Assembly: GCF_004342445.1 (NCBI RefSeq)
Contig: NZ_SLWW01000009.1
Coordinates: 124,001-188,000, forward strand
Source of the DNA: Rhodovulum euryhalinum
GTDB taxonomy: Bacteria; Pseudomonadota; Alphaproteobacteria; Rhodobacterales; Rhodobacteraceae
Direction: 5' to 3'
Length of the DNA: 64,000 nt
Shown: one piece after another, positions 1 to 64,000 of the stretch
Position numbering within the stretch: the stretch's first letter is position 1
Layout of the letters: the number at the start of each line of letters is the position of its first letter
Position numbers and translations under genes: made by a program
The notes under the pieces: model-generated
Seen by the model: only the letters and a program-made list of their open reading frames with translations
Database searches by the model: none
What the model was told of the DNA's origin: nothing

Positions 1-1
1 G

Positions 2-1801
2 CATGGTTCGGGCGAGGACGAGATCCCGTTCCGTTATGACGAGGGCGGCCGGGTCTACCAGGTGACGCGGGCCTTCGAGGGGGTGATCCCCAACATGGAG
101 CGGCGCTACCGCGAGACCGACAGCGCCTGGGTGCGCGAGGAGTTCGAGCGCTATCAGAACAACCGCCCCTGCCATAGCTGCGGCGGCTACCGGCTGAAGC
201 CCGAGGCGCTGGCGGTCAGGATCGGGGGGCTGCATGTCGGGCAGGTCGTTCAGATGTCGATCCGCGAGGCGCTGGCCTGGGTCGAGGAGGCGCCGCAGCA
301 CCTGTCCAGGCAGAAGAACGAGATCGCCCGCGCGATTCTCAAGGAAATCCGCGAGCGGCTGGGGTTCCTGAACAATGTGGGGCTGGAATACCTGACGCTG
401 TCGCGCAATGCAGGTACGCTGTCGGGCGGGGAAAGCCAGCGCATCCGGCTGGCCAGCCAGATCGGCAGCGGGCTGACGGGCGTGCTTTACGTCCTCGACG
501 AGCCGTCCATCGGGCTGCACCAGCGCGACAACGGTCGGCTGCTGACCACGCTCAAGAACCTGCGCGACCAGGGCAATACCGTCATCGTGGTCGAGCATGA
601 CGAAGAGGCGATCCGCGAGGCCGATTACGTCTTTGACCTGGGCCCCGGGGCGGGGGTGCATGGCGGACAGGTCGTGTCGCATGGTACGCCGGCCGAGATC
701 ATGGCGGACGCGGCCTCGGTCACCGGACAATACCTTGCCGGAACGCGTGAGATCGCGGTGCCCGCGCTGCGGCGGCCGGGCAACGGCAAGAAGATCACCG
801 TGGTCAAGGCCACCGGCAACAACCTGAAAGAGATGACCGCCGACTTTCCGCTGGGCAGGTTCGTCTGCGTGACTGGCGTCTCGGGCGGGGGCAAGTCCAC
901 GCTGACCATCGAGACGCTGTTCAAGACCGCCAGCATGCGGCTGAACGGCGCGCGCCAGACGCCCGCGCCCTGCGAGACGATCAAGGGGCTCGAACACCTC
1001 GACAAGGTGATCGACATCGACCAGCGCCCCATCGGGCGGACGCCGCGGTCAAACCCCGCGACCTATACTGGTGCCTTCACCCCGATCCGCGACTGGTTCG
1101 CGGGCCTCCCCGAGGCCAAGGCGCGCGGCTACAAGCCGGGGCGGTTCAGCTTCAACGTCAAGGGCGGCCGCTGCGAGGCATGCCAGGGCGACGGTGTCAT
1201 CAAGATCGAGATGCACTTCCTGCCCGACGTCTATGTGACTTGCGAGACCTGCCATGGCGCGCGCTACAACCGCGAGACGCTGGAGGTGCGCTTCAAGGGC
1301 AAGAGCATCGCCGACGTGCTGGACATGACCGTCGAGGATGCGCAGGAGTTCTTCAAGGCGGTGCCGTCGATCCGCGAGAAGATGGACGCGCTGGTGCGCG
1401 TGGGGCTGGGCTATATCAAGGTGGGCCAGCAGGCCACGACGCTGTCGGGGGGCGAGGCGCAGCGGGTCAAGCTGTCGAAGGAGTTGTCGAAGCGGGCGAC
1501 GGGGCGCACGCTTTACATTCTCGACGAACCCACGACGGGCCTCCATTTCGAGGACGTGAAGAAACTGCTCGAGGTGCTGCACGAACTGGTCGAGCAGGGC
1601 AATACGGTCGTGGTGATCGAGCACAATCTCGATGTCATCAAGACCGCCGACTGGATCATCGACATCGGCCCCGAGGGTGGCGACGGTGGCGGGACGATTG
1701 TCGCCGAAGGCACCCCCGAGGAGGTGGCCAAGGTCGGACAAAGCCATACGGGGCACTATCTCAAGGACATGCTGAAACCCCGCAAGCTTGCCGCGGAATA
1801 G
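2..1801 (+). CDS. uvrA: UvrABC excinuclease subunit A, 3' part (start lies before the window)
   Basis: UvrA is the ATP-dependent damage-recognition subunit of nucleotide excision repair and acts as a dimer that loads UvrB. The frame is open from base 2 with no start, so about 600 C-terminal residues are present against roughly 950 in the family. Visible are a CxxC zinc-binding segment ([11 protein letters not shown]), the first ABC signature [12 protein letters not shown] with Walker [12 protein letters not shown], the second Walker [10 protein letters not shown], a four-cysteine zinc module (CEACQGDG to [10 protein letters not shown]), the second signature [12 protein letters not shown] and Walker [11 protein letters not shown]. 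The last residues KPRKLAAE form a short lineage-variable tail. Nothing suggests damage; the truncation is only the window edge. Confidence 0.97.
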
Positions 1802-1864
1802 CCGCGTTCGGGCCGTTTTCCCATGCAAGCCTGTGGGATCGCGTTGCCATCCGGATCATTGCCC

Positions 1865-2248
1865 ATGCGCCGAAACCGCCTCATCCTCGCGCTGAGTGCC
1901 TGCGCCGCCGCCCTGCCGGCCGGGGCCGGCCCGCGCGCGGTCAGTGAAAGCCTGGTCGATTGCGCGGCCCTGGTCACGATTCCTGTCCGCGCGCAGCCCG
2001 CGCACGCCGCGGCGCGGCCGGGGGCGGGGGTGCCGGCGGTTGCGCAATCCTTCCTGCGCGGCGCGGTCGCCAGCGCCGCGGCCGAAGGCCATGCCGCTCC
2101 GTCCGATCACATCGCGGCGCTGTTCGAACGCAAGGCCGCGCTCTGGGACGGGTACGGTATGGGGTTCACCGTGACCGAGGATTTCCGCGCCTGGATGGTT
2201 TTTTGCCGGGGTCTTGCAGATCGGCAGGGGATTGATCCCGGCCGGTAA
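1865..2248 (+). CDS. small exported protein of unknown function
   Basis: A 127-residue frame starting MRRNRLILALSACAAALPA, a typical Sec signal peptide with probable cleavage after an Ala-X-Ala-like site. The remainder is Ala/Pro-rich and ends with a more ordered part containing ALWDGYGMGFTVTEDFRAW. Two cysteines (CAAL near residue 34 of the precursor and VFCRGL near the end) could form a disulphide in the periplasm. An upstream in-frame ATG at 1823 would bury the signal peptide, so 1865 is preferred. It follows uvrA by 63 bases in the same direction. I do not recognise a family. The signal peptide makes it a credible gene, but it could be a lineage-specific remnant. Confidence 0.6.
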   Translation: MRRNRLILALSACAAALPAGAGPRAVSESLVDCAALVTIPVRAQPAHAAARPGAGVPAVAQSFLRGAVASAAAEGHAAPSDHIAALFERKAALWDGYGMGFTVTEDFRAWMVFCRGLADRQGIDPGR

Positions 2249-2266
2249 GCCCTGGCCAAGGACCGG

Positions 2267-2470
2267 TCAGCGCGCCTTGCAGGTGCTGATCCCGAAGATC
2301 GAATAGGCCGGGCAGCTCGACATCAGCCCGGTGACCAGGGGGATCACCCCGATCAGGTAAAGATAGCGCCAGGCCGATTCACTGTCGTTCAGGACAAACC
2401 CGGCGATCAGGCCGAGACCGACGATCACTCGCGCGATGCGGTCCACGGTGCCGACGTTCTTGGCAAACAT
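2267..2470 (-). CDS. DUF2892 (YgaP-like) small membrane protein, copy 1
   Basis: A 67-residue protein beginning MFAKNVGTVDRIARVIVGL, the hallmark N-terminus of the DUF2892/YgaP-type transmembrane family, followed by two hydrophobic hairpin segments and the conserved end CPAYSIFGISTC. These proteins sit in the inner membrane; some family members are fused to rhodanese domains, linking them to sulfur handling. The start was placed at 2470 because the family N-terminus begins exactly there and a purine-rich GGGAGAAG lies just upstream. It is the last gene after the CRP/FNR regulator and copy 2, separated from copy 2 by about 180 bases that contain a strong hairpin. The biochemical role is unknown. 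Confidence 0.85.
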   Translation of the reverse strand: MFAKNVGTVDRIARVIVGLGLIAGFVLNDSESAWRYLYLIGVIPLVTGLMSSCPAYSIFGISTCKAR

Positions 2471-2538
2471 GGTCTTCTCTCCCCTTTGTCTTGCGGCGGG
2501 CGCGATGTCCGGCCCAGCCCTTGATAGCGGGAATATGA

Positions 2539-2569
2539 CATGGCGCCGTGATTCCGTCACGGCGCCATG
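2539..2569. repeat. perfect 13-bp inverted repeat between the two DUF2892 genes
   Basis: Arms CATGGCGCCGTGA and TCACGGCGCCATG are perfectly complementary around a 5-base loop (TTCCG). It lies downstream of DUF2892 copy 2 and upstream of copy 1 on the minus strand. There is no T-tract after it on either strand, so it is not a textbook intrinsic terminator. It could be a transcript-processing or stability hairpin, or a protein-binding palindrome. Confidence 0.7.
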
Positions 2570-2652
2570 GGGCGACTCCGACCGCAAACCTGGGGAGACA
2601 GGGGGCAGGCGGGGCCAGCGGCCCCGCGCCGGGGCGGATCAGATGGCCCGGA

Positions 2653-2847
2653 TCACTTGGTCGGGCAGGTGTTGAGACCGATCAGGTTGTAGAGCGGGCA
2701 GGTCGACATCAGGCCGGTGGCCAGCGGTACGATGCCGATCAGCCACAGCGCACTGGCATCGGATTGCAGGAAATAGGCGGCCAGCATGACAATGCCGAGC
2801 ACGATACGGGCGATGCGGTCGATGCCGCCGACGTTCTTCTTGAGCAT
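2653..2847 (-). CDS. DUF2892 (YgaP-like) small membrane protein, copy 2
   Basis: A 64-residue protein, MLKKNVGGIDRIARIVLGIV at the N-terminus, two hydrophobic segments and a CPLYNLIGLNTCPTK end with two cysteines. It is clearly paralogous to the neighbouring copy at 2267-2470: same KNVG..DRIAR start, same GLMS(S/T)CP motif. It lies 98 bases downstream of the CRP/FNR gene on the same strand. The intervening DNA holds a palindrome and a hairpin, so it may have its own regulated promoter. Function is unknown. Tandem DUF2892 genes next to a CRP/FNR regulator suggest control by redox or reactive-sulfur signals, which is inference only. Confidence 0.85.
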   Translation of the reverse strand: MLKKNVGGIDRIARIVLGIVMLAAYFLQSDASALWLIGIVPLATGLMSTCPLYNLIGLNTCPTK

Positions 2848-2878
2848 GGGTCTTCTCCGATGATGTGGAACGAATCCC

Positions 2879-2919
2879 GCGCCCGGTTTGTCCGGGCGCT
2901 GTGGCATCACGATGCGACA
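2879..2919. promoter_or_regulatory. hairpin plus adjoining palindrome upstream of the DUF2892 pair
   Basis: Two structured elements abut. GCGCCCGG / CCGGGCGC (2879-2899, 5-base loop) can form an 8-bp hairpin. TGTGGCATC-AC-GATGCGACA (2900-2919) is an inverted repeat with 9-base arms and one mismatch. Both lie between the CRP/FNR gene stop and the DUF2892 copy 2 start. The palindrome does not match the FNR box (TTGAT-N4-ATCAA); its size and symmetry suit a dimeric regulator. Whether the neighbouring CRP/FNR protein binds it is unknown. Confidence 0.45.
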
Positions 2920-2945
2920 ATGTGGGCGCGCAGTCTGTGACTGTG

Positions 2946-3605
2946 TCACCCAGCCCCGTCGGTTGCCGCAACCCGGGCAAGGCCCTCGGCGTCCTCGATC
3001 GTCACGAGCCCCCGGTCGAGCCGCACCAGCCCCGCCTTGGCCAGAGCGTCGAGCCGGCGCGAGACCACCTCGCGCGCGGTGCCGATCCGGGTGGCGAGTT
3101 CCTGATGGGTGGCGTGGACGGCCCCCCCCTGGGCCTGGGCCAGCAGATCGGCGGCAAGCCGGCTTTCGACGCGCTGGAAGGCGACCCGTTCGAGAAGCGC
3201 CATGATCGCCTGCATCCGCATCGCGAAGGCGCCGAAGACGAAGCGGCGAAAGACCGGGCTCTGGTCCATCAGCGCGAGGAACATCTCGCGCGGGATCAGG
3301 ATCGCCTCGCAATCGGTCACCGTTATGGCCTCGCCGGTATAATCCTCGCCGCCCAGCAGGCCGAGCGTGGACTGCACGCAGGATTGCCCGGGCTCGATCG
3401 CGTAGAGCAGGATTTCCCGCCCGGTCGGGCCGACCAGATAGACCTCGACCCGGCCCTTCAGCAGGATCGTGAAGCCGCGCGCCGCCTCGCCGGGGCAGAA
3501 CAGCACCTTGCCCTTGGGCAGGCGCATCACCGGCAGCCCCTCGAGCCGGGCGACGATCCCCTGTTCGAGCCCCTCCAGGCCTTCGGCGCGCGCGATCCCG
3601 CTCAT
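2946..3605 (-). CDS. CRP/FNR-family transcriptional regulator
   Basis: A 219-residue regulator with an N-terminal cyclic-nucleotide-binding-like beta barrel (residues about 20-130, with FCPGEAARGFTILLKG and GREILLYAIEPGQSCVQST) and a C-terminal winged helix (about 145-219). The recognition helix reads TAREVVSRRLDAL, an FNR-like E-VVSR pattern. The N-terminal cysteine cluster that binds the FNR 4Fe-4S centre is absent; Cys37, Cys76 and Cys99 are the only notable cysteines in the barrel. The start overlaps the mmsB stop by four bases (ATGA), so it is translated with the valine-catabolic genes although its family suggests redox or sulfur sensing. It may regulate the two DUF2892 genes immediately downstream. 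Confidence 0.9.
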   Translation of the reverse strand: MSGIARAEGLEGLEQGIVARLEGLPVMRLPKGKVLFCPGEAARGFTILLKGRVEVYLVGPTGREILLYAIEPGQSCVQSTLGLLGGEDYTGEAITVTDCEAILIPREMFLALMDQSPVFRRFVFGAFAMRMQAIMALLERVAFQRVESRLAADLLAQAQGGAVHATHQELATRIGTAREVVSRRLDALAKAGLVRLDRGLVTIEDAEGLARVAATDGAG

Positions 3606-4474
3606 GTCCGGCCGCGCCTTTCGAACCTGGGCAGCATGGCCGAGAAATCGCGCCCGCGGCCGTCCTCGTCTTCCACGAAGGCGGCGTAGAGTTCCGCCGC
3701 CCGCGCGCCCATCGGCGTGTCGGCGTCCACCGCCTCGGCCGCCTGCTGGGAAAGGCGCAGGTCCTTGAGCATCAGTTCGGCCGCGAAGCCGGGCTTGTAG
3801 TCGTTGTCGGCGGGGCTTTTCGGCCCCACGCCCGGCGCCGGGCAATAGGCGTTCATCGTCCAGGAATAGCCCGACGAGGTCGAGACCACGTCGAACATCT
3901 TGCCCCGGTCGAGCCCCAGCTTGTCGGCCAGCGCGAAGGCCTCGCAGGTGCCGATCATGGTGACGCCGAGGATCATGTTGTTGCAGATCTTGGCCGCCTG
4001 CCCGGCGCCCGAGGCGCCGCAATGCACCGCCTTCTGGCCCATCACCTCGAAGAGCGGGCGGACCTTCTCGAACGCGGCCTCGGTGCCGCCCGCCATGAAG
4101 GTCAGCGTGCCGGCCGCGGCGCCCCCCACGCCGCCCGAGACCGGCGCATCGACCGCCAGCACGCCCGCTGCCTCGGCCTCGGCGGCGACAGCGCGGGCGC
4201 TTTCGACATCGACGGTGGAACAGTCCAGAAGTACCGCACCCCTGGCCATCGCCGGCAGCACCTCGGCGGCCACGGCGCGCAGGATCGCGCCGTTCGGCAG
4301 CATGGTGATGACCACCTCCTGCCCCGCCGCGGCCTCGGCGGCGCTGGCCGCCGGGGTCACGCCCTCGGGGCAGGGGGCGGCAAGGTCGAAGCCCGTCACC
4401 TGATGGCCCGCCTTCACCAGGTTCGCCGCCATCGGCGCGCCCATGTTGCCCAGTCCGATGAAGCCCACCTTCAT
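3602..4474 (-). CDS. mmsB: 3-hydroxyisobutyrate dehydrogenase
   Basis: A 290-residue beta-hydroxyacid dehydrogenase that oxidises 3-hydroxyisobutyrate to methylmalonate semialdehyde with NAD+ in valine degradation. The N-terminal Rossmann fold opens with the family signature VGFIGLGNMGAPMAANL. The substrate-binding segment VDAPVSGGVGGA is near residue 120. The helix GAGQAAKICNNM carries the catalytic lysine near residue 170. It overlaps the hydrolase upstream and the CRP/FNR gene downstream by four bases each (ATGA), giving tight translational coupling. Its substrate is delivered by the upstream hydrolase and its product is used by mmsA at 8792-10291. Length is normal for the family. Confidence 0.95.
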   Translation of the reverse strand: MKVGFIGLGNMGAPMAANLVKAGHQVTGFDLAAPCPEGVTPAASAAEAAAGQEVVITMLPNGAILRAVAAEVLPAMARGAVLLDCSTVDVESARAVAAEAEAAGVLAVDAPVSGGVGGAAAGTLTFMAGGTEAAFEKVRPLFEVMGQKAVHCGASGAGQAAKICNNMILGVTMIGTCEAFALADKLGLDRGKMFDVVSTSSGYSWTMNAYCPAPGVGPKSPADNDYKPGFAAELMLKDLRLSQQAAEAVDADTPMGARAAELYAAFVEDEDGRGRDFSAMLPRFERRGRT

Positions 4475-5517
4475 TGTCCATCCTCCTCCAGGTTCAGTTC
4501 GTCCGGCCCCAGCGGCGCCAGCATCGCGGCCACGTCCGCGAGCGGCACCGACGCCAGTCCGGCATGGCGCCAGTTCGGGGCCTTGTCCTTGTCGATGATC
4601 GCCGCGCGGATGCCTTCGAGAAAGTCCGAATGTTCCGGCGCGCGGTGCGTGAAGCGGTATTCCAGAGCCAGCGCGCTGCGGATCGTCGCACCCGGCCCCA
4701 GCCGGTGCTGCATCTCGATCGTGCAGGCGATGGCAAGCGGACTGCCGCGGGACAGCCGGTTCAGCGTGTCTGCGGCAAAGTCGGTCCGGTCGGCGGTCAG
4801 CGCGCTGACGACATCACGCAGCGTTTCGCCCGCGAAAAGCCTGTCCACCTGCCCCTGAAGCGGCGGCAAATCGCCCCGCTGCGGGGTCTGCGCGGCGCTT
4901 TCGATGGCGTCGACCTCGCCGGTCGCGACCAGATCAGCGACGAGGCCGGGCCAGTCCGCCTCGGGCACGAAATGGTCGGCGAAGCCCGCATAGATCGCGT
5001 CGCCCGGCCCCATGCGGCGGCCCGTTGTCCCAAGGTATTCGCCTAACCGCCCAGGGGCCCGGGCAAGGATCAGCGATCCCCCCACGTCCGGCACGAGGCC
5101 GATGCCACATTCCGGCATGGCCACCTGGCTGGTTTCGCCTACCACCCGGTGGCTGCCGTGACAGCCGACGCCCACGCCGCCGCCCATGGTAAAACCCTGC
5201 ATCAGGCTGACCACCGGCTTGGGGTATTCGGCGATCTTGGCGTTCATGCGGTATTCGTCGCGCCAGAACTTCTGGCCATAGGCATAGTCGCCTTTTGTGC
5301 CGGTCTCGTACATCACCGCGATGTCGCCGCCCGCGCAGAACGCCTTGTCGCCCGCGGCATCGATCAGCACCAGCGCCACGGCGTTGTCGGCCCGCCACCG
5401 GTCCAGCGCCGCCTCGATCTCAAGGCACATCGGATAGGTCAGCGCGTTCAGCGCCTTGGGCCGGTTCAGCGTTATGCGGCCCGCGCGGCCTTCGATGCGG
5501 ATCTCGATGTCGCTCAT
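4471..5517 (-). CDS. 3-hydroxyisobutyryl-CoA hydrolase (enoyl-CoA hydratase fold)
   Basis: A 348-residue crotonase-superfamily protein. The length and internal motifs fit 3-hydroxyisobutyryl-CoA hydrolase rather than the roughly 260-residue enoyl-CoA hydratases. NRPKALNALT, FCAGGDIAVMYE and the oxyanion-hole segment GFTMGGGVGVG are visible, and MPECGIGLVPDVGGS holds the conserved catalytic Glu region. It hydrolyses 3-hydroxyisobutyryl-CoA to the free acid, avoiding build-up of methacrylyl-CoA. The start at 5517 overlaps the acyl-CoA dehydrogenase stop by four bases. A separate methacrylyl-CoA hydratase is not in this operon, so a general enoyl-CoA hydratase elsewhere probably supplies that step. 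Confidence 0.92.
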   Translation of the reverse strand: MSDIEIRIEGRAGRITLNRPKALNALTYPMCLEIEAALDRWRADNAVALVLIDAAGDKAFCAGGDIAVMYETGTKGDYAYGQKFWRDEYRMNAKIAEYPKPVVSLMQGFTMGGGVGVGCHGSHRVVGETSQVAMPECGIGLVPDVGGSLILARAPGRLGEYLGTTGRRMGPGDAIYAGFADHFVPEADWPGLVADLVATGEVDAIESAAQTPQRGDLPPLQGQVDRLFAGETLRDVVSALTADRTDFAADTLNRLSRGSPLAIACTIEMQHRLGPGATIRSALALEYRFTHRAPEHSDFLEGIRAAIIDKDKAPNWRHAGLASVPLADVAAMLAPLGPDELNLEEDGQ

Positions 5518-6659
5518 CCGCGTGCCTCCAGCATCTGGCGGGCGACGATAAGGCGCATGATCTCGTTGGTGCCTTCGAGGATCTGGTGCACGCGCAGGTC
5601 GCGCACGATCTTCTCGATGCCGTAATCGGCAAGATAGCCATAGCCGCCATGCAGTTGCAGGCACTGGTCGGCCACGCGGCTGCCGGCCTCGGTCACTAAC
5701 TTCTTGGCCATGGCGCAGAATTTCGTGGCGTCGGACGCGCCCTGGTCCAGTTTCCACGCCGCCTGGCGCAGGAAGGTGCGGGCGGCCTGCAACTCGATCT
5801 CGGCATCGGCCAGCCGGAACTGCAGCGCCTGGAACTGGTCGATGGGTTTCCCGAACGCGCGGCGCTCGCCCATATAGGCCAGCGTCGCATCCAGCGCCGC
5901 CTGCGCCGCGCCAAGGCTGCAGGCCGCGATGTTCAGCCGCCCGCCGTCCAGCCCCATCATCGCGTAGCGGAATCCCTTGCCCTCTTCTCCCAGCAGGTTT
6001 CCGGCTGGTATCGCACAGCCGTCGAACTGCACCTGGCGCGTGGGTTGCGATCGCCAGCCCATCTTGTCCTCGAGCCCGCCGAAGGAGAGCCCCGGCGCCT
6101 TGTCCTCGACCACGAAGGCGGTGATGCCGCGCGGCCCGTCTTCGCCGGTGCGGGCCATCACGATATAGGCGTCCGAATAGCCGCCGCCCGAGATGAACGC
6201 CTTGGTGCCGGTCAGCCGGAACCCGTCATTCGTCCGCTCGGCCCGGGTCTTGAGCGCGGCGGCGTCCGAGCCGGAGCCGGGTTCGGTCAGGCAGTAGGAC
6301 AGCACGGTTTCCATCGTGATCGCCGGTGCAAGGATGCGGGCCTTGAGGTCATCCGAGCCGAAGGCGTCAAGCATCTTGGCGCACATGTTGTGGATCGACA
6401 GGAATGCCGCGACGGACGGGCAGGCCATCGACAGCGCCTCGAACACCAGTGTCGCGTCAAGCCTGCTGAGCCCGGCGCCGCCCGATGACTCGCTGACATA
6501 GAGCCCTCCGAAGCCAAGCTCGCCCAGCTTGGGCCACAGCGCCTTCGGGATGGTGCCCTCTTCCTCCCATGCGCGGGCGAAAGGCGCGATCTCTTCGGCG
6601 CCGAAGGCGCGGGCCATGTCGAATACCGCGACCTGTTCCTCGCTCAGTGCGAAATCCAT
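5514..6659 (-). CDS. acyl-CoA dehydrogenase, probably isobutyryl-CoA dehydrogenase
   Basis: A 381-residue FAD-dependent acyl-CoA dehydrogenase with the usual alpha-beta-alpha layout. The FAD/substrate segments YCLTEPGSGSDAAALKT and TKAFISGGG are present, and the C-terminal QILEGTNEIMR carries the likely catalytic glutamate near residue 362. The fold alone does not fix the substrate. Its place as first gene of a run with 3-hydroxyisobutyryl-CoA hydrolase and 3-hydroxyisobutyrate dehydrogenase strongly suggests isobutyryl-CoA to methacrylyl-CoA in valine breakdown. A perfect 14-bp palindrome lies 20 bases before the start. Electrons would pass to electron-transfer flavoprotein. Confidence 0.9.
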   Translation of the reverse strand: MDFALSEEQVAVFDMARAFGAEEIAPFARAWEEEGTIPKALWPKLGELGFGGLYVSESSGGAGLSRLDATLVFEALSMACPSVAAFLSIHNMCAKMLDAFGSDDLKARILAPAITMETVLSYCLTEPGSGSDAAALKTRAERTNDGFRLTGTKAFISGGGYSDAYIVMARTGEDGPRGITAFVVEDKAPGLSFGGLEDKMGWRSQPTRQVQFDGCAIPAGNLLGEEGKGFRYAMMGLDGGRLNIAACSLGAAQAALDATLAYMGERRAFGKPIDQFQALQFRLADAEIELQAARTFLRQAAWKLDQGASDATKFCAMAKKLVTEAGSRVADQCLQLHGGYGYLADYGIEKIVRDLRVHQILEGTNEIMRLIVARQMLEARG

Positions 6660-6678
6660 CGCGTCACCCCCGGATTAT

Positions 6679-6692
6679 TGAACGCGCGTTCA
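6679..6692. promoter_or_regulatory. perfect palindrome, likely operator of the valine operon
   Basis: TGAACGCGCGTTCA is a perfect 14-bp palindrome 19 bases before the acyl-CoA dehydrogenase start. Compact palindromes of this shape are typical TetR-family operators, a family that commonly controls acyl-CoA and branched-chain amino acid catabolism. TTTGACA on the flanking strand could be a -35-like element. No TetR gene is in the window, so the partner is unknown. Confidence 0.55.
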
Positions 6693-6730
6693 TTTGACAG
6701 AGAGCCCTGTCCGATTGCAAGGGGCGGGCG

Positions 6731-7861
6731 TCAAAGATCGGCGTTGTATTCCTCGATCAACGACCGGATCACGGCGACCACCGCTGCCTCGGGCGTCTTG
6801 CCCTCGGCCAGCGCCGTATCATGGACGCGCCGCTGGCGGTCGGCCGAGGTGCCGTTGGCGATCACATCGCGGGCGGCATGGACCTCGTTCAGGCAGCCCA
6901 GCAGCGCGGCATCGGGCTCGACGAAGGTGATCAGTTCGTCCAGCAGGTCGGGGAAAGGCACCAGCGCCTTGCGGCCGAAGTCGATCAGACCTTCATTGAC
7001 GCCATAGCGCTGCGCGCGCCAGCGGTTCTCGCCCACCAGGAACCGCTCGTAGACGCGCCAGCGCTGGTTCAGCCCCGCCAGCCGCCACAGCATCCGCGTG
7101 ATGCACTGGGTCAGCGCGGCGATGGACAGCGCGTGTTCCAGCCGGGGCGAGACGTCGCAGATGCGGGTCTCCAGCGTCGGGAAGCGGGCCGACGGCCGCA
7201 GGTCCCACCAGATCTTCGTGGCATCCTCAATCAGGCCCAGCCGGACCAGCGCGCCCACGGACCGTTCGTAGTCCGACCAGCTTTCGAAGCGCGGCGGCAG
7301 GCCGGTGCGGGGCAGGTTGTCGAACACCGTCAGCCGGTAGGAGGCCAGCCCCGTATCCACCCCCTGCCAGAACGGCGAGGAGGTCGACATCGCCAGGAGG
7401 TGCGGCAGGAAGTAGGATAACTGCGCCATCAGGTCGATGCGCTGGTCGGGGTCGGGGATGCCGACATGGACATGCATCCCGCAGATCAGCATCCGCCGCG
7501 CCACGCCTGCCAGCGCGCGTTCCAGGTCGTTGTAGCGGTCCTTGTCGGTGTGGTGCTGTTCCTTCCAGTCGGCGACCGGGTGGCACGACACGGCAATCGG
7601 CGCCAGCCCGTGTATCGCGGCCTTCTCGGCCACGGTCGCGCGCAAGCGGCGAAGGTCTTCGCGGGCCTCGGCGATGGTCTTGCAGACGCGGGTGCCCACC
7701 TCGATCTGGCATTGCAGGAATTCGGGCGTGACCTGGTCGCCAAGCTCGGCGATGCAGTCCTCCATCAGCGCCTTGGGGGCCTCGGCCAGGGCGCAGGTTT
7801 CGGTATTCACGAGGAGGTATTCCTCTTCGATGCCGATGGTGAAGTCCGGCTCGTCCGTCAT
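6731..7861 (-). CDS. carboxylate-amine ligase of the YbdK/GCS2 family
   Basis: A 376-residue member of the glutamate-cysteine ligase type 2 (GCS2) family. The opening [13 protein letters not shown] is the hallmark of the YbdK branch, and [19 protein letters not shown] is the central metal/ATP-binding segment. YbdK-type enzymes show weak glutamate-cysteine ligase activity in vitro and their physiological substrate is usually unknown. Length matches the family (about 370). It stands alone on the minus strand, 71 bases from the valine operon start. The 406-base region upstream has no gene. The substrate cannot be deduced from context. Confidence 0.88.
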
Positions 7862-8267
7862 GTCGCCTCAGCCCCCGCTTCTGACCCCTCGATCTGAGCC
7901 CGGCGGCGCCGGTTTTGCAAGAGCGCCATGGCCCGTCGCGCCGGTGGCGCATCTTGTACGGACCGGATCCGTCGGCCTTGGGGTGGGTTTTGAGGGCCGC
8001 CATCGTGCCAAGGGCAAGGGACGGAAAGCAACCTGCGTTGGACGCCTCGGCTTTTCCCGGGGGGCGCGGGGCTTGGCGGGTTCGCCGCGCTGCGCCGCAA
8101 GGGCCGAGACCCGCGCCCGTGACACCGAAAGAGCGGCTCCTTGGGCCGCTCTCTCGCGTTTCCGGGCATGTGCGAAGGCGCATCCTCGGCGGGGATTTTG
8201 ACCTCGATCAAGGAGGGTGCGTATCCGGGCGACCTAGGCTTTGGCCGAACATCGAAAGGATACCCCC
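7862..8267. other. non-coding interval between ybdK-like gene and dsrE-like gene
   Basis: About 400 bases between two divergent genes with no credible coding frame. It contains an 8-bp hairpin at 8130-8152 (AGAGCGGC / GCCGCTCT, 7-base loop) followed on the minus strand by CTTTCGG, and an FNR-like box at 8198-8211. The rest is GC-rich with short repeats and shows no other recognisable feature. Confidence 0.5.
8198..8211. promoter_or_regulatory. FNR/FnrL-like binding site before the DsrE-like gene
   Basis: TTGAC-CTCG-ATCAA differs from the FNR consensus TTGAT-N4-ATCAA at one position. It is centred about 64 bases upstream of the start codon at 8268, a spacing compatible with activation. FnrL or DNR-type regulators of low-oxygen or nitric-oxide responses are the likely binders. 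The CRP/FNR protein at 2946-3605 has an FNR-like recognition helix and is also possible. Confidence 0.5.
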
Positions 8268-8729
8268 ATGAAAAGGTTCTTTGCCCCGTCGGTCGCGGCG
8301 CTGATCTTCTTGCTGGCCGTGTCGGTCTTTCCCGGTTCGGCCACGGCGCAGGACAGCAAGCCGGGGCTGTTCGTCAACCTGACCACCGACGATACCTGGT
8401 CGGCGGCCAAGGCGATTCTGTTCGCCCATGAAAAGGCGCTGAAGAACGGGCATGCGCCGGTGACGATCTGGCTGAACGTGCGCGCGGTCTACCTGGCCGA
8501 CAAGAAGCGTCCGAGCCATGTGCACGGGCTGATGCGAGGCGCGGACAAGTCGATCCAGGACATGCTGGCCGATTTCATGGCCGATGGCGGGCGCGTCATC
8601 ATGTGCTCGGCCTGTTCGTCGGCCGCGGGGCTGACGCAGGAGGATTATATCGACGGGGTCGAGATGGGAACGTGGCCGGTGGTCGAGAGCCTGCTGTTCG
8701 ATCCGGACGTCAAGACGCTGGCCTGGTAA
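8268..8729 (+). CDS. exported DsrE-family protein
   Basis: A 153-residue protein with a clear signal peptide (MKRFFAPSVAALIFLLAVSV, cleavage near ATAQDS) and a DsrE/DsrF-like fold. A Rossmann-like strand and loop LFVNLTTDDTWSAAKAI is followed by HGLMRGADKSIQDML and the cysteine motif VIMCSACSSAAGLT. DsrE-family proteins carry or relay sulfur or persulfide; this one acts in the periplasm. The two cysteines of CSAC could hold a sulfane sulfur. It has its own promoter region with an FNR-like box and a strong terminator right after it, so it is monocistronic. The start at 8268 places a purine-rich GAAAGGA upstream and starts the signal peptide correctly. Confidence 0.82.
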   Translation: MKRFFAPSVAALIFLLAVSVFPGSATAQDSKPGLFVNLTTDDTWSAAKAILFAHEKALKNGHAPVTIWLNVRAVYLADKKRPSHVHGLMRGADKSIQDMLADFMADGGRVIMCSACSSAAGLTQEDYIDGVEMGTWPVVESLLFDPDVKTLAW

Positions 8730-8740
8730 CGGCGTCCGAC

Positions 8741-8780
8741 CGCATGAAGGCCCCGGCGCAATCGCCGGGGCCTTCATGCG
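8741..8780. terminator. bidirectional terminator hairpin between convergent genes
   Basis: An 18-bp perfect stem (CGCATGAAGGCCCCGGCG and its complement) with a CAAT loop, located between the stops of the DsrE-like gene (+) and mmsA (-). The stem is very stable; only short T runs follow, but its position between convergent genes makes a two-way terminator the best reading. Confidence 0.75.
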
Positions 8781-8791
8781 TTCTGGCGGGC

Positions 8792-10291
8792 TCAGTCCAT
8801 CTGCTTGAAGTGGAACTCGCCGCCTTCCTTCAGACCGCTCGGCCAGCGCGAGGTGACGGTCTTGGTCCGCGTGTAGAACCGGAACGCGTCCGGGCCGTGC
8901 TGGTTCAGGTCGCCGAAGCCCGATTTCTTCCAGCCACCAAAGGTGTGATAGGCCAGGGGCACCGGGATCGGCACGTTGATCCCGATCATGCCGACGTTCA
9001 CCCGGGCCGCGAAGTCGCGCGCGGTGTCGCCGTCGCGGGTGAAGATCGCGGTGCCGTTGCCGTATTCGTGGTCCATCGCGTAGGCCAGCGCCTCTTCGTA
9101 GGAGGTTGCGCGGACGGTGGACAGGACGGGGCCAAAGATTTCCTGCTTGTAGATGTCCATGTCGCGGGTCACGCGGTCGAAGAGCGTCGGTCCTACGAAA
9201 TAGCCGCTTTCATAGCCCTGCAGCGTGAAGTTGCGGCCATCGACCACCATCTCGGCACCCTGCCGGACCCCCGACTCGATCAGGCCCAGCACCCGTTCCT
9301 TTGCGGCGGCGGTCACCAGCGGGCCGTAATCCACGTCATTGCCCGCGGTGTAGGGGCCGATCTTCAGCTTCTCGATCCGGGGTACCAGTTTCTCGATCAG
9401 CGCGTCCGCGGTCTTGTCGCCCACCGGCACCGCGACCGAGATCGCCATGCAGCGCTCGCCCGCCGCGCCATATCCCGCACCCACCAGCGCATCCGCCGCC
9501 TGGTCCATGTCGGCGTCGGGCATGATGATCATGTGGTTCTTGGCCCCGCCAAAGCACTGCACGCGCTTGCCGTTCGAACAGCCGCGGCCATAGATGTATT
9601 CGGCGATGGGGGTGGACCCGACGAAGCCGATGGCCTGGACGTGCGGGTTGTCGAGGATGGCGTCCACCGCCTCCTTGTCGCCGTTGATGACCTGCAGCAC
9701 GCCGTCGGGCAGGCCCGCCTCCTTCAGCAGTTCCGCCAGCATCAGCGGCACCGAGGGGTCCCGCTCGCTGGGCTTCAGGATGAAGGCGTTGCCGGCCGCG
9801 AGCGCCGGGCCCATCTTCCACATCGGGATCATCGCGGGGAAGTTGAACGGCGTGATGCCCGCCACCACGCCCAGCGGCTGGCGCATCGAGTACATGTCGA
9901 TGCCGGGCCCCGCGCTGTCGGTGAATTCGCCCTTCAGCAGATGCGGCGCGCCGATGCAGAACTCGATCACCTCAAGGCCGCGCTGCACGTCGCCCTTGGC
10001 GTCGGGGATGGTCTTGCCATGTTCCGAGGACAGCGCCTCGGCCAGCTTGTCCATGTCGCGGTTCAGAAGCCGGACGAATTCCATCATCACGCGGGCGCGG
10101 CGCTGCGGGTTGGTGGCGCCCCAGCCGACTTGCGCCTTGGCGGCATCTGCCACCGCGGCGTCCAGCTCGGCCTTGCTGGCCAGCGGCACGCGCGCCTGCA
10201 CCTCGCCCAGCGCGGGGTTGTAGACATCGGCAAACCGGCCCGACGTGCCCTTCACGTGCTGGCCGTTCACGAAATGGGTCAGTTCCTTCAT
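8792..10291 (-). CDS. mmsA: CoA-acylating methylmalonate-semialdehyde dehydrogenase
   Basis: A 499-residue aldehyde dehydrogenase-fold enzyme that converts methylmalonate semialdehyde to propionyl-CoA with NAD+ and CoA, the last step of the valine branch shown at 3.6-6.7 kb. The N-terminus MKELTHFVNGQHV, the segment ITPFNFPAMIPMWKMGPALA, the cofactor loop FVGSTPIAEYIY and the catalytic-cysteine segment GYGAAGERCMAIS are all typical of MmsA. Length is normal. The start at 10291 was chosen over far-upstream codons because the family N-terminus begins there. It is transcribed divergently from a LysR gene, with dyad motifs in the 103-base gap. Confidence 0.95.
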   Translation of the reverse strand: MKELTHFVNGQHVKGTSGRFADVYNPALGEVQARVPLASKAELDAAVADAAKAQVGWGATNPQRRARVMMEFVRLLNRDMDKLAEALSSEHGKTIPDAKGDVQRGLEVIEFCIGAPHLLKGEFTDSAGPGIDMYSMRQPLGVVAGITPFNFPAMIPMWKMGPALAAGNAFILKPSERDPSVPLMLAELLKEAGLPDGVLQVINGDKEAVDAILDNPHVQAIGFVGSTPIAEYIYGRGCSNGKRVQCFGGAKNHMIIMPDADMDQAADALVGAGYGAAGERCMAISVAVPVGDKTADALIEKLVPRIEKLKIGPYTAGNDVDYGPLVTAAAKERVLGLIESGVRQGAEMVVDGRNFTLQGYESGYFVGPTLFDRVTRDMDIYKQEIFGPVLSTVRATSYEEALAYAMDHEYGNGTAIFTRDGDTARDFAARVNVGMIGINVPIPVPLAYHTFGGWKKSGFGDLNQHGPDAFRFYTRTKTVTSRWPSGLKEGGEFHFKQMD

Positions 10292-10341
10292 GGCATCCTC
10301 CCGGGTTGTTCGCCGCGCAGGATAGTCTTGCAGAATTCCCC

Positions 10342-10372
10342 GGAAAAGCGGCAGTTTTCCAAAAGCGTTTTG
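10342..10372. promoter_or_regulatory. LysR-type dyads between mmsA and the LysR gene
   Basis: GGAAAA-N7-TTTTCC (10342-10360) and the overlapping CAAAA-GCG-TTTTG (10360-10372) are perfect inverted repeats in the divergent intergenic region. Tandem dyads of this kind are usual for LysR-type regulators that control a divergent target and themselves. Binding is inferred from position only. Confidence 0.5.
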
Positions 10373-10394
10373 CGAAATTGCAAGGACGGCGCCG

Positions 10395-11288
10395 ATGAAC
10401 TGGGACGACATGCGGCTTTTCCTCGCGGTGGCGCGGGCCGAGAGCCTGACCGGCGCGGGCAAGGTGCTGCGGCTTGACCCCGCCACGCTGGGCCGCCGGA
10501 TCGCCCGGCTGGAAGAAACGCTGGGAACCGCGCTTTTCGCCCGCTCGCCGCGCGGCTATGGCCTGACCGAGGCCGGCGAGCGGTTGATGGACCGCGCCGT
10601 GCAGGCGGAACAGGCCTTGACCGAAGGGGCAGAGGAACTGCGCGGGCAGGGCGGCCAGCTGACCGGGCTGGTGCGCATCGGCGCGCCGGACGGGGTGGCG
10701 AACTTCCTGCTGCCGCAGGTCACTGCGGCGATCTGCGATGCGAATCCGGGGCTTGAGGTGCAGATCGTCGCGCTGCCGCGGGTGTTCAACCTCAGCCGCC
10801 GCGAGGCCGACATGGCGATCGCGGTCAGCCCGCCCGAGACCGGGCGGCTGACCGTGCAGAAGGTGACCGACTACCACCTGCACCTTGTCGCCCATCGCGA
10901 CTACATTGCGCGGCACAAGGCGATCCGCGGCCTTGGCGATCTCGCGGGGCACCGGGTCGTCGGCTATATCCCCGATATGATCTTCGACAGGGAACTCGAC
11001 TACCTGTCCGAGATCGGGGTCGAGCGGGTGGCGCTCGCCTCGAACTCGGTCGCGGTGCAACTGAACTGGCTGAGGGCCGGGGCGGGGCTGGGGATCGTCC
11101 ACGATTTCGCGATTCCGGCCGCGCCGGGGCTGGTGAAGGTGCTGCCCGAGGCGGTCTCGTTGACGCGCGGCTTTTACCTGATCCGCCACGGCGACGACCG
11201 CAAACTGGCACGGCTTGCCCGTTTCGCGGGGCTCATGTCCGAAGGACTGCGCGCAGAGGTTGCCCGGCTCGAAGCACAGACTACTTGA
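10395..11288 (+). CDS. LysR-family transcriptional regulator, divergent from mmsA
   Basis: A 297-residue LysR-type regulator. The N-terminal winged helix (MNWDDMRLFLAVARAESLTG, then LDPATLGRRIARLEETLG) recognises DNA. The rest is a periplasmic-binding-protein-like effector domain starting near residue 90 with LVRIGAPDGVANFLLP. Divergent orientation from mmsA with intergenic dyads suggests it controls methylmalonate-semialdehyde dehydrogenase, possibly in response to a valine-pathway intermediate. Unusually for the family, the second helix has PATLGRRI rather than the commoner SAVSRQI pattern, a variant seen in some LysR proteins of this lineage. The effector is not known. Confidence 0.9.
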   Translation: MNWDDMRLFLAVARAESLTGAGKVLRLDPATLGRRIARLEETLGTALFARSPRGYGLTEAGERLMDRAVQAEQALTEGAEELRGQGGQLTGLVRIGAPDGVANFLLPQVTAAICDANPGLEVQIVALPRVFNLSRREADMAIAVSPPETGRLTVQKVTDYHLHLVAHRDYIARHKAIRGLGDLAGHRVVGYIPDMIFDRELDYLSEIGVERVALASNSVAVQLNWLRAGAGLGIVHDFAIPAAPGLVKVLPEAVSLTRGFYLIRHGDDRKLARLARFAGLMSEGLRAEVARLEAQTT

Positions 11289-11358
11289 CAGGTTGTCGCA
11301 GCAGGGGCGACGCTGGCGGAAAGCGCCCCGCGTCGTGGCGCCCTGGGGAGGTAGCGCA

Positions 11359-11793
11359 ATGCAAGTCCATCAGATCCTGAAAACCAAGCTGGTTCCGGGT
11401 GTGGCGACGGTGACGCCCGACACCTCGGTGTCGCAGGCGGCGGCCGAACTTGCGGCGCGACGGATCGGGTCTCTGGTGGTCAGCCAGGATGGATCCGAGG
11501 TGGCGGGAATCCTGTCAGAACGTGACATCGTGCGCGAACTGGGCCGGCGCGGTCCGGCCGTGCTGTCGGACCCGGTCTCGACCATCATGACCCGCCAGAT
11601 CCAGACCTGCACGCTTGAGGAGACCGCAGACCAGGTTCTGGGCCGGATGACCGAGGGGCGGTTCCGCCACATGCCGGTGATGGACAAGGGGCGGATGGTG
11701 GCGCTGATCTCGATCGGTGATGTGGTCAAGGCGCGCCTTTCCGAGCTGTCGATGGAGAAGGACGCGCTGGAAGGCATGATCATGGGCTTCTGA
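11359..11793 (+). CDS. two-CBS-domain protein
   Basis: A 144-residue cytosolic protein made almost entirely of a CBS-domain pair (Bateman module): first CBS about residues 10-65 (VTPDTSVSQAAAELAARRIG, then GILSERDIVREL), second about 75-135 (TCTLEETADQVLGRM, then MVALISIGDVVKARL). Bateman modules bind adenosyl compounds such as AMP, ATP or SAM and usually regulate partners. The start at 11359 follows a GGGGAGGTAG ribosome-binding site. It stands between the LysR gene and coaD; neither neighbour indicates the partner protein. Confidence 0.9.
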   Translation: MQVHQILKTKLVPGVATVTPDTSVSQAAAELAARRIGSLVVSQDGSEVAGILSERDIVRELGRRGPAVLSDPVSTIMTRQIQTCTLEETADQVLGRMTEGRFRHMPVMDKGRMVALISIGDVVKARLSELSMEKDALEGMIMGF

Positions 11794-11892
11794 GGCGGGC
11801 GTGCCGCAGTCGGCGCCCGCGTCCGATGCTGCACTTGCAAAACCGCCCGCGATATTGTTGCGTGCGGGGGCAAACTGACAGAGGGGCCCCCC

Positions 11893-12384
11893 ATGCGCAT
11901 CGGCCTTTACCCCGGCACGTTCGACCCGCTGACGCTTGGCCATATCGACATCATCACGCGGGGCTGCGCGCTGGTGGACCGGCTGGTGATCGGCGTCGCG
12001 ATCAACCGCGACAAGGGCCCCCTGTTCACGCTGGAAGAGCGCGTGGCGATGATCGAGACGGAATGTGCGGCGCTGAGCGACCAGACCGGCACCGAGATTG
12101 TCGCGCACCCGTTCGAGAATCTGCTGATCGATTGTGCCCGCGATGTGGGCGCCACGATGATCGTGCGCGGGCTGCGGGCGGTTGCCGATTTCGAGTACGA
12201 GTTCCAGATGGTCGGCATGAACCGGGCGCTGGATTCGTCGATCGAGACGGTGTTCCTGATGGCCGACGCCCGCCGTCAGGCGATCGCGTCGCGCCTGGTC
12301 AAGGAGATCGCGCGGCTGGGCGGCGACGTGTCGAGTTTCGTCACGCCCGCAGTGCGCGACCGCCTGGTGGCGAAGTTCGCCTGA
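11893..12384 (+). CDS. coaD: phosphopantetheine adenylyltransferase
   Basis: A 163-residue nucleotidyltransferase that transfers AMP from ATP to 4'-phosphopantetheine in coenzyme A synthesis. The N-terminus RIGLYPGTFDPLTLGHIDII contains the TLGH variant of the T/HxGH nucleotide motif. RGLRAVADFEYEFQMVGMNR is the family-specific substrate segment, and SSFVTPAVRDRL near the end is the C-terminal loop. Length is standard for hexameric CoaD. It starts 99 bases after the CBS gene. A weak hairpin (12430-12451, one mismatch) lies downstream. Confidence 0.97.
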   Translation: MRIGLYPGTFDPLTLGHIDIITRGCALVDRLVIGVAINRDKGPLFTLEERVAMIETECAALSDQTGTEIVAHPFENLLIDCARDVGATMIVRGLRAVADFEYEFQMVGMNRALDSSIETVFLMADARRQAIASRLVKEIARLGGDVSSFVTPAVRDRLVAKFA

Positions 12385-12467
12385 GATCGGCGCAATCCGG
12401 CACGGCGCCTGCAGTGCAAGACCATTGCAGGGGAACCGATTCGGGTCCCCTGACCAGGAAGAAGGCC

Positions 12468-12611
12468 CTAGCGCCAGAAGGCGATGTAGTCCGTCAGATC
12501 CAGGAACTTGCGGGCGAGGAACAGGGTTGCGTCGGACCCGTTCAGGGTGAGATCGGCCGCGAGCGCGGCGAGGATGAGGCCCAGAAGGGCAATCGCGACG
12601 CGGTTGGTCAT
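12468..12611 (-). CDS. very small single-span membrane protein
   Basis: A 47-residue protein, MTNRVAIALLGLILAALAAD followed by LTLNGSDATLFLARKFLDLT and a short DYIAFWR end. There is one clear transmembrane helix in the first 20 residues and an amphipathic C-terminal part. The shape (N-terminal MTNR, single span, LFLARKF, terminal FWR) recurs as a small conserved protein in this bacterial family, but its function is not known to me. It is convergent with coaD. Its start overlaps the stop of a 23-codon frame by an ATGA, suggesting coupled translation. Confidence rests on the membrane helix. Confidence 0.6.
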   Translation of the reverse strand: MTNRVAIALLGLILAALAADLTLNGSDATLFLARKFLDLTDYIAFWR

Positions 12612-12679
12612 GCGGCCGGGTCCGGAAGGGGTGAGAACGATGCCGGCCGGTCCGGCTTGGCGCGGGTGTAAGGGTCCAT
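12608..12679 (-). CDS. possible 23-codon leader peptide overlapping the small membrane protein
   Basis: The frame MDPYTRAKPDRPASFSPLPD plus three residues ends in a TGA that overlaps the ATG of the 47-residue membrane protein (ATGA). A GAGCCTCACC stretch lies upstream, so the ribosome-binding site is only moderate. Proline-rich and charged, it has no membrane segment. It may be a translational-coupling leader or a chance frame. Confidence 0.3.
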   Translation of the reverse strand: MDPYTRAKPDRPASFSPLPDPAA

Positions 12680-12877
12680 GGTGAGGCTCCGATCGGCGGC
12701 TTGCCGCCCGTGGGGATGCCTTGGGACGGCGGTTCAAGCATAGGCGGTAAGCCCTTGACCGGAAAGGGGGCGCATTCGCCCACGGCTTGGGCTAGACTTG
12801 ACGAAAGTCCCGCTGCCCCGATTCGACTGCCGGGGACGGACGGGCGCCGGGATCAAACGGCCGGGGAACAGGCAGAG

Positions 12878-13366
12878 ATGAACGACATCACCGAGTTCGA
12901 GCGGCGGATCACCGCGGCGCTGGAGCGGATCGGCATCGGGCTGGAAGGGCTTGAGCGGATCGATCCCGACCGCCCCGATCCGGCCGAGATCGACGCGCTG
13001 CGCGAGGCGCTGGACAGCGAGCGCACCGCAAATGCCCAGCTAAACGAACGCGTCAAGGCGATCCGCGAGCGGCAGGAGACACAGGTTGCCCGGCTTGACC
13101 AGCGGGCACACGAGATGACCGAGCGGGCCGAGCGGCTGGAGGCCGAGGTCGAGCGGCTGCGCGCGGTCAACGCGCGGCTGCGCGAGACCAGCGCGGCGCT
13201 GAGGGCGGCGAATGCCGAGGGGCTGGGCGATCCGGCGGCGATCGACGCGGCGATGGCGGCCGAGATCGAGGCGCTGCACGCGCTGCGCGAGGGCGACCGG
13301 GCCGAGCTTGACGCGATCGTGGCCGAACTGATGCCGCTGGCCGAAGGGGGGGCCGCCCATGCCTAA
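12878..13366 (+). CDS. coiled-coil protein upstream of zapA
   Basis: A 162-residue acidic protein whose middle (about residues 30-110) is heptad-rich with alternating Ala/Leu/Glu/Arg (LREALDSERTANAQLNERV, then ERLEAEVERLRAVNARLRE), a long coiled coil. It ends LDAIVAELMPLAEGG. The last eight bases overlap the zapA start (ATGCCTAA), so the two are co-translated, and a role in cell division or Z-ring organisation with ZapA is a reasonable inference. I recognise no named family. The start at 12878 is preceded by a modest GGCAGAG. Confidence 0.8.
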   Translation: MNDITEFERRITAALERIGIGLEGLERIDPDRPDPAEIDALREALDSERTANAQLNERVKAIRERQETQVARLDQRAHEMTERAERLEAEVERLRAVNARLRETSAALRAANAEGLGDPAAIDAAMAAEIEALHALREGDRAELDAIVAELMPLAEGGAAHA

Positions 13367-13766
13367 CGTTTCGATCCGGATCGGCGAGCGCAGTTTCGAG
13401 GTGGCCTGCCAGACGGGCGAAGAGGCGTTTCTCGAGTCCGCGGCGCGGGCGCTCGATGCCGAGGCCTCGACGCTGGTGGCCCAGGGCGGTCACCTGCCCG
13501 AAGCGCGGATGCTGCTGATGGCGGGGCTGATGCTGGCGGACAAGACCGTGGGCATGGAGGAGCGGATGCGGGGTCTTGAGGCCAAGCTGGCCGAGGCGCG
13601 CGCCCGGATTGCCGAACTGGAGGCCGCGCCCGCACCGGCGCCCGAGCGGATCGAGGTGCCGGTGATTCCGCAGAGCGTGACCGAGACCCTGGCCGAACTT
13701 GCCGCGCGCGCGGAGTCGCTGGCCGATACGGTCGAGGAAAAGGTGATGGTCAGCCTCGCGCGCTGA
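13359..13766 (+). CDS. zapA: cell division protein ZapA
   Basis: A 135-residue ZapA-family protein, which binds FtsZ and cross-links protofilaments at mid-cell. The N-terminal globular part reads VSIRIGERSFEVACQTGEEA, followed by LESAARALDAEASTL and a C-terminal coiled coil (LEAKLAEARARIAELEA) that forms the tetramer. The last 40 residues form an extra alpha-helical tail (TLAELAARAESLADTVEEKV) longer than in E. coli ZapA. It overlaps the upstream coiled-coil gene by eight bases. A hairpin at 13790-13809 follows. Confidence 0.88.
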   Translation: MPNVSIRIGERSFEVACQTGEEAFLESAARALDAEASTLVAQGGHLPEARMLLMAGLMLADKTVGMEERMRGLEAKLAEARARIAELEAAPAPAPERIEVPVIPQSVTETLAELAARAESLADTVEEKVMVSLAR

Positions 13767-13789
13767 ACCATCCCGGCCTCGCGAAACGG

Positions 13790-13809
13790 CCTGCCGTGCC
13801 CGCGGCAGG
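13790..13809. terminator. hairpin between convergent zapA and the grxD-linked gene
   Basis: CCTGCCG-TGCCCG-CGGCAGG, a 7-bp stem between the zapA stop and the stop of the minus-strand gene at 13811. There is no clear T-tract. Position between convergent genes suggests termination. Confidence 0.4.
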
Positions 13810-13810
13810 T

Positions 13811-14329
13811 TCAGCGGCGAAGTGCAAGCAAGGCCAGCAAACGGCCCAGCCCCCCCAGCACCGCGTCAAGCACTGCGAGCAAAAGGGGCTGCCGGGGTGG
13901 TTCGGGCAGCGGGAAGAACAGAAGCCGCCCGCTATCCACCTCTTCCACGATCGCATCCATCGCGAAGGCAAGCGGGACAAGCACGCTGCGGGCGGTCGCT
14001 GTTGCCGGGGCAAGGCGCGCCCCGCCCGGACCATCGTAGAGATCAAGCCGGGCGGTGCAGGCGGCAAGCTTGTCGGCAAGCCCGGGCGGTGCCTTTGCGG
14101 GCAGCCGCGAGACGAGGTCTGCGGCCTCGCCCGACACCTCGGGGCGGCGGTCCATCTCGATCACAACGGGCACGGGATCGCTCAGGACGATCTGTTCGAA
14201 GCTCTTGCCATGGCGCTGCCGGACGCGCGTTTCCGCCCGGCATCCAAGCGGTCCCCGAAGGTAGCGCGCGACACGGTCAAGCCCCACGCCATGAGCGGCC
14301 GGGCCGTACCAGAGCCGCGCGCGCAACAC
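13811..14329 (-). CDS. conserved-looking protein of unknown function downstream of grxD
   Basis: A 172-residue frame that begins with GTG seven bases after the grxD stop, suggesting coupling. The protein has ordered stretches such as ARLWYGPAAHGVGLDRVARY, then ETRVRQRHGKSFEQIVLSDP, and ends in a leucine-rich hydrophobic helix (LLLAVLDAVLGGLGRLLALL) that may be a membrane anchor or amphipathic. I do not recognise a domain. Its position in the bolA-grxD transcription unit hints at a link to iron-sulfur or redox maintenance. Opposite-strand frames in the same DNA look like low-complexity shadows. Gene reality is likely but not certain. Confidence 0.6.
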   Translation of the reverse strand: MLRARLWYGPAAHGVGLDRVARYLRGPLGCRAETRVRQRHGKSFEQIVLSDPVPVVIEMDRRPEVSGEAADLVSRLPAKAPPGLADKLAACTARLDLYDGPGGARLAPATATARSVLVPLAFAMDAIVEEVDSGRLLFFPLPEPPRQPLLLAVLDAVLGGLGRLLALLALRR

Positions 14330-14336
14330 CGCCGCC

Positions 14337-14699
14337 TCAGGCGTTGGCGGCGCGGATCTTGTCGGCGGCCTCCTTGGAATAGGCCACCCCCTTGTCCTCG
14401 AACAGCTTGTCCAACTCGCCCGACAGCGTCATCTCGGTGACGATGTCGCAGCCGCCGACGAACTCGCCCTTGACGTAGAGTTGCGGGATCGTCGGCCAGT
14501 CCGAGAAATCCTTGATCCCCTGGCGGATGTCGTCATTGGCGAGCACGTTGATATCGGTGAACTCGACGCCCATGAAGTTCAGCACGCCCGCCACGCGGCT
14601 GGAAAAGCCGCATTGCGGCATGTCCTTGGTGCCCTTCATGAAGAGCACCACATCGGTGCCTTCGATGGTTTCCCTGATCTGCGTTTCCACATCGGCCAT
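14337..14699 (-). CDS. grxD: monothiol glutaredoxin Grx4 family
   Basis: A 120-residue monothiol glutaredoxin with the CGFS active site (MPQCGFSSRVAGVLNFMG) and the downstream glutathione-binding residues (WPTIPQLYVKGEFVGGCDIV). These proteins coordinate a shared 2Fe-2S cluster with glutathione and, with BolA partners, traffic Fe-S clusters and signal iron status. The ATG at 14699 is preferred over an upstream GTG because GGAG sits eight bases before it. It lies six bases downstream of bolA, the classic BolA-Grx4 pairing. Confidence 0.96.
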   Translation of the reverse strand: MADVETQIRETIEGTDVVLFMKGTKDMPQCGFSSRVAGVLNFMGVEFTDINVLANDDIRQGIKDFSDWPTIPQLYVKGEFVGGCDIVTEMTLSGELDKLFEDKGVAYSKEAADKIRAANA

Positions 14700-14704
14700 T
14701 TTGG

Positions 14705-14947
14705 TCACTCCGGCGCTTTGGTGGTGAGGGCGAGTGCATGGAGCGCCCCGTTGGAGCCCTCCATCTGATCCTTCAGCGCGGCATAGACGGCGCGCTGCTG
14801 CTGGACGCGGTTCAGGCCGCGAAAGCTTTCGTCGATCACCTCGGCGGCATAGTGGTTCCCGTCGCCGGCGATGTCGGTGATGGTGATCCGCGCGTCGGGG
14901 AACTTCGCGCGGATGAGGGTTTCGATCTCTTCGGGCGCGATGGCCAT
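14705..14947 (-). CDS. BolA-family protein
   Basis: An 80-residue BolA-like protein: IETLIRAKFPDARITITDIA, then DGNHYAAEVIDESFRGLN and RVQQQRAVYAALKDQMEG. The conserved His in GNHY and the C-terminal His in ALHALAL are candidate ligands for the 2Fe-2S cluster shared with the CGFS glutaredoxin. The length and lack of an N-terminal extension match the short BolA group encoded next to grxD. It is first in the unit and has a good promoter (14976-15004). Its likely role is iron-sulfur trafficking or iron regulation together with GrxD. Confidence 0.93.
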   Translation of the reverse strand: MAIAPEEIETLIRAKFPDARITITDIAGDGNHYAAEVIDESFRGLNRVQQQRAVYAALKDQMEGSNGALHALALTTKAPE

Positions 14948-14975
14948 GCCGGGCTCCGTCCTGTTCGTTCTGGTC

Positions 14976-15004
14976 AACCTAAGCGCGTCGGCAAAGGGCC
15001 GCAA
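14976..15004 (-). promoter_or_regulatory. sigma-70-type promoter of bolA-grxD
   Basis: On the minus strand TTGCGG, a 17-base spacer and TAGGTT, about 29 bases before the bolA start. Close to the housekeeping promoter pattern of this group. Confidence 0.45.
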
Positions 15005-15026
15005 GGGGCCGCTGGGGCCGGTTGCC

Positions 15027-17186
<2,160 letters not shown>

Positions 17187-17261
17187 CGTCTTTCCCCGCA
17201 TGTCGCCTGCTGCGCGCTGTTTAAGCCAAGGCGCGGGGCGGGGAAAGGGGCCGTTCGCCCC

Positions 17262-18062
17262 CTAGCCGTCGATCCGCGCCCCCATCTCTGCCAGCGCGCG
17301 CTGGTAGACCGAGGCCGCGTTCCATTCCTTGAGCACCTCGAAGTTGTGGCTGCCGGGCTGGTAGGGCTGGCCGGGCCGCCAGCCCTTCTGGCGCAGGTAG
17401 TTCGCGGTCGAGGCCAGCGCGTCGGCCATGTCGTTCAGGTCGATCCGCCCGTCGCCGTTGCCGTCGCGGCCATAGGCCAGCGCGTTGCCGGGCAGGAACT
17501 GGGTGTGGCCCAGTTCGCCATGCATGGCGCCGATCGCGGCGGGCGACATCATCCCCCGGTCGATCATCTTCAGCGCTCCGATCAGGTGGGGGGTGAAGAA
17601 TCCGGGCCGGCGGCAATCATAGGCCAGCGTCGCGGTCGCGTTCAGCACGTTGGCGTTGCCCATGAAGCCGCCAAAGCCGGTTTCCATCCCGTGGATGGCG
17701 ATCAGCACGCCCGCGGGAACGCCGTAGCCCTGTTCGAGCGCGGCATAGAAGCCGGGGTTTCGCGCCTTGCGGCTGCGCCCCTGCGAAACGATCACATCGC
17801 AGCCGCGCTTCTGGCAGAACTCGGGGTAGCTGAGCTTGAAGCTTTTCTGGCCGCGGTCGGCGTTGATCGTGGCCTGGGAATACTGTGTTCCGCCAAGCGC
17901 GGCGAGCCCGCGCTGGCCGACGCCGGCCCGGGCCGCCTCGCTGGCGAAATCGCGTTTCCAGGCGTCGAACCCCGCGGCCGAGTTCCCGCAAGAGGCAGCC
18001 GGGGCGGGGGCGGAGAGACACAGAGCGGCAAGGGCGGACAGGGCAAGCGTGCGGAACGGCAT
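17262..18062 (-). CDS. lytic murein transglycosylase (MltB-like, exported)
   Basis: A 266-residue exported enzyme with signal peptide MPFRTLALSALAALCLSAPA. It belongs to the MltB-type lytic transglycosylases that cleave peptidoglycan with 1,6-anhydro formation. The catalytic glutamate lies in IAIHGMETGFGGFMGNANVL, and other family blocks are GELGHTQFLPGNALAYG and an EF-hand-like DGNGDGRIDLNDMADAL followed by STANYLRQKGW. The mature protein has several cysteines (SCGN, CQKRGCDV, DCRR), consistent with periplasmic disulphides. No peptidoglycan-binding domain is seen. The 360-base upstream gap contains a small-RNA candidate. Confidence 0.92.
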   Translation of the reverse strand: MPFRTLALSALAALCLSAPAPAASCGNSAAGFDAWKRDFASEAARAGVGQRGLAALGGTQYSQATINADRGQKSFKLSYPEFCQKRGCDVIVSQGRSRKARNPGFYAALEQGYGVPAGVLIAIHGMETGFGGFMGNANVLNATATLAYDCRRPGFFTPHLIGALKMIDRGMMSPAAIGAMHGELGHTQFLPGNALAYGRDGNGDGRIDLNDMADALASTANYLRQKGWRPGQPYQPGSHNFEVLKEWNAASVYQRALAEMGARIDG

Positions 18063-18260
18063 GAAACTCCTCCGGTCGGGTCGCGCGCAGATTAGCGGCC
18101 CTTGCCCGGCGCCCCAACGGTCCGAGTCGTTCGGGCGCAAGATGGGCCCGACGGGGTGGCCGCGCTGCATCTGTTCGGCAAGGGGGTTCGCCATGTGCCG
18201 CGATGATCGGCATGCGCCCGGCGAAACCGCCCGAATTCCGGGCAATTCCTGCGGTGGAAC

Positions 18261-18287
18261 AAAAAAAGGCCGAGCATAAGCTCGGCC
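18261..18287 (-). terminator. intrinsic terminator
   Basis: Minus strand: perfect 8-bp GC-rich stem with UUAU loop followed directly by seven T's. It ends the candidate small RNA and could also stop read-through from the LysR gene at 18425-19327. Confidence 0.9.
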
Positions 18288-18338
18288 CAAGTCCAACAGG
18301 GAGGTAAAGACGAAAGCGAAACTTCCGCCTTCGTCCCA
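18261..18338 (-). ncRNA. candidate small RNA with two hairpins and a CCUCCC linker
   Basis: On the minus strand a 10-bp stem (GACGAAGGCG / CGCUUUCGUC, with one G-U pair and a 7-base loop; 18309-18335) is followed by a single-stranded linker containing UUUACCUCCCUGUUGG. Next comes a perfect 8-bp hairpin GGCCGAGC-UUAU-GCUCGGCC (18268-18287) and seven U's, a textbook intrinsic terminator. Upstream, CTTGAA and CCATAAT lie 15 bases apart, a promoter-like pair that resembles heat-shock sigma (RpoH) sites. The predicted transcript is about 78 nt. The CCUCCC linker is complementary to ribosome-binding sites and recalls stress-induced small RNAs of Rhodobacter. It is not clearly part of the flanking LysR transcript, whose stop is at 18425. 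Confidence 0.6.
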
Positions 18339-18424
18339 GCAATTATGGACGAGATCGTGCAGGTTCAAGCCCAAAATGGCAGCGCGCCAGCATGACCGTC
18401 ATGCGTGTGACAGATATCTCACAA

Positions 18425-19327
18425 TCAGGACGTGTCCTTTTCCTTCTGGCGCCGTTCCATGATCTGTTCCGTGATGAACTCGCGGAAGGCCGAGATCCTG
18501 CGCGAGGCGCGCAATTCCTCGGGATAGGCCAGGAAAACCGGCACCTCGTTCGATTCGATGCCGTCCAGCACCCGAACGAGTTGCGGATGATCCTCGGTCA
18601 CGTAGTCGGGCAGCACCCCGATCCCCAGCCCGTTCAGCACGGCCTGAAGAACGCCGAAATAGTTGTTCACCGTCAGCGTCGATCGAATCCGGTAGGTCAT
18701 CAGTTCGCGCACCAGTTGCGCGCCCGCACTGACCTGGGTCGAACTGGTATTCTGGCAGATCAGCCGGTGGTCGGCCAGATCGTCCAGGGTTTCCGGTGTG
18801 CCGTGGGCGTCGAGATAGGGTTGGGTCGCGTAAAGCCGCATCCTGACGCTCATCAGGCGCAGGCGGATCAGGTCGGCCTGGCTTGGCTCCTTCATGCGGA
18901 TCGCGACGTCGGCCTCGCGCATCGGCAGGTCGAGCACCTGTTCGGACATCATCAGGTCGATCCGAAGCTCGGGGTAGCGCTCGTAGAGCATCGGCAGCCG
19001 CTTTGCCAGCCAGAGCGAGCCGAAGCCGGTGGTGGTGGTGACCCGCAACTCGCCGAACACCTCTTCGACGCTGTCGCGGATGCGCGCCACCGCGGTTTCC
19101 AGCCGCTTGCCCATCGCCGTGGTCGCGTCGAACAGCAACTCTCCCTGCTCGGTGAGAATCAGTCCGCGCGCGTGGCGATGGAACAGGGTTGATCCAAGCG
19201 ATTCTTCCAGCGCGCGAATCTGGCGCGAGACGGCGGATTGCGACAGGTGCAGCGTTTCACCCGCATGGGTCAGGCTGCCCGCGTCGGCCACCGCGTGAAA
19301 GATCCTGAGCTTGTCCCAATCCATCAT
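18425..19327 (-). CDS. LysR-family regulator divergent from the indolepyruvate oxidoreductase gene
   Basis: A 300-residue LysR-type regulator with a canonical winged helix (DKLRIFHAVADAGSLTHAGE, then LHLSQSAVSRQIRALEESLG) and an effector domain (LRVTTTTGFGSLWLAKRLPM onward). The end is charged (ERRQKEKDTS). It is transcribed away from the fused indolepyruvate oxidoreductase gene, with a 154-base intergenic region that has a direct and an inverted repeat over a good promoter. It therefore probably controls that gene in response to an aromatic or branched keto acid; the effector is not shown by the sequence. Confidence 0.92.
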   Translation of the reverse strand: MMDWDKLRIFHAVADAGSLTHAGETLHLSQSAVSRQIRALEESLGSTLFHRHARGLILTEQGELLFDATTAMGKRLETAVARIRDSVEEVFGELRVTTTTGFGSLWLAKRLPMLYERYPELRIDLMMSEQVLDLPMREADVAIRMKEPSQADLIRLRLMSVRMRLYATQPYLDAHGTPETLDDLADHRLICQNTSSTQVSAGAQLVRELMTYRIRSTLTVNNYFGVLQAVLNGLGIGVLPDYVTEDHPQLVRVLDGIESNEVPVFLAYPEELRASRRISAFREFITEQIMERRQKEKDTS

Positions 19328-19413
19328 GCAATTCCTGCAATGCCGTCATGCCTGTCCGCGAACGTTTCCTACAGGTGGCGTTGTGGCGATTGCAAACCAA
19401 GATGTCCCGTGGA

Positions 19414-19448
19414 ATTGATTTTGTAGGTCATTGATTTTGACCTAATAT
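19414..19448 (+). promoter_or_regulatory. promoter and overlapping operator of the indolepyruvate oxidoreductase gene
   Basis: TTGTAG (19421-19426), a 16-base spacer and TAATAT (19443-19448) form a promoter. Over it lie a 10-base direct repeat ATTGATTTTG (19414-19423 and 19430-19439) and an inverted repeat TAGGTCA-N7-TGACCTA (19424-19444). This arrangement fits control by the divergent LysR protein. Confidence 0.6.
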
Positions 19449-19481
19449 GCATAACAGAACACGCTACGGGGAGGGGCGCGG

Positions 19482-22400
19482 ATGACCCGTCAGGATGTCA
19501 GTCTTCACGACCGTTACGATCTTTCCAGGTCGCCGGTGCTTCTGAACGGCACACAGGCGCTGGTTCGGCTGATGCTGATGCAGAAGGTGCGCGACCGGGC
19601 CGCGGGACTTCACACCGCGGGTTATGTCACCGGCTATCGGGGCTCGCCGCTGGGCGCGGTGGACATGACGATGGCCAGGGCGAACGCGGATCTCCAGGCC
19701 GCGGACGTGCTGTTCCAGCCGGGGCTGAACGAGGACCTGGCCGCGACCGCGCTGTGGGGCACGCAGCAGGCGGAAGTGCGGGGCGAGGGGAAATACGACG
19801 GTGTCTTCGGCCTTTGGTACGGCAAGGGGCCGGGGGTGGACCGTTCGGGCGACGTGATGCGGCACGCCAACCTTGCGGGCACCTCGCGCCATGGCGGGGT
19901 GCTGATGGCGATGGGCGACGACCACACGGGCGAGTCCTCGACCACCTGCCACCAGTCCGACTGGGCGATGGTCGATGTCTACATGCCGGTGCTGTCGCCC
20001 GCGGGGGTGCAGGAAATCCTCGACTACGGGCTCTATGGTTATGCGCTTTCGCGCTATGCGGGCGTCTGGGTGGGGCTCAAGCTGATGAAGGACACGGTCG
20101 AGGTGACGTCCGTCGTGGATGGCCGCCCGGACCGCATGGCCTTCGTCACCCCCGACTTTCCGATGCCCGAGGGCGGGCTGAACATAAGGCTGAACGATCA
20201 CTGGGTCGCGCAGGAAGCGCGCATGATCGACCACAAGCGGTTCGCGGCCGAGGCCTTCGCCCATGCCAACCGGATCGACCGGCGGGTGTGGGGGAAACCG
20301 GGGGCGAAGATCGGGCTGGTGGCGGCAGGCAAGAACTGGCTCGATCTGGTGCATGCGCTGGGGCTTCTGGGGATCGACGAGACGCAGGCCGAGCGGCTGG
20401 GGATCACCACCTACAAGGTGGGCCAGACCTTCCCGCTGGACATGAAGGGGTTTGCCGACTTCGCCGAGGGGCTGGACCTGATCGTGGTGGTCGAGGAAAA
20501 GCGGAAACTCATCGAGGTGCAGGCAAAGGAGGCGATCTTTCACAATCGCCGCGGCCGGCGCATCTATGGCTGGAAGAACGACCGCGACGAGGAGCTGTTT
20601 CCCACGCGCTACGCGCTCGACCCGGTGATGATCGCGGAAAAACTGGGCGCGGTGCTGATCGAGGAGGGGCGCGGCAGCGAACGTCTGACCGCGGCGCTGG
20701 AGCGTATCCGCGAGGCGCGCCGGGCGGACAATGCCGAGGACCTCGCCGCCCGTCTGCCCTATTTCTGCGCGGGCTGCCCGCACAACACCTCGACCCGCGT
20801 GCCCGAGGGCAGTCGCGCCTATGCCGGGATCGGCTGCCACATCATGGCGATGTGGATGGACCGCGAGACCAGCGGGTATACCCACATGGGCGCCGAAGGG
20901 GCGAACTGGATCGGCGAGGCGCCGTTCTCGACGAGGGGTCACGTGTTCCAGAACCTGGGCGACGGGACCTACAATCATTCGGGGCGGCTGGCGATCCACG
21001 CCGCCATCGCCGCGGGTGTGAACATCACCTACAAGATCCTCTACAACGACGCGGTCGCGATGACAGGCGGGCAGGGCAACGACGGCGGGCTGACAGCAAA
21101 CCAGATCGTGGCGGAACTGGTTGCGGCCGGGGTGAACAAGGTCGAAGTGGTCTACGACGAGAAGGAAGACGTCGATCCGCGAGCCTTCCCCGCGGGCGTT
21201 GTCTGCCATCCGCGTGCAGATCTGATGCAGGTCCAGGAGAATCTGCGCCGGACCGAAGGCGTGACCGCGATCGTCTACATCCAGACCTGCGCGGCCGAGA
21301 AGCGCCGCCGCCGCAAGAAGGGCGCCTTTCCCGACCCGGATACGCGGGTCTTCATCAACACCGACATCTGCGAGGGCTGCGGCGATTGCGGGGTGCAGTC
21401 GAATTGCGTGGCCATCGTGCCGGTCGAGACGGAGCTTGGCCGCAAGCGCGCCATCGACCAGTCGGCCTGCAACAAGGATTTCTCTTGCCTCAAGGGGTTC
21501 TGCCCCAGCTTCGTCACGCTGAAGGGGGCGGCGGTGCGGCGCGAGGCGGCGGCCCGGATCGAGATCGGCGACCTGCCCGAGCCGGTGCTGCCGCCGATCC
21601 ATGGCACGTTCAACGTGGTCATTACCGGGGTCGGCGGCACGGGCGCCGTGACCATCGGCGCGATCCTTGCCATGGCGGCCCATGTCGACGGCAAGGGCGC
21701 GGGCATGATGGAGATGGCGGGCCTTGCCCAGAAGGGCGGCGCGGTTCATATCCACTGCCGGATCGCCGAGACGCCCGCCGGGATCAGCGCGATCCGCGTG
21801 GCGACCGGCGAGGCGGACGCGGTGATCGGCGGCGACCTGGTGGTGACGGCGGGGGCCAGAACCATCGGGCTGATGACGACGGGGCGCACCGGCGCTGTGG
21901 TCAACAGCCACGACATCGTGACCGGCGCCTTCACCCGCGACCCGCAGTTCCGCGTGCCTTCGGACCGGCTGGAACTGGCGCTTCAGGCGCGGCTGAAGAA
22001 TCGCCTGCACCTGATCGATTCGACGGAACTTGCCCGCAGGCTGATGGGCGACACGATCTATTCCAACATGATCGTCACCGGCGCGGCATGGCAATGCGGG
22101 CTGCTGCCGCTGTCGCACGCGGCGATCCTGAAGGCGATCGAACTGAACGGCGCGGGAGTCGAGGGGAACCGGCGTGCCTTCGAGATCGGCCGGTGGGCCG
22201 CGCTGAACCCCGAGGCCGCGGGCCGGGTCGTCGCGGCAGAGATGGTGGAAAAGCCGAGGACGCTGGCCGAAAGGATCTCGTTCCGCGAGGCGCATCTTGC
22301 CGACTACCAGTCGCCACGCCTCGCGCGGCGCTACCGGCGCCTTGTCGACAAGATGTCCGACCCGCGGCTGAAGGAGGCAGTGGCCAGGGGCTACCACAAG

Positions 22401-22886
22401 CTGCTGGCCTACAAGGACGAATACGAGGTCGCGCGGCTGCATTTGCAGACCGCCGCGAAGGCGCGCGCGGAATTCGCGGGCGAGTTCGAGATCACCTACC
22501 TGCTGGCGCCGCCCTTCCTGGGGGGCAAGGGGCCGGACGGGCGGCCCGCCAAGCGGCGCTTCGGGCCGTGGATGGACCGGGGATTCCGGGTGCTGGCGGG
22601 GATGCGGCGGTTGAGGGGAACGCCGCTCGATCCGTTCCGCTGGCAGGAAGAGCGGCGGCGCGAGCGGGCGGCGATCCGGGTCTACGAGTCGGACATGGCG
22701 GAGGTGCTGGCGGGGCTGACGCCCGACCGGCTGGAGGCTGCGGTGGCGCTGGCCGAATTGCCCCTTTCGGTGAAAGGCTTCGGCCCGGTCAAGGCGAAGG
22801 CCGAGGTCGAGGCGGCCGAGCGGCGCGCCTCGTTGCTGGCGGCGTTCCGGGCGGGGAGCGAGGGGCTGCGGCAGGCGGCCGAATAG
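19482..22886 (+). CDS. indolepyruvate ferredoxin oxidoreductase, single-chain (alpha-beta fused) form
   Basis: An 1134-residue enzyme that joins, in one chain, parts found as IorA and IorB in archaea. It oxidatively decarboxylates aryl-pyruvates (from aromatic amino acids) to aryl-acetyl-CoA with thiamine diphosphate and ferredoxin. N-terminal pyruvate-oxidoreductase-like region: GYVTGYRGSPLGAVDMTM. TPP-binding part: YFCAGCPHNTSTRVPEGSRA, then NLGDGTYNHSG. Cysteine cluster: CEGCGDCGVQSNC, later CNKDFSCLKGFCP. C-terminal gamma-type domain: ITGVGGTGAVTIGAILAMAA. Length and order are normal for the proteobacterial fused family. In aerobes the true electron acceptor and keto acid are often unproven. 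It is monocistronic and divergent from its LysR neighbour. Confidence 0.92.
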   Translation: MTRQDVSLHDRYDLSRSPVLLNGTQALVRLMLMQKVRDRAAGLHTAGYVTGYRGSPLGAVDMTMARANADLQAADVLFQPGLNEDLAATALWGTQQAEVRGEGKYDGVFGLWYGKGPGVDRSGDVMRHANLAGTSRHGGVLMAMGDDHTGESSTTCHQSDWAMVDVYMPVLSPAGVQEILDYGLYGYALSRYAGVWVGLKLMKDTVEVTSVVDGRPDRMAFVTPDFPMPEGGLNIRLNDHWVAQEARMIDHKRFAAEAFAHANRIDRRVWGKPGAKIGLVAAGKNWLDLVHALGLLGIDETQAERLGITTYKVGQTFPLDMKGFADFAEGLDLIVVVEEKRKLIEVQAKEAIFHNRRGRRIYGWKNDRDEELFPTRYALDPVMIAEKLGAVLIEEGRGSERLTAALERIREARRADNAEDLAARLPYFCAGCPHNTSTRVPEGSRAYAGIGCHIMAMWMDRETSGYTHMGAEGANWIGEAPFSTRGHVFQNLGDGTYNHSGRLAIHAAIAAGVNITYKILYNDAVAMTGGQGNDGGLTANQIVAELVAAGVNKVEVVYDEKEDVDPRAFPAGVVCHPRADLMQVQENLRRTEGVTAIVYIQTCAAEKRRRRKKGAFPDPDTRVFINTDICEGCGDCGVQSNCVAIVPVETELGRKRAIDQSACNKDFSCLKGFCPSFVTLKGAAVRREAAARIEIGDLPEPVLPPIHGTFNVVITGVGGTGAVTIGAILAMAAHVDGKGAGMMEMAGLAQKGGAVHIHCRIAETPAGISAIRVATGEADAVIGGDLVVTAGARTIGLMTTGRTGAVVNSHDIVTGAFTRDPQFRVPSDRLELALQARLKNRLHLIDSTELARRLMGDTIYSNMIVTGAAWQCGLLPLSHAAILKAIELNGAGVEGNRRAFEIGRWAALNPEAAGRVVAAEMVEKPRTLAERISFREAHLADYQSPRLARRYRRLVDKMSDPRLKEAVARGYHKLLAYKDEYEVARLHLQTAAKARAEFAGEFEITYLLAPPFLGGKGPDGRPAKRRFGPWMDRGFRVLAGMRRLRGTPLDPFRWQEERRRERAAIRVYESDMAEVLAGLTPDRLEAAVALAELPLSVKGFGPVKAKAEVEAAERRASLLAAFRAGSEGLRQAAE

Positions 22887-23019
22887 CGGCTGCGATGTCC
22901 ACGTGAATTGCGGCGATGGATTTCCCGCGCAACTCGACATATGAGTGGGAAAACGGCGCCGGGTTCCGCCCTTTCATGGGGGCCCGGACCGGGCAGAGGC
23001 GCAGCGCAAGAGGCAGGCC

Positions 23020-23832
23020 ATGGCGGTTGGTGTGTTCGATTCCGGTCTGGGCGGGCTTACGGTGCTGGACGCCGTCGCGCGGCGGTTGCCGCATGTGCCC
23101 TTTGTCTATTTCGGCGACAATGCCCATGCCCCCTATGGCGTGCGCAACGCCGAGGATGTGTTCAACCTGACCACCGCCGCCGTGACGCGCCTGTTCGATG
23201 CGGGCTGCGACCTGGTGATCCTGGCCTGCAACACCGCGTCGGCCGCGGCGTTGAGGCGGATGCAGGAAAGCTGGGTGCCCGGCGACAAGCGGGTTCTGGG
23301 GGTCTTCGTCCCGCTGATCGAGGCGCTGACCGAGCGGCAATGGGGCGACAATTCCCCGCCGCGCGAGGTGGCGGTGAAACACGTGGCGCTGTTCGCCACG
23401 CCCGCAACCGTGGCCTCGCGCGCCTTCCAGCGGGAACTGGCGTTCCGCGCCATCGGCGTCGATGTCGAGGCGCAGCCCTGCGGGGGCGTGGTGGATGCGA
23501 TCGAGGCGGGCGACGAGATGCTCGCCGAGGCGCTGGTGCGGTCCCACGTCGAGGCGCTGAAACGGCGGATGCCGCACCCCGAGGCGGCGATCCTGGGCTG
23601 TACCCATTACCCGCTGATGGAGGCCACCTTCCAGGATGCGCTGGGACCGGGGGTCAAGGTCTATTCCCAGGCCGACCTCGTGGCCGAAAGCCTGGCGGAC
23701 TATCTCGACCGGCACCCGGACATGATTGGATCGGGCACCGAGTCGATGTTCCTGACGACCGGCGACCCGGTGTCGGTGTCGAACAAGGCCACGCAATTCC
23801 TGCGACGGCGCATCGAATTCCGCGCCGCCTGA
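23020..23832 (+). CDS. murI: glutamate racemase
   Basis: A 270-residue cofactor-independent racemase that supplies D-glutamate for peptidoglycan. Both catalytic cysteines are present: Cys70 in [10 protein letters not shown] and Cys194 in [26 protein letters not shown] gives the N-terminal substrate loop and [11 protein letters not shown] the family tyrosine/asparagine segment. The start at 23020 fits the family N-terminus and is preceded by AGAGGCAGG. An earlier ATG at 22945 would add 25 residues unlike the family. It lies downstream of the oxidoreductase gene with its own upstream gap. Confidence 0.96.
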
Positions 23833-23861
23833 TTGCGGGCGGGCTCATTCGCGTCTAGATA
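23833..23861 (+). promoter_or_regulatory. promoter of argC
   Basis: TTGCGG directly after the murI stop, a 17-base spacer and TAGATA; the argC ATG follows at 23888. Good match to the housekeeping pattern in this group. Confidence 0.5.
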
Positions 23862-23887
23862 CCTGTCCGACATCGCGGGGAAATCCC

Positions 23888-24916
23888 ATGACCCATTCCG
23901 TCGCCATCCTGGGGGCCTCGGGCTATACCGGGGCCGAGCTAGTCCGGCTGATCGCCACCCATCCGGAATTGCGCATTGCGGCGCTGTCCGGCGAGCGCAA
24001 GGCGGGCCAGCCGATGGCCGCCGTGTTTCCGCACCTGCGCCACCTCGACCTGCCGGACCTTGTGAAGATCGAGGAGATCGACTTTTCGGCTGTCGATCTG
24101 TGCTTTTGCGCGCTGCCCCATGCGACCAGCCAGGAGGTGATCCGCGGGTTGCCGCGTGATCTGAAGATCGTCGACCTGTCGGCGGATTTCCGGCTGCGCG
24201 ACCCGGCCGCCTACGAGAAATGGTATGGCAAGCCCCATGCGGCGCCCGAGTTGCAGGCCGAGGCGATCTATGGCCTGACCGAGTTCTATCGCGAAGAGAT
24301 TCGGGCCGGGCGGCTGGTGGCGGGCACGGGATGCAACGCCGCGACGGGGCAATACGCCATCCGGCCGCTGATCGAGGCGGGCGTGATCGACCTTGACGAG
24401 ATTGTGATCGACCTCAAGGCGGGGGTCTCGGGTGCGGGGCGGGCGCTGAAGGAGAACCTGTTGCACGCCGAGTTGTCGGAAGGGTTCCACGCATATTCGG
24501 CGGGCGGGATTCACAGGCACCTGGGCGAGTTCGACCAGGAGTTTTCCAGGGCCGCCGGGCGCCCGGTCGAGGTCATGTTCACCCCCCACCTGATCCCTGC
24601 GAACCGGGGGATTCTGGCGACCGTCTGGCTGAAGGGCGAGGCGCGTGCGATCCATGACACCTTGGCAAGCGCGTATGAAGATGAGATTTTCATTCAGGTT
24701 CTGCCGTTCGGCGAACATCCCTCCACCCGGCACGTGCGCGGATCCAACTTCGTGCATATCGGTGTGGTGGCGGACCGCCGGGCGGGGCGGGCGCTGGTGA
24801 TCGCCGCGCTCGACAACCTGACCAAGGGCTCGTCGGGGCAGGCGGTGCAGAACGCCAACCTGATGCTGGGGATCGCGGAGGAGACGGGGCTGATGCTGGC
24901 GCCGTGCTTCCCCTGA
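23888..24916 (+). CDS. argC: N-acetyl-gamma-glutamyl-phosphate reductase
   Basis: A 342-residue NADPH-dependent reductase of arginine synthesis, making N-acetylglutamate semialdehyde. The Rossmann start [19 protein letters not shown] and the active-site cysteine Cys149 in [13 protein letters not shown] are clear, with the substrate His in [15 protein letters not shown] and the C-terminal [13 protein letters not shown] typical of the long ArgC type. It has its own promoter and is followed 14 bases later by ccmE, with which it has no metabolic link. Confidence 0.96.
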
Positions 24917-24929
24917 CGGAGAGAGACGG

Positions 24930-25391
24930 ATGCGCGGACTGAAAAAACGACGTCGGGTGCAGATCATCCTGGTGGCCTTCGTGGCGCTGGCAGTGTCGAC
25001 GGGTCTGATCGGCTATGCCATGCGCGACGGGATCAACTTCTTCCGCTCGCCGTCCCAGATCGTCGAGGCGCCGCCCGCCCCGACCGAGGTGTTCCGCATC
25101 GGCGGGCTGGTCGAGGCGGGCAGCCTGCAGCGCGGGCAGGGCGAGACGATCCGGTTCAACGTCACCGATGGCGGCGCCACGGTGCCTGTGACATATACCG
25201 GCGTGCTGCCCGACCTGTTTTCGGAAAACCAGGGCATGATCGGGACCGGTATGCTGATCGAGGGCACTTTCGTCGCGACCGAGATCCTGGCCAAGCACGA
25301 CGAAAGCTACATGCCCCGCGAGGTTGTGGATGCGCTGAAGGAACAGGGTGTCTACCGCCACGCCGAGGATGAGCCGCCCGGCGGCAGCTAG
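24930..25391 (+). CDS. ccmE: cytochrome c maturation haem chaperone CcmE
   Basis: A 153-residue membrane-anchored periplasmic haem chaperone. A single N-terminal signal anchor (IILVAFVALAVSTGLIGYAM) is followed by an OB-fold beta barrel. His123 in LAKHDESYMPR is the residue that binds haem covalently, with Tyr127 as the conserved neighbour. CcmE takes haem from the CcmABCD complex and gives it to CcmFH for cytochrome c assembly. The other ccm genes are not nearby, so this gene is separated from the system; ccdA at 37785 is another maturation factor within the window. Length is standard. Confidence 0.96.
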   Translation: MRGLKKRRRVQIILVAFVALAVSTGLIGYAMRDGINFFRSPSQIVEAPPAPTEVFRIGGLVEAGSLQRGQGETIRFNVTDGGATVPVTYTGVLPDLFSENQGMIGTGMLIEGTFVATEILAKHDESYMPREVVDALKEQGVYRHAEDEPPGGS

Positions 25392-25598
25392 GAATCCACG
25401 CACACCGCGTGGAGGAGGGCGCGCGACCCCGCGCCGCCCGGAACCGATCCGTTTCATTTGCCGCGTCGCGATGCAGAGACCCCGACGCGTCGGCGGGGAC
25501 TATGACCCGCACTGAACCCTTGCCCGTGTGGCGAAAGCTCCGGTGGCGTTGGCCGCTATCGGCGGTGTTGATGCTGCGTGCGCTGGTCTCGGGCGGCG

Positions 25599-25613
25599 TT
25601 AACCGCACCTGAA
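25599..25613. promoter_or_regulatory. CtrA-like binding site before the lysis cassette
   Basis: TTAA-N7-TGAA followed by CC, one base from the CtrA consensus TTAA-N7-TTAA, 40 bases before the endolysin start. In Rhodobacter capsulatus the GTA lysis genes depend on the CckA-ChpT-CtrA phosphorelay, so this site is meaningful, although the match is imperfect and chance occurrence cannot be excluded. Confidence 0.45.
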
Positions 25614-25653
25614 CCAGAATGTCCCCGCTTCGAAAGACGAACGGGGGGTATGG

Positions 25654-26265
25654 ATGCGAACCGTCGAACAGCTTGCCAAGGAAATCGTCACCCGCGAGGG
25701 CGGGTTCGTGAACGACCCGGACGATCCCGGAGGGGCGACCAATCACGGGGTTACGCTGGGCACGCTGAGGCGGCTGGACGGCGATCTGACCGGCGATGGG
25801 CTGGTGACCGAAGACGATCTGCGCGCGCTCGAACCCGAGGACGCGGTCCGGATCTTCATCGAACACTATTTCCAACGGCCGCAAATCCATCTGTTGCCAG
25901 ACATCCTGCACGCATCGGTCTTTGACATGTATGTGAACGCGGGCGCGAATGCGGTGCGGATCCTGCAGCGGCTGTTCAACGACATGGGCCAGCGCATCGC
26001 GATCGACGGCGCGATCGGGCCGCAGACACAGCAGGCCGCGGAAACCGCCGCCGCCGCCGCGCCTGATCATATCGTCGACGCCTACGGGATCGCCCGGCGC
26101 AACTACTACTATGCGCTCGCCGACCGCCGGCCGGCCAGCCGCAAGTTTGCCTGCCGCCGCGATGGCGGCAAGGGCGGCTGGATCCTCCGCGCCGAGGAGT
26201 TCATCTCGGTCCGTTACCATCTGACCGAAGCCGAGCATCGCGAAAGGACAGCGACATGGCATTGA
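25654..26265 (+). CDS. GTA-type endolysin, GH108 peptidoglycan muramidase
   Basis: A 203-residue glycoside hydrolase family 108 protein, cutting the glycan chains of peptidoglycan. The catalytic Glu lies in KEIVTREGGFVNDPDDPGG, the family EGG motif, followed by ATNHGVTLGTLRRLDGDLTG. The C-terminal half contains the PG_binding_3 region (ALADRRPASRKFACRRDGGK). No signal peptide is seen, so export would depend on the holin encoded just downstream. The gene overlaps the holin start by ten bases. With holin and a third small membrane gene this matches the lysis cassette of Rhodobacter gene transfer agent (rcc00555/rcc00556 in R. capsulatus). No GTA structural gene is in the window. Confidence 0.9.
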   Translation: MRTVEQLAKEIVTREGGFVNDPDDPGGATNHGVTLGTLRRLDGDLTGDGLVTEDDLRALEPEDAVRIFIEHYFQRPQIHLLPDILHASVFDMYVNAGANAVRILQRLFNDMGQRIAIDGAIGPQTQQAAETAAAAAPDHIVDAYGIARRNYYYALADRRPASRKFACRRDGGKGGWILRAEEFISVRYHLTEAEHRERTATWH

Positions 26266-26846
26266 TTCACGGACTGGCGGCCATCCTGTTCGGCGGCGGG
26301 CGCAACGTCGTCGCCGAGGCGGCCGAGGTGTTCCGCGTCAATTCCGAGGCCGCCGACCAGCGCGCGGCCGAATTGCAGCGCGCCGCGCTGGGACAGTTCG
26401 CCCAGGAATTCTCGCTTCCCCATCCCAGCCTCTTCGATCGGATCATCGACGGGATGAACCGGCTGCCGCGCCCGCTGCTGGCGCTTGGAACCGTGTTCCT
26501 GGGGGTTTCGGCGATGGTTGATCCGGTCTGGTTCGCCGCGCGGATGCAGGGGGTTGCGCTGGTGCCCGAGCCGCTGTGGTGGCTTCTGGGGGCGATCATC
26601 AGCTTTTATTTCGGCTCGCGCTACCAGGCCAAGGGGCAGGAGTTCCAGCGCTCGATCGCCGAGACGATGGTGCGCGCCCCGGCGGTGGTCGAGAACCTGC
26701 GCACGCTGGGCGAACTGAGGCAGGGCGGCGTGGGGTCGGCATCGGCGCCGCAATCGGGGCCGCGTTCCATGGCGCCCGCGCAGACGCCTTCGGGCGGCGG
26801 TACAAGGCCCAATCCCGCGCTCGACGCCTGGAGAGCCGAGGAATGA
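26256..26846 (+). CDS. GTA-type holin (three-TM GTA_holin family)
   Basis: A 196-residue protein of the GTA holin family. The N-terminal half (to about residue 65) is soluble and helical. Two or three hydrophobic segments follow around LPRPLLALGTVFLGVSAMVD and VPEPLWWLLGAIISFYFGSR, and a soluble C-terminal tail is rich in Ala, Pro and Ser. Holins make holes in the cytoplasmic membrane so that the endolysin reaches the wall. The start is inside the endolysin end, and the stop overlaps the next ATG (ATGA), so all three are co-translated. Release of GTA particles in a small cell fraction is the inferred use. Confidence 0.9.
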   Translation: MALIHGLAAILFGGGRNVVAEAAEVFRVNSEAADQRAAELQRAALGQFAQEFSLPHPSLFDRIIDGMNRLPRPLLALGTVFLGVSAMVDPVWFAARMQGVALVPEPLWWLLGAIISFYFGSRYQAKGQEFQRSIAETMVRAPAVVENLRTLGELRQGGVGSASAPQSGPRSMAPAQTPSGGGTRPNPALDAWRAEE

Positions 26847-26989
26847 GCATGGCACTTTACGCCGATCTCTGTGCGCTGATGGCCTTGGGCAGTCTCGCGG
26901 CGTTCTGGAAACATGACCGGACCGAGCCGTTCAGCCGCGAGCTGTTGCTGTCGCTTGCCGGGGTCGCGCTGGTGCTGGCACTGTTCTAG
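26843..26989 (+). CDS. small membrane protein, third gene of the lysis cassette
   Basis: A 48-residue protein, MSMALYADLCALMALGSLAA, a charged middle FWKHDRTEPFSRE and a second hydrophobic end LLLSLAGVALVLALF. Two membrane spans with a short charged hairpin are predicted. The ATG overlaps the holin stop (ATGA), so it is translated with it. Possible roles are an accessory or antiholin-like modulator of lysis timing; no known family was recognised and this is inference from position and shape. Confidence 0.75.
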   Translation: MSMALYADLCALMALGSLAAFWKHDRTEPFSRELLLSLAGVALVLALF

Positions 26990-26999
26990 GGCCGAAGCC

Positions 27000-28013
<1,014 letters not shown>

Positions 28014-28118
28014 CGGTCACGTCCTCTGGAAACGGGACGGCTGCCCGCCGAAAGGCGGCCGCCGGTCGGGCACGAGGGGACGGGGCTGGCAAGCCTCCCC
28101 CACCGAGGCGCCGGGGCC

Positions 28119-28433
28119 TCAGCTTTCGGTCATGATCTGCTCTTTCGCCACCGCCATCAGTTCGGCCATCTTGGCGCGGATCGTGGCCTCGTCGGCCTTG
28201 GTGCCGAGATCGCCCGCCACCTTGCGGTAGACATCCTCGTCGCCGGCCTCTTCGAAATCGGCCTTGACGACTTCCTTGGCGTAATCAAGCGCAGCCTCTT
28301 CCGACAGCCCCATCAGCCCGGCCGCCCAGAGGCCCAACAGCTTGTTGCGCCGGGCTTCGGCCCTGAATTGCAGTTCGGAGTCGTGGGCGAACTTGTTCTC
28401 GAAGGCGTTCTCGCGGTCGTCGAAGGTGGTCAT
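28119..28433 (-). CDS. F1-ATPase zeta subunit (DUF1476)
   Basis: A 104-residue all-helical protein of the alphaproteobacterial ATPase inhibitor zeta family (DUF1476): TTFDDRENAFENKFAHDSEL, then RRNKLLGLWAAGLMGLSEEA. The N-terminal residues of zeta insert into F1 and block ATP hydrolysis, preventing waste of ATP. Start at 28433 gives the family N-terminus and has GGAGGG upstream; an in-frame codon 13 residues earlier is less fitting. It lies 105 bases upstream of the betaine-homocysteine methyltransferase on the same strand, away from the ATP synthase genes. Confidence 0.93.
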   Translation of the reverse strand: MTTFDDRENAFENKFAHDSELQFRAEARRNKLLGLWAAGLMGLSEEAALDYAKEVVKADFEEAGDEDVYRKVAGDLGTKADEATIRAKMAELMAVAKEQIMTES

Positions 28434-28533
28434 CGGGGTCTGGCCCTCCTGGGATTCCGGTTCGAAAGCCATTTAAGGGAAGAACGGGCCGATGCCTAGG
28501 GGCAGGCTGGCCTTCGGGCCCGGTTCTTGCGGC

Positions 28534-28986
28534 TCAGGCGGGCTTGCGTTCGGTTTCGCGCCGCAGGGCGGCAAGGCCGCGCCTGAGCCCGGCCTTGAGC
28601 GCGCGTTCGGTGAAATCGGGAATCAGCTGCGCGAGGCCGGATTCGATCGACGCCTCGAGTGTGGCAAGCGTCGCCCCGCCGCGGGGGTCCAGCGTCAGCA
28701 CATAGCCTGCCCGGACCGTGCCGGACCGCCCCGACCAGCCGATCCGCGCGCAGGGGACGAGGTCGTCGATTACGGTGCGGAAGGACAGTCCGTGCATGCT
28801 GGTCCAGATCACGCGGGCGCCATTGGCCAGCGGGCCGTCGAGTTCGACCCGCCGGAAGGCCGCGTTCCAGGCGGGCCAGCGTTCGAAGTCGATCAGCGTG
28901 TGCCAGATACGTTCGCGCGAGGCGAGGATGGTTTCCCGTACGGCGGTTCGGACGGGGGCTGGAATGTCCAGCGTCGGGTGGTCCAT
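28534..28986 (-). CDS. SRPBCC-fold protein
   Basis: A 150-residue START/SRPBCC-like protein with a hydrophobic ligand cavity: [20 protein letters not shown], then [20 protein letters not shown] and [10 protein letters not shown]. These proteins bind small hydrophobic ligands or act as polyketide cyclase-like enzymes; specificity cannot be read here. It has its own start on the minus strand with a GGGAAC before it and diverges from purC across a 289-base gap that contains an ATACG repeat. Function in the cell is unknown. Confidence 0.8.
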
Positions 28987-29078
28987 ATTTGTTCCCTTTC
29001 GGCCTCTGCCGGGCCTTGTCATGTTGCGCCCCGGCAACCCAGAGGCGACCGGTATTCTGCCGGCGCGGGTGAATTCAT

Positions 29079-29098
29079 GTATACGATTGCATACGTCA
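29079..29098. promoter_or_regulatory. TATACG/ATACG repeat in the SRPBCC-purC divergent region
   Basis: TGTATACGATTGCATACG contains two ATACG units on one face and a GTATAC palindrome. GntR-family operators often have this look. It lies about 93 bases before the SRPBCC start and 178 before purC. No regulator gene is adjacent. The rest of this 289-base gap is GC-rich without other clear signals. Confidence 0.3.
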
Positions 29099-29275
29099 AG
29101 GCATCCGATGGTCTTGGGCACCTCTTTTCCCGCTTTGACGTTGCGTCGCGGGCGGCAACGCCGCCGCGCCAGAGGTCCTGCAGCGCCGCCTTGCGGCAGG
29201 ACGGCCGTTGCCCTAAAAGCGCAGCACAAGTGTGCGGGGCGGCCGTCTCCCGCGCCATCCGGATTCGGAGTATCC

Positions 29276-30037
29276 ATGGCAAGGCGCAAGAAGATCTACG
29301 AGGGCAAGGCGAAGATCCTGTACGAGGGCCCCGAGCCCGGCACGCTGGTGCAGTATTTCAAGGACGACGCCACCGCCTTCAACGCGGAAAAGCACGACGT
29401 GATCGAGGGCAAGGGTGTTCTGAACAACCGCCTGTCCGAGTTCTTCATGTCCGGGCTGAACGCGATCGGCGTGCCGACGCATTTCATCAAGCGCATCAAC
29501 ATGCGCGAACAACTGATCCGCCAGGTCGAGATCATCCCGCTGGAAGTCGTGGTGCGCAACACCGCCGCCGGGTCGATGTCCAAGCGTCTGGGCATCGAGG
29601 AGGGCACGCCGCTGCCGCGCCCGATCGTCGAGTTCTACTACAAGGACGACGGACTGGGCGATCCGCTGGTCACCGAAGAACATATCATCGCGTTCGGCTG
29701 GGCATCGCAGCAGGATCTCGACGACATGGTGGCGCTGGCGCTTCGGGTCAACGACTTCCTCTCGGGTGTGATGATGGCCGTCGGTATCAAACTGGTGGAT
29801 TTCAAGATCGAGATCGGCCGCATCTGGGATGGCGACTACATGCGCCTTGTCGTGGCCGACGAGATCAGCCCCGACAGCTGCCGGCTGTGGGACATCAAGA
29901 CCGGCGCGCATCTGGACAAGGACGTGTTCCGCCGCGACCTGGGCAGCCTGACGGATGCCTATACCGAGGTGGCCAAGCGCCTGGGCGTGCTGCCGACGAA
30001 TGTCACCCATCCGACGAAGCCCACCCTCATCAATTGA
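29276..30037 (+). CDS. purC: SAICAR synthase
   Basis: A 253-residue phosphoribosylaminoimidazole-succinocarboxamide synthase that joins aspartate to CAIR with ATP. Motifs: [14 protein letters not shown] at the N-terminus (ATP site), [34 protein letters not shown], and the catalytic segment [16 protein letters not shown]. Length matches the short bacterial PurC. It starts a purine run (purC, purS, purQ) of the same direction, with a 159-base gap to purS. A chance open frame extends upstream but has no conserved residues, so 29276 is used. Confidence 0.97.
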
Positions 30038-30196
30038 AAGGGTAAGCGTGTCCGGCTTGTGTCATCACAAACCCGCCCCGGACATGACCCCACACGCGAC
30101 GGCGCCCGCGGCAAGAACAGGCGCAGATGATCCGAACCGACGGACCCGCGGCGGCTGTGCCGCCCGGGGCCCGGTCCAGCCAGGGAAGGACGACAG

Positions 30197-30436
30197 ATGA
30201 AGGCCCGCGTTCACGTGATGCTCAAGGACGGCGTTCTCGATCCGCAGGGTCAGGCCGTGGCCCATGCGCTGGGCACACTCGGCTTTCAGGGGGTGGGCGA
30301 GGTGCGCCAGGGCAAGGTGATCGACCTCGACCTGGCCGCGACCGACCGCGCCACCGCCGAGGCGCAGGTACGCGAGATGTGCGAGAAGCTGCTCGCCAAC
30401 ACGGTCATCGAACGCTACGACATCGAGATCGGCTGA
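30197..30436 (+). CDS. purS: FGAM synthase subunit PurS
   Basis: A 79-residue PurS, the small structural subunit bridging PurL and PurQ in FGAM synthase. It shows [20 protein letters not shown] and [14 protein letters not shown], the typical domain-swapped dimer sequence. GGAAGGACG gives the ribosome-binding site. It is followed 17 bases later by purQ, so the two are co-transcribed; the partner purL is at 15027-17186. Confidence 0.96.
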
Positions 30437-30453
30437 GGCCGAGGGAGACCGCC

Positions 30454-31122
30454 ATGAAAGCTGCCGTTCTCGTCTTCCCGGGATCGAACTGCGACCGCGA
30501 CCTGGCGGTGGCCTTCCGCAACGCGGGCGCCGAGGTCACGATGGTCTGGCACAAGGACGACGCGCTGCCCGCGGGCGTCGACGTGGTGGGCATCCCCGGC
30601 GGGTTCTCGTTCGGCGACTACCTGCGCTGCGGCGCGATCGCCGCGCGCTCGCCGATCACGCGGGCGGTGATCGAGCACACCCACCGGGGCGGCTATGCGC
30701 TGGGTATCTGCAACGGCTTTCAGGTGCTGACCGAGACCGGCATCCTGCCCGGCGCGCTGATGCGCAATGCGGGGCTGAAATTCGTCTGCAAGCCCGTTGA
30801 TCTGACGGTGGAAACCGCCGACAGCGCCTTTACCGCGGGCTATACCGGGGGGCAGCGGATCACCATTCCCATCGCCCATCACGACGGCAATTACGTGGCC
30901 GATGCCGACCTGGTCGCGCGGCTCCGGGCCGAGGGCCGGGTCGCCTTCACCTATTGCGACAATCCCAACGGATCGGTGGCCGACATCGCTGGAATCCTCA
31001 GCGAGAACCGCCGGGTGCTGGGGCTGATGCCGCATCCCGAGCGCGCCGCCGAGCCCGCCCATGGCGGCACCGACGGGGCGGCGCTTTTCCGCTCGCTGGT
31101 CGGCGCGCTCGCGCTTGCCTGA
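30454..31122 (+). CDS. purQ: FGAM synthase glutaminase subunit PurQ
   Basis: A 222-residue class I glutamine amidotransferase that releases ammonia for Pur[21 protein letters not shown] starts the chain. The nucleophile is in [13 protein letters not shown], and the His/Glu pair is in [13 protein letters not shown]. Length and order are normal. It is co-transcribed with purS. The next gene, dctB, starts 46 bases downstream but is unrelated. Confidence 0.97.
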
Positions 31123-31168
31123 CCGGCCCGTGCTTGAGCGTATGGCGCGCTGGGCGTAACCTTTGCCC

Positions 31169-32935
31169 ATGCAGCTGGATTACTTTCCGCAGCCCGGGAC
31201 CGTCCGCCCGCCCGAGGGGGGCGCGTGGCGCAAGCGCATCGCGCTGCTGCTGCTGGTCGTGGTCGCTGTTGTCACGGTCTGGGTGACCAATGGCTGGCTG
31301 ACCGAACGCTTTACCGACAGCACGCGGAACCGGGCGCAGGTGCGGCTGGCGCTTTATTCGGGCAACGTGGTCAGCGAGTTGCAGCGCGCCTCGGTGGTGC
31401 CGCTGTTGCTGTCGCGCGACCCGACGCTGATCCAGGCGCTCAACACCGCCGATTTCTCGCAAAGCTCGCAGCGGCTCATTTCCTACCTGGACGAGATCGG
31501 CGCGGCCGAACTGATGCTGCTGGATGTATCCGGCCGGGTGGTGGCAGCGACCGACCGCGCCAAGATCGGCACCAATCTCAGGAACGCGGCGTTCTTCGTC
31601 GAGGCGCAGCGGTCGAACGAAACAGTCTTCATCACCTCGCGCACCGAGGCGGGGGCATTCACCTTCACCTATTCCCGCGCGATCACCGTCGAGCGCAAGC
31701 AGACCGGCGTGATCGTGGTGGGCGTCGATCTGGCCAAGTTCGAAAAGAGCTGGGCAGGCATTGCGGATGCGATCATCGTCACCGACAGCGAGGGTCAGAT
31801 CATCCTGTCGACCGAACCGCGCTGGCGCGGGCGCACGGTCGAGGAGGCGCTGGCGGTCCGTTCGCCGCCCTCGGCGATCCGGCGCGCGTTGCAGGCCACC
31901 GCCGACTGGGGGGCGCTGCCGCCCGATGCCTATCTGATGGGCGAGGCGGTGATGCGCAACGATGCGCGCATCCCGTTCCGCGGCTGGCGGATCGTGTCCT
32001 TCACCACCTATGTGTCCATCCGCGACAAGGTGAACTCGGTCCTGGCGCTCGAGATCATGGGGTTCGCGATGCTGCTGGCGGGAACCTTCTACCTGATGTC
32101 GCGGCGCGCGCAGCTGCGTTCGATCGTGTTCCAGCGCGAGACCGCCGAACTGCGTGAACTGAACGCGCGCCTGCAACGCGAGATCGCCGAACGCGAGCGG
32201 GCCGAGCAGAACCTTCAGGTCGCCGAACAGACGCTGGCGCAAAGCTCGAAACTGGCCGCCCTGGGCGAGATGTCGGCCGCGGTCAGCCACGAGTTGAACC
32301 AGCCGCTGGCCGCGATGAAGACCTATCTGGCCGGCGCAAGGTTGTTGTTGCAGCGCAAGCGCCCGGACGAGGCGCTGTCGTCCTTCCAGCGCATTGACGA
32401 CCTGATCGAGCGGATGGGCGCGATCACCCGCCAGTTGAAAAGCTATGCCCGCAAGGGCGGCCACGCGTTCGAGCCGCTGGACGTACGATCGTGCGTGTCC
32501 GGTGCCCTGTCGATGATGGAACCCCAGCTCAAGCGCCGCAAGGTCACCATCACCCGGACGCTGCCGCGCGAGCGGGTGATGGTGATGGCCGACCGGGTGC
32601 GGCTGGAACAGGTGATCATCAACCTGCTGCGCAACGCATTCGATGCCACACGCGACACCGAGCAGCCGCAGATCGACGTGATCCTGTCGGCGGGCGAGAC
32701 CGCGACGCTGACCGTGCGCGACAACGGCCACGGGATCGAGGATCTCGATAATCTGTTCGAACCTTTCTATACCACCAAGCAGCCCGGCGACGGGATCGGC
32801 CTTGGTCTGGCCATCTCGTCGGGAATCGTGAACGATCTCGGCGGGCGCCTGACCGCGCGGAACGGCCGCGAGGGCGGGGCTGTATTCGAGGTCCAGCTCC
32901 CCATATTGGGTCAGGACATGGAAGCCGCGGAGTGA
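31169..32935 (+). CDS. dctB: C4-dicarboxylate sensor histidine kinase DctB
   Basis: A 588-residue membrane-bound histidine kinase. One TM segment near residues 20-40 (IALLLLVVVAVVTVWVTNGW), a periplasmic double Cache/PDC sensor region to about residue 285, a second TM near 290-310 (SVLALEIMGFAMLLAGTFYL), a coiled coil, then HisKA with the phosphorylated His in EMSAAVSHELNQPLAAMKT and an HATPase module (NLLRNAFDATRDTE, GDGIGLGLAISSGI). The layout fits DctB, which senses succinate, malate and fumarate. The ATG at 31169 is preferred over a TTG two codons earlier. dctD follows after nine bases. No dct transporter genes are adjacent. Confidence 0.9.
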   Translation: MQLDYFPQPGTVRPPEGGAWRKRIALLLLVVVAVVTVWVTNGWLTERFTDSTRNRAQVRLALYSGNVVSELQRASVVPLLLSRDPTLIQALNTADFSQSSQRLISYLDEIGAAELMLLDVSGRVVAATDRAKIGTNLRNAAFFVEAQRSNETVFITSRTEAGAFTFTYSRAITVERKQTGVIVVGVDLAKFEKSWAGIADAIIVTDSEGQIILSTEPRWRGRTVEEALAVRSPPSAIRRALQATADWGALPPDAYLMGEAVMRNDARIPFRGWRIVSFTTYVSIRDKVNSVLALEIMGFAMLLAGTFYLMSRRAQLRSIVFQRETAELRELNARLQREIAERERAEQNLQVAEQTLAQSSKLAALGEMSAAVSHELNQPLAAMKTYLAGARLLLQRKRPDEALSSFQRIDDLIERMGAITRQLKSYARKGGHAFEPLDVRSCVSGALSMMEPQLKRRKVTITRTLPRERVMVMADRVRLEQVIINLLRNAFDATRDTEQPQIDVILSAGETATLTVRDNGHGIEDLDNLFEPFYTTKQPGDGIGLGLAISSGIVNDLGGRLTARNGREGGAVFEVQLPILGQDMEAAE

Positions 32936-32944
32936 AGTGAATCG

Positions 32945-34276
32945 ATGCCCCAGGCCATGAAGATCGCCATCGTCGACGACGAACAGGACATGCGCCAGTC
33001 GATCAGCCAGTGGCTGTCGCTGAGCGGGTTCGAGACCGCCACCTTCGCCCGTGCCGAGGACGCGCTGAAGGAGATCGGTCCCGACTACCCGGGCGTCGTC
33101 GTCACCGACATCAAGATGCCGGGCATGGATGGAATCTCGTTCCTGAAAAAGCTGATGAGCCTTGATTCCACGCTGCCGGTGATCCTGATCACCGGCCATG
33201 GCGACGTGCCGATGGCGGTCGAGGCGATGCGGATCGGCGCCTACGACTTCATGGAAAAACCGTTCAATCCCGACCGGATGACCGAGCTTGCCAAGCGCGC
33301 CAGCCAGGCGCGGCGGCTGACGCTGGACAACCGGGCGCTGCGGCGGGAACTGGGCGACGGTTCGGTGCTGTTCAAGAAGCTGATCGGGTCGTCGCCGGTG
33401 ATGGACCGGCTGCGCGAGGACATTCTCGACCTTGGCCAGGCCGACGGGCATGTGCTGATCGACGGCGAGACCGGTACCGGCAAGACGCTGGTGGCGCATG
33501 CGCTGCATGCGGTGGGCCCACGTGCGGGCAAGAAATTCGTCCAGATGGCCTGCGCGGCCTACGCGCCAGAAGATCTTTCCGCGCGGCTGTTCGGCCCCGT
33601 CGAAGAGGGTGGCGCGCTGCCCGCGGTCGAGGAGGCGCGCGGCGGCACGCTGTGCCTGGAGGACATCGAGGCGCTGTCGCCCGCGCTGCAGGCCCGTCTT
33701 CTGACCTTCATCAACGAGCAGGGCATCCCCGCCGAAACCCGGATCATCGCCGTGTCGAACCTGCAGGAGCAGGACAAGACCGTCGAGGATGTCCTGCGCC
33801 CCGATCTATATTTCCGCCTCGCGGCGATGAAGATCACCCTGCCGCCGCTGCGCACCCGGGGCGAGGATATCCTGACGCTGTTCAACCGCCTCAGCGAACA
33901 GTTCTCCGAGGAATATGGCTGCGACGCCCCCGAAGTGACCGCGCAGGAGGCCGCACAGCTGATGCAGGCGCCCTGGCCCGGCAACGTGCGCCAGCTGATA
34001 AACATCTCCGAACGCGCGGTGCTGCAGAACCGCCGCGGCTCGGGCACGATCGCCAGCCTTCTGATGGCCGACAACGAGGCGACGCGGCCGGTGATGACGA
34101 CGGAAGGCAAGCCGCTCAAGGAATATGTCGAGGCGTTCGAGCGGATGCTGATCGACAACACCATGCGCCGGCACAAGGGCTCGATCGCAAGCGTCATGGA
34201 AGAGCTTTGCCTGCCCCGGCGCACGCTTAACGAGAAGATGGCCAAGTACGGGCTCAGCCGCTCGGACTATCTCTGA
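32945..34276 (+). CDS. dctD: DctD-type response regulator lacking the sigma-54 GAFTGA loop
   Basis: A 443-residue NtrC-type regulator, partner of DctB. Receiver domain about residues 5-120 (KIAIVDDEQDMRQSISQW, phospho-Asp in VVTDIKMPGMDG). AAA+ domain about 145-375 with Walker A IDGETGTGKTLVAH and Walker B-like LCLEDIEAL. Fis-type helix-turn-helix at the end (RRHKGSIASVMEELCLPRRT). Where GAFTGA should be, the chain reads LFGPVEEGGALPAVEEARGG, so the sigma-54 contact loop is missing. This resembles the Rhodobacter NtrC, which activates sigma-70 promoters. It therefore probably works with the housekeeping sigma factor; ATP use may be retained. Confidence 0.88.
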   Translation: MPQAMKIAIVDDEQDMRQSISQWLSLSGFETATFARAEDALKEIGPDYPGVVVTDIKMPGMDGISFLKKLMSLDSTLPVILITGHGDVPMAVEAMRIGAYDFMEKPFNPDRMTELAKRASQARRLTLDNRALRRELGDGSVLFKKLIGSSPVMDRLREDILDLGQADGHVLIDGETGTGKTLVAHALHAVGPRAGKKFVQMACAAYAPEDLSARLFGPVEEGGALPAVEEARGGTLCLEDIEALSPALQARLLTFINEQGIPAETRIIAVSNLQEQDKTVEDVLRPDLYFRLAAMKITLPPLRTRGEDILTLFNRLSEQFSEEYGCDAPEVTAQEAAQLMQAPWPGNVRQLINISERAVLQNRRGSGTIASLLMADNEATRPVMTTEGKPLKEYVEAFERMLIDNTMRRHKGSIASVMEELCLPRRTLNEKMAKYGLSRSDYL

Positions 34277-34687
34277 GCCGGGACGCTGCGGAAAAAGGCA
34301 TTGTATTTGCCCGGCCAGTGCCGCTAATGTCGCATGACGGCAGTTCGACCCGAGGGACGGGCGGCCGCCTATGTTGAGTTTCGCTGTCTTTCGCGCGTCC
34401 CGCGGCGACATGTCCCGGACCAGCACGAAACAGACCGATCGGGTTCCGCAAGGGCCCACCGCATCCCCGGGGCCCCACAGGCCGCCGGGTCCCACCAACG
34501 GATGCCGCGCCCCCATGCGGTATCGGAGACGAACCGCGATGGAGCGCGCCACGAACATCAGGCACGGAACGGGCTGGCCAGACGCCGTCCTCCGTCCTTT
34601 CGCGTGCGCCCTCGCCCCAACAAGACACCCACCGCGCCGCCTGGCCCCTCCGGGGACAGCCGGTCCGCCGTGGTGCAAAGAATTGAC
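34277..34687 (+). other. long 5' leader of the RNase E gene
   Basis: About 410 bases without a convincing coding frame between dctD and rne. A promoter-like TTGTAT, 18-base spacer, TAATGT (34301-34330) lies just after dctD, which would give an rne leader of about 350 nt. rne genes in other bacteria have long leaders through which RNase E autoregulates. The leader is GC-rich with many short self-complementary segments; no specific structure was assigned. Confidence 0.45.
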
Positions 34688-37411
34688 ATGGCAAAGAAAA
34701 TGCTTATCGACGCCACCCACGCGGAGGAAACCCGCGTGGTCGTGGTGGACGGAAACAGGGTTGACGATTTCGACTTCGAAAGCGTCAACAAACGTCAACT
34801 CGCCGGCAACATCTATCTAGCGAAAGTTACCCGGGTCGAGCCCTCGCTTCAGGCGGCCTTCGTGGATTACGGTGGCAACCGCCACGGCTTCCTGGCGTTC
34901 TCGGAAATCCATCCGGACTACTACCAGATCCCGGTGGCCGACCGCGAGGCGCTGCTCGCCGAAGAGCGCGCGCTTGCCGAAGAGATGGACGAGGACGAGA
35001 CGGGTGAAAAGCCCAAGTCCAAGCGCCGGACCCGGTCGCGCCGCAAGCCGCGGACCGAGGCCGGCGAGGACGCGGCCCTGTCCGATGACGCCCAGTCCGA
35101 CGCGGCAGAGGGCGGCGAGGATGAAGGCGCGCAACCGGAGGGTGATTCGCCCGAGCCGGATGACGAGGACGACGCGCCCCACGTGACCATCGCCGCGGCC
35201 GCCCGCAGCGACGACCCCGTAGAGACCCGTGAGCCTGCGAGCATCCCGGGCATGGATGTCGTCGACCTGGGCGAGGAGGACGAGGCACCCGGTCCCGTCG
35301 CCGCCCCGGGCGATGCCGACGCGGGCGACGACAACCGGCCGCGCAAATCGACCCGCCGCCGCAAGCCCGCGCGCCGCCCGGGCCGTGACGAGACCGACGC
35401 CGAGGCGCCCGCGGAGGTGGACGAGACCGTCGAGATCGTGGCCGATGCCGCCGATCGCGACGACCATATCGAATCCGTCGCCGAGGAGGACGTGGCCGAG
35501 GAAATCCGCCGGCCCAAGCCGCGGCTCCGGCGCTACAAGATCCAGGAGGTCATCAAGGTCCGGCAGATCATGCTGGTCCAGGTGGTCAAGGAAGAGCGCG
35601 GCAACAAGGGCGCGGCGCTGACGACCTACCTGTCGCTGGCGGGGCGCTACTGCGTGCTGATGCCGAACACCGCGCGCGGGGGCGGCATCTCGCGCAAGAT
35701 CACCAACGCCGTGGATCGCAAGAAACTCAAGGAGATCGCGGCAGAACTCGAGGTGCCCGAGGGCGCCGGCCTGATCATCCGCACCGCTGGATCGCAGCGC
35801 ACCAAGTCCGAGATCAAGCGCGACTACGAATACCTGCAGCGGTTGTGGGAACAGATCCGCGAGCTGACGCTGAAATCCATCGCGCCCGCGCCGATCTACG
35901 AGGAAGGCGATCTGATCAAGCGGTCGATCCGCGACCTTTATAGCCGCGAGATCGACGAGGTTCTGGTCGAGGGCGAGCGCGGCTACCGCGTGGCCAAGGA
36001 CTTCATGAAGATGATCATGCCGTCCCACGCCAAGAACGTGAAGCACTACACCGAGGCGATGCCGCTGTTCGCGCGGTTCCAGGTGGAGAGCTACCTGTCC
36101 TCGATGTTCAACCCGACCGTCCAGCTGAAATCGGGCGGCTACATCGTCATCGGCGTCACCGAGGCGCTGGTCGCCATCGACGTGAACTCGGGCCGGGCGA
36201 CCAAGGAAGGCTCGATCGAGGAGACCGCGCTCAAGACCAACCTGGAGGCATCTGAAGAGGTTGCCCGCCAGCTTCGCCTCCGCGACCTTGCCGGGCTGAT
36301 CGTCATCGACTTCATCGACATGGAAGAGCGCAAGAACAACGCCGCCGTCGAGAAGCGCCTGAAGGAAAAGCTCAAGAACGACCGCGCCCGCATCCAGGTG
36401 GGCCGCATCTCGGGCTTTGGCCTCCTGGAGATGAGCCGCCAGCGGCTGCGCCCCGGCATGATCGAGGCGACGACCCAGCCCTGTCCGCATTGTCACGGCA
36501 CGGGCCTGATCCGGTCCGACGACAACCTGGCGCTGTCGATCCTTCGCCAGATCGAGGAAGAGGGCGTGCGCGGCCGCTCCAAGGAGGTGCTGCTCAAGGC
36601 GCCGATCAGCGTCGTGAACTTCCTGATGAACCAGAAGCGGGAACACGTGGCGCAGATCGAGGCGCGCTATGGGCTGTCGGTGCGGATCGAGGCGGACGCC
36701 TTCCTGATCTCGCCCGACTTCTCGATCGAACGGTTCAAGACCGCCACCCGGGCCGTGCCCGAGGTCAGCGCACCGGTGATCTCGGTCGATACATCGGACA
36801 TGCCCGACCTTGCCGAGGAGCCCGACGAGATCGAGGCGCCGGAGGTGCAAGAGGCGTCCCCCGCCGCCGACGGCGACGACAAGCCCAAGAAGAGCCGCCG
36901 CCGCCGCCGCCGCCGCAAGAAGCCCGGCCAGAACGGCGAGATGGGCGACGCGATGTCCGCCGATGGATACGAGTCCGTCGCGGATGCGGATGCTGACGAG
37001 GCCGATGCGCAGGATGCCGACGACGAGACCGAGGCCGAGGCAGCGCCCGAAGCCGAGCCTGTCGAGGCGGCGCCGAAGAAGTCACGTACGCGCCGGCCGC
37101 GCCGAGGCAAGACGACCAGGGCCGATACGGAGGCCGGGCCCGAACCCGTGACCGCCGAGGCGTCCGCCGCCGAACCGGCCGCCGAGCCCATAACCGAGGC
37201 GCCCGCCGCCGCGCCCGCGCCTGCTGCGGAACCCGAGCCGGCCCTGGCCCAGGCCCCTGTGGCCGAAGAACCGGCGGCAGCAGAAACCGTGGCCGAAGAA
37301 CCGGTGGCCGAGGCGCCGACGCCCGAGCCCGCCGATCAAAGCGACGCCGGGGCCGAAAAGGCCAGCGAGTCTGCAACGCGCAAGCGTGGCTGGTGGTCGC
37401 TCGGCCGCTGA
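34688..37411 (+). CDS. rne: ribonuclease E
   Basis: A 907-residue RNase E/G-type endoribonuclease, the core of the RNA degradosome. The N-terminal S1 domain (NIYLAKVTRVEPSLQAAFVD, then YGGNRHGFLAFSEIHPDYY) is split by a long acidic, low-complexity insert of roughly 200 residues (about 95-280), as in other alphaproteobacteria. The catalytic aspartates lie in VAIDVNSGRAT and IVIDFIDMEER, the family FGLLEMSRQR follows, and the zinc link is CPHCHGTG. The C-terminal quarter is a disordered RNA-binding and scaffold region with KKSRRRRRRRKKPGQ and KKSRTRRPRRGKT and long Ala/Glu/Pro repeats, ending KRGWWSLGR. The start at 34688 follows the family N-terminus AKKMLIDATHAEET. Confidence 0.96.
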   Translation: MAKKMLIDATHAEETRVVVVDGNRVDDFDFESVNKRQLAGNIYLAKVTRVEPSLQAAFVDYGGNRHGFLAFSEIHPDYYQIPVADREALLAEERALAEEMDEDETGEKPKSKRRTRSRRKPRTEAGEDAALSDDAQSDAAEGGEDEGAQPEGDSPEPDDEDDAPHVTIAAAARSDDPVETREPASIPGMDVVDLGEEDEAPGPVAAPGDADAGDDNRPRKSTRRRKPARRPGRDETDAEAPAEVDETVEIVADAADRDDHIESVAEEDVAEEIRRPKPRLRRYKIQEVIKVRQIMLVQVVKEERGNKGAALTTYLSLAGRYCVLMPNTARGGGISRKITNAVDRKKLKEIAAELEVPEGAGLIIRTAGSQRTKSEIKRDYEYLQRLWEQIRELTLKSIAPAPIYEEGDLIKRSIRDLYSREIDEVLVEGERGYRVAKDFMKMIMPSHAKNVKHYTEAMPLFARFQVESYLSSMFNPTVQLKSGGYIVIGVTEALVAIDVNSGRATKEGSIEETALKTNLEASEEVARQLRLRDLAGLIVIDFIDMEERKNNAAVEKRLKEKLKNDRARIQVGRISGFGLLEMSRQRLRPGMIEATTQPCPHCHGTGLIRSDDNLALSILRQIEEEGVRGRSKEVLLKAPISVVNFLMNQKREHVAQIEARYGLSVRIEADAFLISPDFSIERFKTATRAVPEVSAPVISVDTSDMPDLAEEPDEIEAPEVQEASPAADGDDKPKKSRRRRRRRKKPGQNGEMGDAMSADGYESVADADADEADAQDADDETEAEAAPEAEPVEAAPKKSRTRRPRRGKTTRADTEAGPEPVTAEASAAEPAAEPITEAPAAAPAPAAEPEPALAQAPVAEEPAAAETVAEEPVAEAPTPEPADQSDAGAEKASESATRKRGWWSLGR

Positions 37412-37426
37412 GCGTGGATCAGATCG

Positions 37427-37448
37427 CCCGGCCCCTGCGGGGGCCGGG
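37427..37448. terminator. hairpin between convergent rne and tusA-like genes
   Basis: CCCGGCCCC-TGCG-GGGGCCGGG, a perfect 9-bp stem with a TGCG loop, immediately after rne (+) and next to the end of the tusA-like gene (-). TTACC follows. Most likely a two-way terminator. Confidence 0.6.
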
Positions 37449-37676
37449 TTACCCGCGGCGGATCAGATAGATCTGGGCATCCGCTGTTTCCTCCACCGCG
37501 ATGACCTCGTGTCCGGCCTCTTGGCAAAAGTGCGGGATGTCGATCACCGCGATCGGATCGTCGGCCCAAAGCCGCAGCACGTCCCCGCTGGCAAGCCCGT
37601 CCAGCGCCTTGCGCGCCCTGAGAACGGGCAAGGGACAGCGCAATCCCCGCGTGTCGATTTCCACCGAGACCATCAT
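37449..37676 (-). CDS. TusA-family sulfurtransferase
   Basis: A 75-residue TusA/SirA-like protein with the CPxP motif (DTRGLRCPLPVLRARKAL), in which the cysteine carries sulfur as persulfide. Two adjacent ATG codons (37676, 37673) are both usable. TusA-like proteins give sulfur for tRNA thiolation, molybdenum cofactor or other thio compounds. It is separate from the sulfur genes at 46-48 kb and converges with rne. Which route it serves cannot be told. Confidence 0.9.
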   Translation of the reverse strand: MMVSVEIDTRGLRCPLPVLRARKALDGLASGDVLRLWADDPIAVIDIPHFCQEAGHEVIAVEETADAQIYLIRRG

Positions 37677-37750
37677 CCGCGCGGGACTAGGCCCGTTGCG
37701 TCGCCATGTCCACGGCTTTGTGAGGCCGGGCAGCGTGACGAATGGCCCGG

Positions 37751-37767
37751 CTTGGGCTAAGCCCAAG
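37751..37767. repeat. perfect 7-bp inverted repeat before ccdA
   Basis: CTTGGGC-TAA-GCCCAAG, perfect arms with a 3-base centre, 17 bases before the ccdA start. It may be a hairpin that hides the ribosome-binding site or a repressor operator. Confidence 0.4.
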
Positions 37768-37784
37768 GCGGACAAGGAGGCGGG

Positions 37785-38537
37785 ATGTTCGGAATCGAGC
37801 TGATCGACGCGGGGCTTCTGCCCGCCATGCTGGTGGCGCTGGCCGCGGGGCTTCTGAGCTTTCTCAGCCCCTGCGTCCTGCCAATTGTGCCGCCCTACCT
37901 GGCCTATATGGGCGGGATCAGCATGGGCGAACTCACCGGCGAGACCGGGGCACGGCGGCGTGCGCTGTTGCCGGCACTGTTCTTCGTGCTCGGGCTGTCG
38001 ACGGTGTTCCTGCTGCTGGGCTTCACCGCCTCGGCCTTCGGTGCGTTCTTCCTGCAGAACCAGGTGTGGTTCGCGCGGATCGCGGGCGTGATGGTGATCG
38101 TCTTCGGCTTGCATTTCCTTGGGCTCTTCCGCATCCCGATCCTCGACCGCGAAGCGCGGCTGGATGCGGGCGACCGGGGCGGATCGGCGTTGGGGGCCTA
38201 TCTGCTGGGCCTTGCCTTTGCCTTTGGCTGGACGCCCTGCATCGGGCCGCAGCTTGGTGCGATCCTGTCGCTGGCGGCGTCCGAGGCGTCGGTCACCCGC
38301 GGCACGGTGCTGCTTGGGGTCTATGCGGCGGGGCTGGGGATACCCTTCGTTCTGGCGGCCGTGTTCATCCAGCGGTCAATGACGGTGATGAACCGGCTCA
38401 AGCGCCATATGGGCCTGATCGAAAAGGTGATGGGCACGCTGCTGGTCGCGGTAGGCCTTGCGCTGGTCACCGGCGCCTTCAGCGCGTTCAGCTACTGGCT
38501 GCTGGAAACCTTCCCGGGACTGGCAACGCTTGGTTGA
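37785..38537 (+). CDS. ccdA: cytochrome c biogenesis thiol transporter CcdA
   Basis: A 250-residue inner-membrane protein of the CcdA/DsbD-beta family with six predicted TM segments, transferring reducing equivalents from cytosolic thioredoxin to periplasmic proteins for cytochrome c maturation. The paired redox cysteines sit in LSFLSPCVLPIVPPYLAYM (TM1) and AFGWTPCIGPQLGAILS (TM4). Length is typical for short CcdA. It is upstream of an unknown hydrolase-like gene by 45 bases; ccmE at 24930 is the other maturation gene in the window. Confidence 0.95.
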   Translation: MFGIELIDAGLLPAMLVALAAGLLSFLSPCVLPIVPPYLAYMGGISMGELTGETGARRRALLPALFFVLGLSTVFLLLGFTASAFGAFFLQNQVWFARIAGVMVIVFGLHFLGLFRIPILDREARLDAGDRGGSALGAYLLGLAFAFGWTPCIGPQLGAILSLAASEASVTRGTVLLGVYAAGLGIPFVLAAVFIQRSMTVMNRLKRHMGLIEKVMGTLLVAVGLALVTGAFSAFSYWLLETFPGLATLG

Positions 38538-38582
38538 TCGCCTCGGGCTTTCCAGAGCGGCAGGCAAGGGGGGCGGGGCGGC

Positions 38583-39785
38583 ATGGCGGGCGGCGCATCG
38601 AGTGTAAGGCGGCGGCGGGTGCTCTATATCCCCGGCTACGATCCGTTCCCCCCGCGCCGCTACCGCGAGCTTTACCGCAGCGAGGCCGCCGCGCAGGCGC
38701 GGTTCTCGGGCCACGAGATCGCGATCGCCCCCGGCGCGCGCCCCGAGGCGTGGCAGGTGCGCGCGCGGATCGAGGGCGCCGAGGTCGCGGCGCGGATCGA
38801 GGTGCTGGTCTGGTCGGACATCGTGCGTGCCTCGATGTCGCCCTCGATCCCGGGAACCTATGGCCAGCTTGTCCGCACCGCCTGGGCCTATCTCGGCTCG
38901 GGCGCGCTGTTCCGGCTGGTCCGCCTGAGAAAGGGTCCGACCATCGCCGCGCTTTATCCCATCGCGTTTCTGCTTGCCCAGCTGGCCATCGCGCTGGCGG
39001 TTGCACGGGGCCTTGGCGCGCTGCTGGCGCTGACCGGGTTGCCCTTTGCCGGATGGCTGGGGCTGGCGGCGGTCTGGCCTGTGCTGGCCTGGTTCCGGGC
39101 AAGGGACAGCCGTGTCTTCGCCTGGTACCTGATGCATGATTTCGCCCATGCGGCCAGCCGCGGCGGGGCCTATCCGCCCGAACTGGAGACCCGGCTTGCA
39201 CTCTTTGCCGACCGGATCGCCGCAGCGCTGGCCGAGGACGTGGACGAGGTTCTGGTGGTCGGCCATTCCTCGGGCGCCCATCTTGCCGTCTCGGTGCTGG
39301 CCGACCTGCTGCGGGCGGGGCGCGTGCCCGGGGATGGCCCGGCGCTGTCGCTGCTGACGCTGGGGCAGGTGGTGCCGATGGTCAGCTTCCTGCCGCGGGC
39401 CTGGCGCCTGCGCGCCGACCTGGCGCTGATGGCGGGGCAGGGGCGCATCCCCTGGGTGGACGTGACCGCGCCGGGCGATGGCTGCGCCTTTGCGCTTTGC
39501 GATCCGGTGGCCGTTTCGGGCGTCGCCCCCGTGCCGCAGCGCTGGCCGCTGATCCTGTCGGCCGCGTTCACCCGGACGCTGACCCCCGAACGTTTGCGGG
39601 CGCTCAGGTGGCGGTTCTTCCGGCTGCATTTCCAGTATCTCTGCGCCTTCGACCGGCCCGCCGACTATGACTATTTCCGGATCACCGCGGGGCCCCTGAC
39701 GCTGGGCGCCCGCTTCGCAGGCCAGAGCCCGTCGCCCAGCCGGATCTTGACCCCCCTCAGCCGCCATACCGCCACCGTGCCATGA
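38583..39785 (+). CDS. membrane-associated protein with alpha/beta-hydrolase-like nucleophile elbow
   Basis: A 400-residue protein I cannot assign to a named family. The N-terminus has RRVLYIPGYDPFPPRRY, like the first strand of alpha/beta hydrolases. Central hydrophobic stretches (IAFLLAQLAIALAVARGLGA, then GWLGLAAVWPVLAW) suggest one or two membrane helices, and VDEVLVVGHSSGAHLAVSVL near residue 225 is a clear GxSxG elbow. No certain Asp/His triad could be fixed by eye. It may be a lipase- or esterase-like membrane enzyme. Its stop overlaps the P450 start (ATGA), indicating a shared pathway on a lipid-like substrate. Codon use is like the neighbours. Confidence 0.8.
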   Translation: MAGGASSVRRRRVLYIPGYDPFPPRRYRELYRSEAAAQARFSGHEIAIAPGARPEAWQVRARIEGAEVAARIEVLVWSDIVRASMSPSIPGTYGQLVRTAWAYLGSGALFRLVRLRKGPTIAALYPIAFLLAQLAIALAVARGLGALLALTGLPFAGWLGLAAVWPVLAWFRARDSRVFAWYLMHDFAHAASRGGAYPPELETRLALFADRIAAALAEDVDEVLVVGHSSGAHLAVSVLADLLRAGRVPGDGPALSLLTLGQVVPMVSFLPRAWRLRADLALMAGQGRIPWVDVTAPGDGCAFALCDPVAVSGVAPVPQRWPLILSAAFTRTLTPERLRALRWRFFRLHFQYLCAFDRPADYDYFRITAGPLTLGARFAGQSPSPSRILTPLSRHTATVP

Positions 39786-41128
39786 CCCTGCCGCCGAAAC
39801 CCGTCCCGCGCCCCGACAAGGTCTCGCTGATCGGCTATCTCCGCCGGTTCCGGGCCGACATTCTCTCGGCCCAGCCCGCACGGCTCTACCATGCGAAGAT
39901 GGCCGAGTTCCGCACGCCCTTCTTCCGCTCCTTCCTCGTGAATCAGCCCGACCTCGTGCGGCTGGTGTTGCAGGAGCGGCCGATGGACTTTCCCAAATCC
40001 GACCGGGTGCGGGCGGGGCTTGCGCCGCTTCTGGGGCGCTCGGTCTTCGTCACCAACGGCGCGACCTGGGCGCGGCAGCGGCGCATCATCGACCCCGCCT
40101 TCGAGGGCGGCCGCTTGCGCGATACCTTTCCCGCGATGGTCGCAGCGGGCGAGGCGGCGGCGCGGCGGCTGCGTCCCGGTATCCGCGAGATCGAGGCGGT
40201 CACCAGCCACGCCGCGGCCGACGTGATCTTTCGCACGCTGTTCTCGATCCCGATCGAGGACAAGACCGCCGGCGCGGTGTTCCACGCCTTCCGTGACTAC
40301 CAGCGCAGCCAGCCCCTGCTGAACCTCGCGGCCTTCGTTGCGGGGCCGGCCTGGATGCCGCGGCTGCATCGGGCGCGGACGCGGGCGACGGCGCGGACGA
40401 TCCGCGCGCTGATCGAGGATCTGACACGGGCGCGAGCGGCCCGGATCGCGGCGGGCACCGCGCCCGACGATCTGGCGACCAAGATCATGACGACGCGCGA
40501 TCCCGAGACGGGGCAGGGGTTCGACGCGGCCGAAATGGTGGACCAGGTGGCGATCTTCTTTCTCGCGGGGCACGAGACATCGGCTTCGGCGCTGGCCTGG
40601 GCGCTCTACCTGCTGGCCACCCACCCCGAGGCGCAGGACCGCGTGGCGGCCGAGGCGGTGACGCTGCCCGAGATGCCGGAATTTACGCAGATCAAGCGGC
40701 TCTCCTTCACCCGCGACGTGTTCCGGGAGGCGCTGAGGCTTTACCCGCCGGTGCCGATGATGGTGCGCGAGGCGGCGCGTGCCGAACGCTTCCGCGACCG
40801 GGATGTGGCGAAGGGATCCCAGATCGTCATCAGCCCCTGGCACCTGCACCGCCACGAACGGCTCTGGGACCGGCCCGACGCCTTCAACCCCGACCGCTTC
40901 GCTACGGAAAACGGGCAGGCGGGCCTGCGCGAGGCGTACATCCCGTTCTCGGCGGGGCCGCGGGTCTGCACCGGGGCAGGTTTCGCGATGGCCGAGGGGG
41001 CGCTTTTGCTGGCACTGTTGGTGCGGCGGTTCCGGTTCGCCCCGGTCGAGGGCTGCGCGCCGGTTCCGGTGGCGCATCTGACCGTGCGCTCGAAACAGGG
41101 GATCTGGCTGACCATCGACAGGCGATGA
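39782..41128 (+). CDS. cytochrome P450
   Basis: A 448-residue soluble P450 monooxygenase. Landmarks: I-helix oxygen-binding motif FFLAGHETSASALAWALYLL, K-helix ExxR in FREALRLYPPVPMMVREA, meander, and the haem loop YIPFSAGPRVCTGAGFAMAE with the axial cysteine. No N-terminal membrane anchor is seen. The length and AGHETSA pattern resemble bacterial class P450s working with ferredoxin or on fatty-acid or terpenoid substrates, but substrate is unknown. It is translated directly after the hydrolase-like gene (4-base overlap). No ferredoxin or reductase gene is adjacent, so a general redox partner must serve it. Confidence 0.95.
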   Translation: MTLPPKPVPRPDKVSLIGYLRRFRADILSAQPARLYHAKMAEFRTPFFRSFLVNQPDLVRLVLQERPMDFPKSDRVRAGLAPLLGRSVFVTNGATWARQRRIIDPAFEGGRLRDTFPAMVAAGEAAARRLRPGIREIEAVTSHAAADVIFRTLFSIPIEDKTAGAVFHAFRDYQRSQPLLNLAAFVAGPAWMPRLHRARTRATARTIRALIEDLTRARAARIAAGTAPDDLATKIMTTRDPETGQGFDAAEMVDQVAIFFLAGHETSASALAWALYLLATHPEAQDRVAAEAVTLPEMPEFTQIKRLSFTRDVFREALRLYPPVPMMVREAARAERFRDRDVAKGSQIVISPWHLHRHERLWDRPDAFNPDRFATENGQAGLREAYIPFSAGPRVCTGAGFAMAEGALLLALLVRRFRFAPVEGCAPVPVAHLTVRSKQGIWLTIDRR

Positions 41129-41194
41129 TCCCCGGGCAGCAAGAATGGCAGATCGGTCATCGCCCGGGTCTGCCGCAACCGGGTCTGCGCCCCC

Positions 41195-41410
41195 TTAACC
41201 GCGATAATGGGTCAGCACGTAGACCCGGATCGCCGAGGCAAGCCCGGTCTCGACATCGCGCGCGGCGTCGATTTCGGCTGCCAGCGCGTTGATCGCGACG
41301 CCCTTCTCGGCGGCGATGTCGCGGAACGCCGTCCAGAATACGTCTTCGAGCGAGACGCTGGTCCGGTGGCCCCGCAACGTCAGGGAATGCTTGACGGGCC
41401 GTCCGTTCAT
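41195..41410 (-). CDS. ribbon-helix-helix domain protein
   Basis: A 71-residue protein of the RHH_4 type: KHSLTLRGHRTSVSLEDVFW, then TAFRDIAAEKGVAINALAAE. The beta strand plus two helices would dimerise to bind DNA. It ends IRVYVLTHYRG. Its start overlaps the DUF4169 gene stop (ATGA), making a unit fumC-DUF4169-RHH on the minus strand. Targets are unknown; such proteins are widespread single genes in alphaproteobacteria. Confidence 0.85.
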   Translation of the reverse strand: MNGRPVKHSLTLRGHRTSVSLEDVFWTAFRDIAAEKGVAINALAAEIDAARDVETGLASAIRVYVLTHYRG

Positions 41411-41589
41411 TCTTCGTCGCGCCGGTGGGCGTCGAGATGCGCCCGCGCGCGGGCGGCGTCCGCCTCTTCGCGCGTGCGCTGCTCCTTGGTCCGGCCGAAC
41501 CTGGCGGCGTTCTCGTCGCCCTTGGCGCGCTTTTCGGCCCGCTCGCGGGCTTTGCGCGCCGCCCGCAGGTTGACGATGCCCCCCGCCAT
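41407..41589 (-). CDS. DUF4169 family protein
   Basis: A 60-residue, highly charged protein: IVNLRAARKARERAEKRAKG, then ARFGRTKEQRTREEADAARA and HLDAHRRDEE. The N-terminal (V)INLR.ARK and central FGRTK are the DUF4169 signature. It is probably a helical, possibly nucleic-acid-binding protein of unknown role. The first base overlaps the last base of fumC and its end overlaps the RHH gene, an arrangement seen repeatedly in this bacterial family. Confidence 0.85.
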   Translation of the reverse strand: MAGGIVNLRAARKARERAEKRAKGDENAARFGRTKEQRTREEADAARARAHLDAHRRDEE

Positions 41590-42983
41590 CAGTCGCCCGG
41601 GCCGATCATCTGCTCGGGCCGCACCACCCGGTCAAAGGTCGCCTCATCGACGAAGCCAAGCGCGATCGCCTCGTGCTTCAGCGTGGTGCCATTCCGGTGC
41701 GCGGCCTTGGCGACCTTGGTGGCGTTGTCATAGCCGATTTCGGGGGCAAGCGCGGTGACCAGCATCAGGCTTTCCCGCATCAGCTTTTCGATCCGCACGG
41801 TGTCGGCCTGGATGCCCAGCAGCATCCGTTCGGTAAAGCTGTCGGCGGCATCCCCCAGCAATTGCATCGACTGCAACAGGTTGTAGGCCATCATCGGGTT
41901 GTAGACGTTCAGCTCGAAATGGCCCTGGGAGCCGGCGAACTTGATCGCCGCGTCATTGCCCATGACATGGGCCGCGACCTGGGTCAGCGCCTCGGCCTGG
42001 GTCGGGTTCACCTTGCCGGGCATGATCGAGCTTCCCGGTTCGTTCTCGGGCAGGATCAACTCGCCCAGCCCCGAGCGGGGGCCCGAGCCCAGAAACCGGA
42101 TGTCGTTGGCGATCTTGTAGCACGACCCCGCGACCGTCGCGAGCGCGCCCGACATGAACACCATCGCATCATGGGCGGCCAGTGCCTCGAACTTGTTGGG
42201 TGCGGTGACGAAGGGCAGGCCGGTGATGCGCGCCATGTTGGCCGCCACCCTTTCGCCCCAGCCCTTTTTCGTGTTCAGCCCGGTGCCGACCGCGGTGCCG
42301 CCCTGGGCGAGCTCGTAAATGCCGGGCAGCGCAAGTTCGATGCGCGCGATCCCCTGGCGGATCTGCTGGGCATAGCCCGAGAATTCCTGGCCGAGCGTCA
42401 GCGGCGTCGCGTCCTGGGTATGCGTCCGGCCGATCTTGATGATGTCGCGGAATTCCCCGGACTTCTGTTCGAGCCCGGCCAGCAGCCGGCGAAGCCCCGG
42501 CAGCAGCACGTCGCGCGCCGTCATCGCGGCGGCGACATGCATCGCGGTGGGGAAAGTGTCGTTCGAGGATTGCCCCATGTTCACGTGGTCATTCGGATGC
42601 ACCGGATCCTTGGATCCGATCGTGCCGCCCAGGATCTCGATCGCGCGGTTCGCGATCACCTCGTTGGCGTTCATGTTCGACTGGGTGCCTGACCCCGTCT
42701 GCCAGACGACCAGCGGGAAATTGTCGTCGAACCGGCCCTCGATCACCTCGGAGGCCGCCTTCACGATCGCGCGGCCGCGCGTTTCGTCCAGCGTACCGAG
42801 TTCCATGTTCGCCTCGGCGCAGGCCCGCTTGATGACGCCAAGCGCGCGCACGATGGCTGTGGGCTGCTTTTCCCAGCCGATGGGAAAGTTCATCAGGCTG
42901 CGCTGGGTCTGGGCGCCCCAATACTTGTCGGCGGGCACCTCCAGCGGGCCGAAGCTGTCGGTCTCGGTGCGGGTCTCGGTCAT
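41589..42983 (-). CDS. fumC: fumarate hydratase class II
   Basis: A 464-residue oxygen-stable fumarase converting fumarate to malate in the TCA cycle. Landmarks: [19 protein letters not shown], the signature [19 protein letters not shown], and [19 protein letters not shown] for substrate binding. No iron-sulfur cysteines are needed. Standard length. The gene leads the unit that continues with DUF4169 and the RHH protein. Confidence 0.97.
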
Positions 42984-43058
42984 CGCGGTCCTCCGGTCTG
43001 TCGTTGCCGACAGCCTATAGGCCGGGGCCGGGCGCGGGGCAATGGGCCGGACGGGCGC

Positions 43059-43526
43059 CTATTTGCGGAACTTGTCCAGGCTGACGACCTCGGCCTCGCC
43101 ATGGCCGGCCGCGGGTGGGGGGGACCGGTCGCTGGTGGCGTCGATGTCGTCCTCTTCTTCGTCCTCGTCCGTTTCCTGGGTCTCGAAACGCAGGCCGAAC
43201 TCGACCGAAGGATCGACGAAGGTGCGGATCGCATCGAACGGGATAAAAAGCGGCTCGGCCCGGTCACCGAAGTTCAGTGTCACCGAGAAGGCATCCGCAC
43301 CCACGTCGAGATTGTCGAACCAGTGCTGGATCACCACCGTCATCTCTTGCGGATAGCGATCCCGCAGCCAGTCGGCCAGCCCGGCCTCGGGATGGGTGGT
43401 GTCAAAGGTGATGAAGAAATGGTGGTCGCCCGGCAGGCCCCGCTCGGCTACGCCTGTCAGCACCTTGCGGATCAGCTCGCGCATGGCGGAATGCATCAGG
43501 TTGCCATAGTCGATCCGGTCGGTCAT
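43059..43526 (-). CDS. sspB: ClpXP adaptor SspB (alphaproteobacterial type)
   Basis: A 155-residue SspB-like protein: TDRIDYGNLMHSAMRELIRK, then LPGDHHFFITFDTTHPEAGL, with an acidic linker (ETDEDEEEDDIDATSD) and a C-terminal ClpX-tethering end VVSLDKFRK. SspB binds ssrA-tagged proteins and hands them to ClpXP. The window also encodes the tmRNA that makes such tags (45820-46140), about 2.3 kb away on the same strand. Start at 43526 matches the family N-terminus; earlier codons lead into non-conserved Arg/Pro-rich sequence. Confidence 0.93.
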   Translation of the reverse strand: MTDRIDYGNLMHSAMRELIRKVLTGVAERGLPGDHHFFITFDTTHPEAGLADWLRDRYPQEMTVVIQHWFDNLDVGADAFSVTLNFGDRAEPLFIPFDAIRTFVDPSVEFGLRFETQETDEDEEEDDIDATSDRSPPPAAGHGEAEVVSLDKFRK

Positions 43527-43745
43527 CGCCTGTGAACCCTTGGGTTGAGTGGGCCCAGCATAGGGGATTCGCAAGACAGGGGAAGGGGCCAGAGGAAAAA
43601 TCCGGCGGCGGCCAGGGGATCGTGCGGGGCGCCTTTGCAATCCCTCGGATCAGTCCAGACACGCGGGACGCGCCGCCCGCAACGGATCGGCGCTGCGAGA
43701 CGGCAGTATTGTCCGGCGGCGCGCCGGGGTGCTGCGGGCGGCCCG

Positions 43746-44171
43746 TCAGCAGATCTTCTGCCCGCTCATCCCGATCGCGACGGTATGCTGGGGCAACAGG
43801 CCCATCTGTTCGAAGAACGAGACGAAATCGAAGGTGTTGTAGGCCTCGGCGATACGCTCGCCCTCGAACCGTGCCATCAGCTGGCCAAGCGCGCGCAGCG
43901 GTTTGCCGTCGCTCGGCCGTTCCGCCTCACATTCGATCAGCGCGGCAAGCCAGTCGCCCGATTCCACGGCCTTGACGATACGGAATCGCGGCGTGGTCAC
44001 CAGGTTGACCAAGGCCATGGCGAAGACGCCGATATCCTCGGGACCGACCTGCATGTCGTCCATCAGGCCCTCGGCCCGGGTCCCTTCGGTGAACAACGTG
44101 CCTACGGCCTCGAAATCGCCCTCGATATAGACGCGGCGATACCAGTCTTCCAAACGTGCGATACGGTCCAA
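43746..44171 (-). CDS. NTF2/SnoaL-like protein
   Basis: A 141-residue cone-shaped NTF2-like protein: RIARLEDWYRRVYIEGDFEA, then GTLFTEGTRAEGLMDDMQVG, FRIVKAVESGDWLAALIECE and IAEAYNTFDFVSFFEQMGLL, the pattern of SnoaL/ester-cyclase-like proteins. It binds or transforms small hydrophobic molecules; the reaction is unknown. It stands alone on the minus strand, flanked by non-coding gaps of about 220 and 140 bases. Confidence 0.75.
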   Translation of the reverse strand: MDRIARLEDWYRRVYIEGDFEAVGTLFTEGTRAEGLMDDMQVGPEDIGVFAMALVNLVTTPRFRIVKAVESGDWLAALIECEAERPSDGKPLRALGQLMARFEGERIAEAYNTFDFVSFFEQMGLLPQHTVAIGMSGQKIC

Positions 44172-44311
44172 GACACGTCCTCCTGTTGCGCTCTTGTCTT
44201 GTTGTCGTACGAAAGGGTTAAGGAAGGGCTCAGGTGATGACGATTGCGCGAGGGCCGGTGCCGTATCCAGCGTCCGGGCGCCGAAACGCCCGGACCCCGG
44301 GAACGGCCGTG

Positions 44312-44917
44312 TCAGTTCCGTGAAGGAAAGATCCCCTGCAGCGCGACGCAGAAACGGATCACCTGGAAGGGCGGCATGGTGCCGACCGGCTGCCCGCCAC
44401 CGGTGGCGCCGATCGCGCTGCCGGACATCTGCGCGTCGGGCGGTCCGCCCGCGTAGATTGTCTCGCGCCCGACATTTGCCGGAAGGTTGCCCGTGGGATC
44501 CGGGCTTGCGCCGGCTGCGGTCGTCGCGTTCAGGCCGTGGCTGTGCGGCGGCATCTGGTTCACGGTGAGCGTGGTGGTCTCGGAGCCGCCTTTCTGTCCC
44601 AGCGGGCGCTGGCTCAACCCGGGCGCGGCCCCCGTATGCACCGGCATCCGGCCGCGCAGATCAGGCAGGGCGAAGGTCGTCCGCCCATCGCCACCGAACG
44701 TCGTGCCGTAAAGCGAGAACAGCGCCTGGTTCTGGGCGATTGGCAGAAGCTGGCCATCGGCCTCGGCCCAGGCCCTCGGGCAGAAGCTGTAGCCGACCAT
44801 CATGATCTCGCCAATGAACGGTTCGGGCCCGGCTGATGCAGAGGTGGGAACCAACGGTGCGGCAAGGCACAGGCATGAGATCAGCGCCGCCGGAAGCGGT
44901 CGGGTCGGATAGGTCAT
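44312..44917 (-). CDS. exported tail-collar (microcystin-dependent-protein-like) protein
   Basis: A 201-residue protein with a signal peptide (PLPAALISCLCLAAPLVPTS, cut near ASAGPEP) and a phage tail collar domain: FIGEIMMVGYSFCPRAWAEA, DGQLLPIAQNQALFSLYGTT, then TFALPDLRGRMPVHTG and MPPHSHGLNATTAAG. Proteins of this type are found as exported MdpB-like proteins in bacteria; they are thought to bind at surfaces. It ends with FCVALQGIFPSRN, the family C-terminal. It lies 49 bases after the VPLPA-CTERM gene on the same strand, so the two may be a cell-surface pair. A phage origin is possible but no other phage gene is near. Confidence 0.85.
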   Translation of the reverse strand: MTYPTRPLPAALISCLCLAAPLVPTSASAGPEPFIGEIMMVGYSFCPRAWAEADGQLLPIAQNQALFSLYGTTFGGDGRTTFALPDLRGRMPVHTGAAPGLSQRPLGQKGGSETTTLTVNQMPPHSHGLNATTAAGASPDPTGNLPANVGRETIYAGGPPDAQMSGSAIGATGGGQPVGTMPPFQVIRFCVALQGIFPSRN

Positions 44918-44966
44918 TGGGGGTCTCCCTGTCTTGGGTTGTCGAACCTGTGGCGCGCCCGCCGCT

Positions 44967-45716
44967 TCAGCCGCGCGGGCGGCGATGCAGGAGTCCGAGC
45001 CCCGCGAGTGCCCCCAGCAGCAAGGGCAGGCTCGCCGGGATCGGCACCGGCGCTGGCCCGGGCGGGGCATTGCCTGCGAGATCGAAGGTAAGCGTGAAGG
45101 TGCTGAGACCGGCCATGCCGCCGACGCCGGTGTTTCCTTCGATGGACCCTTCGAACAGGTAGGATGAGGCCGCCGTCAGGCTCTGCGAGTCGGAACTGGC
45201 GGAGGAGGGGACGAAGCCCGGCGCCTCGAAGATTTCCAGCCGGTCCCCTGGAATCGAGAAGCCGCCCGGCGCAAAGACCACTTCGCTGACCGCGTCGCCG
45301 CTGGCGGAAAGGTCGCCGCCGCCGAGGCTGGCGCCAATGATCTGGCGGGTCGATGGCGCGGCGACGGAGACGGTGAAGTCGAGGAAGAATTCGAAGATGT
45401 GGTCGAGGTTGGTTCCGGGGGGCGCGCCGGCAATGCTGATGCCCGGCGCGATCGTGGCGGTCAGGCTGACGGTACTGGCCGTTGCGGCGGTCGTGATCTC
45501 GATCTGCGAGGCGGAAACCGGGCGGTCACCCGCGAATGGCGTCTCGCTGTCGAAGAAATCCGTGAAGGCAAAGTTGTCGAACGTCACATCGCCCTGGATG
45601 AGCGTGGACCCCGCGATCAGGTTGCTCAGCGTGGTCGCATGGGCGCCGACCGGTGAGAGGGCGAGACCAAGCAAGATCGTGGCGGCGCTGCACCCTGCGA
45701 TTTCAGAAAATTTCAT
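44967..45716 (-). CDS. VPLPA-CTERM sorting-domain exported protein
   Basis: A 249-residue protein with signal peptide (GCSAATILLGLALSPVGAHA) and a C-terminal sorting signal of the PEP-CTERM class: VPIPASLPLLLGALAGLGLL followed by HRRPRG. Such tails are cut by an exosortase, releasing or anchoring the protein in connection with exopolysaccharide. The body is rich in Ser/Thr/Gly and beta-strand-like with few charges. Start at 45716 (MKFSEI) is preferred to an ATG three codons upstream because AGGGGG then has nine-base spacing. No exosortase gene is in the window. Confidence 0.88.
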   Translation of the reverse strand: MKFSEIAGCSAATILLGLALSPVGAHATTLSNLIAGSTLIQGDVTFDNFAFTDFFDSETPFAGDRPVSASQIEITTAATASTVSLTATIAPGISIAGAPPGTNLDHIFEFFLDFTVSVAAPSTRQIIGASLGGGDLSASGDAVSEVVFAPGGFSIPGDRLEIFEAPGFVPSSASSDSQSLTAASSYLFEGSIEGNTGVGGMAGLSTFTLTFDLAGNAPPGPAPVPIPASLPLLLGALAGLGLLHRRPRG

Positions 45717-45729
45717 CCGCCCCATCCCC

Positions 45730-45750
45730 CTGGAAATATTATTATTCCAG
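45730..45750. repeat. AT-rich dyad before the VPLPA-CTERM gene
   Basis: CTGGAA-N9-TTCCAG, 6-bp arms around an A+T centre, in otherwise GC-rich DNA, overlapping the region of the ribosome-binding site. Candidate operator or RNA hairpin for the surface-protein gene. Confidence 0.4.
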
Positions 45751-45819
45751 TGTGTCGGTCGCGGCGCGTTTTGGCAAGAAAAATCGCCCCTTCCACGAAA
45801 TGATGGATTCAGGACACGT

Positions 45820-46140
45820 AAAAAGGGAAGTGCAGGCTTCTGTTGCCAGGTGCCTGCGAACCCCGCCTTACGTTGCTAGACGCAAGGGCTTAGATTTGGT
45901 TTTGCGCACTGCTTACGCAGCGAGCGCCACCGGAGCACGGTTGTCATTGGCAACTATCATGCTTGCACCGATAACGGTGGTAGCTCACCGGGCGAAAGCC
46001 ATCCCCTTTAGACGTCCGTCGATCCTGTTTCGGCCCCATGATCCCGCCAATGTGGGATTTTGGTGGAGCCGCCGGGTACCGCCCCCGGGTCCGATCCGCT
46101 TATTACGGGCGCGTTTATCGCCATAGTCCCTTGCGGGACA
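45820..46140 (-). ncRNA. ssrA: two-piece (circularly permuted) tmRNA
   Basis: On the minus strand the acceptor piece comes first and ends CGGCTCC-A-CCA at 46061. Before it a T-arm-like CCGGG-GGCGGTA-CCCGG lacks the usual TTC loop, as known for alphaproteobacterial tmRNA. After a 23-base intervening segment the coding piece starts GGGGCCG at 46037, which pairs with the acceptor end over seven pairs with G-U at pair three, the alanine identity element. The tag frame (45913-45951) reads ANDNRAPVALAA then TAA. The terminator GCAGGC...GCCTGC (45832-45857) with a T run ends the gene near 45820. tmRNA frees stalled ribosomes and tags proteins for ClpXP, aided by SspB (43059-43526). Confidence 0.95.
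45832..45857 (-). terminator. intrinsic terminator of ssrA
   Basis: Minus strand: GCAGGC / GCCTGC 6-bp stem, then ACTTCCC and a run of five T's at 45824-45820. The stem may also be part of the mature coding piece. Confidence 0.6.
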
Positions 46141-46145
46141 GCACG

Positions 46146-46174
46146 AATGTAGGGGCATGGGCCGAGTCGTGCAA
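46146..46174 (-). promoter_or_regulatory. promoter of ssrA
   Basis: Minus strand TTGCAC (46174-46169), exactly 17 bases, TACATT (46151-46146). Transcription would begin near 46139, where a GTCCC-GCAA-GGGAC hairpin starts. Strong match for a stable RNA promoter. Confidence 0.75.
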
Positions 46175-46181
46175 GGGGCGC

Positions 46182-46352
46182 TCAGTTCCCCGGCAGCGAA
46201 GCGCAATGCGCGCCCCCCGACGCCTGCCCGGATCCCAGCGCCAGCAGGGGCGGCGCGGTGAAGGGATCGAGCGGCGACGAGGTGGCAAGGTCAAGCACCA
46301 GCACCCCGCCCAGCGCGGCCAGAAGGACGATCACGACGGGCTTGCGGGTCAT
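46182..46352 (-). CDS. small membrane protein coupled to the YeeE/YedE transporter
   Basis: A 56-residue protein with one N-terminal hydrophobic helix (VVIVLLAALGGVLVLDLATS) and a Pro/Ser/Gly tail ending GGAHCASLPGN with one cysteine. Its ATG overlaps the stop of the YeeE/YedE gene (ATGA). It may be an accessory subunit of the transporter or a periplasm-facing thiol protein, as the cysteine lies in the likely outer tail. No known family was recognised. Confidence 0.6.
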   Translation of the reverse strand: MTRKPVVIVLLAALGGVLVLDLATSSPLDPFTAPPLLALGSGQASGGAHCASLPGN

Positions 46353-47473
46353 CGGTGCGGCTCCAGACCCAGCCAGGGGCGCAGCTTGATCCCGTACCAT
46401 GACCCGGTGAAGGCCGCCGCGAACCACGCCCAGCCATGCAGCGACCCCGTCGAGATGCCGCTGAACAGCGCCCCGATGTTGCAGCCGAAGGCCAGCCGCG
46501 AGGAATAGCCCAGCAGGAAACCCGCCACGATCACCGCGATCCAGGCATGGACCGGGTGGCCCGAGACCCGGGCGGTCAGCCCGTCGCGCCACCATGCCGC
46601 CAGCGCCGCCCCCGCGATCAGTCCGATATCGGTCAGCGAGGTGACATCGGTCAGCAGGCTCTGTTCCAGCCGCTCGACATTGCCGGGCGCCGACCAGAAG
46701 GCCGAGCCCGACAGGTCGGCTCCCAGCGCGGTGACGCCCTTTGCCACCCAAAGCCCCAGGCCATAGACCACGCCCCAGGGCTGGCCTGCGACCACCAGAT
46801 GCACGATCGCAAGCCCCGCGACGATCAGCGCCGCGACCCAGAGTCGGCCGGGCAGTGTCCGCTTGCCGGGTTCGGCCACCGCCAGTGCGATGCCCGCGAC
46901 CGCCGCCAGCGCCACCAGCGTCAGCGCAAGCCCCGTGGTGCCCGACAGCACCGCCACCGGCAGGCTGCCGAGGCCGGTCCACCAGGTCAGGTGATACGCG
47001 CCGGCGAAACTGCCGATGCAGAAGAAGGGCAGGGCAAGCGCGCTGACGACGTTCCCGGACCCCGCATTGACCAGCGTGCCAGACCCGCAGCCCAGCACGA
47101 TCTGCATGCACATCCCGAACACGAAGGCGCCGCCGATCATGGCATAGCCCACCGGCGCATGCGCCCCCATAAGCTCGGTCGGGTTGGCCGCAAGCAAGGG
47201 AAAGGCCGCCACCGCCACCAGCCCGATGCAGATCATCTGCGCCACCATCCCGGTGGCGTCGCGGAACAGGATCAGCCGCCGCCACGGGCCGGTAAAGCCG
47301 AAACGCAGCCCCTCCATCGCGATACCGAAGCCAAGCCCGATCAGCAGCAGCGCGCCATAGCGCGGCCCGGCCAGCGCCGCGACGGCCAGGGCCGCGGCCA
47401 GGGCTGCGAGCACCGCCAGGGCGCGGCCCCTCAGGCGCGGCGCAACCTGCGCCTCGAGCGTCGTGTCGGTCAT
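46349..47473 (-). CDS. YeeE/YedE-family thiosulfate/sulfur transporter
   Basis: A 374-residue inner-membrane protein with about nine or ten hydrophobic segments. YeeE/YedE proteins import thiosulfate or other sulfur compounds. Conserved cysteine motifs that relay the substrate are visible: VLGCGSGTLVNAGSGNVVSA and FGCNIGALFSGISTGSLHGW. It starts seven bases after the rhodanese gene stop and overlaps the small membrane gene at its end, forming a three-gene sulfur unit (rhodanese, transporter, small protein). An N-terminal non-conserved part of about 20 residues precedes the first TM. Confidence 0.92.
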   Translation of the reverse strand: MTDTTLEAQVAPRLRGRALAVLAALAAALAVAALAGPRYGALLLIGLGFGIAMEGLRFGFTGPWRRLILFRDATGMVAQMICIGLVAVAAFPLLAANPTELMGAHAPVGYAMIGGAFVFGMCMQIVLGCGSGTLVNAGSGNVVSALALPFFCIGSFAGAYHLTWWTGLGSLPVAVLSGTTGLALTLVALAAVAGIALAVAEPGKRTLPGRLWVAALIVAGLAIVHLVVAGQPWGVVYGLGLWVAKGVTALGADLSGSAFWSAPGNVERLEQSLLTDVTSLTDIGLIAGAALAAWWRDGLTARVSGHPVHAWIAVIVAGFLLGYSSRLAFGCNIGALFSGISTGSLHGWAWFAAAFTGSWYGIKLRPWLGLEPHR

Positions 47474-47480
47474 GGATGCC

Positions 47481-48440
47481 TCAATACTTGCCAGTCACGC
47501 GGTTCCACAGATTGCGGATCGGCCCCGGAACATTGGCCATCTCGTTCCCCGAGCTGGACCAGCCGACCATGGACTCGGGGTACAGCCGCACCCCCTCGAT
47601 GCCCGCCAGTTCGCTGAGCGCGAACCAGTTCGTCGCGGCCCAGTGGCCGGTATTGCAGAACGACACCAGCCGGTCGCCCGGCTCGAACCCGTTCGCGGCG
47701 GCCAGACGCTCGACGATCGCCGGTTCGATCCGCGCGGGCGCGTCGCCGAACCATCCCGAATGGGTGAAATAGCGCGACTGGGGCAGGGTGCCGGGGCGGG
47801 CGGCGGCGTCATGCTTGGCGTTTCCCTCCCAGAATTCGGCGGGACGCGCGTCGATCAGTTCGCCGGGCGCGCTGCCCGCGACGATCTGTTCGACATACTG
47901 GGTGGCGGCCAGCCACTTGTCCGAAAAGGTGATGGTGACGTCGCTGGGCATGGGCGTCACCGGCCCTGTCTCGACGGGCTGCTTGGCCTCTTCCCAGCCG
48001 TTCATTCCACCGTTGAGGATGGCAAGCGAACTGACCCCGCTGGATTTCAGCGTCCAGTAGACCCGCGCGGCCGAGCCGAAATCGGTCTGGTCGCTGCCTT
48101 GGTGGACGATCACGGTGGGCCGGTCCAGCGTCACGCCGACCGAGCGCAGCACCTCGGTCAGCTTGTCCTCGGGGATCAGCGCGCCCGGGTTCTCCTTGGG
48201 ACCGCGGAACAGGTTGTAGGGCGCGTGCACCGCGCCGGGGATGTGGCCCGCCTCGAACAATGTCTGCTCGCTGCCCTCGACCTTGCCCGGGCGTATGTCC
48301 AGGATCAGCGGGTCAACCGCCGCGCGCGACCCGGCCAGCGCGGGCGCGTCGATCAGCGGGCCGAACGCGGCCTCCTGGGCCGGCAGGGGCTGCGCCAGCA
48401 GCGCGAGGGCGAAGGCGATGGGGGGCAGATGTTTCGTCAT
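47481..48440 (-). CDS. exported two-domain rhodanese (sulfurtransferase)
   Basis: A 319-residue periplasmic protein with signal peptide (PPIAFALALLAQPLPAQEAA) and two rhodanese modules. The first (ILDIRPGKVEGSEQTLFEAG, VIVHQGSDQTDFGSAARVYW) lacks the catalytic Cys, having His-Gln-Gly. The second (GELIDARPAEFWEGNAKHDA, LVSFCNTGHWAATNWFALSE) has the active cysteine near residue 258. It would move sulfane sulfur in the periplasm, probably supplying or receiving it from the adjacent YeeE/YedE transporter. Start at 48440 gives the signal peptide; longer versions begin in Arg-rich noise. Confidence 0.92.
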   Translation of the reverse strand: MTKHLPPIAFALALLAQPLPAQEAAFGPLIDAPALAGSRAAVDPLILDIRPGKVEGSEQTLFEAGHIPGAVHAPYNLFRGPKENPGALIPEDKLTEVLRSVGVTLDRPTVIVHQGSDQTDFGSAARVYWTLKSSGVSSLAILNGGMNGWEEAKQPVETGPVTPMPSDVTITFSDKWLAATQYVEQIVAGSAPGELIDARPAEFWEGNAKHDAAARPGTLPQSRYFTHSGWFGDAPARIEPAIVERLAAANGFEPGDRLVSFCNTGHWAATNWFALSELAGIEGVRLYPESMVGWSSSGNEMANVPGPIRNLWNRVTGKY

Positions 48441-48642
48441 GTCGGTCACCTCTGGTTGATGGGCCGAACCTGCGGCGGGACATCGCGCGGCGCAATACCG
48501 CATGGCGCGACTCACACTAACGCGAATCCCGGAAAAAATCGCCCGTTCTTTGTGCTGATATCCTTGCGGACGGATTTTCGCGGACACACGCCCCGGCAGG
48601 AAACCGGTTGCCGACGGCGCCGGAAAAAAGGATCCGGTCGCA

Positions 48643-48671
48643 GCGCCCCTGCCGCGATGCGGCAAGGGCGC
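48643..48671 (-). terminator. terminator of the ABC substrate-binding protein gene
   Basis: GCGCCCTTGCCGC-ATC-GCGGCAGGGGCGC on the minus strand, a 13-bp stem with one G-T pair, 11 bases after the stop; CCTTTTTTCC occurs a few bases beyond. Confidence 0.7.
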
Positions 48672-48681
48672 GGGGCCGGGA

Positions 48682-49725
48682 TCAGAACCCGGCCTTGATC
48701 TTCTCGAATTCGGCCGCCTGCTTTTCGCGCAGCTCTCCCGGCATCGGCAGTTGCGCCAGCACCGGTGCTTCGATCGGGCCAAGGCCCACCGCCGTCAGCG
48801 CCTCGTTGCCGATCGCATCCATCGCCTTGGCGTTCGACTGGCCATAGCCCGCGTCCAGCAACGCCTGGGTCGACGAGGGATCGAGCAGCGCGTTCATGAA
48901 GTCGTAGGCCTTGTCCTCGGAGCCTTCGCCATCCTTCAGGTTGACATAGCCGCACAGCCACAGCGACGAGCCCTCGGCCGCTTCGCGCTGAAACCCGATG
49001 GGAAAGCCTTCCTCGGCCATGGTCGGCACTGTCTCGTTCCAGGCCCAGGCGACCAGAACCTCGCCGGACGCCAGCAACTGCGCCAGTTCGCCGGGGTCCA
49101 CCCAATAGGTGCGCAGGTTCGGATGCACCTCGCGCAGCCAGGCGGACGCGGCCTGGAACTGTTCGTCGGTCGCCGTCGCCCAGTTGGTCGTTCCGGTCGC
49201 CAGATAGGCCAGCGCATAGGCGTCATCGACATTGTCGGGCAGCGTCACGCGGCCTGCGTATTTCGGATCCTTGAAGACGTTCAGCGAGGCCACGTCCCCG
49301 GCGGGAACCTCGTTCGTGTTGTAGGCGATCGCGGTCGAGCCGAAGTCGGACGGAATGAAGAAGACCTCGGCGCCGGTATCGGCAACGTCGGTGCCCTTGA
49401 GATCGGCGTTCAGGTCACCCCAGGCCTCGATCCGGCTGATGTCCCAAGGTTCCAGGATGCCCGACTCGACCCATTTCGTCACCGAGCCGGCGCAGACATG
49501 GCTGACATCGGCGCGAAAGCCCGAGCGCAGTTTCTGGAACGCCTCTTCCTCGTCGCCGAAGAAGGTGAAGCTGGGCGTTTCCCCATGTTTTTCAGCATAT
49601 TTCGTGTGGAAGGCTTCGTTCTCGAAACCCGAGTAGTCGAAGACCAGCAAGTCGGGGTCGGCGGCCCAGGCGGCGGTGCCGATCAGCATGGCGGCGGAGC
49701 TGGCGAGGAAAGTGCGCATCGTCAT
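48682..49725 (-). CDS. ABC transporter substrate-binding protein (polyamine/spermidine type), orphan
   Basis: A 347-residue periplasmic binding protein with signal peptide (RTFLASSAAMLIGTAAWAAD). The fold is of the PotD/iron-type cluster: LLVFDYSGFENEAFHTKYAE, then DVSHVCAGSVTKWVESGILE, AWAWNETVPTMAEEGFPIGF and LCGYVNLKDG. It would carry a small charged organic ligand, plausibly a polyamine, to a membrane permease. The permease and ATPase genes are absent on both sides, and a strong terminator follows, so it is a single gene. The ligand is uncertain. Confidence 0.85.
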   Translation of the reverse strand: MTMRTFLASSAAMLIGTAAWAADPDLLVFDYSGFENEAFHTKYAEKHGETPSFTFFGDEEEAFQKLRSGFRADVSHVCAGSVTKWVESGILEPWDISRIEAWGDLNADLKGTDVADTGAEVFFIPSDFGSTAIAYNTNEVPAGDVASLNVFKDPKYAGRVTLPDNVDDAYALAYLATGTTNWATATDEQFQAASAWLREVHPNLRTYWVDPGELAQLLASGEVLVAWAWNETVPTMAEEGFPIGFQREAAEGSSLWLCGYVNLKDGEGSEDKAYDFMNALLDPSSTQALLDAGYGQSNAKAMDAIGNEALTAVGLGPIEAPVLAQLPMPGELREKQAAEFEKIKAGF

Positions 49726-49845
49726 TCGTCGTCCCTGTGCTTCGGGGTGAGGTATGCGCGGCCACGCTAGCGGTGCGCTGCGACTTGCTCAAGAAAAATA
49801 GGGGGACTCGCAACCGGCGCGCGGCTCTGTCAAAAGGGGGCGCGG

Positions 49846-50379
49846 ATGGAGGTCGAGATGGGCAGAACGCTGGTGACGGCCGACTGGTGCCGGGTGATGG
49901 CGCGCTACAACCGGTGGCAGAACCGCGCCGCCGTCGAGGCGGCTGGCGCGCTGCCGATCGAGATGCGCGAGGCCGATCGGGGCGCGTTCTGGGGCTCGAT
50001 CCGCGGAACGCTGTCGCATCTGCTTTGGGCCGATCACATGTGGATGTCGCGGCTCGACGGATGGGACAGGCCCGACGTGCCGCTGGCCGACAGCGGCGGG
50101 TTCGTCGCCGACTGGGCCGAGCTGCGCTCCAAGCGGCAGATCACCGATGCCCGGATCAGCCGGTGGACGCAGGCGCTGGACGACGATGCGCTGGCGGGCG
50201 AGCTGACCTGGCACTCGTCTCTGTCAGGGCGCGAGGTCACGATGCCCCGCGCATTGTGCGTGGCGCACATGTTCAACCACCAGACCCATCACCGCGGCCA
50301 GATCCACGCGATGCTGACCGCGGCCGGTGCCGATCCGGGCGCCACCGACCTGTTACTGATGCCCGACCTCGTCGGGTAA
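49846..50379 (+). CDS. DinB-family putative metal-dependent protein
   Basis: A 177-residue four-helix-bundle protein of the DinB/YfiT type. The metal ligands are His in IRGTLSHLLWADHMW and the HxxxH-like MFNHQTHHRGQIHAML. Such proteins are thiol-dependent or hydrolase-like metal enzymes; the substrate is unknown. An ATG at 49861 is also usable and would remove five residues. It precedes the AcuI-like gene by 23 bases, likely in one transcript. Confidence 0.85.
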   Translation: MEVEMGRTLVTADWCRVMARYNRWQNRAAVEAAGALPIEMREADRGAFWGSIRGTLSHLLWADHMWMSRLDGWDRPDVPLADSGGFVADWAELRSKRQITDARISRWTQALDDDALAGELTWHSSLSGREVTMPRALCVAHMFNHQTHHRGQIHAMLTAAGADPGATDLLLMPDLVG

Positions 50380-50402
50380 CGCGCAATCCGGGAGGGAAAG
50401 AG

Positions 50403-51395
50403 ATGTTCAAGGCGCTGGTCGTCGAAAAGGATGAGGACGGCAAGACCCATGCAAGCGTGCAGCAACTGGACGAGGCCCGGTTGCCCGAGGCCGAGGTCAC
50501 CGTTGCCGTCGAGTATTCCACGCTGAACTACAAGGACGGGCTGTGCATCGGGCCGGGCGGCGGGCTGGTGCGGACTTATCCCCACGTGCCGGGGATCGAC
50601 TTCGCGGGCACGGTCGAAGAGAGTTCCGACCCCCGCTACAGGCCCGGCGACCGCGTCGTGCTGACCGGCTGGCGCGTGGGCGAGGCCCATTGGGGCGGCT
50701 ATGCCCAGAAGGCCCGCGTCAAGGCCGACTGGCTGGTGCCGCTGCCCGATGGGCTGACCACGCGCGCCGCGATGGCGGTGGGCACGGCGGGGTTGACCGC
50801 GATGCTGGCGGTGATGGCGCTGGAGGATCACGGGCTGAAACCGGGCGACGGGCCGGTTCTGGTCACGGGGGCTGCAGGCGGGGTGGGGTCGGTCGCGACG
50901 GCGGTTCTGGCCAGACTCGGCCACGAGGTCGCCGCTGTCACCGGGCGGCCCGAGACCGCGGACTACCTGCGCGATCTGGGCGCGTCGCGGATCGTGCCGC
51001 GCGAGGAACTGACCGAGGTCACGAGAAAGCCCCTGGAAAGCGAGACCTGGGCGGGCTGCGTCGATTCCGTGGCCGGCGCGATGCTGGGGCGCATCCTCAA
51101 GCAGATGAAATACCGCACCTCGGTCGCGGCGGTGGGCCTGGCGGGCGGGGCGGCGATCGAGGGCGCGCTGATCACGCCGTTCATCCTGCGGGGCGTCAAC
51201 CTGCTGGGCATCGACAGCGTGCTGCGCCCCTATCAGGATCGGGTGCGCGCCTGGAACCGGCTCGCTGCCGACTTGCCGTTGGACAAGCTCGAGGCGATGA
51301 TCCGCCCCGCGACGCTGGCCGATCTGCCGGGGCTTGGCGCCGACATCCTCAAGGGCCGGGTACAGGGCCGCATCGTGGTGGACGTGAACGCCTGA
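50403..51395 (+). CDS. acuI: acrylyl-CoA reductase AcuI-type (MDR superfamily)
   Basis: A 330-residue medium-chain reductase lacking structural and catalytic zinc ligands. N-terminal GroES-like half (KALVVEKDEDGKTHASVQQL, STLNYKDGLCIGPGGG) and NADPH-binding half (GPVLVTGAAGGVGSVATAVL). Family matches place it with AcuI, which reduces acrylyl-CoA to propionyl-CoA, detoxifying acrylate made from DMSP or 3-hydroxypropionate. In Rhodobacter sphaeroides acuI is with acuR and dddL; these are absent here, so a general acrylyl-CoA role is likelier than dedicated DMSP use. The product propionyl-CoA joins the same pool as the valine route. Confidence 0.88.
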   Translation: MFKALVVEKDEDGKTHASVQQLDEARLPEAEVTVAVEYSTLNYKDGLCIGPGGGLVRTYPHVPGIDFAGTVEESSDPRYRPGDRVVLTGWRVGEAHWGGYAQKARVKADWLVPLPDGLTTRAAMAVGTAGLTAMLAVMALEDHGLKPGDGPVLVTGAAGGVGSVATAVLARLGHEVAAVTGRPETADYLRDLGASRIVPREELTEVTRKPLESETWAGCVDSVAGAMLGRILKQMKYRTSVAAVGLAGGAAIEGALITPFILRGVNLLGIDSVLRPYQDRVRAWNRLAADLPLDKLEAMIRPATLADLPGLGADILKGRVQGRIVVDVNA

Positions 51396-51685
51396 ACCAG
51401 CTTTCGGGTGCCGCGCCACGGCGATGGCGCGGCGCATCCGTATTTATATGATATTTGTCAATCGTTTGTGGTGTGTTCCTGATGTGGTTCGGGCGCGCTT
51501 TCGGCCGCCCGGCGCTGAATTTTTGCGCGGCCCCGGTTGGCCATATGGGATTTCCGCGATAGGCTTGCGTCGGGGACACCGAAACCAATACCGAACGAAG
51601 TCCCGAAAAAACCGACACGCGCGTCCGGTGCGGACGGCGGCGGCCGTCGCTGCATCTGCGCGCCCCAGAACGAGGGGAGAGCGAC

Positions 51686-52111
51686 GTGTTCCGACACATC
51701 CTTGCCCCGGTCGATCTTGCGCATCTCGACCGGCTTTCACGGGCGCTTGAGGTCACGGCAGACCTTGCGCGCCACTACGGCATCGCCGTCACCTATGTCG
51801 CGGTCACCGCGCCGCAGCCCGGCAAGGTGGCCCATAACCCCGAGGAATTCTCGCGCAAGCTCAAGGCGTTCGCCGACGAGCAGACCGCGCGGCATGGCCA
51901 CGGGGCCGATGCCAGGGCGGTGATCAGCCACGATCCCGCGGTGGATCTTGACCGGGCGCTTCGCCAGGTGCGCGAAGAGATCGGCGCCGATCTCGTGGTG
52001 ATGGGCTCGCACCTGCCCACGCTGGGCGATTACGTCTGGCCGTCGCATGGCGGCAAGCTGGCACTGCACACCCACGCCTCGATCCTGCTCGTGCGCGAGC
52101 ACGAAGACTGA
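51686..52111 (+). CDS. universal stress protein (UspA family)
   Basis: A 141-residue UspA-like protein: FRHILAPVDLAHLDRLSRAL at the N-terminus and the C-terminal nucleotide-binding DLVVMGSHLPTLGDYVWPSH followed by GGKLALHTHASILLV. The usual G-2x-G-9x-GST/N ATP motif is altered (GSHLPTLGD... HGG), so binding may be weak. It precedes a BCCT transporter by 46 bases, suggesting control of or co-induction with osmolyte uptake. The 290-base region upstream has an A+T-rich stretch near 51439-51475 that may hold the promoter. Confidence 0.9.
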   Translation: MFRHILAPVDLAHLDRLSRALEVTADLARHYGIAVTYVAVTAPQPGKVAHNPEEFSRKLKAFADEQTARHGHGADARAVISHDPAVDLDRALRQVREEIGADLVVMGSHLPTLGDYVWPSHGGKLALHTHASILLVREHED

Positions 52112-52157
52112 GCCGACCGCCCAGGCGCCATTCCGCGCGCAAGCAGAGGACATCCAG

Positions 52158-53798
52158 ATGACCGATGAAACCACACTGCAGGGGATTCCCGAACCCGAGG
52201 GCCCCACGGAACTGATCGATACCGAATACGAGATCGGCCAGGACAATATCGAAGGCAATGTCGGCCCCTTCGGCTTCGACATCCACAACCCGGTCTTCCT
52301 GATCTCGGGCCTGACCATCGTCGCCTTCGTGTTCTACACGCTGGCCCTGCCGGACCAGGCCAATGCGTTCTTCGGCTGGCTGAGGCCATTCCTGACCTCG
52401 ACGTTCGACTGGTTCTTCATGGGCGCGGCGAACATCTTCGTGCTGTTCTGCCTGTTGCTGATCGTGCTGCCGGTGGGCGGCGTGCGGCTGGGCGGGCGGG
52501 ACGCGACGCCCGATTACAGCTATGTCGGCTGGTTCGCGATGCTGTTCGCGGCCGGCATGGGCATCGGCCTGATGTTCTTTGGCGTGCTGGAGCCGGTCTA
52601 TCACATGGCGATCTCGGAGCCCCTGGGCGTGCCGTCGCCCTTTGCCGAGGATGGCAGCCTGATCCCCGAGAACGTCGATGCCGCCCGCACCATCGGGCTG
52701 GCCGCCACGATCTATCACTGGGGCCTGCACCCGTGGGCGATCTATGCGGTGGTGGCGCTGGCGCTAGCCTTGTTCAGCTACAACAAGGGGCTGCCGCTGA
52801 CCATCCGCTCGGCCTTCTACCCGATCCTGGGCGAACGTGTCTGGGGCTGGTGGGGCCATGCGATCGACACGCTGGCGGTGTTCGCCACGCTGTTCGGGCT
52901 GGCGACTTCGCTTGGCTTCGGGGCGCAGCAGGCCAATGCGGGGCTGAACCACATCTTCGGTATCCCGGACACGATCAGCGTGCAGGTGATCCTGATCACC
53001 GCGATCACGGGCGTGGCGCTCTACTCGGTGCTGCGCGGCCTTGACGGCGGCGTCAAGGTCCTGTCCGAGATCAACATGGGGCTTGCGGCGCTGCTGTTGC
53101 TGTTCGTCCTGCTGGCGGGGCCGACGCTGACGATCCTGTCGGATTTCGCCAGCGGCCTCGTTGCCTATGGCAAGGACCTGCCGGCGCTGTCCAATCCCTT
53201 CGGGCGCGAGGACACGGGCTATGTCGAGGGCTGGACCTCGTTCTACTGGGCCTGGTGGATTTCCTGGTCGCCCTTCGTGGGCATGTTCATCGCCCGCGTC
53301 AGCCGCGGCCGCACGGTGCGCGAGTTCATCATCGCCGTGCTGCTGGTGCCCAGCCTTGTCTGCGTGCTGTGGATGGCGGTCTTCGGAGGCACCGCGATCG
53401 ACCAGGTGCTGACCGACCCCGCCGCCAGCGCGGTCAAGGCGCAGGTGATCGACGCCTACAACCCGCCGATGTCGCTGTTCGCAATGCTCGAAGGGCTGCC
53501 GCTGGCCTCGATCACCTCGGTCGTGGGCATCGTGCTGGTGATCGTGTTCTTCGTCACCTCTTCGGACTCGGGCTCGCTGGTGATCGACACGATCACGGCG
53601 GGGGGCAAGATCGACGCGCCCGTGCCGCAGCGGGTGTTCTGGTGCACCTTCGAGGGCGCGGTGGCGATCGTGCTGCTGGTTGGCGGCGGGCTCGGGGCGC
53701 TGCAGGCGATGGTGATCTCGACCGGTCTGCCCTTTACTGTGGTGCTGCTGCTGATGTGCTGGGCGATCCTGAAGGGGCTTCTTGGCGAGCATCGCTGA
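52158..53798 (+). CDS. BCCT-family betaine/choline/carnitine transporter
   Basis: A 546-residue secondary transporter with 12 TM segments, taking up quaternary ammonium compounds such as betaine. Family marks: YHWGLHPWAIYAVVALALAL, the aromatic box SFYWAWWISWSPFVGMFIAR and WMAVFGGTAID. The cytosolic N-terminal tail is acidic (residues 1-35: TDETTLQGIPEPEGPTELID). No long C-terminal osmosensor tail is present, so it may not be osmotically regulated at protein level. It is paired with uspA. Imported betaine could feed the methyltransferase at 27000-28013; that is inference. Confidence 0.95.
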   Translation: MTDETTLQGIPEPEGPTELIDTEYEIGQDNIEGNVGPFGFDIHNPVFLISGLTIVAFVFYTLALPDQANAFFGWLRPFLTSTFDWFFMGAANIFVLFCLLLIVLPVGGVRLGGRDATPDYSYVGWFAMLFAAGMGIGLMFFGVLEPVYHMAISEPLGVPSPFAEDGSLIPENVDAARTIGLAATIYHWGLHPWAIYAVVALALALFSYNKGLPLTIRSAFYPILGERVWGWWGHAIDTLAVFATLFGLATSLGFGAQQANAGLNHIFGIPDTISVQVILITAITGVALYSVLRGLDGGVKVLSEINMGLAALLLLFVLLAGPTLTILSDFASGLVAYGKDLPALSNPFGREDTGYVEGWTSFYWAWWISWSPFVGMFIARVSRGRTVREFIIAVLLVPSLVCVLWMAVFGGTAIDQVLTDPAASAVKAQVIDAYNPPMSLFAMLEGLPLASITSVVGIVLVIVFFVTSSDSGSLVIDTITAGGKIDAPVPQRVFWCTFEGAVAIVLLVGGGLGALQAMVISTGLPFTVVLLLMCWAILKGLLGEHR

Positions 53799-53852
53799 GC
53801 CATCTGTGAGCGGGCGGGGCGTGCTAGCGCGATTGCAAGACTTTTCAAGGCT

Positions 53853-53881
53853 TTGCATTTCCGCGGCGCCCCGTCTAGACA
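53853..53881 (+). promoter_or_regulatory. promoter before the class V aminotransferase gene
   Basis: TTGCAT, 17-base spacer, TAGACA, 38 bases before the ATG at 53919. A likely start point for the long series aminotransferase to alaX. Confidence 0.45.
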
Positions 53882-53918
53882 ATCCGGACCAAGCACCACT
53901 CTCTCCGCCGGAGCCCCG

Positions 53919-55148
53919 ATGGTTGCGTTCGATGCCGATTTTGTCCGCAATCAGTTCCCGGCCTTCCGGCAGAAGAACCTGCGCGACAAGGTGTTTTGCG
54001 AAAACGCGGGCGGATCCTATGCCTGCCGCTATGTGATCTGGCGCATTCACCGCCACTACAACGAACGCAAGGTGCAGCCCTACGGCGCCTTCCCCGCCTC
54101 GCAGATCGCGGGCGAGGAAATGGACGAGGCGCGTATCCGGCTGGCCGGACATCTGGGCGTCGGCCGCGACGAGGTGCATTTCGGCCCCTCGACCACCGCA
54201 AACAGCTATGTGCTGGCGCAGGCCTTCCGGCAATGGCTGCCCAAGGGGACGGCGATCATCGTCACCGACCAGGACCACGAGGCGAATTCCGGGCCGTGGC
54301 GGCGGCTTGCCACCGATGGCGGGGTCGAGATCCGCGAATGGCGGATGGATCCCGCGACCGGGCATCTCGACCCCGACGCGCTGGCGCGTCTGCTGGACGA
54401 ACGGGTGCGGCTGGTCTGCTTTCCGCATGCCTCGAACATCCTCGGCGAGGTGAACGATGTCGCTGCCATCTGCCGGATGGCGCGCGGCGTGGGCGCGCTG
54501 ACCTGCGTCGACGGGGTCAGTTATGCGCCGCACGGGTTTCCGGATATCCGGCGGCTTGGGGCCGACATCTATCTCTTTTCCACCTACAAGACCTTCGGGC
54601 CCCATCAGGGCGTGATGGTGATGCGGCGGGAACTGGCGCACCGGTTGCCGAACCAGGGCCACTGGTTCAATGCCGAGGATACGATCAAGCGGTTCAACCC
54701 CGCCGGGCCCGACCACGGCCAGGTCGCCGCCTGCGCCGGGATATCGGACTATATTGACGCGCTCTACGACCACCATTTCCTTGGCGGGCGCGATGCGCGG
54801 GGGCGGGCCGACAAGGTGGCCGAACTGATCCGGGCGCAGGAAACCGCGATCCTTGGCCCGCTGATGGACTATCTGGCGGGCCGGCCCGGCTTGCGGGTTC
54901 TGGGTCCGCGCATGGCGGACGCGCGGCTGCCGACCGTCTCGATCGCGCTGTCCGAACCGGGTGCGCAGGTGGCGGCGCGGCTGGCGCGCTATGGCATCCT
55001 GGCGGGCGGCGGGGATTTCTACGCCCGGCGGGTGTTGCAGGCGATGGGCGTCGATCCGGCCCGTGGCGTCTTGCGGCTCAGCCTGTTGCACTACACCCTT
55101 CCCGAAGAGGTTGACCGGCTGATTACTGCGCTAGATAGCGAACTTTGA
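53919..55148 (+). CDS. class V aminotransferase-fold PLP enzyme
   Basis: A 409-residue PLP enzyme of the class V (cysteine desulfurase-like) fold. The PLP lysine is in LFSTYKTFGPHQGVMVMR, with IIVTDQDHEANSGPWRRLAT and LTCVDGVSYAPHGFPD around the cofactor. The start MVAFDADFVRNQFPAFRQK, then FCENAGGSYACRYVIW is family-like. No catalytic cysteine loop of typical NifS/IscS is evident, so desulfurase action is doubtful; it could be a transaminase or lyase. It is 13 bases from the photolyase gene, so likely in one transcript. Confidence 0.85.
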   Translation: MVAFDADFVRNQFPAFRQKNLRDKVFCENAGGSYACRYVIWRIHRHYNERKVQPYGAFPASQIAGEEMDEARIRLAGHLGVGRDEVHFGPSTTANSYVLAQAFRQWLPKGTAIIVTDQDHEANSGPWRRLATDGGVEIREWRMDPATGHLDPDALARLLDERVRLVCFPHASNILGEVNDVAAICRMARGVGALTCVDGVSYAPHGFPDIRRLGADIYLFSTYKTFGPHQGVMVMRRELAHRLPNQGHWFNAEDTIKRFNPAGPDHGQVAACAGISDYIDALYDHHFLGGRDARGRADKVAELIRAQETAILGPLMDYLAGRPGLRVLGPRMADARLPTVSIALSEPGAQVAARLARYGILAGGGDFYARRVLQAMGVDPARGVLRLSLLHYTLPEEVDRLITALDSEL

Positions 55149-55161
55149 AACCGGAACCCTG

Positions 55162-56583
55162 ATGTCCGACGCCTCTCCGATCCTGTGGTGGGTCCGCCGC
55201 GACCTGCGCCTGACCGACAATCCCGCGCTTTCGGCCGCCTGCGGGTCGGGCCGGCCGGTGATCCCGGTCTTCATCCATGACGAACACGTAGCGGCGCTGG
55301 GCGCGGCGCCGAAATGGCGGCTGGGGCTGGGCCTGGAACGGTTCGCCGGGACCCTCGGCGCGCGCGGCTCGCGGCTGATGCTGCGCCGCGGCCCGGCACT
55401 TGCCACCCTGCGCGCACTGATCGCCGAGACCGGCGCGGGCGCGGTGATCTGGACCCGTGCCTACGATCCCGACAGCGTGGCGCGGGACAAGGCGGTCAAG
55501 GCGGCGCTGGGCGAGGACGGGGTAGAGGCGCGCTCGGTCGCGGGCCATGTGCTGTTCGAGCCATGGACGGTCGAGACCGGGCAGGGGGCTTTCTACAAGG
55601 TCTACACGCCGTTCTGGAAGGCGGTGCGGGGCCGCGACGTGTCCGACCCCGCGCCCGCGCCGGGCATGATCCCGCGGCCCGACCACTGGCCCGCCTCGGA
55701 CGAGATCGATCATTGGCGGATGGGCGCGGCGATGCGCCGGGGGGCGGCGGTGGTCGCCCGCCATGTCCGCGTCGGCGAAGAGGCCGCACAGGACCGTCTG
55801 GCCGCCTTCGCCGCCACGAAGATCGCCGCCTACAAGACCGAGCGCGACTTTCCCGCGGCCGAGTCCACCTCTCGGCTGTCCGAGAACCTGACCTGGGGCG
55901 AGATTTCGCCCCGCACGTGCTGGCATGCGGGACTTGCCGCCATGGACGAGGGCAAGGCGGGCGCCGAGCATTTCCTCAAGGAACTTGTCTGGCGCGAATT
56001 CGCCTGGCACCTGATGTGGCACAGCCCGCAGATCGCCACGGCGAACTGGCGCGAGGGCTGGGATGCCTTCCCGTGGTCGACCGACGAGACTGCCCCCGAG
56101 GTTATCGCCTGGAAGCGGGGCCGCACCGGCATCCCCTTCGTCGACGCCGCGATGCGCGAGATGTATGTCACAGGCACCATGCACAACCGCAGCCGGATGA
56201 TCGCGGCCTCGTACCTGACCAAGCACCTGATGACCCACTGGAAGATCGGGCTGGACTGGTTCGCCGACCACCTGATCGACTGGGATCCGGCGGCAAACGC
56301 GATGGGATGGCAATGGGTGGCGGGATCGGGGCCCGACGCGGCACCCTATTTCCGCATCTTCAACCCGGTGACACAGGCCGAGAAGTTCGACGCCCAGGGC
56401 ACCTATCGCGACACCTGGATTGCCGAGGGGCGCCGATCGCCCACCGCAACGGCGCTGTCCTATTTCGACGCCGTGCCGAAATCCTGGGCGCTTGCGCCCT
56501 CGGATCGCTATCCCGCGCCCGTGGTGACGGCAGAGGCGGGGCGCCAGCGCGCGCTTGCCGCCTTTGAGGCGCGCGAGGGGTAA
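55162..56583 (+). CDS. phrB: deoxyribodipyrimidine photolyase
   Basis: A 473-residue class I photolyase/cryptochrome-family flavoprotein that reverses UV-induced cyclobutane dimers in blue light. The N-terminal antenna domain starts ILWWVRRDLRLTDNPALSAA. The FAD domain shows FLKELVWREFAWHLMWHSPQ, FVDAAMREMYVTGTMHNRSR and the signature GWQWVAGSGPDAAPYFRIFN. The length is standard. It is adjacent to cfa; in R. sphaeroides phrA and cfaA are targets of the singlet-oxygen sigma factor RpoE-ChrR. No convincing RpoE promoter was found in the short upstream gap. Confidence 0.95.
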   Translation: MSDASPILWWVRRDLRLTDNPALSAACGSGRPVIPVFIHDEHVAALGAAPKWRLGLGLERFAGTLGARGSRLMLRRGPALATLRALIAETGAGAVIWTRAYDPDSVARDKAVKAALGEDGVEARSVAGHVLFEPWTVETGQGAFYKVYTPFWKAVRGRDVSDPAPAPGMIPRPDHWPASDEIDHWRMGAAMRRGAAVVARHVRVGEEAAQDRLAAFAATKIAAYKTERDFPAAESTSRLSENLTWGEISPRTCWHAGLAAMDEGKAGAEHFLKELVWREFAWHLMWHSPQIATANWREGWDAFPWSTDETAPEVIAWKRGRTGIPFVDAAMREMYVTGTMHNRSRMIAASYLTKHLMTHWKIGLDWFADHLIDWDPAANAMGWQWVAGSGPDAAPYFRIFNPVTQAEKFDAQGTYRDTWIAEGRRSPTATALSYFDAVPKSWALAPSDRYPAPVVTAEAGRQRALAAFEAREG

Positions 56584-56640
56584 GGGACGTTGCGCTGTCC
56601 GGCGCGCATCTGCAAAGAATGAAAAAAAAGGGGAACCAGG

Positions 56641-57852
56641 ATGAGCGTCCTGACAACGACGAAAGGGCAGCACGACCTGCCACGCTATTTCGCCCAGGTG
56701 TTCGACGTGGCGTGCAACATGGCCCATGGGCGTCTGGATTTCGTGCTGCCGGACGGGCGGCGGTTCCGGGCCGAGGGCAGGGGACCGGGCCCGGTGGCGG
56801 AACTCGACATCCGCGACCCGGACGTCTTCGCCCGGCTGATCCGCGAGGGCGACCTGGGATTCTGCGAGGCCTATCTCGACCAGGGCTGGACCACGCCCGA
56901 CCTGATGGCCTTCATGGACCTTGTCCATGCCGACAACGACGAATTGTTCGACGGCTTTCCCGGCATGGGGCTGGTCCGCGCCTACGAACGCTTTCGCTTC
57001 TGGCTGCAAAGGAACACCCGGCGCCAGGCCAGGAAGAACATCGCCGCCCATTACGACCTCGGCAACGATTTCTACCGGCTCTGGCTGGATGAAAGCATGA
57101 CGTACTCCTCGGCGCTGTTCCGCACCGGGCAGGAGAGCCTCGAGGCCGCGCAGGAGGCGAAATACGCCCAGATGGTCGACGAGATGGGCGTGAAGCCCGG
57201 CGATCATGTGCTGGAGATCGGCTGCGGCTGGGGCGGATTTGCGGAATACGCGGCCGGGCAGCGGGGCCTGCGGGTCACCGGGCTGACGATCAGCCGCGAG
57301 CAGCACGACTACGCGGTGGAACGGATCCGCCGCGCCGGCCTCTCGGACCGGGTCGAGATCAGGCTGCAGGACTATCGCGACGAGACCGGCACCTATGACG
57401 GCATTGCCTCGATCGAGATGTTCGAGGCGGTGGGCGAGAAGTACTGGCCGGTCTATTTCGCGAAGCTGCGCCAGTGCATGAAGCCCGGGGCGCATGCCAC
57501 GCTTCAGGTCATCACGGTGCAGGAACGCCGCTTCGAGATCTACCGCAAGGGCGTCGATTTCATCCAGAAATACATCTTTCCGGGCGGCATGCTGCCCAGC
57601 CACACGATCCTGGGCGATCTGGCGCGGGCGGCCGAACTGGAGGTGACGCGCTCGATCGAGTTCGGCGAGAGCTATTCCCTGACCCTGCGCCGCTGGCATG
57701 AAACCTTCAACGCGCGCTGGGACGAGATCGCGGAGATGGGCTTCGATGCGCGGTTCCGGCGCATGTGGAACATGTATCTGACCTCTTGCGCGGCCACCTT
57801 CCACAGCGGAAACTGCGACGTGACCCAGTTCACCGTGACGAGACCCGCCTGA
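56641..57852 (+). CDS. cfa: cyclopropane-fatty-acyl-phospholipid synthase
   Basis: A 403-residue enzyme that adds a methylene from SAM to unsaturated phospholipid chains. The SAM motif is VLEIGCGWGGFAEYAAGQRG, preceded by ARKNIAAHYDLGNDFYRLWL and followed by SIEMFEAVGEKYWPVYFAKL and QKYIFPGGMLPSH. The N-terminal part (about residues 1-100) is the lipid-binding region. In this group the enzyme helps against singlet oxygen and acid stress. It is 57 bases after phrB and 4 bases before trgA. GGGGAACC serves as ribosome-binding site. Confidence 0.94.
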   Translation: MSVLTTTKGQHDLPRYFAQVFDVACNMAHGRLDFVLPDGRRFRAEGRGPGPVAELDIRDPDVFARLIREGDLGFCEAYLDQGWTTPDLMAFMDLVHADNDELFDGFPGMGLVRAYERFRFWLQRNTRRQARKNIAAHYDLGNDFYRLWLDESMTYSSALFRTGQESLEAAQEAKYAQMVDEMGVKPGDHVLEIGCGWGGFAEYAAGQRGLRVTGLTISREQHDYAVERIRRAGLSDRVEIRLQDYRDETGTYDGIASIEMFEAVGEKYWPVYFAKLRQCMKPGAHATLQVITVQERRFEIYRKGVDFIQKYIFPGGMLPSHTILGDLARAAELEVTRSIEFGESYSLTLRRWHETFNARWDEIAEMGFDARFRRMWNMYLTSCAATFHSGNCDVTQFTVTRPA

Positions 57853-57855
57853 TCC

Positions 57856-58299
57856 ATGCCCACCGCCGCCAAGCTTGTCGCCGCCCTGTGCTATGCTGCG
57901 GTGGCGTGGTTCGCCTCGGGCGCCGTCGTGCCCCTGTTCCCCGAAGGCACCGATCTGGGCGCCTTTGCCCAGGTCAATACCGGGATCGGGGCGCTGGCGG
58001 GCTGGTTCGTGATGGGGCGGCTGGCGGGCGAGGGCCATGGCGTGGCGGTGGCCTCGGGGTTGCGCACCACGGCGGTCTTCGTGTTCTACGCTCTGCTGTT
58101 TCACGCGATCTACGAGATGCTGCGCCTGGCGACGCGGATGCGCTATGACGGGGTGATGGACGCGCTGATGGGCATGGTCGATCTGATGGGCAAGTACGGG
58201 CTGATGGTCGTGACCGCGCCGGTGGTGATGGGCATCCTGCTGGTGGGCGGCGTGCTGGCCGCCTTCATCGTGGAATGGGCCGCGCAACGCTGGAACTGA
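57856..58299 (+). CDS. trgA: TrgA-family membrane protein (tellurite resistance locus)
   Basis: A 147-residue inner-membrane protein with four predicted TM helices: AKLVAALCYAAVAWFASGAV, VNTGIGALAGWFVMGRLAGE, TTAVFVFYALLFHAIYEMLR and YGLMVVTAPVVMGILLVGGV. It matches in size, topology and gene order TrgA, found beside TrgB and CysK in the tellurite-resistance locus of Rhodobacter sphaeroides 2.4.1. Molecular activity is unknown. It begins four bases after cfa and is 10 bases before trgB. Confidence 0.88.
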   Translation: MPTAAKLVAALCYAAVAWFASGAVVPLFPEGTDLGAFAQVNTGIGALAGWFVMGRLAGEGHGVAVASGLRTTAVFVFYALLFHAIYEMLRLATRMRYDGVMDALMGMVDLMGKYGLMVVTAPVVMGILLVGGVLAAFIVEWAAQRWN

Positions 58300-58309
58300 G
58301 GGGGCCGTC

Positions 58310-59437
58310 TTGGACCGGCTGTTTTTCTACGGCACGCTGTGCCATGTGCCGTTGCTTGCCCGGGTGCTGGGCCGGCCCGAGGCGGGGCTGCCGCTGACGC
58401 CCGCGCGGCTGGCCGACCATGCCGTTCTGTGGGCCGAGGGTGAAAGCTTTCCGCTCATCCAGCCCGAGCCCGGTGCCGTGGCCACGGGCCTCTGTCTCGA
58501 GGATGTGGGGGCCGAGGCGCGCGCCCGGCTCGACTATTACGAGGGCGGCTATGGCTACAGCCTGTCGGATGTGACGGTCGAGACGCCCGAGGGGCTGCGC
58601 GCGGCGCGGGTCTACCTGCCGCCGTCGGCGGCACCGCTTGCGGGCGCGGCGTGGTGCCTTGCCGACTGGCAGGCCCGCTGGGGCGAGATCGTGACGCTGG
58701 CCGCCGAAGAGGTGATGCTGGGCTTTCCCGGGCGCGATCCGCAGGTGAACGCGCGGCGCTACCGGATGATCCTTGCCCGGGCCGCGGCCCGCATCCGCGC
58801 CCGCGCCCCTTCGCCCGCGACGCTGCGGCGGGCCACGCGCCCCGGCGATATCGAGGAATTCGCCCGCAGCCAGCCCTACGCCAATTTCTTTGCCGTCGAG
58901 GAATACGATTTCCGCCACCGCCGCTTTGACGGCGCGTGGAGCCCGCCGGTCAACCGCGCCGCCTTTTTCAGCGCCGATGCGGCGACGGTGCTGCCCTACG
59001 ATCCCGCGCGCGACGCGGTGCTGCTGATCGAACAGTTCCGCGTCGGCCCCTATGGACGGGGCGACAGCGAATTCTGGTCGATCGAGGCCATTGCCGGGCT
59101 GATCGACCCGGGCGAGACGCCCGAGACCACCGTGCGCCGCGAGGCGGTCGAAGAGGCGGGGATCGAGGTCGGCCGGCTGCATCCCGTTTATGGCTACTAC
59201 CCTTCGCCGGGGGCAAAGACGGAGTTCATCTATTCCTTCGTCGGCGAGGCGGACCTGCCCGAGGACGCGGGGGGCCTCGGCGGGCTGGCCGCCGAGGGCG
59301 AGGACATCCGCGCCCATGTCGTGCCCTTCGCCCGCGCCATGGACCTTGTCGAGACCGGCGAGATCGGCAACGCGCCGCTGATCCTGACGCTGCTGTGGCT
59401 GGCACGGAACCGTGAGCGGTTGCGGGCTTCGGGTTGA
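58310..59437 (+). CDS. trgB: TrgB: gamma-glutamylcyclotransferase-like plus Nudix hydrolase fusion
   Basis: A 375-residue two-domain protein. The N-terminal AIG2/GGCT-like domain (residues about 1-140: RLFFYGTLCHVPLLARVLGR, then CLEDVGAEARARLDYYEGGY) and the C-terminal Nudix domain (about 180-370) with a complete Nudix box GLIDPGETPETTVR-REAVEEAGIEVG. This combination is diagnostic of TrgB. The Nudix part probably acts on an ADP-sugar-like or other nucleotide compound; the GGCT part could act on gamma-glutamyl amines or glutathione-derived peptides. The start is TTG (58310). It follows trgA and precedes cysK. Confidence 0.92.
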   Translation: MDRLFFYGTLCHVPLLARVLGRPEAGLPLTPARLADHAVLWAEGESFPLIQPEPGAVATGLCLEDVGAEARARLDYYEGGYGYSLSDVTVETPEGLRAARVYLPPSAAPLAGAAWCLADWQARWGEIVTLAAEEVMLGFPGRDPQVNARRYRMILARAAARIRARAPSPATLRRATRPGDIEEFARSQPYANFFAVEEYDFRHRRFDGAWSPPVNRAAFFSADAATVLPYDPARDAVLLIEQFRVGPYGRGDSEFWSIEAIAGLIDPGETPETTVRREAVEEAGIEVGRLHPVYGYYPSPGAKTEFIYSFVGEADLPEDAGGLGGLAAEGEDIRAHVVPFARAMDLVETGEIGNAPLILTLLWLARNRERLRASG

Positions 59438-59487
59438 GTTCCAGCGCCTGCCCCCGTAGCACTAGGGCAAGCAGAGGCGGAGGCGGC

Positions 59488-60519
59488 ATGGATATCGGCA
59501 AGGACCTGGCGGCGCTGATCGGCAACACGCCGCTGGTGCGCCTGAACGGCCCGTCCGCGGCGACGGGCTGCGAGATCCTGGGCAAGGCCGAGTTCCTGAA
59601 CCCCGGCCAGTCGGTCAAGGACCGTGCCGCGCTGTGGATCATCCGTGACGCGGTCGCCCGCGGGGCTTTGCGCCCCGGCGGCACCATCGTCGAAGGGACG
59701 GCAGGCAATACCGGCATCGGGCTGGCGCTGGTTGGCGCGTCGATGGGATTCCGGACCGTGATCGTGATCCCCGAGACGCAGAGCCCCGAGAAGAAGGACA
59801 TGCTGCGGCTGGTGGGGGCGGACCTCGTCGAGGTGCCCGCCGCGCCCTATTCGAACCCGAACAACTTCGTGCGCTATTCCGCCCGGCTGGCCGCGCGTCT
59901 GGCCGAGACGGAACCCAATGGCGCAGTCTGGGCCAACCAGTTCGACAACGTGGCGAACCGGCAGGCGCATCTGGAATCCACCGGCCCCGAGATCTGGGCG
60001 CAGACGGGCGGCAAGGTCGACGGGTTCATCTGCGCGGTGGGCTCGGGCGGCACGCTGGCGGGCGTCGCGCGGGCCTTGCAGCCGAAGGGTGTGAAGATCG
60101 GGCTGGCCGATCCCGATGGCGCGGCGCTTTACAGCTATTACACCACGGGCACGCTGAAATCCGAGGGTTCGTCGATCACCGAGGGGATCGGGCAGGGGCG
60201 GATCACCGCCAACCTCGAGGGGCTGACGCCCGATTTCTGCTGCCGGGTGCCCGATGCCGAGGCGCTTCCCATCGTGTTCGACCTTCTGGAACGCGAGGGG
60301 CTTTGCCTTGGCGGGTCTTCGGGCATCAACGTCGCGGGGGCGATGCGCATGGCGCGCGAGATGGGGCCGGGCCATACCATCGTGACGGTGCTGTGCGACT
60401 ACGGCACGCGCTATCAGTCGCGGCTGTTCAACCCGGACTTCCTGCGCGGCAAGGGCCTGCCGGTGCCCGACTGGCTGGACGGGCCCGCCCGCGCGCTGCC
60501 GGAGGTGTTCGAGGGATGA
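59488..60519 (+). CDS. cysK: cysteine synthase A
   Basis: A 343-residue PLP-dependent O-acetylserine sulfhydrylase making cysteine. The PLP lysine (about Lys44) is in NPGQSVKDRAALWI, and the phosphate loop is GTAGNTGIG, with SGGTLAGVARALQ downstream. The protein is slightly longer than typical CysK with an extra C-terminal part (FLRGKGLPVPDWLDGPARAL), as in the TrgAB-linked version. Cysteine and glutathione supply explains its link to tellurite resistance. It overlaps the MscS gene by four bases. Start at 59488 follows a GGCGGAGGCGG. Confidence 0.95.
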   Translation: MDIGKDLAALIGNTPLVRLNGPSAATGCEILGKAEFLNPGQSVKDRAALWIIRDAVARGALRPGGTIVEGTAGNTGIGLALVGASMGFRTVIVIPETQSPEKKDMLRLVGADLVEVPAAPYSNPNNFVRYSARLAARLAETEPNGAVWANQFDNVANRQAHLESTGPEIWAQTGGKVDGFICAVGSGGTLAGVARALQPKGVKIGLADPDGAALYSYYTTGTLKSEGSSITEGIGQGRITANLEGLTPDFCCRVPDAEALPIVFDLLEREGLCLGGSSGINVAGAMRMAREMGPGHTIVTVLCDYGTRYQSRLFNPDFLRGKGLPVPDWLDGPARALPEVFEG

Positions 60520-62993
60520 CGATGCTGATCAGGATCTTCGCGGTCGTTCTTCTGACGGCGCTGGCCTTTCCGCTGGCCGCGCCCCCAGCAACCGCCCAGC
60601 AGGCGGCGGCGACCGAAGAGGCCGCGCCCGATTACGCGGCCTGGGAAAAGGTCGCCCGCCGGGCCGAAGGGGTGCTGGGCGCGGGTCGCGCCTCGGACGC
60701 CGCGCTGTCGGAGTTGCGCCAGGAACTGGTCGACTGGCGCACGCGGCTGTTGAACGCCCAGGGCACGAACGCGGCCCGGATCAAGACCCTGCGCGAGCAG
60801 ATCGCCGCACTGGGTGCGGCGCCCGCCGAGGGCGAGACCGAACCCGACGAGATCGCCAAGCGCCGCGCCGAACTGAACAAGCAGCTTGCCGATCTGCAGG
60901 CGCCGGGCCTGCAGGCGGTCGAGGCGCACAGCCGCGCCGACGGGCTGATCCGCGAGATCGACAGCGTGATCCGCGAACGCCAGACCAGCAAGCTTCTGGA
61001 ACTGGGCCCGACGCCTCTCAACCCCGTCAACTGGGCGGCCGGTGCCGAGGCGCTGCGCGAAACCGGGACCGCGATGTTCCGCGAACTGGCCGAGGCCTGG
61101 GCGACGCCCTCGCGCCGTGCCGGGTTCCGCGAGGATCTGCCCGTGACGATCCTGTTCCTGGGAATGGCCGCCGTCCTTCTGGCCCGCGGTCCGCGCTGGG
61201 TCGTGCTGCTGTCCGAGCGCCTGATCCTGGGGCGCCTGAATCGGGGCGGGGTCGTCTTTTCCTCGCTGGTTTCGCTGGGCCAGATCGTGGTGCCGACGGT
61301 GGGCTTGGTGCTGCTGGTCGCGGCCCTGGCCTCGACCGGACTGGGCGGCGAGAGGCTGGCCCAGCTTCTCACGGTTCTGCCTGTCCTGGGGTTGAGCTTC
61401 TTCACGGCACGCTGGCTGGGATCGCGCGTCTTCGCCGCACACTCGGTCTCGCGCAAGTTGTTCGATCTGCCGCCAGAGCGGATGGCCGAGGCGCGGTTCC
61501 ACGCCACCGGCATGGGCCTCGTGATCGCGCTGGCCGGGCTGCTAGGCCTCATGGGCGAGGTCGGCAGCTTCGCGGACGAGGCCAAGGTGGTGCTTGGCTT
61601 CCCGCTGGTCGTGGCGGGGGGGCTCTTGCTGATCCGCATGGGCCAGATCCTGCACGCGCAGAGCCGCGTCGCATCCGAGGGCGACCAGCAGCGCCCCTAC
61701 CGCAACCGCCTGATCGGCCTGTTCGGCCGCGCCGCGGTCGGTTTCGGGGTCACAGGGCCCGTGCTGGGCGCGATCGGCTACAAGGAGGCGGCCGATTTCT
61801 TCATCTATCCGCCGATCCTGACGCTGGGCCTTCTGGGGCTTCTGATGGTGGTCCAGCGCTTTGTCGGTGATCTCTACGACCTGATAAGCGGCCGCGACAC
61901 CGGGGAGGGGGCGGCGGACGCATTGCTGCCGGTGCTGATCGGGCTGATGCTGGCGGTTATGGCATTGCCGGTTCTGGCGCTGATCTGGGGCGCCCGGGTT
62001 GCCGACCTGACCGAGATCTGGGCGCGCTTTACCGCCGGCTTTACCCTGGGCGCGACCCGCATCTCGCCGGCCGACTTCCTGACCTTCGCCATTGTCTTCA
62101 CGCTCGGCTACGCGCTGACGCGCCTTGTGCAGGGCACGCTGCGCACCACCGTCCTGCCAAAGACACGGATCGACCCGGGTGGCCAGACCGCGATCATCTC
62201 GGGGCTCGGCTATGTCGGGATATTCCTGGCCGCGCTGATCGCGATCACCACCGCGGGCATCGACCTGTCGTCGCTGGCCATCGTCGCCGGCGCGCTGTCC
62301 GTCGGCATCGGTTTCGGCCTTCGGACCATCGTCGAGAACTTCGTCTCGGGCATCATCCTGCTGATCGAGCGGCCGATCAGCCAGGGCGACTGGATCGAGG
62401 TCGGCGGGGTGCAGGGCATCGTTCAGGACATTTCCGTCCGCTCGACCCGGATCCAGACCTTCGACCGGACCGACGTGATCGTGCCCAATGCCGATCTGGT
62501 GGCTGGGCAGGTGACGAACTGGACCCGGCAGAACCTGACGGGGCGGGTGATCCTCACGGTGGGCGTGGCCTATGGCACCGACACCCGCAAGGTCGAACGG
62601 ATCCTGCGCGAGATCGGCGAAAGCCACCCGCTGGTGATGATAAAGCCGCCGCCCAGCGTGGTGTTCCAGGGCTTCGGCGCGGACGCGCTGGAATTCGAAC
62701 TGCGCGTGATCCTGCGCGACATCAACTACGGCCTGTCGGTGCGGACCGAGTTGAACCACGAGATCGCAAGGCGCTTTGCCGAGGAAGGGATCGAGATCCC
62801 CTTCGCCCAGCGGGACATCTGGCTGAGAAACCCCGAGGCGCTGCGGACAGCGGGCTCGCCCGTGACGGCCCCGGCGATACCGCCCGCCCAGTCCTCCCCG
62901 CCGCCGCCCCGGCAGCAGGACGACCCCCAGCCCGAACCGCGCGACGATCTCGGGGGAGAACCCGATGACGCAGATGGAGACGCATCCCGATGA
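60516..62993 (+). CDS. large mechanosensitive channel of the MscS family (DUF3772 N-terminus)
   Basis: An 825-residue protein with signal peptide (RIFAVVLLTALAFPLAAPPA), a periplasmic helical DUF3772-like domain (about residues 30-190, ELRQELVDWRTRLLNAQGTN), many TM segments (about 200-600) and the MscS pore and beta domain. LSSLAIVAGALSVGIGFGLR is TM3, followed by ENFVSGIILLIERPISQGDW. A cytosolic Pro-rich tail follows. It releases solutes under membrane tension. It overlaps cysK (ATGA) and alaX at its end, so is co-translated with both. Similar to KefA/YbiO-type large MscS proteins. Confidence 0.9.
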   Translation: MTMLIRIFAVVLLTALAFPLAAPPATAQQAAATEEAAPDYAAWEKVARRAEGVLGAGRASDAALSELRQELVDWRTRLLNAQGTNAARIKTLREQIAALGAAPAEGETEPDEIAKRRAELNKQLADLQAPGLQAVEAHSRADGLIREIDSVIRERQTSKLLELGPTPLNPVNWAAGAEALRETGTAMFRELAEAWATPSRRAGFREDLPVTILFLGMAAVLLARGPRWVVLLSERLILGRLNRGGVVFSSLVSLGQIVVPTVGLVLLVAALASTGLGGERLAQLLTVLPVLGLSFFTARWLGSRVFAAHSVSRKLFDLPPERMAEARFHATGMGLVIALAGLLGLMGEVGSFADEAKVVLGFPLVVAGGLLLIRMGQILHAQSRVASEGDQQRPYRNRLIGLFGRAAVGFGVTGPVLGAIGYKEAADFFIYPPILTLGLLGLLMVVQRFVGDLYDLISGRDTGEGAADALLPVLIGLMLAVMALPVLALIWGARVADLTEIWARFTAGFTLGATRISPADFLTFAIVFTLGYALTRLVQGTLRTTVLPKTRIDPGGQTAIISGLGYVGIFLAALIAITTAGIDLSSLAIVAGALSVGIGFGLRTIVENFVSGIILLIERPISQGDWIEVGGVQGIVQDISVRSTRIQTFDRTDVIVPNADLVAGQVTNWTRQNLTGRVILTVGVAYGTDTRKVERILREIGESHPLVMIKPPPSVVFQGFGADALEFELRVILRDINYGLSVRTELNHEIARRFAEEGIEIPFAQRDIWLRNPEALRTAGSPVTAPAIPPAQSSPPPPRQQDDPQPEPRDDLGGEPDDADGDASR

Positions 62994-63709
62994 CAGCGAC
63001 GCTTTACCGATCCGACCCGTACCTGCGCGAGGCGCCGGGGATCGTCACCGCGATCACGCCCGAGGGCGGCGTGGTGCTGTCGGCCTCGCTTTTCTATCCG
63101 CGCGGAGGCGGGCAGCCCGGTGATACCGGGCGGCTGGCCTGGCCGGGTGGCGGCCTGACCGTGACCGACGCCGTCAAGGGCGAGGGCGAGGCGATCATCC
63201 TGGTCCCGGCCGGGGGCGAGGCCCTGCCCGAGATCGGCATGCCGGTGACCCAGATGCTCGACTGGGACCGGCGCCATCAGCACATGCGCGTTCACACCGC
63301 GCTGCACCTCTTGTCGGTCGTGATCCCTCTGCCGGTGACCGGCGGGGCGATCGGCGAGGGCAGGGGGCGGCTCGATTTCGACATGCCCGAGGCGCCCGCG
63401 GATCGCGAAGCGCTCGAGGCGGCGCTGAACGATCTGGTGACCCGCGACCTGGCCGTGACCGAGGACTGGATCACCGACGATGCGCTGCGGGCCAATCCGG
63501 GCCTCGTCAAGACCATGTCCGTCGCGCCCCCGATGGGCGCGGGCCGGGTGCGGCTGATCCGGATCGGCGCGGGCGAGGCGCAGGTCGACCTTCAGCCCTG
63601 CGGCGGCACCCATGTGCGCTCGACCGCCGAGATCGGCCCGCTGCGGCTGGGCAAGATCGAGAAGAAGGGCCGCCAGAACCGCCGCGTGACCGTGGAACTG
63701 ACAGGCTGA
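62990..63709 (+). CDS. alanyl-tRNA editing protein (AlaX-type)
   Basis: A 239-residue free-standing editing-domain protein that hydrolyses mischarged Ser- or Gly-tRNA(Ala). The zinc ligands are HxxxH in HMRVHTALHLLSVVIPL and the C-terminal CGGTH in LQPCGGTHVRSTAEIG. A beta-barrel N-terminal part (PYLREAPGIVTAITPEGGVV, FYPRGGGQPGDTG) makes it a mid-length AlaX. It is translated from the end of the MscS gene (ATGA). It is close to tRNA-Ser but the link is probably chance. Confidence 0.93.
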   Translation: MTATLYRSDPYLREAPGIVTAITPEGGVVLSASLFYPRGGGQPGDTGRLAWPGGGLTVTDAVKGEGEAIILVPAGGEALPEIGMPVTQMLDWDRRHQHMRVHTALHLLSVVIPLPVTGGAIGEGRGRLDFDMPEAPADREALEAALNDLVTRDLAVTEDWITDDALRANPGLVKTMSVAPPMGAGRVRLIRIGAGEAQVDLQPCGGTHVRSTAEIGPLRLGKIEKKGRQNRRVTVELTG

Positions 63710-63791
63710 GCCGCGCGCCGCCAGGGCAGGGGATGGCGGCCGTCGCGAGAGCAAGGCACGCACCCCTTTGCGCTGCTTCGGAAAGTCGCTC

Positions 63792-63821
63792 TTGCATCCA
63801 GCCCCCGCCCGGGAGTAGGAA
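63792..63821 (+). promoter_or_regulatory. promoter of tRNA-Ser
   Basis: TTGCAT, 18-base spacer, TAGGAA, about ten bases before the tRNA 5' end, as expected for a tRNA promoter in this group. Confidence 0.5.
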
Positions 63822-63830
63822 GCCCCGCAC

Positions 63831-63920
63831 GGAGAGGTGGCCGAGTGGTCGAAGGCGCACGCCTGGAAAGTGTGTAGGCGGGAAACCGTCTCCAGGGTTC
63901 GAATCCCTGTCTCTCCGCCA
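63831..63920 (+). tRNA. tRNA-Ser (anticodon GGA)
   Basis: A 90-base class II tRNA: acceptor stem GGAGAGG/CCTCTCC-type pairing (GGAGAGG with TCTCTCC), anticodon loop CT-GGA-AA (anticodon 63865-63867), long variable arm typical of serine, T-loop GGTTCGAATCC, and an encoded CCA at the 3' end. It reads UCC and UCU codons. Confidence 0.97.
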
Positions 63921-63946
63921 CTTGCCCTCGCGAAAGCGTTCTCCCG

Positions 63947-63969
63947 ATCCGGCTGCGGCCGGATTTTTC
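63947..63969 (+). terminator. terminator of tRNA-Ser
   Basis: ATCCGGC-TGCG-GCCGGAT, a 7-bp stem followed by a run of T's (ATTTTTCC). It follows the tRNA by 26 bases. Confidence 0.75.
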
Positions 63970-64000
63970 CGTTATATTTGAGGGTTATGCGGGGTGGGCT

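Follow-up and report, generated by a model that had tools for sequence, protein, structure and literature searches.

The 64,000-nt stretch of Rhodovulum euryhalinum DNA analysed here (the window) carries a predicted minus-strand small RNA gene that, by synteny, is the ortholog of R. sphaeroides SorY. With a probability of roughly 0.85, we read its product as an Hfq-type trans-acting sRNA that would be driven by an RpoH-type sigma factor in stress and whose linker would block translation starts, transporter mRNAs likely being among its targets. This reading draws on gene anatomy, conservation, orthology to SorY, a conserved promoter, and one strong complementarity to an mRNA leader. With it, the SorY type is no longer confined to one species but reaches most of the sampled Rhodobacteraceae, as the Rfam SorY model matches 185 of 198 genomes of that family (one per genus).

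Anatomy, conservation and promoter of the sRNA gene

The locus comprises the following features, in window coordinates:

18364..18369, minus strand: -35 box CTTGAA, RpoH type (mean majority identity 0.94)
18342..18348, minus strand: -10 box CCATAAT, 15 nt from the -35 box (mean majority identity 0.88)
18261..18335, minus strand: sRNA gene, ortholog of R. sphaeroides SorY by synteny (fold z -5.9; Rfam SorY 63.2 bits, E 1e-12; found in 16/16 genus genomes, own included)
18309..18335, minus strand: 5' hairpin of 10 bp with a 7-nt loop (arms 18335-18326 and 18318-18309, one G-U pair)
18289..18308, minus strand: single-stranded linker UUUACCUCCCUGUUGGACUU, anti-Shine-Dalgarno seed, invariant in the genus
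18261..18288, minus strand: intrinsic terminator (stem-loop 18288-18267, seven T's 18267-18261)
17262..18062, minus strand: lytic murein transglycosylase gene, downstream and outside the unit (Pfam SLT_2; start 18062)
18425..19327, minus strand: LysR-type regulator gene, conserved upstream neighbor (Pfam HTH_1 and LysR_substrate)
19482..22886, plus strand: divergently oriented gene of the indolepyruvate ferredoxin oxidoreductase family, belonging to the synteny (NCBIfam NF009589)

An earlier note on this DNA had proposed an unannotated minus-strand small RNA with a 10-bp 5' hairpin, a single-stranded linker, and a terminator with seven U's behind a promoter of the heat-shock-sigma type, and all of these elements are present on that strand where the note had placed them. 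In the direction of transcription, CTTGAA is followed by 15 nt, CCATAAT, six bases, the hairpin from about 18335, the linker, and the terminator, whose 9-pair stem (one G-U pair included) runs into seven U's. The predicted RNA is about 75 nt long, starting near 18335 and ending within the U tract at 18261, and its fold is far more stable than that of 200 dinucleotide shuffles (-38.5 versus -21.5 kcal/mol, z -5.9). Since 0.9 terminator-like sites are expected by chance in a stretch of this length and one was found, anatomy alone is no proof of a gene; it is conservation that raises the site above chance level.

A 140-base blastn query found matches in 37 of the 61 genomes searched: in all 16 of the genus (own included), in 18 of 21 from other genera of the family, and in 3 of 24 from the rest of the class, the last three being weak (E 3e-4 to 0.009). 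In half of the 16 genus matches the alignment begins with the -35 box (query position 1-3), in the other half further in, and every one of them reaches the end of the U tract. The linker UUUACCUCCCUGUUGGACUU is invariant in the 16 Rhodovulum sequences, and the 30 blastn loci, which include 14 from other genera, all share an identical ACCUCCCUGUUG. The hairpin sequence diverges beyond alignment across these 30 loci, while the 36-nt 5' segment still folds with z <= -2 in 26 of them.

In 15 distinct genus rows, four base pairs are changed on both sides, three of them among the ten pairs of the 5' hairpin, a count that 6 of 500 shuffles reach; the terminator has 8 stem pairs in the genus, with 99% of cells paired. 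A structure slid by -3 columns also yields four two-sided changes, although only 44% of its cells are paired versus 94%. Because the slid structure reaches the same count, the stem covariation lends modest support.

Conservation is higher in the promoter boxes than in the spacer between them, with a mean majority identity over the 16 genus sequences of 0.94 for the -35 box, 0.55 for the spacer, and 0.88 for the -10 box, compared with 0.85 for the hairpin and 1.00 for the linker. CTTGAA is present in 11 of the 16, TTGAA in 15, and TTG in all. At the sequence level, an RpoH-like promoter is thus conserved. Its spacing (N15) agrees with that of published RpoH1 promoters, CTTGAA-N15-16-CCTATAT (PMC4843759), and in R. 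sphaeroides the TTG is reported to be essential with both RpoH factors, A-12 mattering for RpoHII and T-9 for RpoHI (PMC3441632). The SorY gene of R. sphaeroides has CTTGAA-N16-CCTAAAT where the window sRNA has CTTGAA-N15-CCATAAT, and groES in the Rhodovulum genome has CTTGAC-N16-CCTAGGT. SorY is listed among the RNAs under RpoE/RpoHI/RpoHII control (PMC8307010), and sigma-70 promoter prediction called no promoter at the sRNA site. The pattern CTTGAA-N14-16-CCATWW occurs at five sites in the genome, compared with two for the pattern read backwards and one for wrong spacing; no recognisable heat-shock genes lie behind the other four sites, and this genome-wide search adds no support of its own for RpoH control. 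From the conserved boxes, we infer such control in Rhodovulum.

Elsewhere in the window, positions 45829-46178 on the minus strand hold a tmRNA of alphaproteobacterial type, which the Rfam permuted tmRNA model also matches.

Orthology to SorY and distinction from SorX and CcsR

At its own cut-offs, Rfam gives no match at the sRNA site. Ranked by E-value, the SorY model (RF02651) matches it with 63.2 bits (E 1e-12), below the gathering cut-off of 111. Only one of the 198 Rhodobacteraceae genomes exceeds this cut-off, that of R. sphaeroides itself (G090), with 115 bits at C4:1632645, a position that agrees with the published SorY transcription start site at 1,632,642 (PMC6238624). At this locus, the same-strand gene upstream is a LysR gene 75% identical to that of the window, and the oxidoreductase gene is divergent, which is the window arrangement. 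A same-strand LysR gene is found upstream in 30/30 blastn loci and in 11/12 loci found with the SorY model (L044 and L017 among them being one place), and the oxidoreductase gene falls inside the fetched flank in 26/30 and 8/12, respectively. The LysR-sRNA order is also the same in P. denitrificans, where it lies on a 1.73-Mb replicon; two of the sRNAs published for this species, intergenic 134 and intergenic 60, are of a suitable size (PMC5107571).

The window RNA and SorY are alike in locus, linker, terminator sequence, and possession of their own RpoH-like promoter, and the linker ACCUCCCUGUUGGACUU together with the terminator is identical to the Rfam SorY consensus over UACCUCCCUGUUGGACUUGGGCCGAGCUU. 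The sequence of the 5' hairpin differs, and this accounts for the 63 bits against a cut-off of 111. The Rfam match and the synteny shared with R. sphaeroides SorY lead us to assign the window RNA as a SorY ortholog by synteny and not as a member of RF02651, which misses it because the SorY model is too narrow. Our analysis shows why Rfam misses the SorY type outside R. sphaeroides and supplies a conserved locus and promoter for testing it.

The neighboring genes also raise two other explanations. In the window, about 90 nt separate the LysR stop codon from the sRNA and a scan found no other terminator-like site in between, so LysR transcripts may end in the sRNA terminator, and the RNA could be tied to such a transcript instead of having its own promoter. 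We consider this improbable, as CTTGAA and CCATAAT are kept while their spacer varies, and SorY of R. sphaeroides is reported to have its own promoter with its 5' end at the transcription start site (PMC6238624). A still less probable explanation makes the region a leader or attenuator of the transglycosylase gene, which lies downstream on the same strand, and not a trans-acting RNA. We rejected it, since only 6 of 30 loci have this gene at a distance of up to about 1.5 kb from the sRNA, the linker stays invariant where the downstream neighbor changes, and about 200 nt separate the sRNA terminator from the gene.

The SorX model (RF02784) scores 41.6 bits (E 4e-9), below its cut-off of 46.6. 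SorX has the ACCUCCCUGUUGGA core and the terminator in common with the window RNA, but it is a 3'-UTR product of an OmpR-like gene (PMC6238624) and its locus lies behind that gene, whereas the neighbor of the window RNA is LysR; in R. sphaeroides, SorX scores 88.8 bits at its own, separate place. Given the score and the different locus, identity with SorX was rejected. Rfam lists SorX and SorY without a clan.

The RNAs of the CcsR type carry a repeated CCUCC motif. A CU-rich anti-Shine-Dalgarno linker behind an RpoH-like promoter, as seen in the window RNA, is what a stress RNA of this CcsR or cuckoo type would also display, and the earlier note had suggested kinship to Rhodobacter RNAs of oxidative stress and a comparison with CcsR. 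The kinship stands, with SorY as the relative by Rfam match and synteny, whereas the link to CcsR is not supported. CcsR1-4 of R. sphaeroides are cotranscribed with ccaF1 (PMC8307010), while the window RNA is one RNA with a single CCUCCC that is not beside ccaF1 and has LysR and transglycosylase genes as neighbors. None of the 17 Rfam matches at the sRNA belongs to a CcsR-like family, and the SorY synteny speaks against it as well, so that this identity, of all those considered the least credible, was rejected. A search with RF02345 (ar15), presumably kin of CcsR, gave no match at the sRNA, but its controls were equally silent, so this negative proves nothing.

Candidate targets and proposed action

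Under heat or singlet-oxygen stress, an RpoH-type sigma factor would transcribe the sRNA and its own terminator would end it. The 5' hairpin may protect the 5' end, and the U-tailed terminator is expected to load Hfq. SorY itself is induced by singlet oxygen and binds Hfq. Pairing of the exposed ACCUCCCUGUUGGACUU with Shine-Dalgarno regions could then keep ribosomes from binding and promote mRNA decay. Likely targets include the mRNAs of transporter substrate-binding proteins, as with SorY on takP, and our candidate is a TRAP dctP gene. As judged from sequence, the sRNA probably turns down nutrient-transporter mRNAs under stress; cells under oxidative stress would be expected to take up less organic acid and to direct less flux into the TCA cycle.

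The R. sphaeroides protein L157 matches PDB 2hzk over residues 1-365 (E 7e-255); the entry names it SmoM, and we take it to be TakP. In this species, SorY acts on takP, which encodes a TRAP binding protein (PMC6238624, PMC9670543). Among nine R. sphaeroides TRAP binding-protein starts, of which that of L167 is wrong, takP (L157) has the best predicted pairing, at -24.1 kcal/mol, indicating that the pairing method finds the known target. A further difference from R. sphaeroides is that no close takP was found in the Rhodovulum genome, where the best TRAP match is 35% identical.

The best candidate target in the Rhodovulum genome is the TRAP dctP gene (L113:3110-4144, minus strand; Pfam DctP), which starts just above position 124144 of G000:C1 and is preceded by apparent dctQ and dctM genes (judged by eye). 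Its 32-nt leader plus start codon is antisense to the sRNA (18283-18314 of the plus strand) in 29 of 32 positions, interrupted by a 4-nt insertion that would form a bulge. This site scores 21.1 versus 13.5 for the next best among 414 sampled start regions (21% of the genome), and none of 5000 simple shuffles reaches it. Four dctP homologs were compared, all plasmid-borne and 43-57% identical over the matched part; the site is partly kept in those of Ponticoccus and Phaeobacter and absent from those of Leisingera and Paracoccus. The leader itself (G000:C1:124145-124176, minus strand, in L113 and L156) resembles a copy of the sRNA antisense strand, which might reflect a strong target or a shared origin.

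Broader tests for target enrichment, in samples for which gene calling was crude (own scripts), were weak or negative. Non-self AACAGGGAGG sites lie at start codons in 5/5 cases in the Rhodovulum genome and in 4/8 and 3/6 cases in two relatives (one of the latter 3 having its ATG at a distance of 14 nt), and AGGGAGG alone lies at a start in 19/36 cases; given the relatives and this base rate, the 5/5 is no longer striking. Binding-protein genes make up 4 of the 30 best predicted targets in an 800-kb sample versus 2 of 30 Shine-Dalgarno-matched controls, which is no clear enrichment. The starts of TRAP genes pair better than background (p 7e-5), mainly through strong Shine-Dalgarno sequences, and the matched comparison gives p 0.06. 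This test used 14 of the 18 Rhodovulum TRAP loci, leaving out L168, L170, L171, and L173; among all 27 TRAP loci, the start is clearly wrong in L167, L168, and L170 and probably so in L173. Pairing was not stronger at starts followed by a signal-like N terminus (p 0.13-0.18).

A probable wider family with MmgR, and sibling RNAs

The Rfam MmgR model (RF00519, "suhB") matches the window RNA with 29.9 bits (E 1.4e-4), below its cut-off of 41, and in a search of the whole Rhodovulum genome the window RNA is the best of eight matches (E 5e-4). The MmgR/alpha-r8 RNAs, including SisA-D of Caulobacter, are alike in layout, with a hairpin, an unpaired CCUCCCU, and a terminator; their core is UUUCCUCCCU, whereas that of the window RNA is UUUACCUCCCU, with one extra base. 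They also differ in location, as an N-formylglutamate amidohydrolase gene adjoins MmgR/alpha-r8 in most species (PMC12559287), while the window RNA lacks it and is flanked by the LysR, transglycosylase, and indolepyruvate oxidoreductase genes.

A model built on the 30 blastn loci with the terminator stem as its sole structure (R1) matches 94 of 240 alphaproteobacterial genomes (E <= 0.001), an upper bound, since some matches span only the terminator. On 864 kb of Rhodovulum DNA, its sole strong match is the sRNA (94.6 bits), the next being the sRNA's own terminator read backwards (19 bits). From each of 27 genomes outside the family, the best locus was fetched; Rfam places 12 of these loci in MmgR and one in BjrC1505, all above cut-off, and the other 14 lie under the cut-off of every sRNA family. 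The reverse test was weak: the MmgR model ranks R. sphaeroides SorY (24.8 bits, E 0.012) only third in its genome, after two sites that by eye resemble the ends of protein genes, and at E <= 1 it matches 13 of 14 control genomes (one above cut-off), compared with 10 of 14 for the SorX model (none above).

On these sequence comparisons, SorY-type and MmgR RNAs likely form one superfamily, without this being proven; convergence on an anti-Shine-Dalgarno motif plus terminator is a conceivable alternative. We would put at even odds the more specific proposal that SorY and SorX, published as distinct singlet-oxygen RNAs of R. sphaeroides, are the Rhodobacterales branch of alpha-r8/MmgR/SisA (with BjrC1505), a carbon-metabolism RNA moved under a heat-shock sigma factor and tuning the starts of organic-acid transporter genes, in Rhodovulum through the near-full-length antisense match to the dctP leader. 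If the link to MmgR and SisA is true, nutrient control in Caulobacter and Sinorhizobium and photooxidative stress in Rhodobacter would belong to one RNA family, and the takeover of a carbon-metabolism sRNA by a stress sigma factor, as well as a CrfA-like sponge in Rhodobacterales, would become testable.

Our literature search found no SorY/SorX-MmgR link; the primary SorY, SorX, and alpha-r8 phylogeny papers lay outside it and may state one. Within this search, PMC9670543 was the one paper to name both SorY and MmgR, SorY in the text and MmgR in a reference title only, and none named MmgR together with SorX. Alpha-r8 has been described in all Alphaproteobacteria except Rickettsiales, with MmgR called its sole member characterised until then (PMC12559287), and given this range, the authors may have counted SorY-type loci.

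That the window RNA is single-copy, another suggestion of the earlier note, holds for blastn, which finds one copy in the genome, but the SorX model adds a sibling (L067, G000:C13:93893-93973, plus strand; 39.3 bits). The core of this sibling, UCUUCCUCCCUGAUGGACU, is nearer to the MmgR core than that of the window RNA; it has a divergent ATPase gene (by eye) as a neighbor and lies ahead of a 212-aa IalB-like gene. A weak third candidate of the SorX type (L068, G000:C8:127937-127993, minus strand; 24.1 bits, E 0.0026) has CUCCUCCUCCCUGU and a terminator and lies between genes that resemble, by eye, phasin and phaR; it could derive from a 3' UTR of the PHB system. MmgR affects the PHB system in Sinorhizobium. 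Two other genomes carry this RNA type in tandem, the copies being separated by a few hundred bases, at G016:C9:60607-60860 and G379:C1:3175638-3176246.
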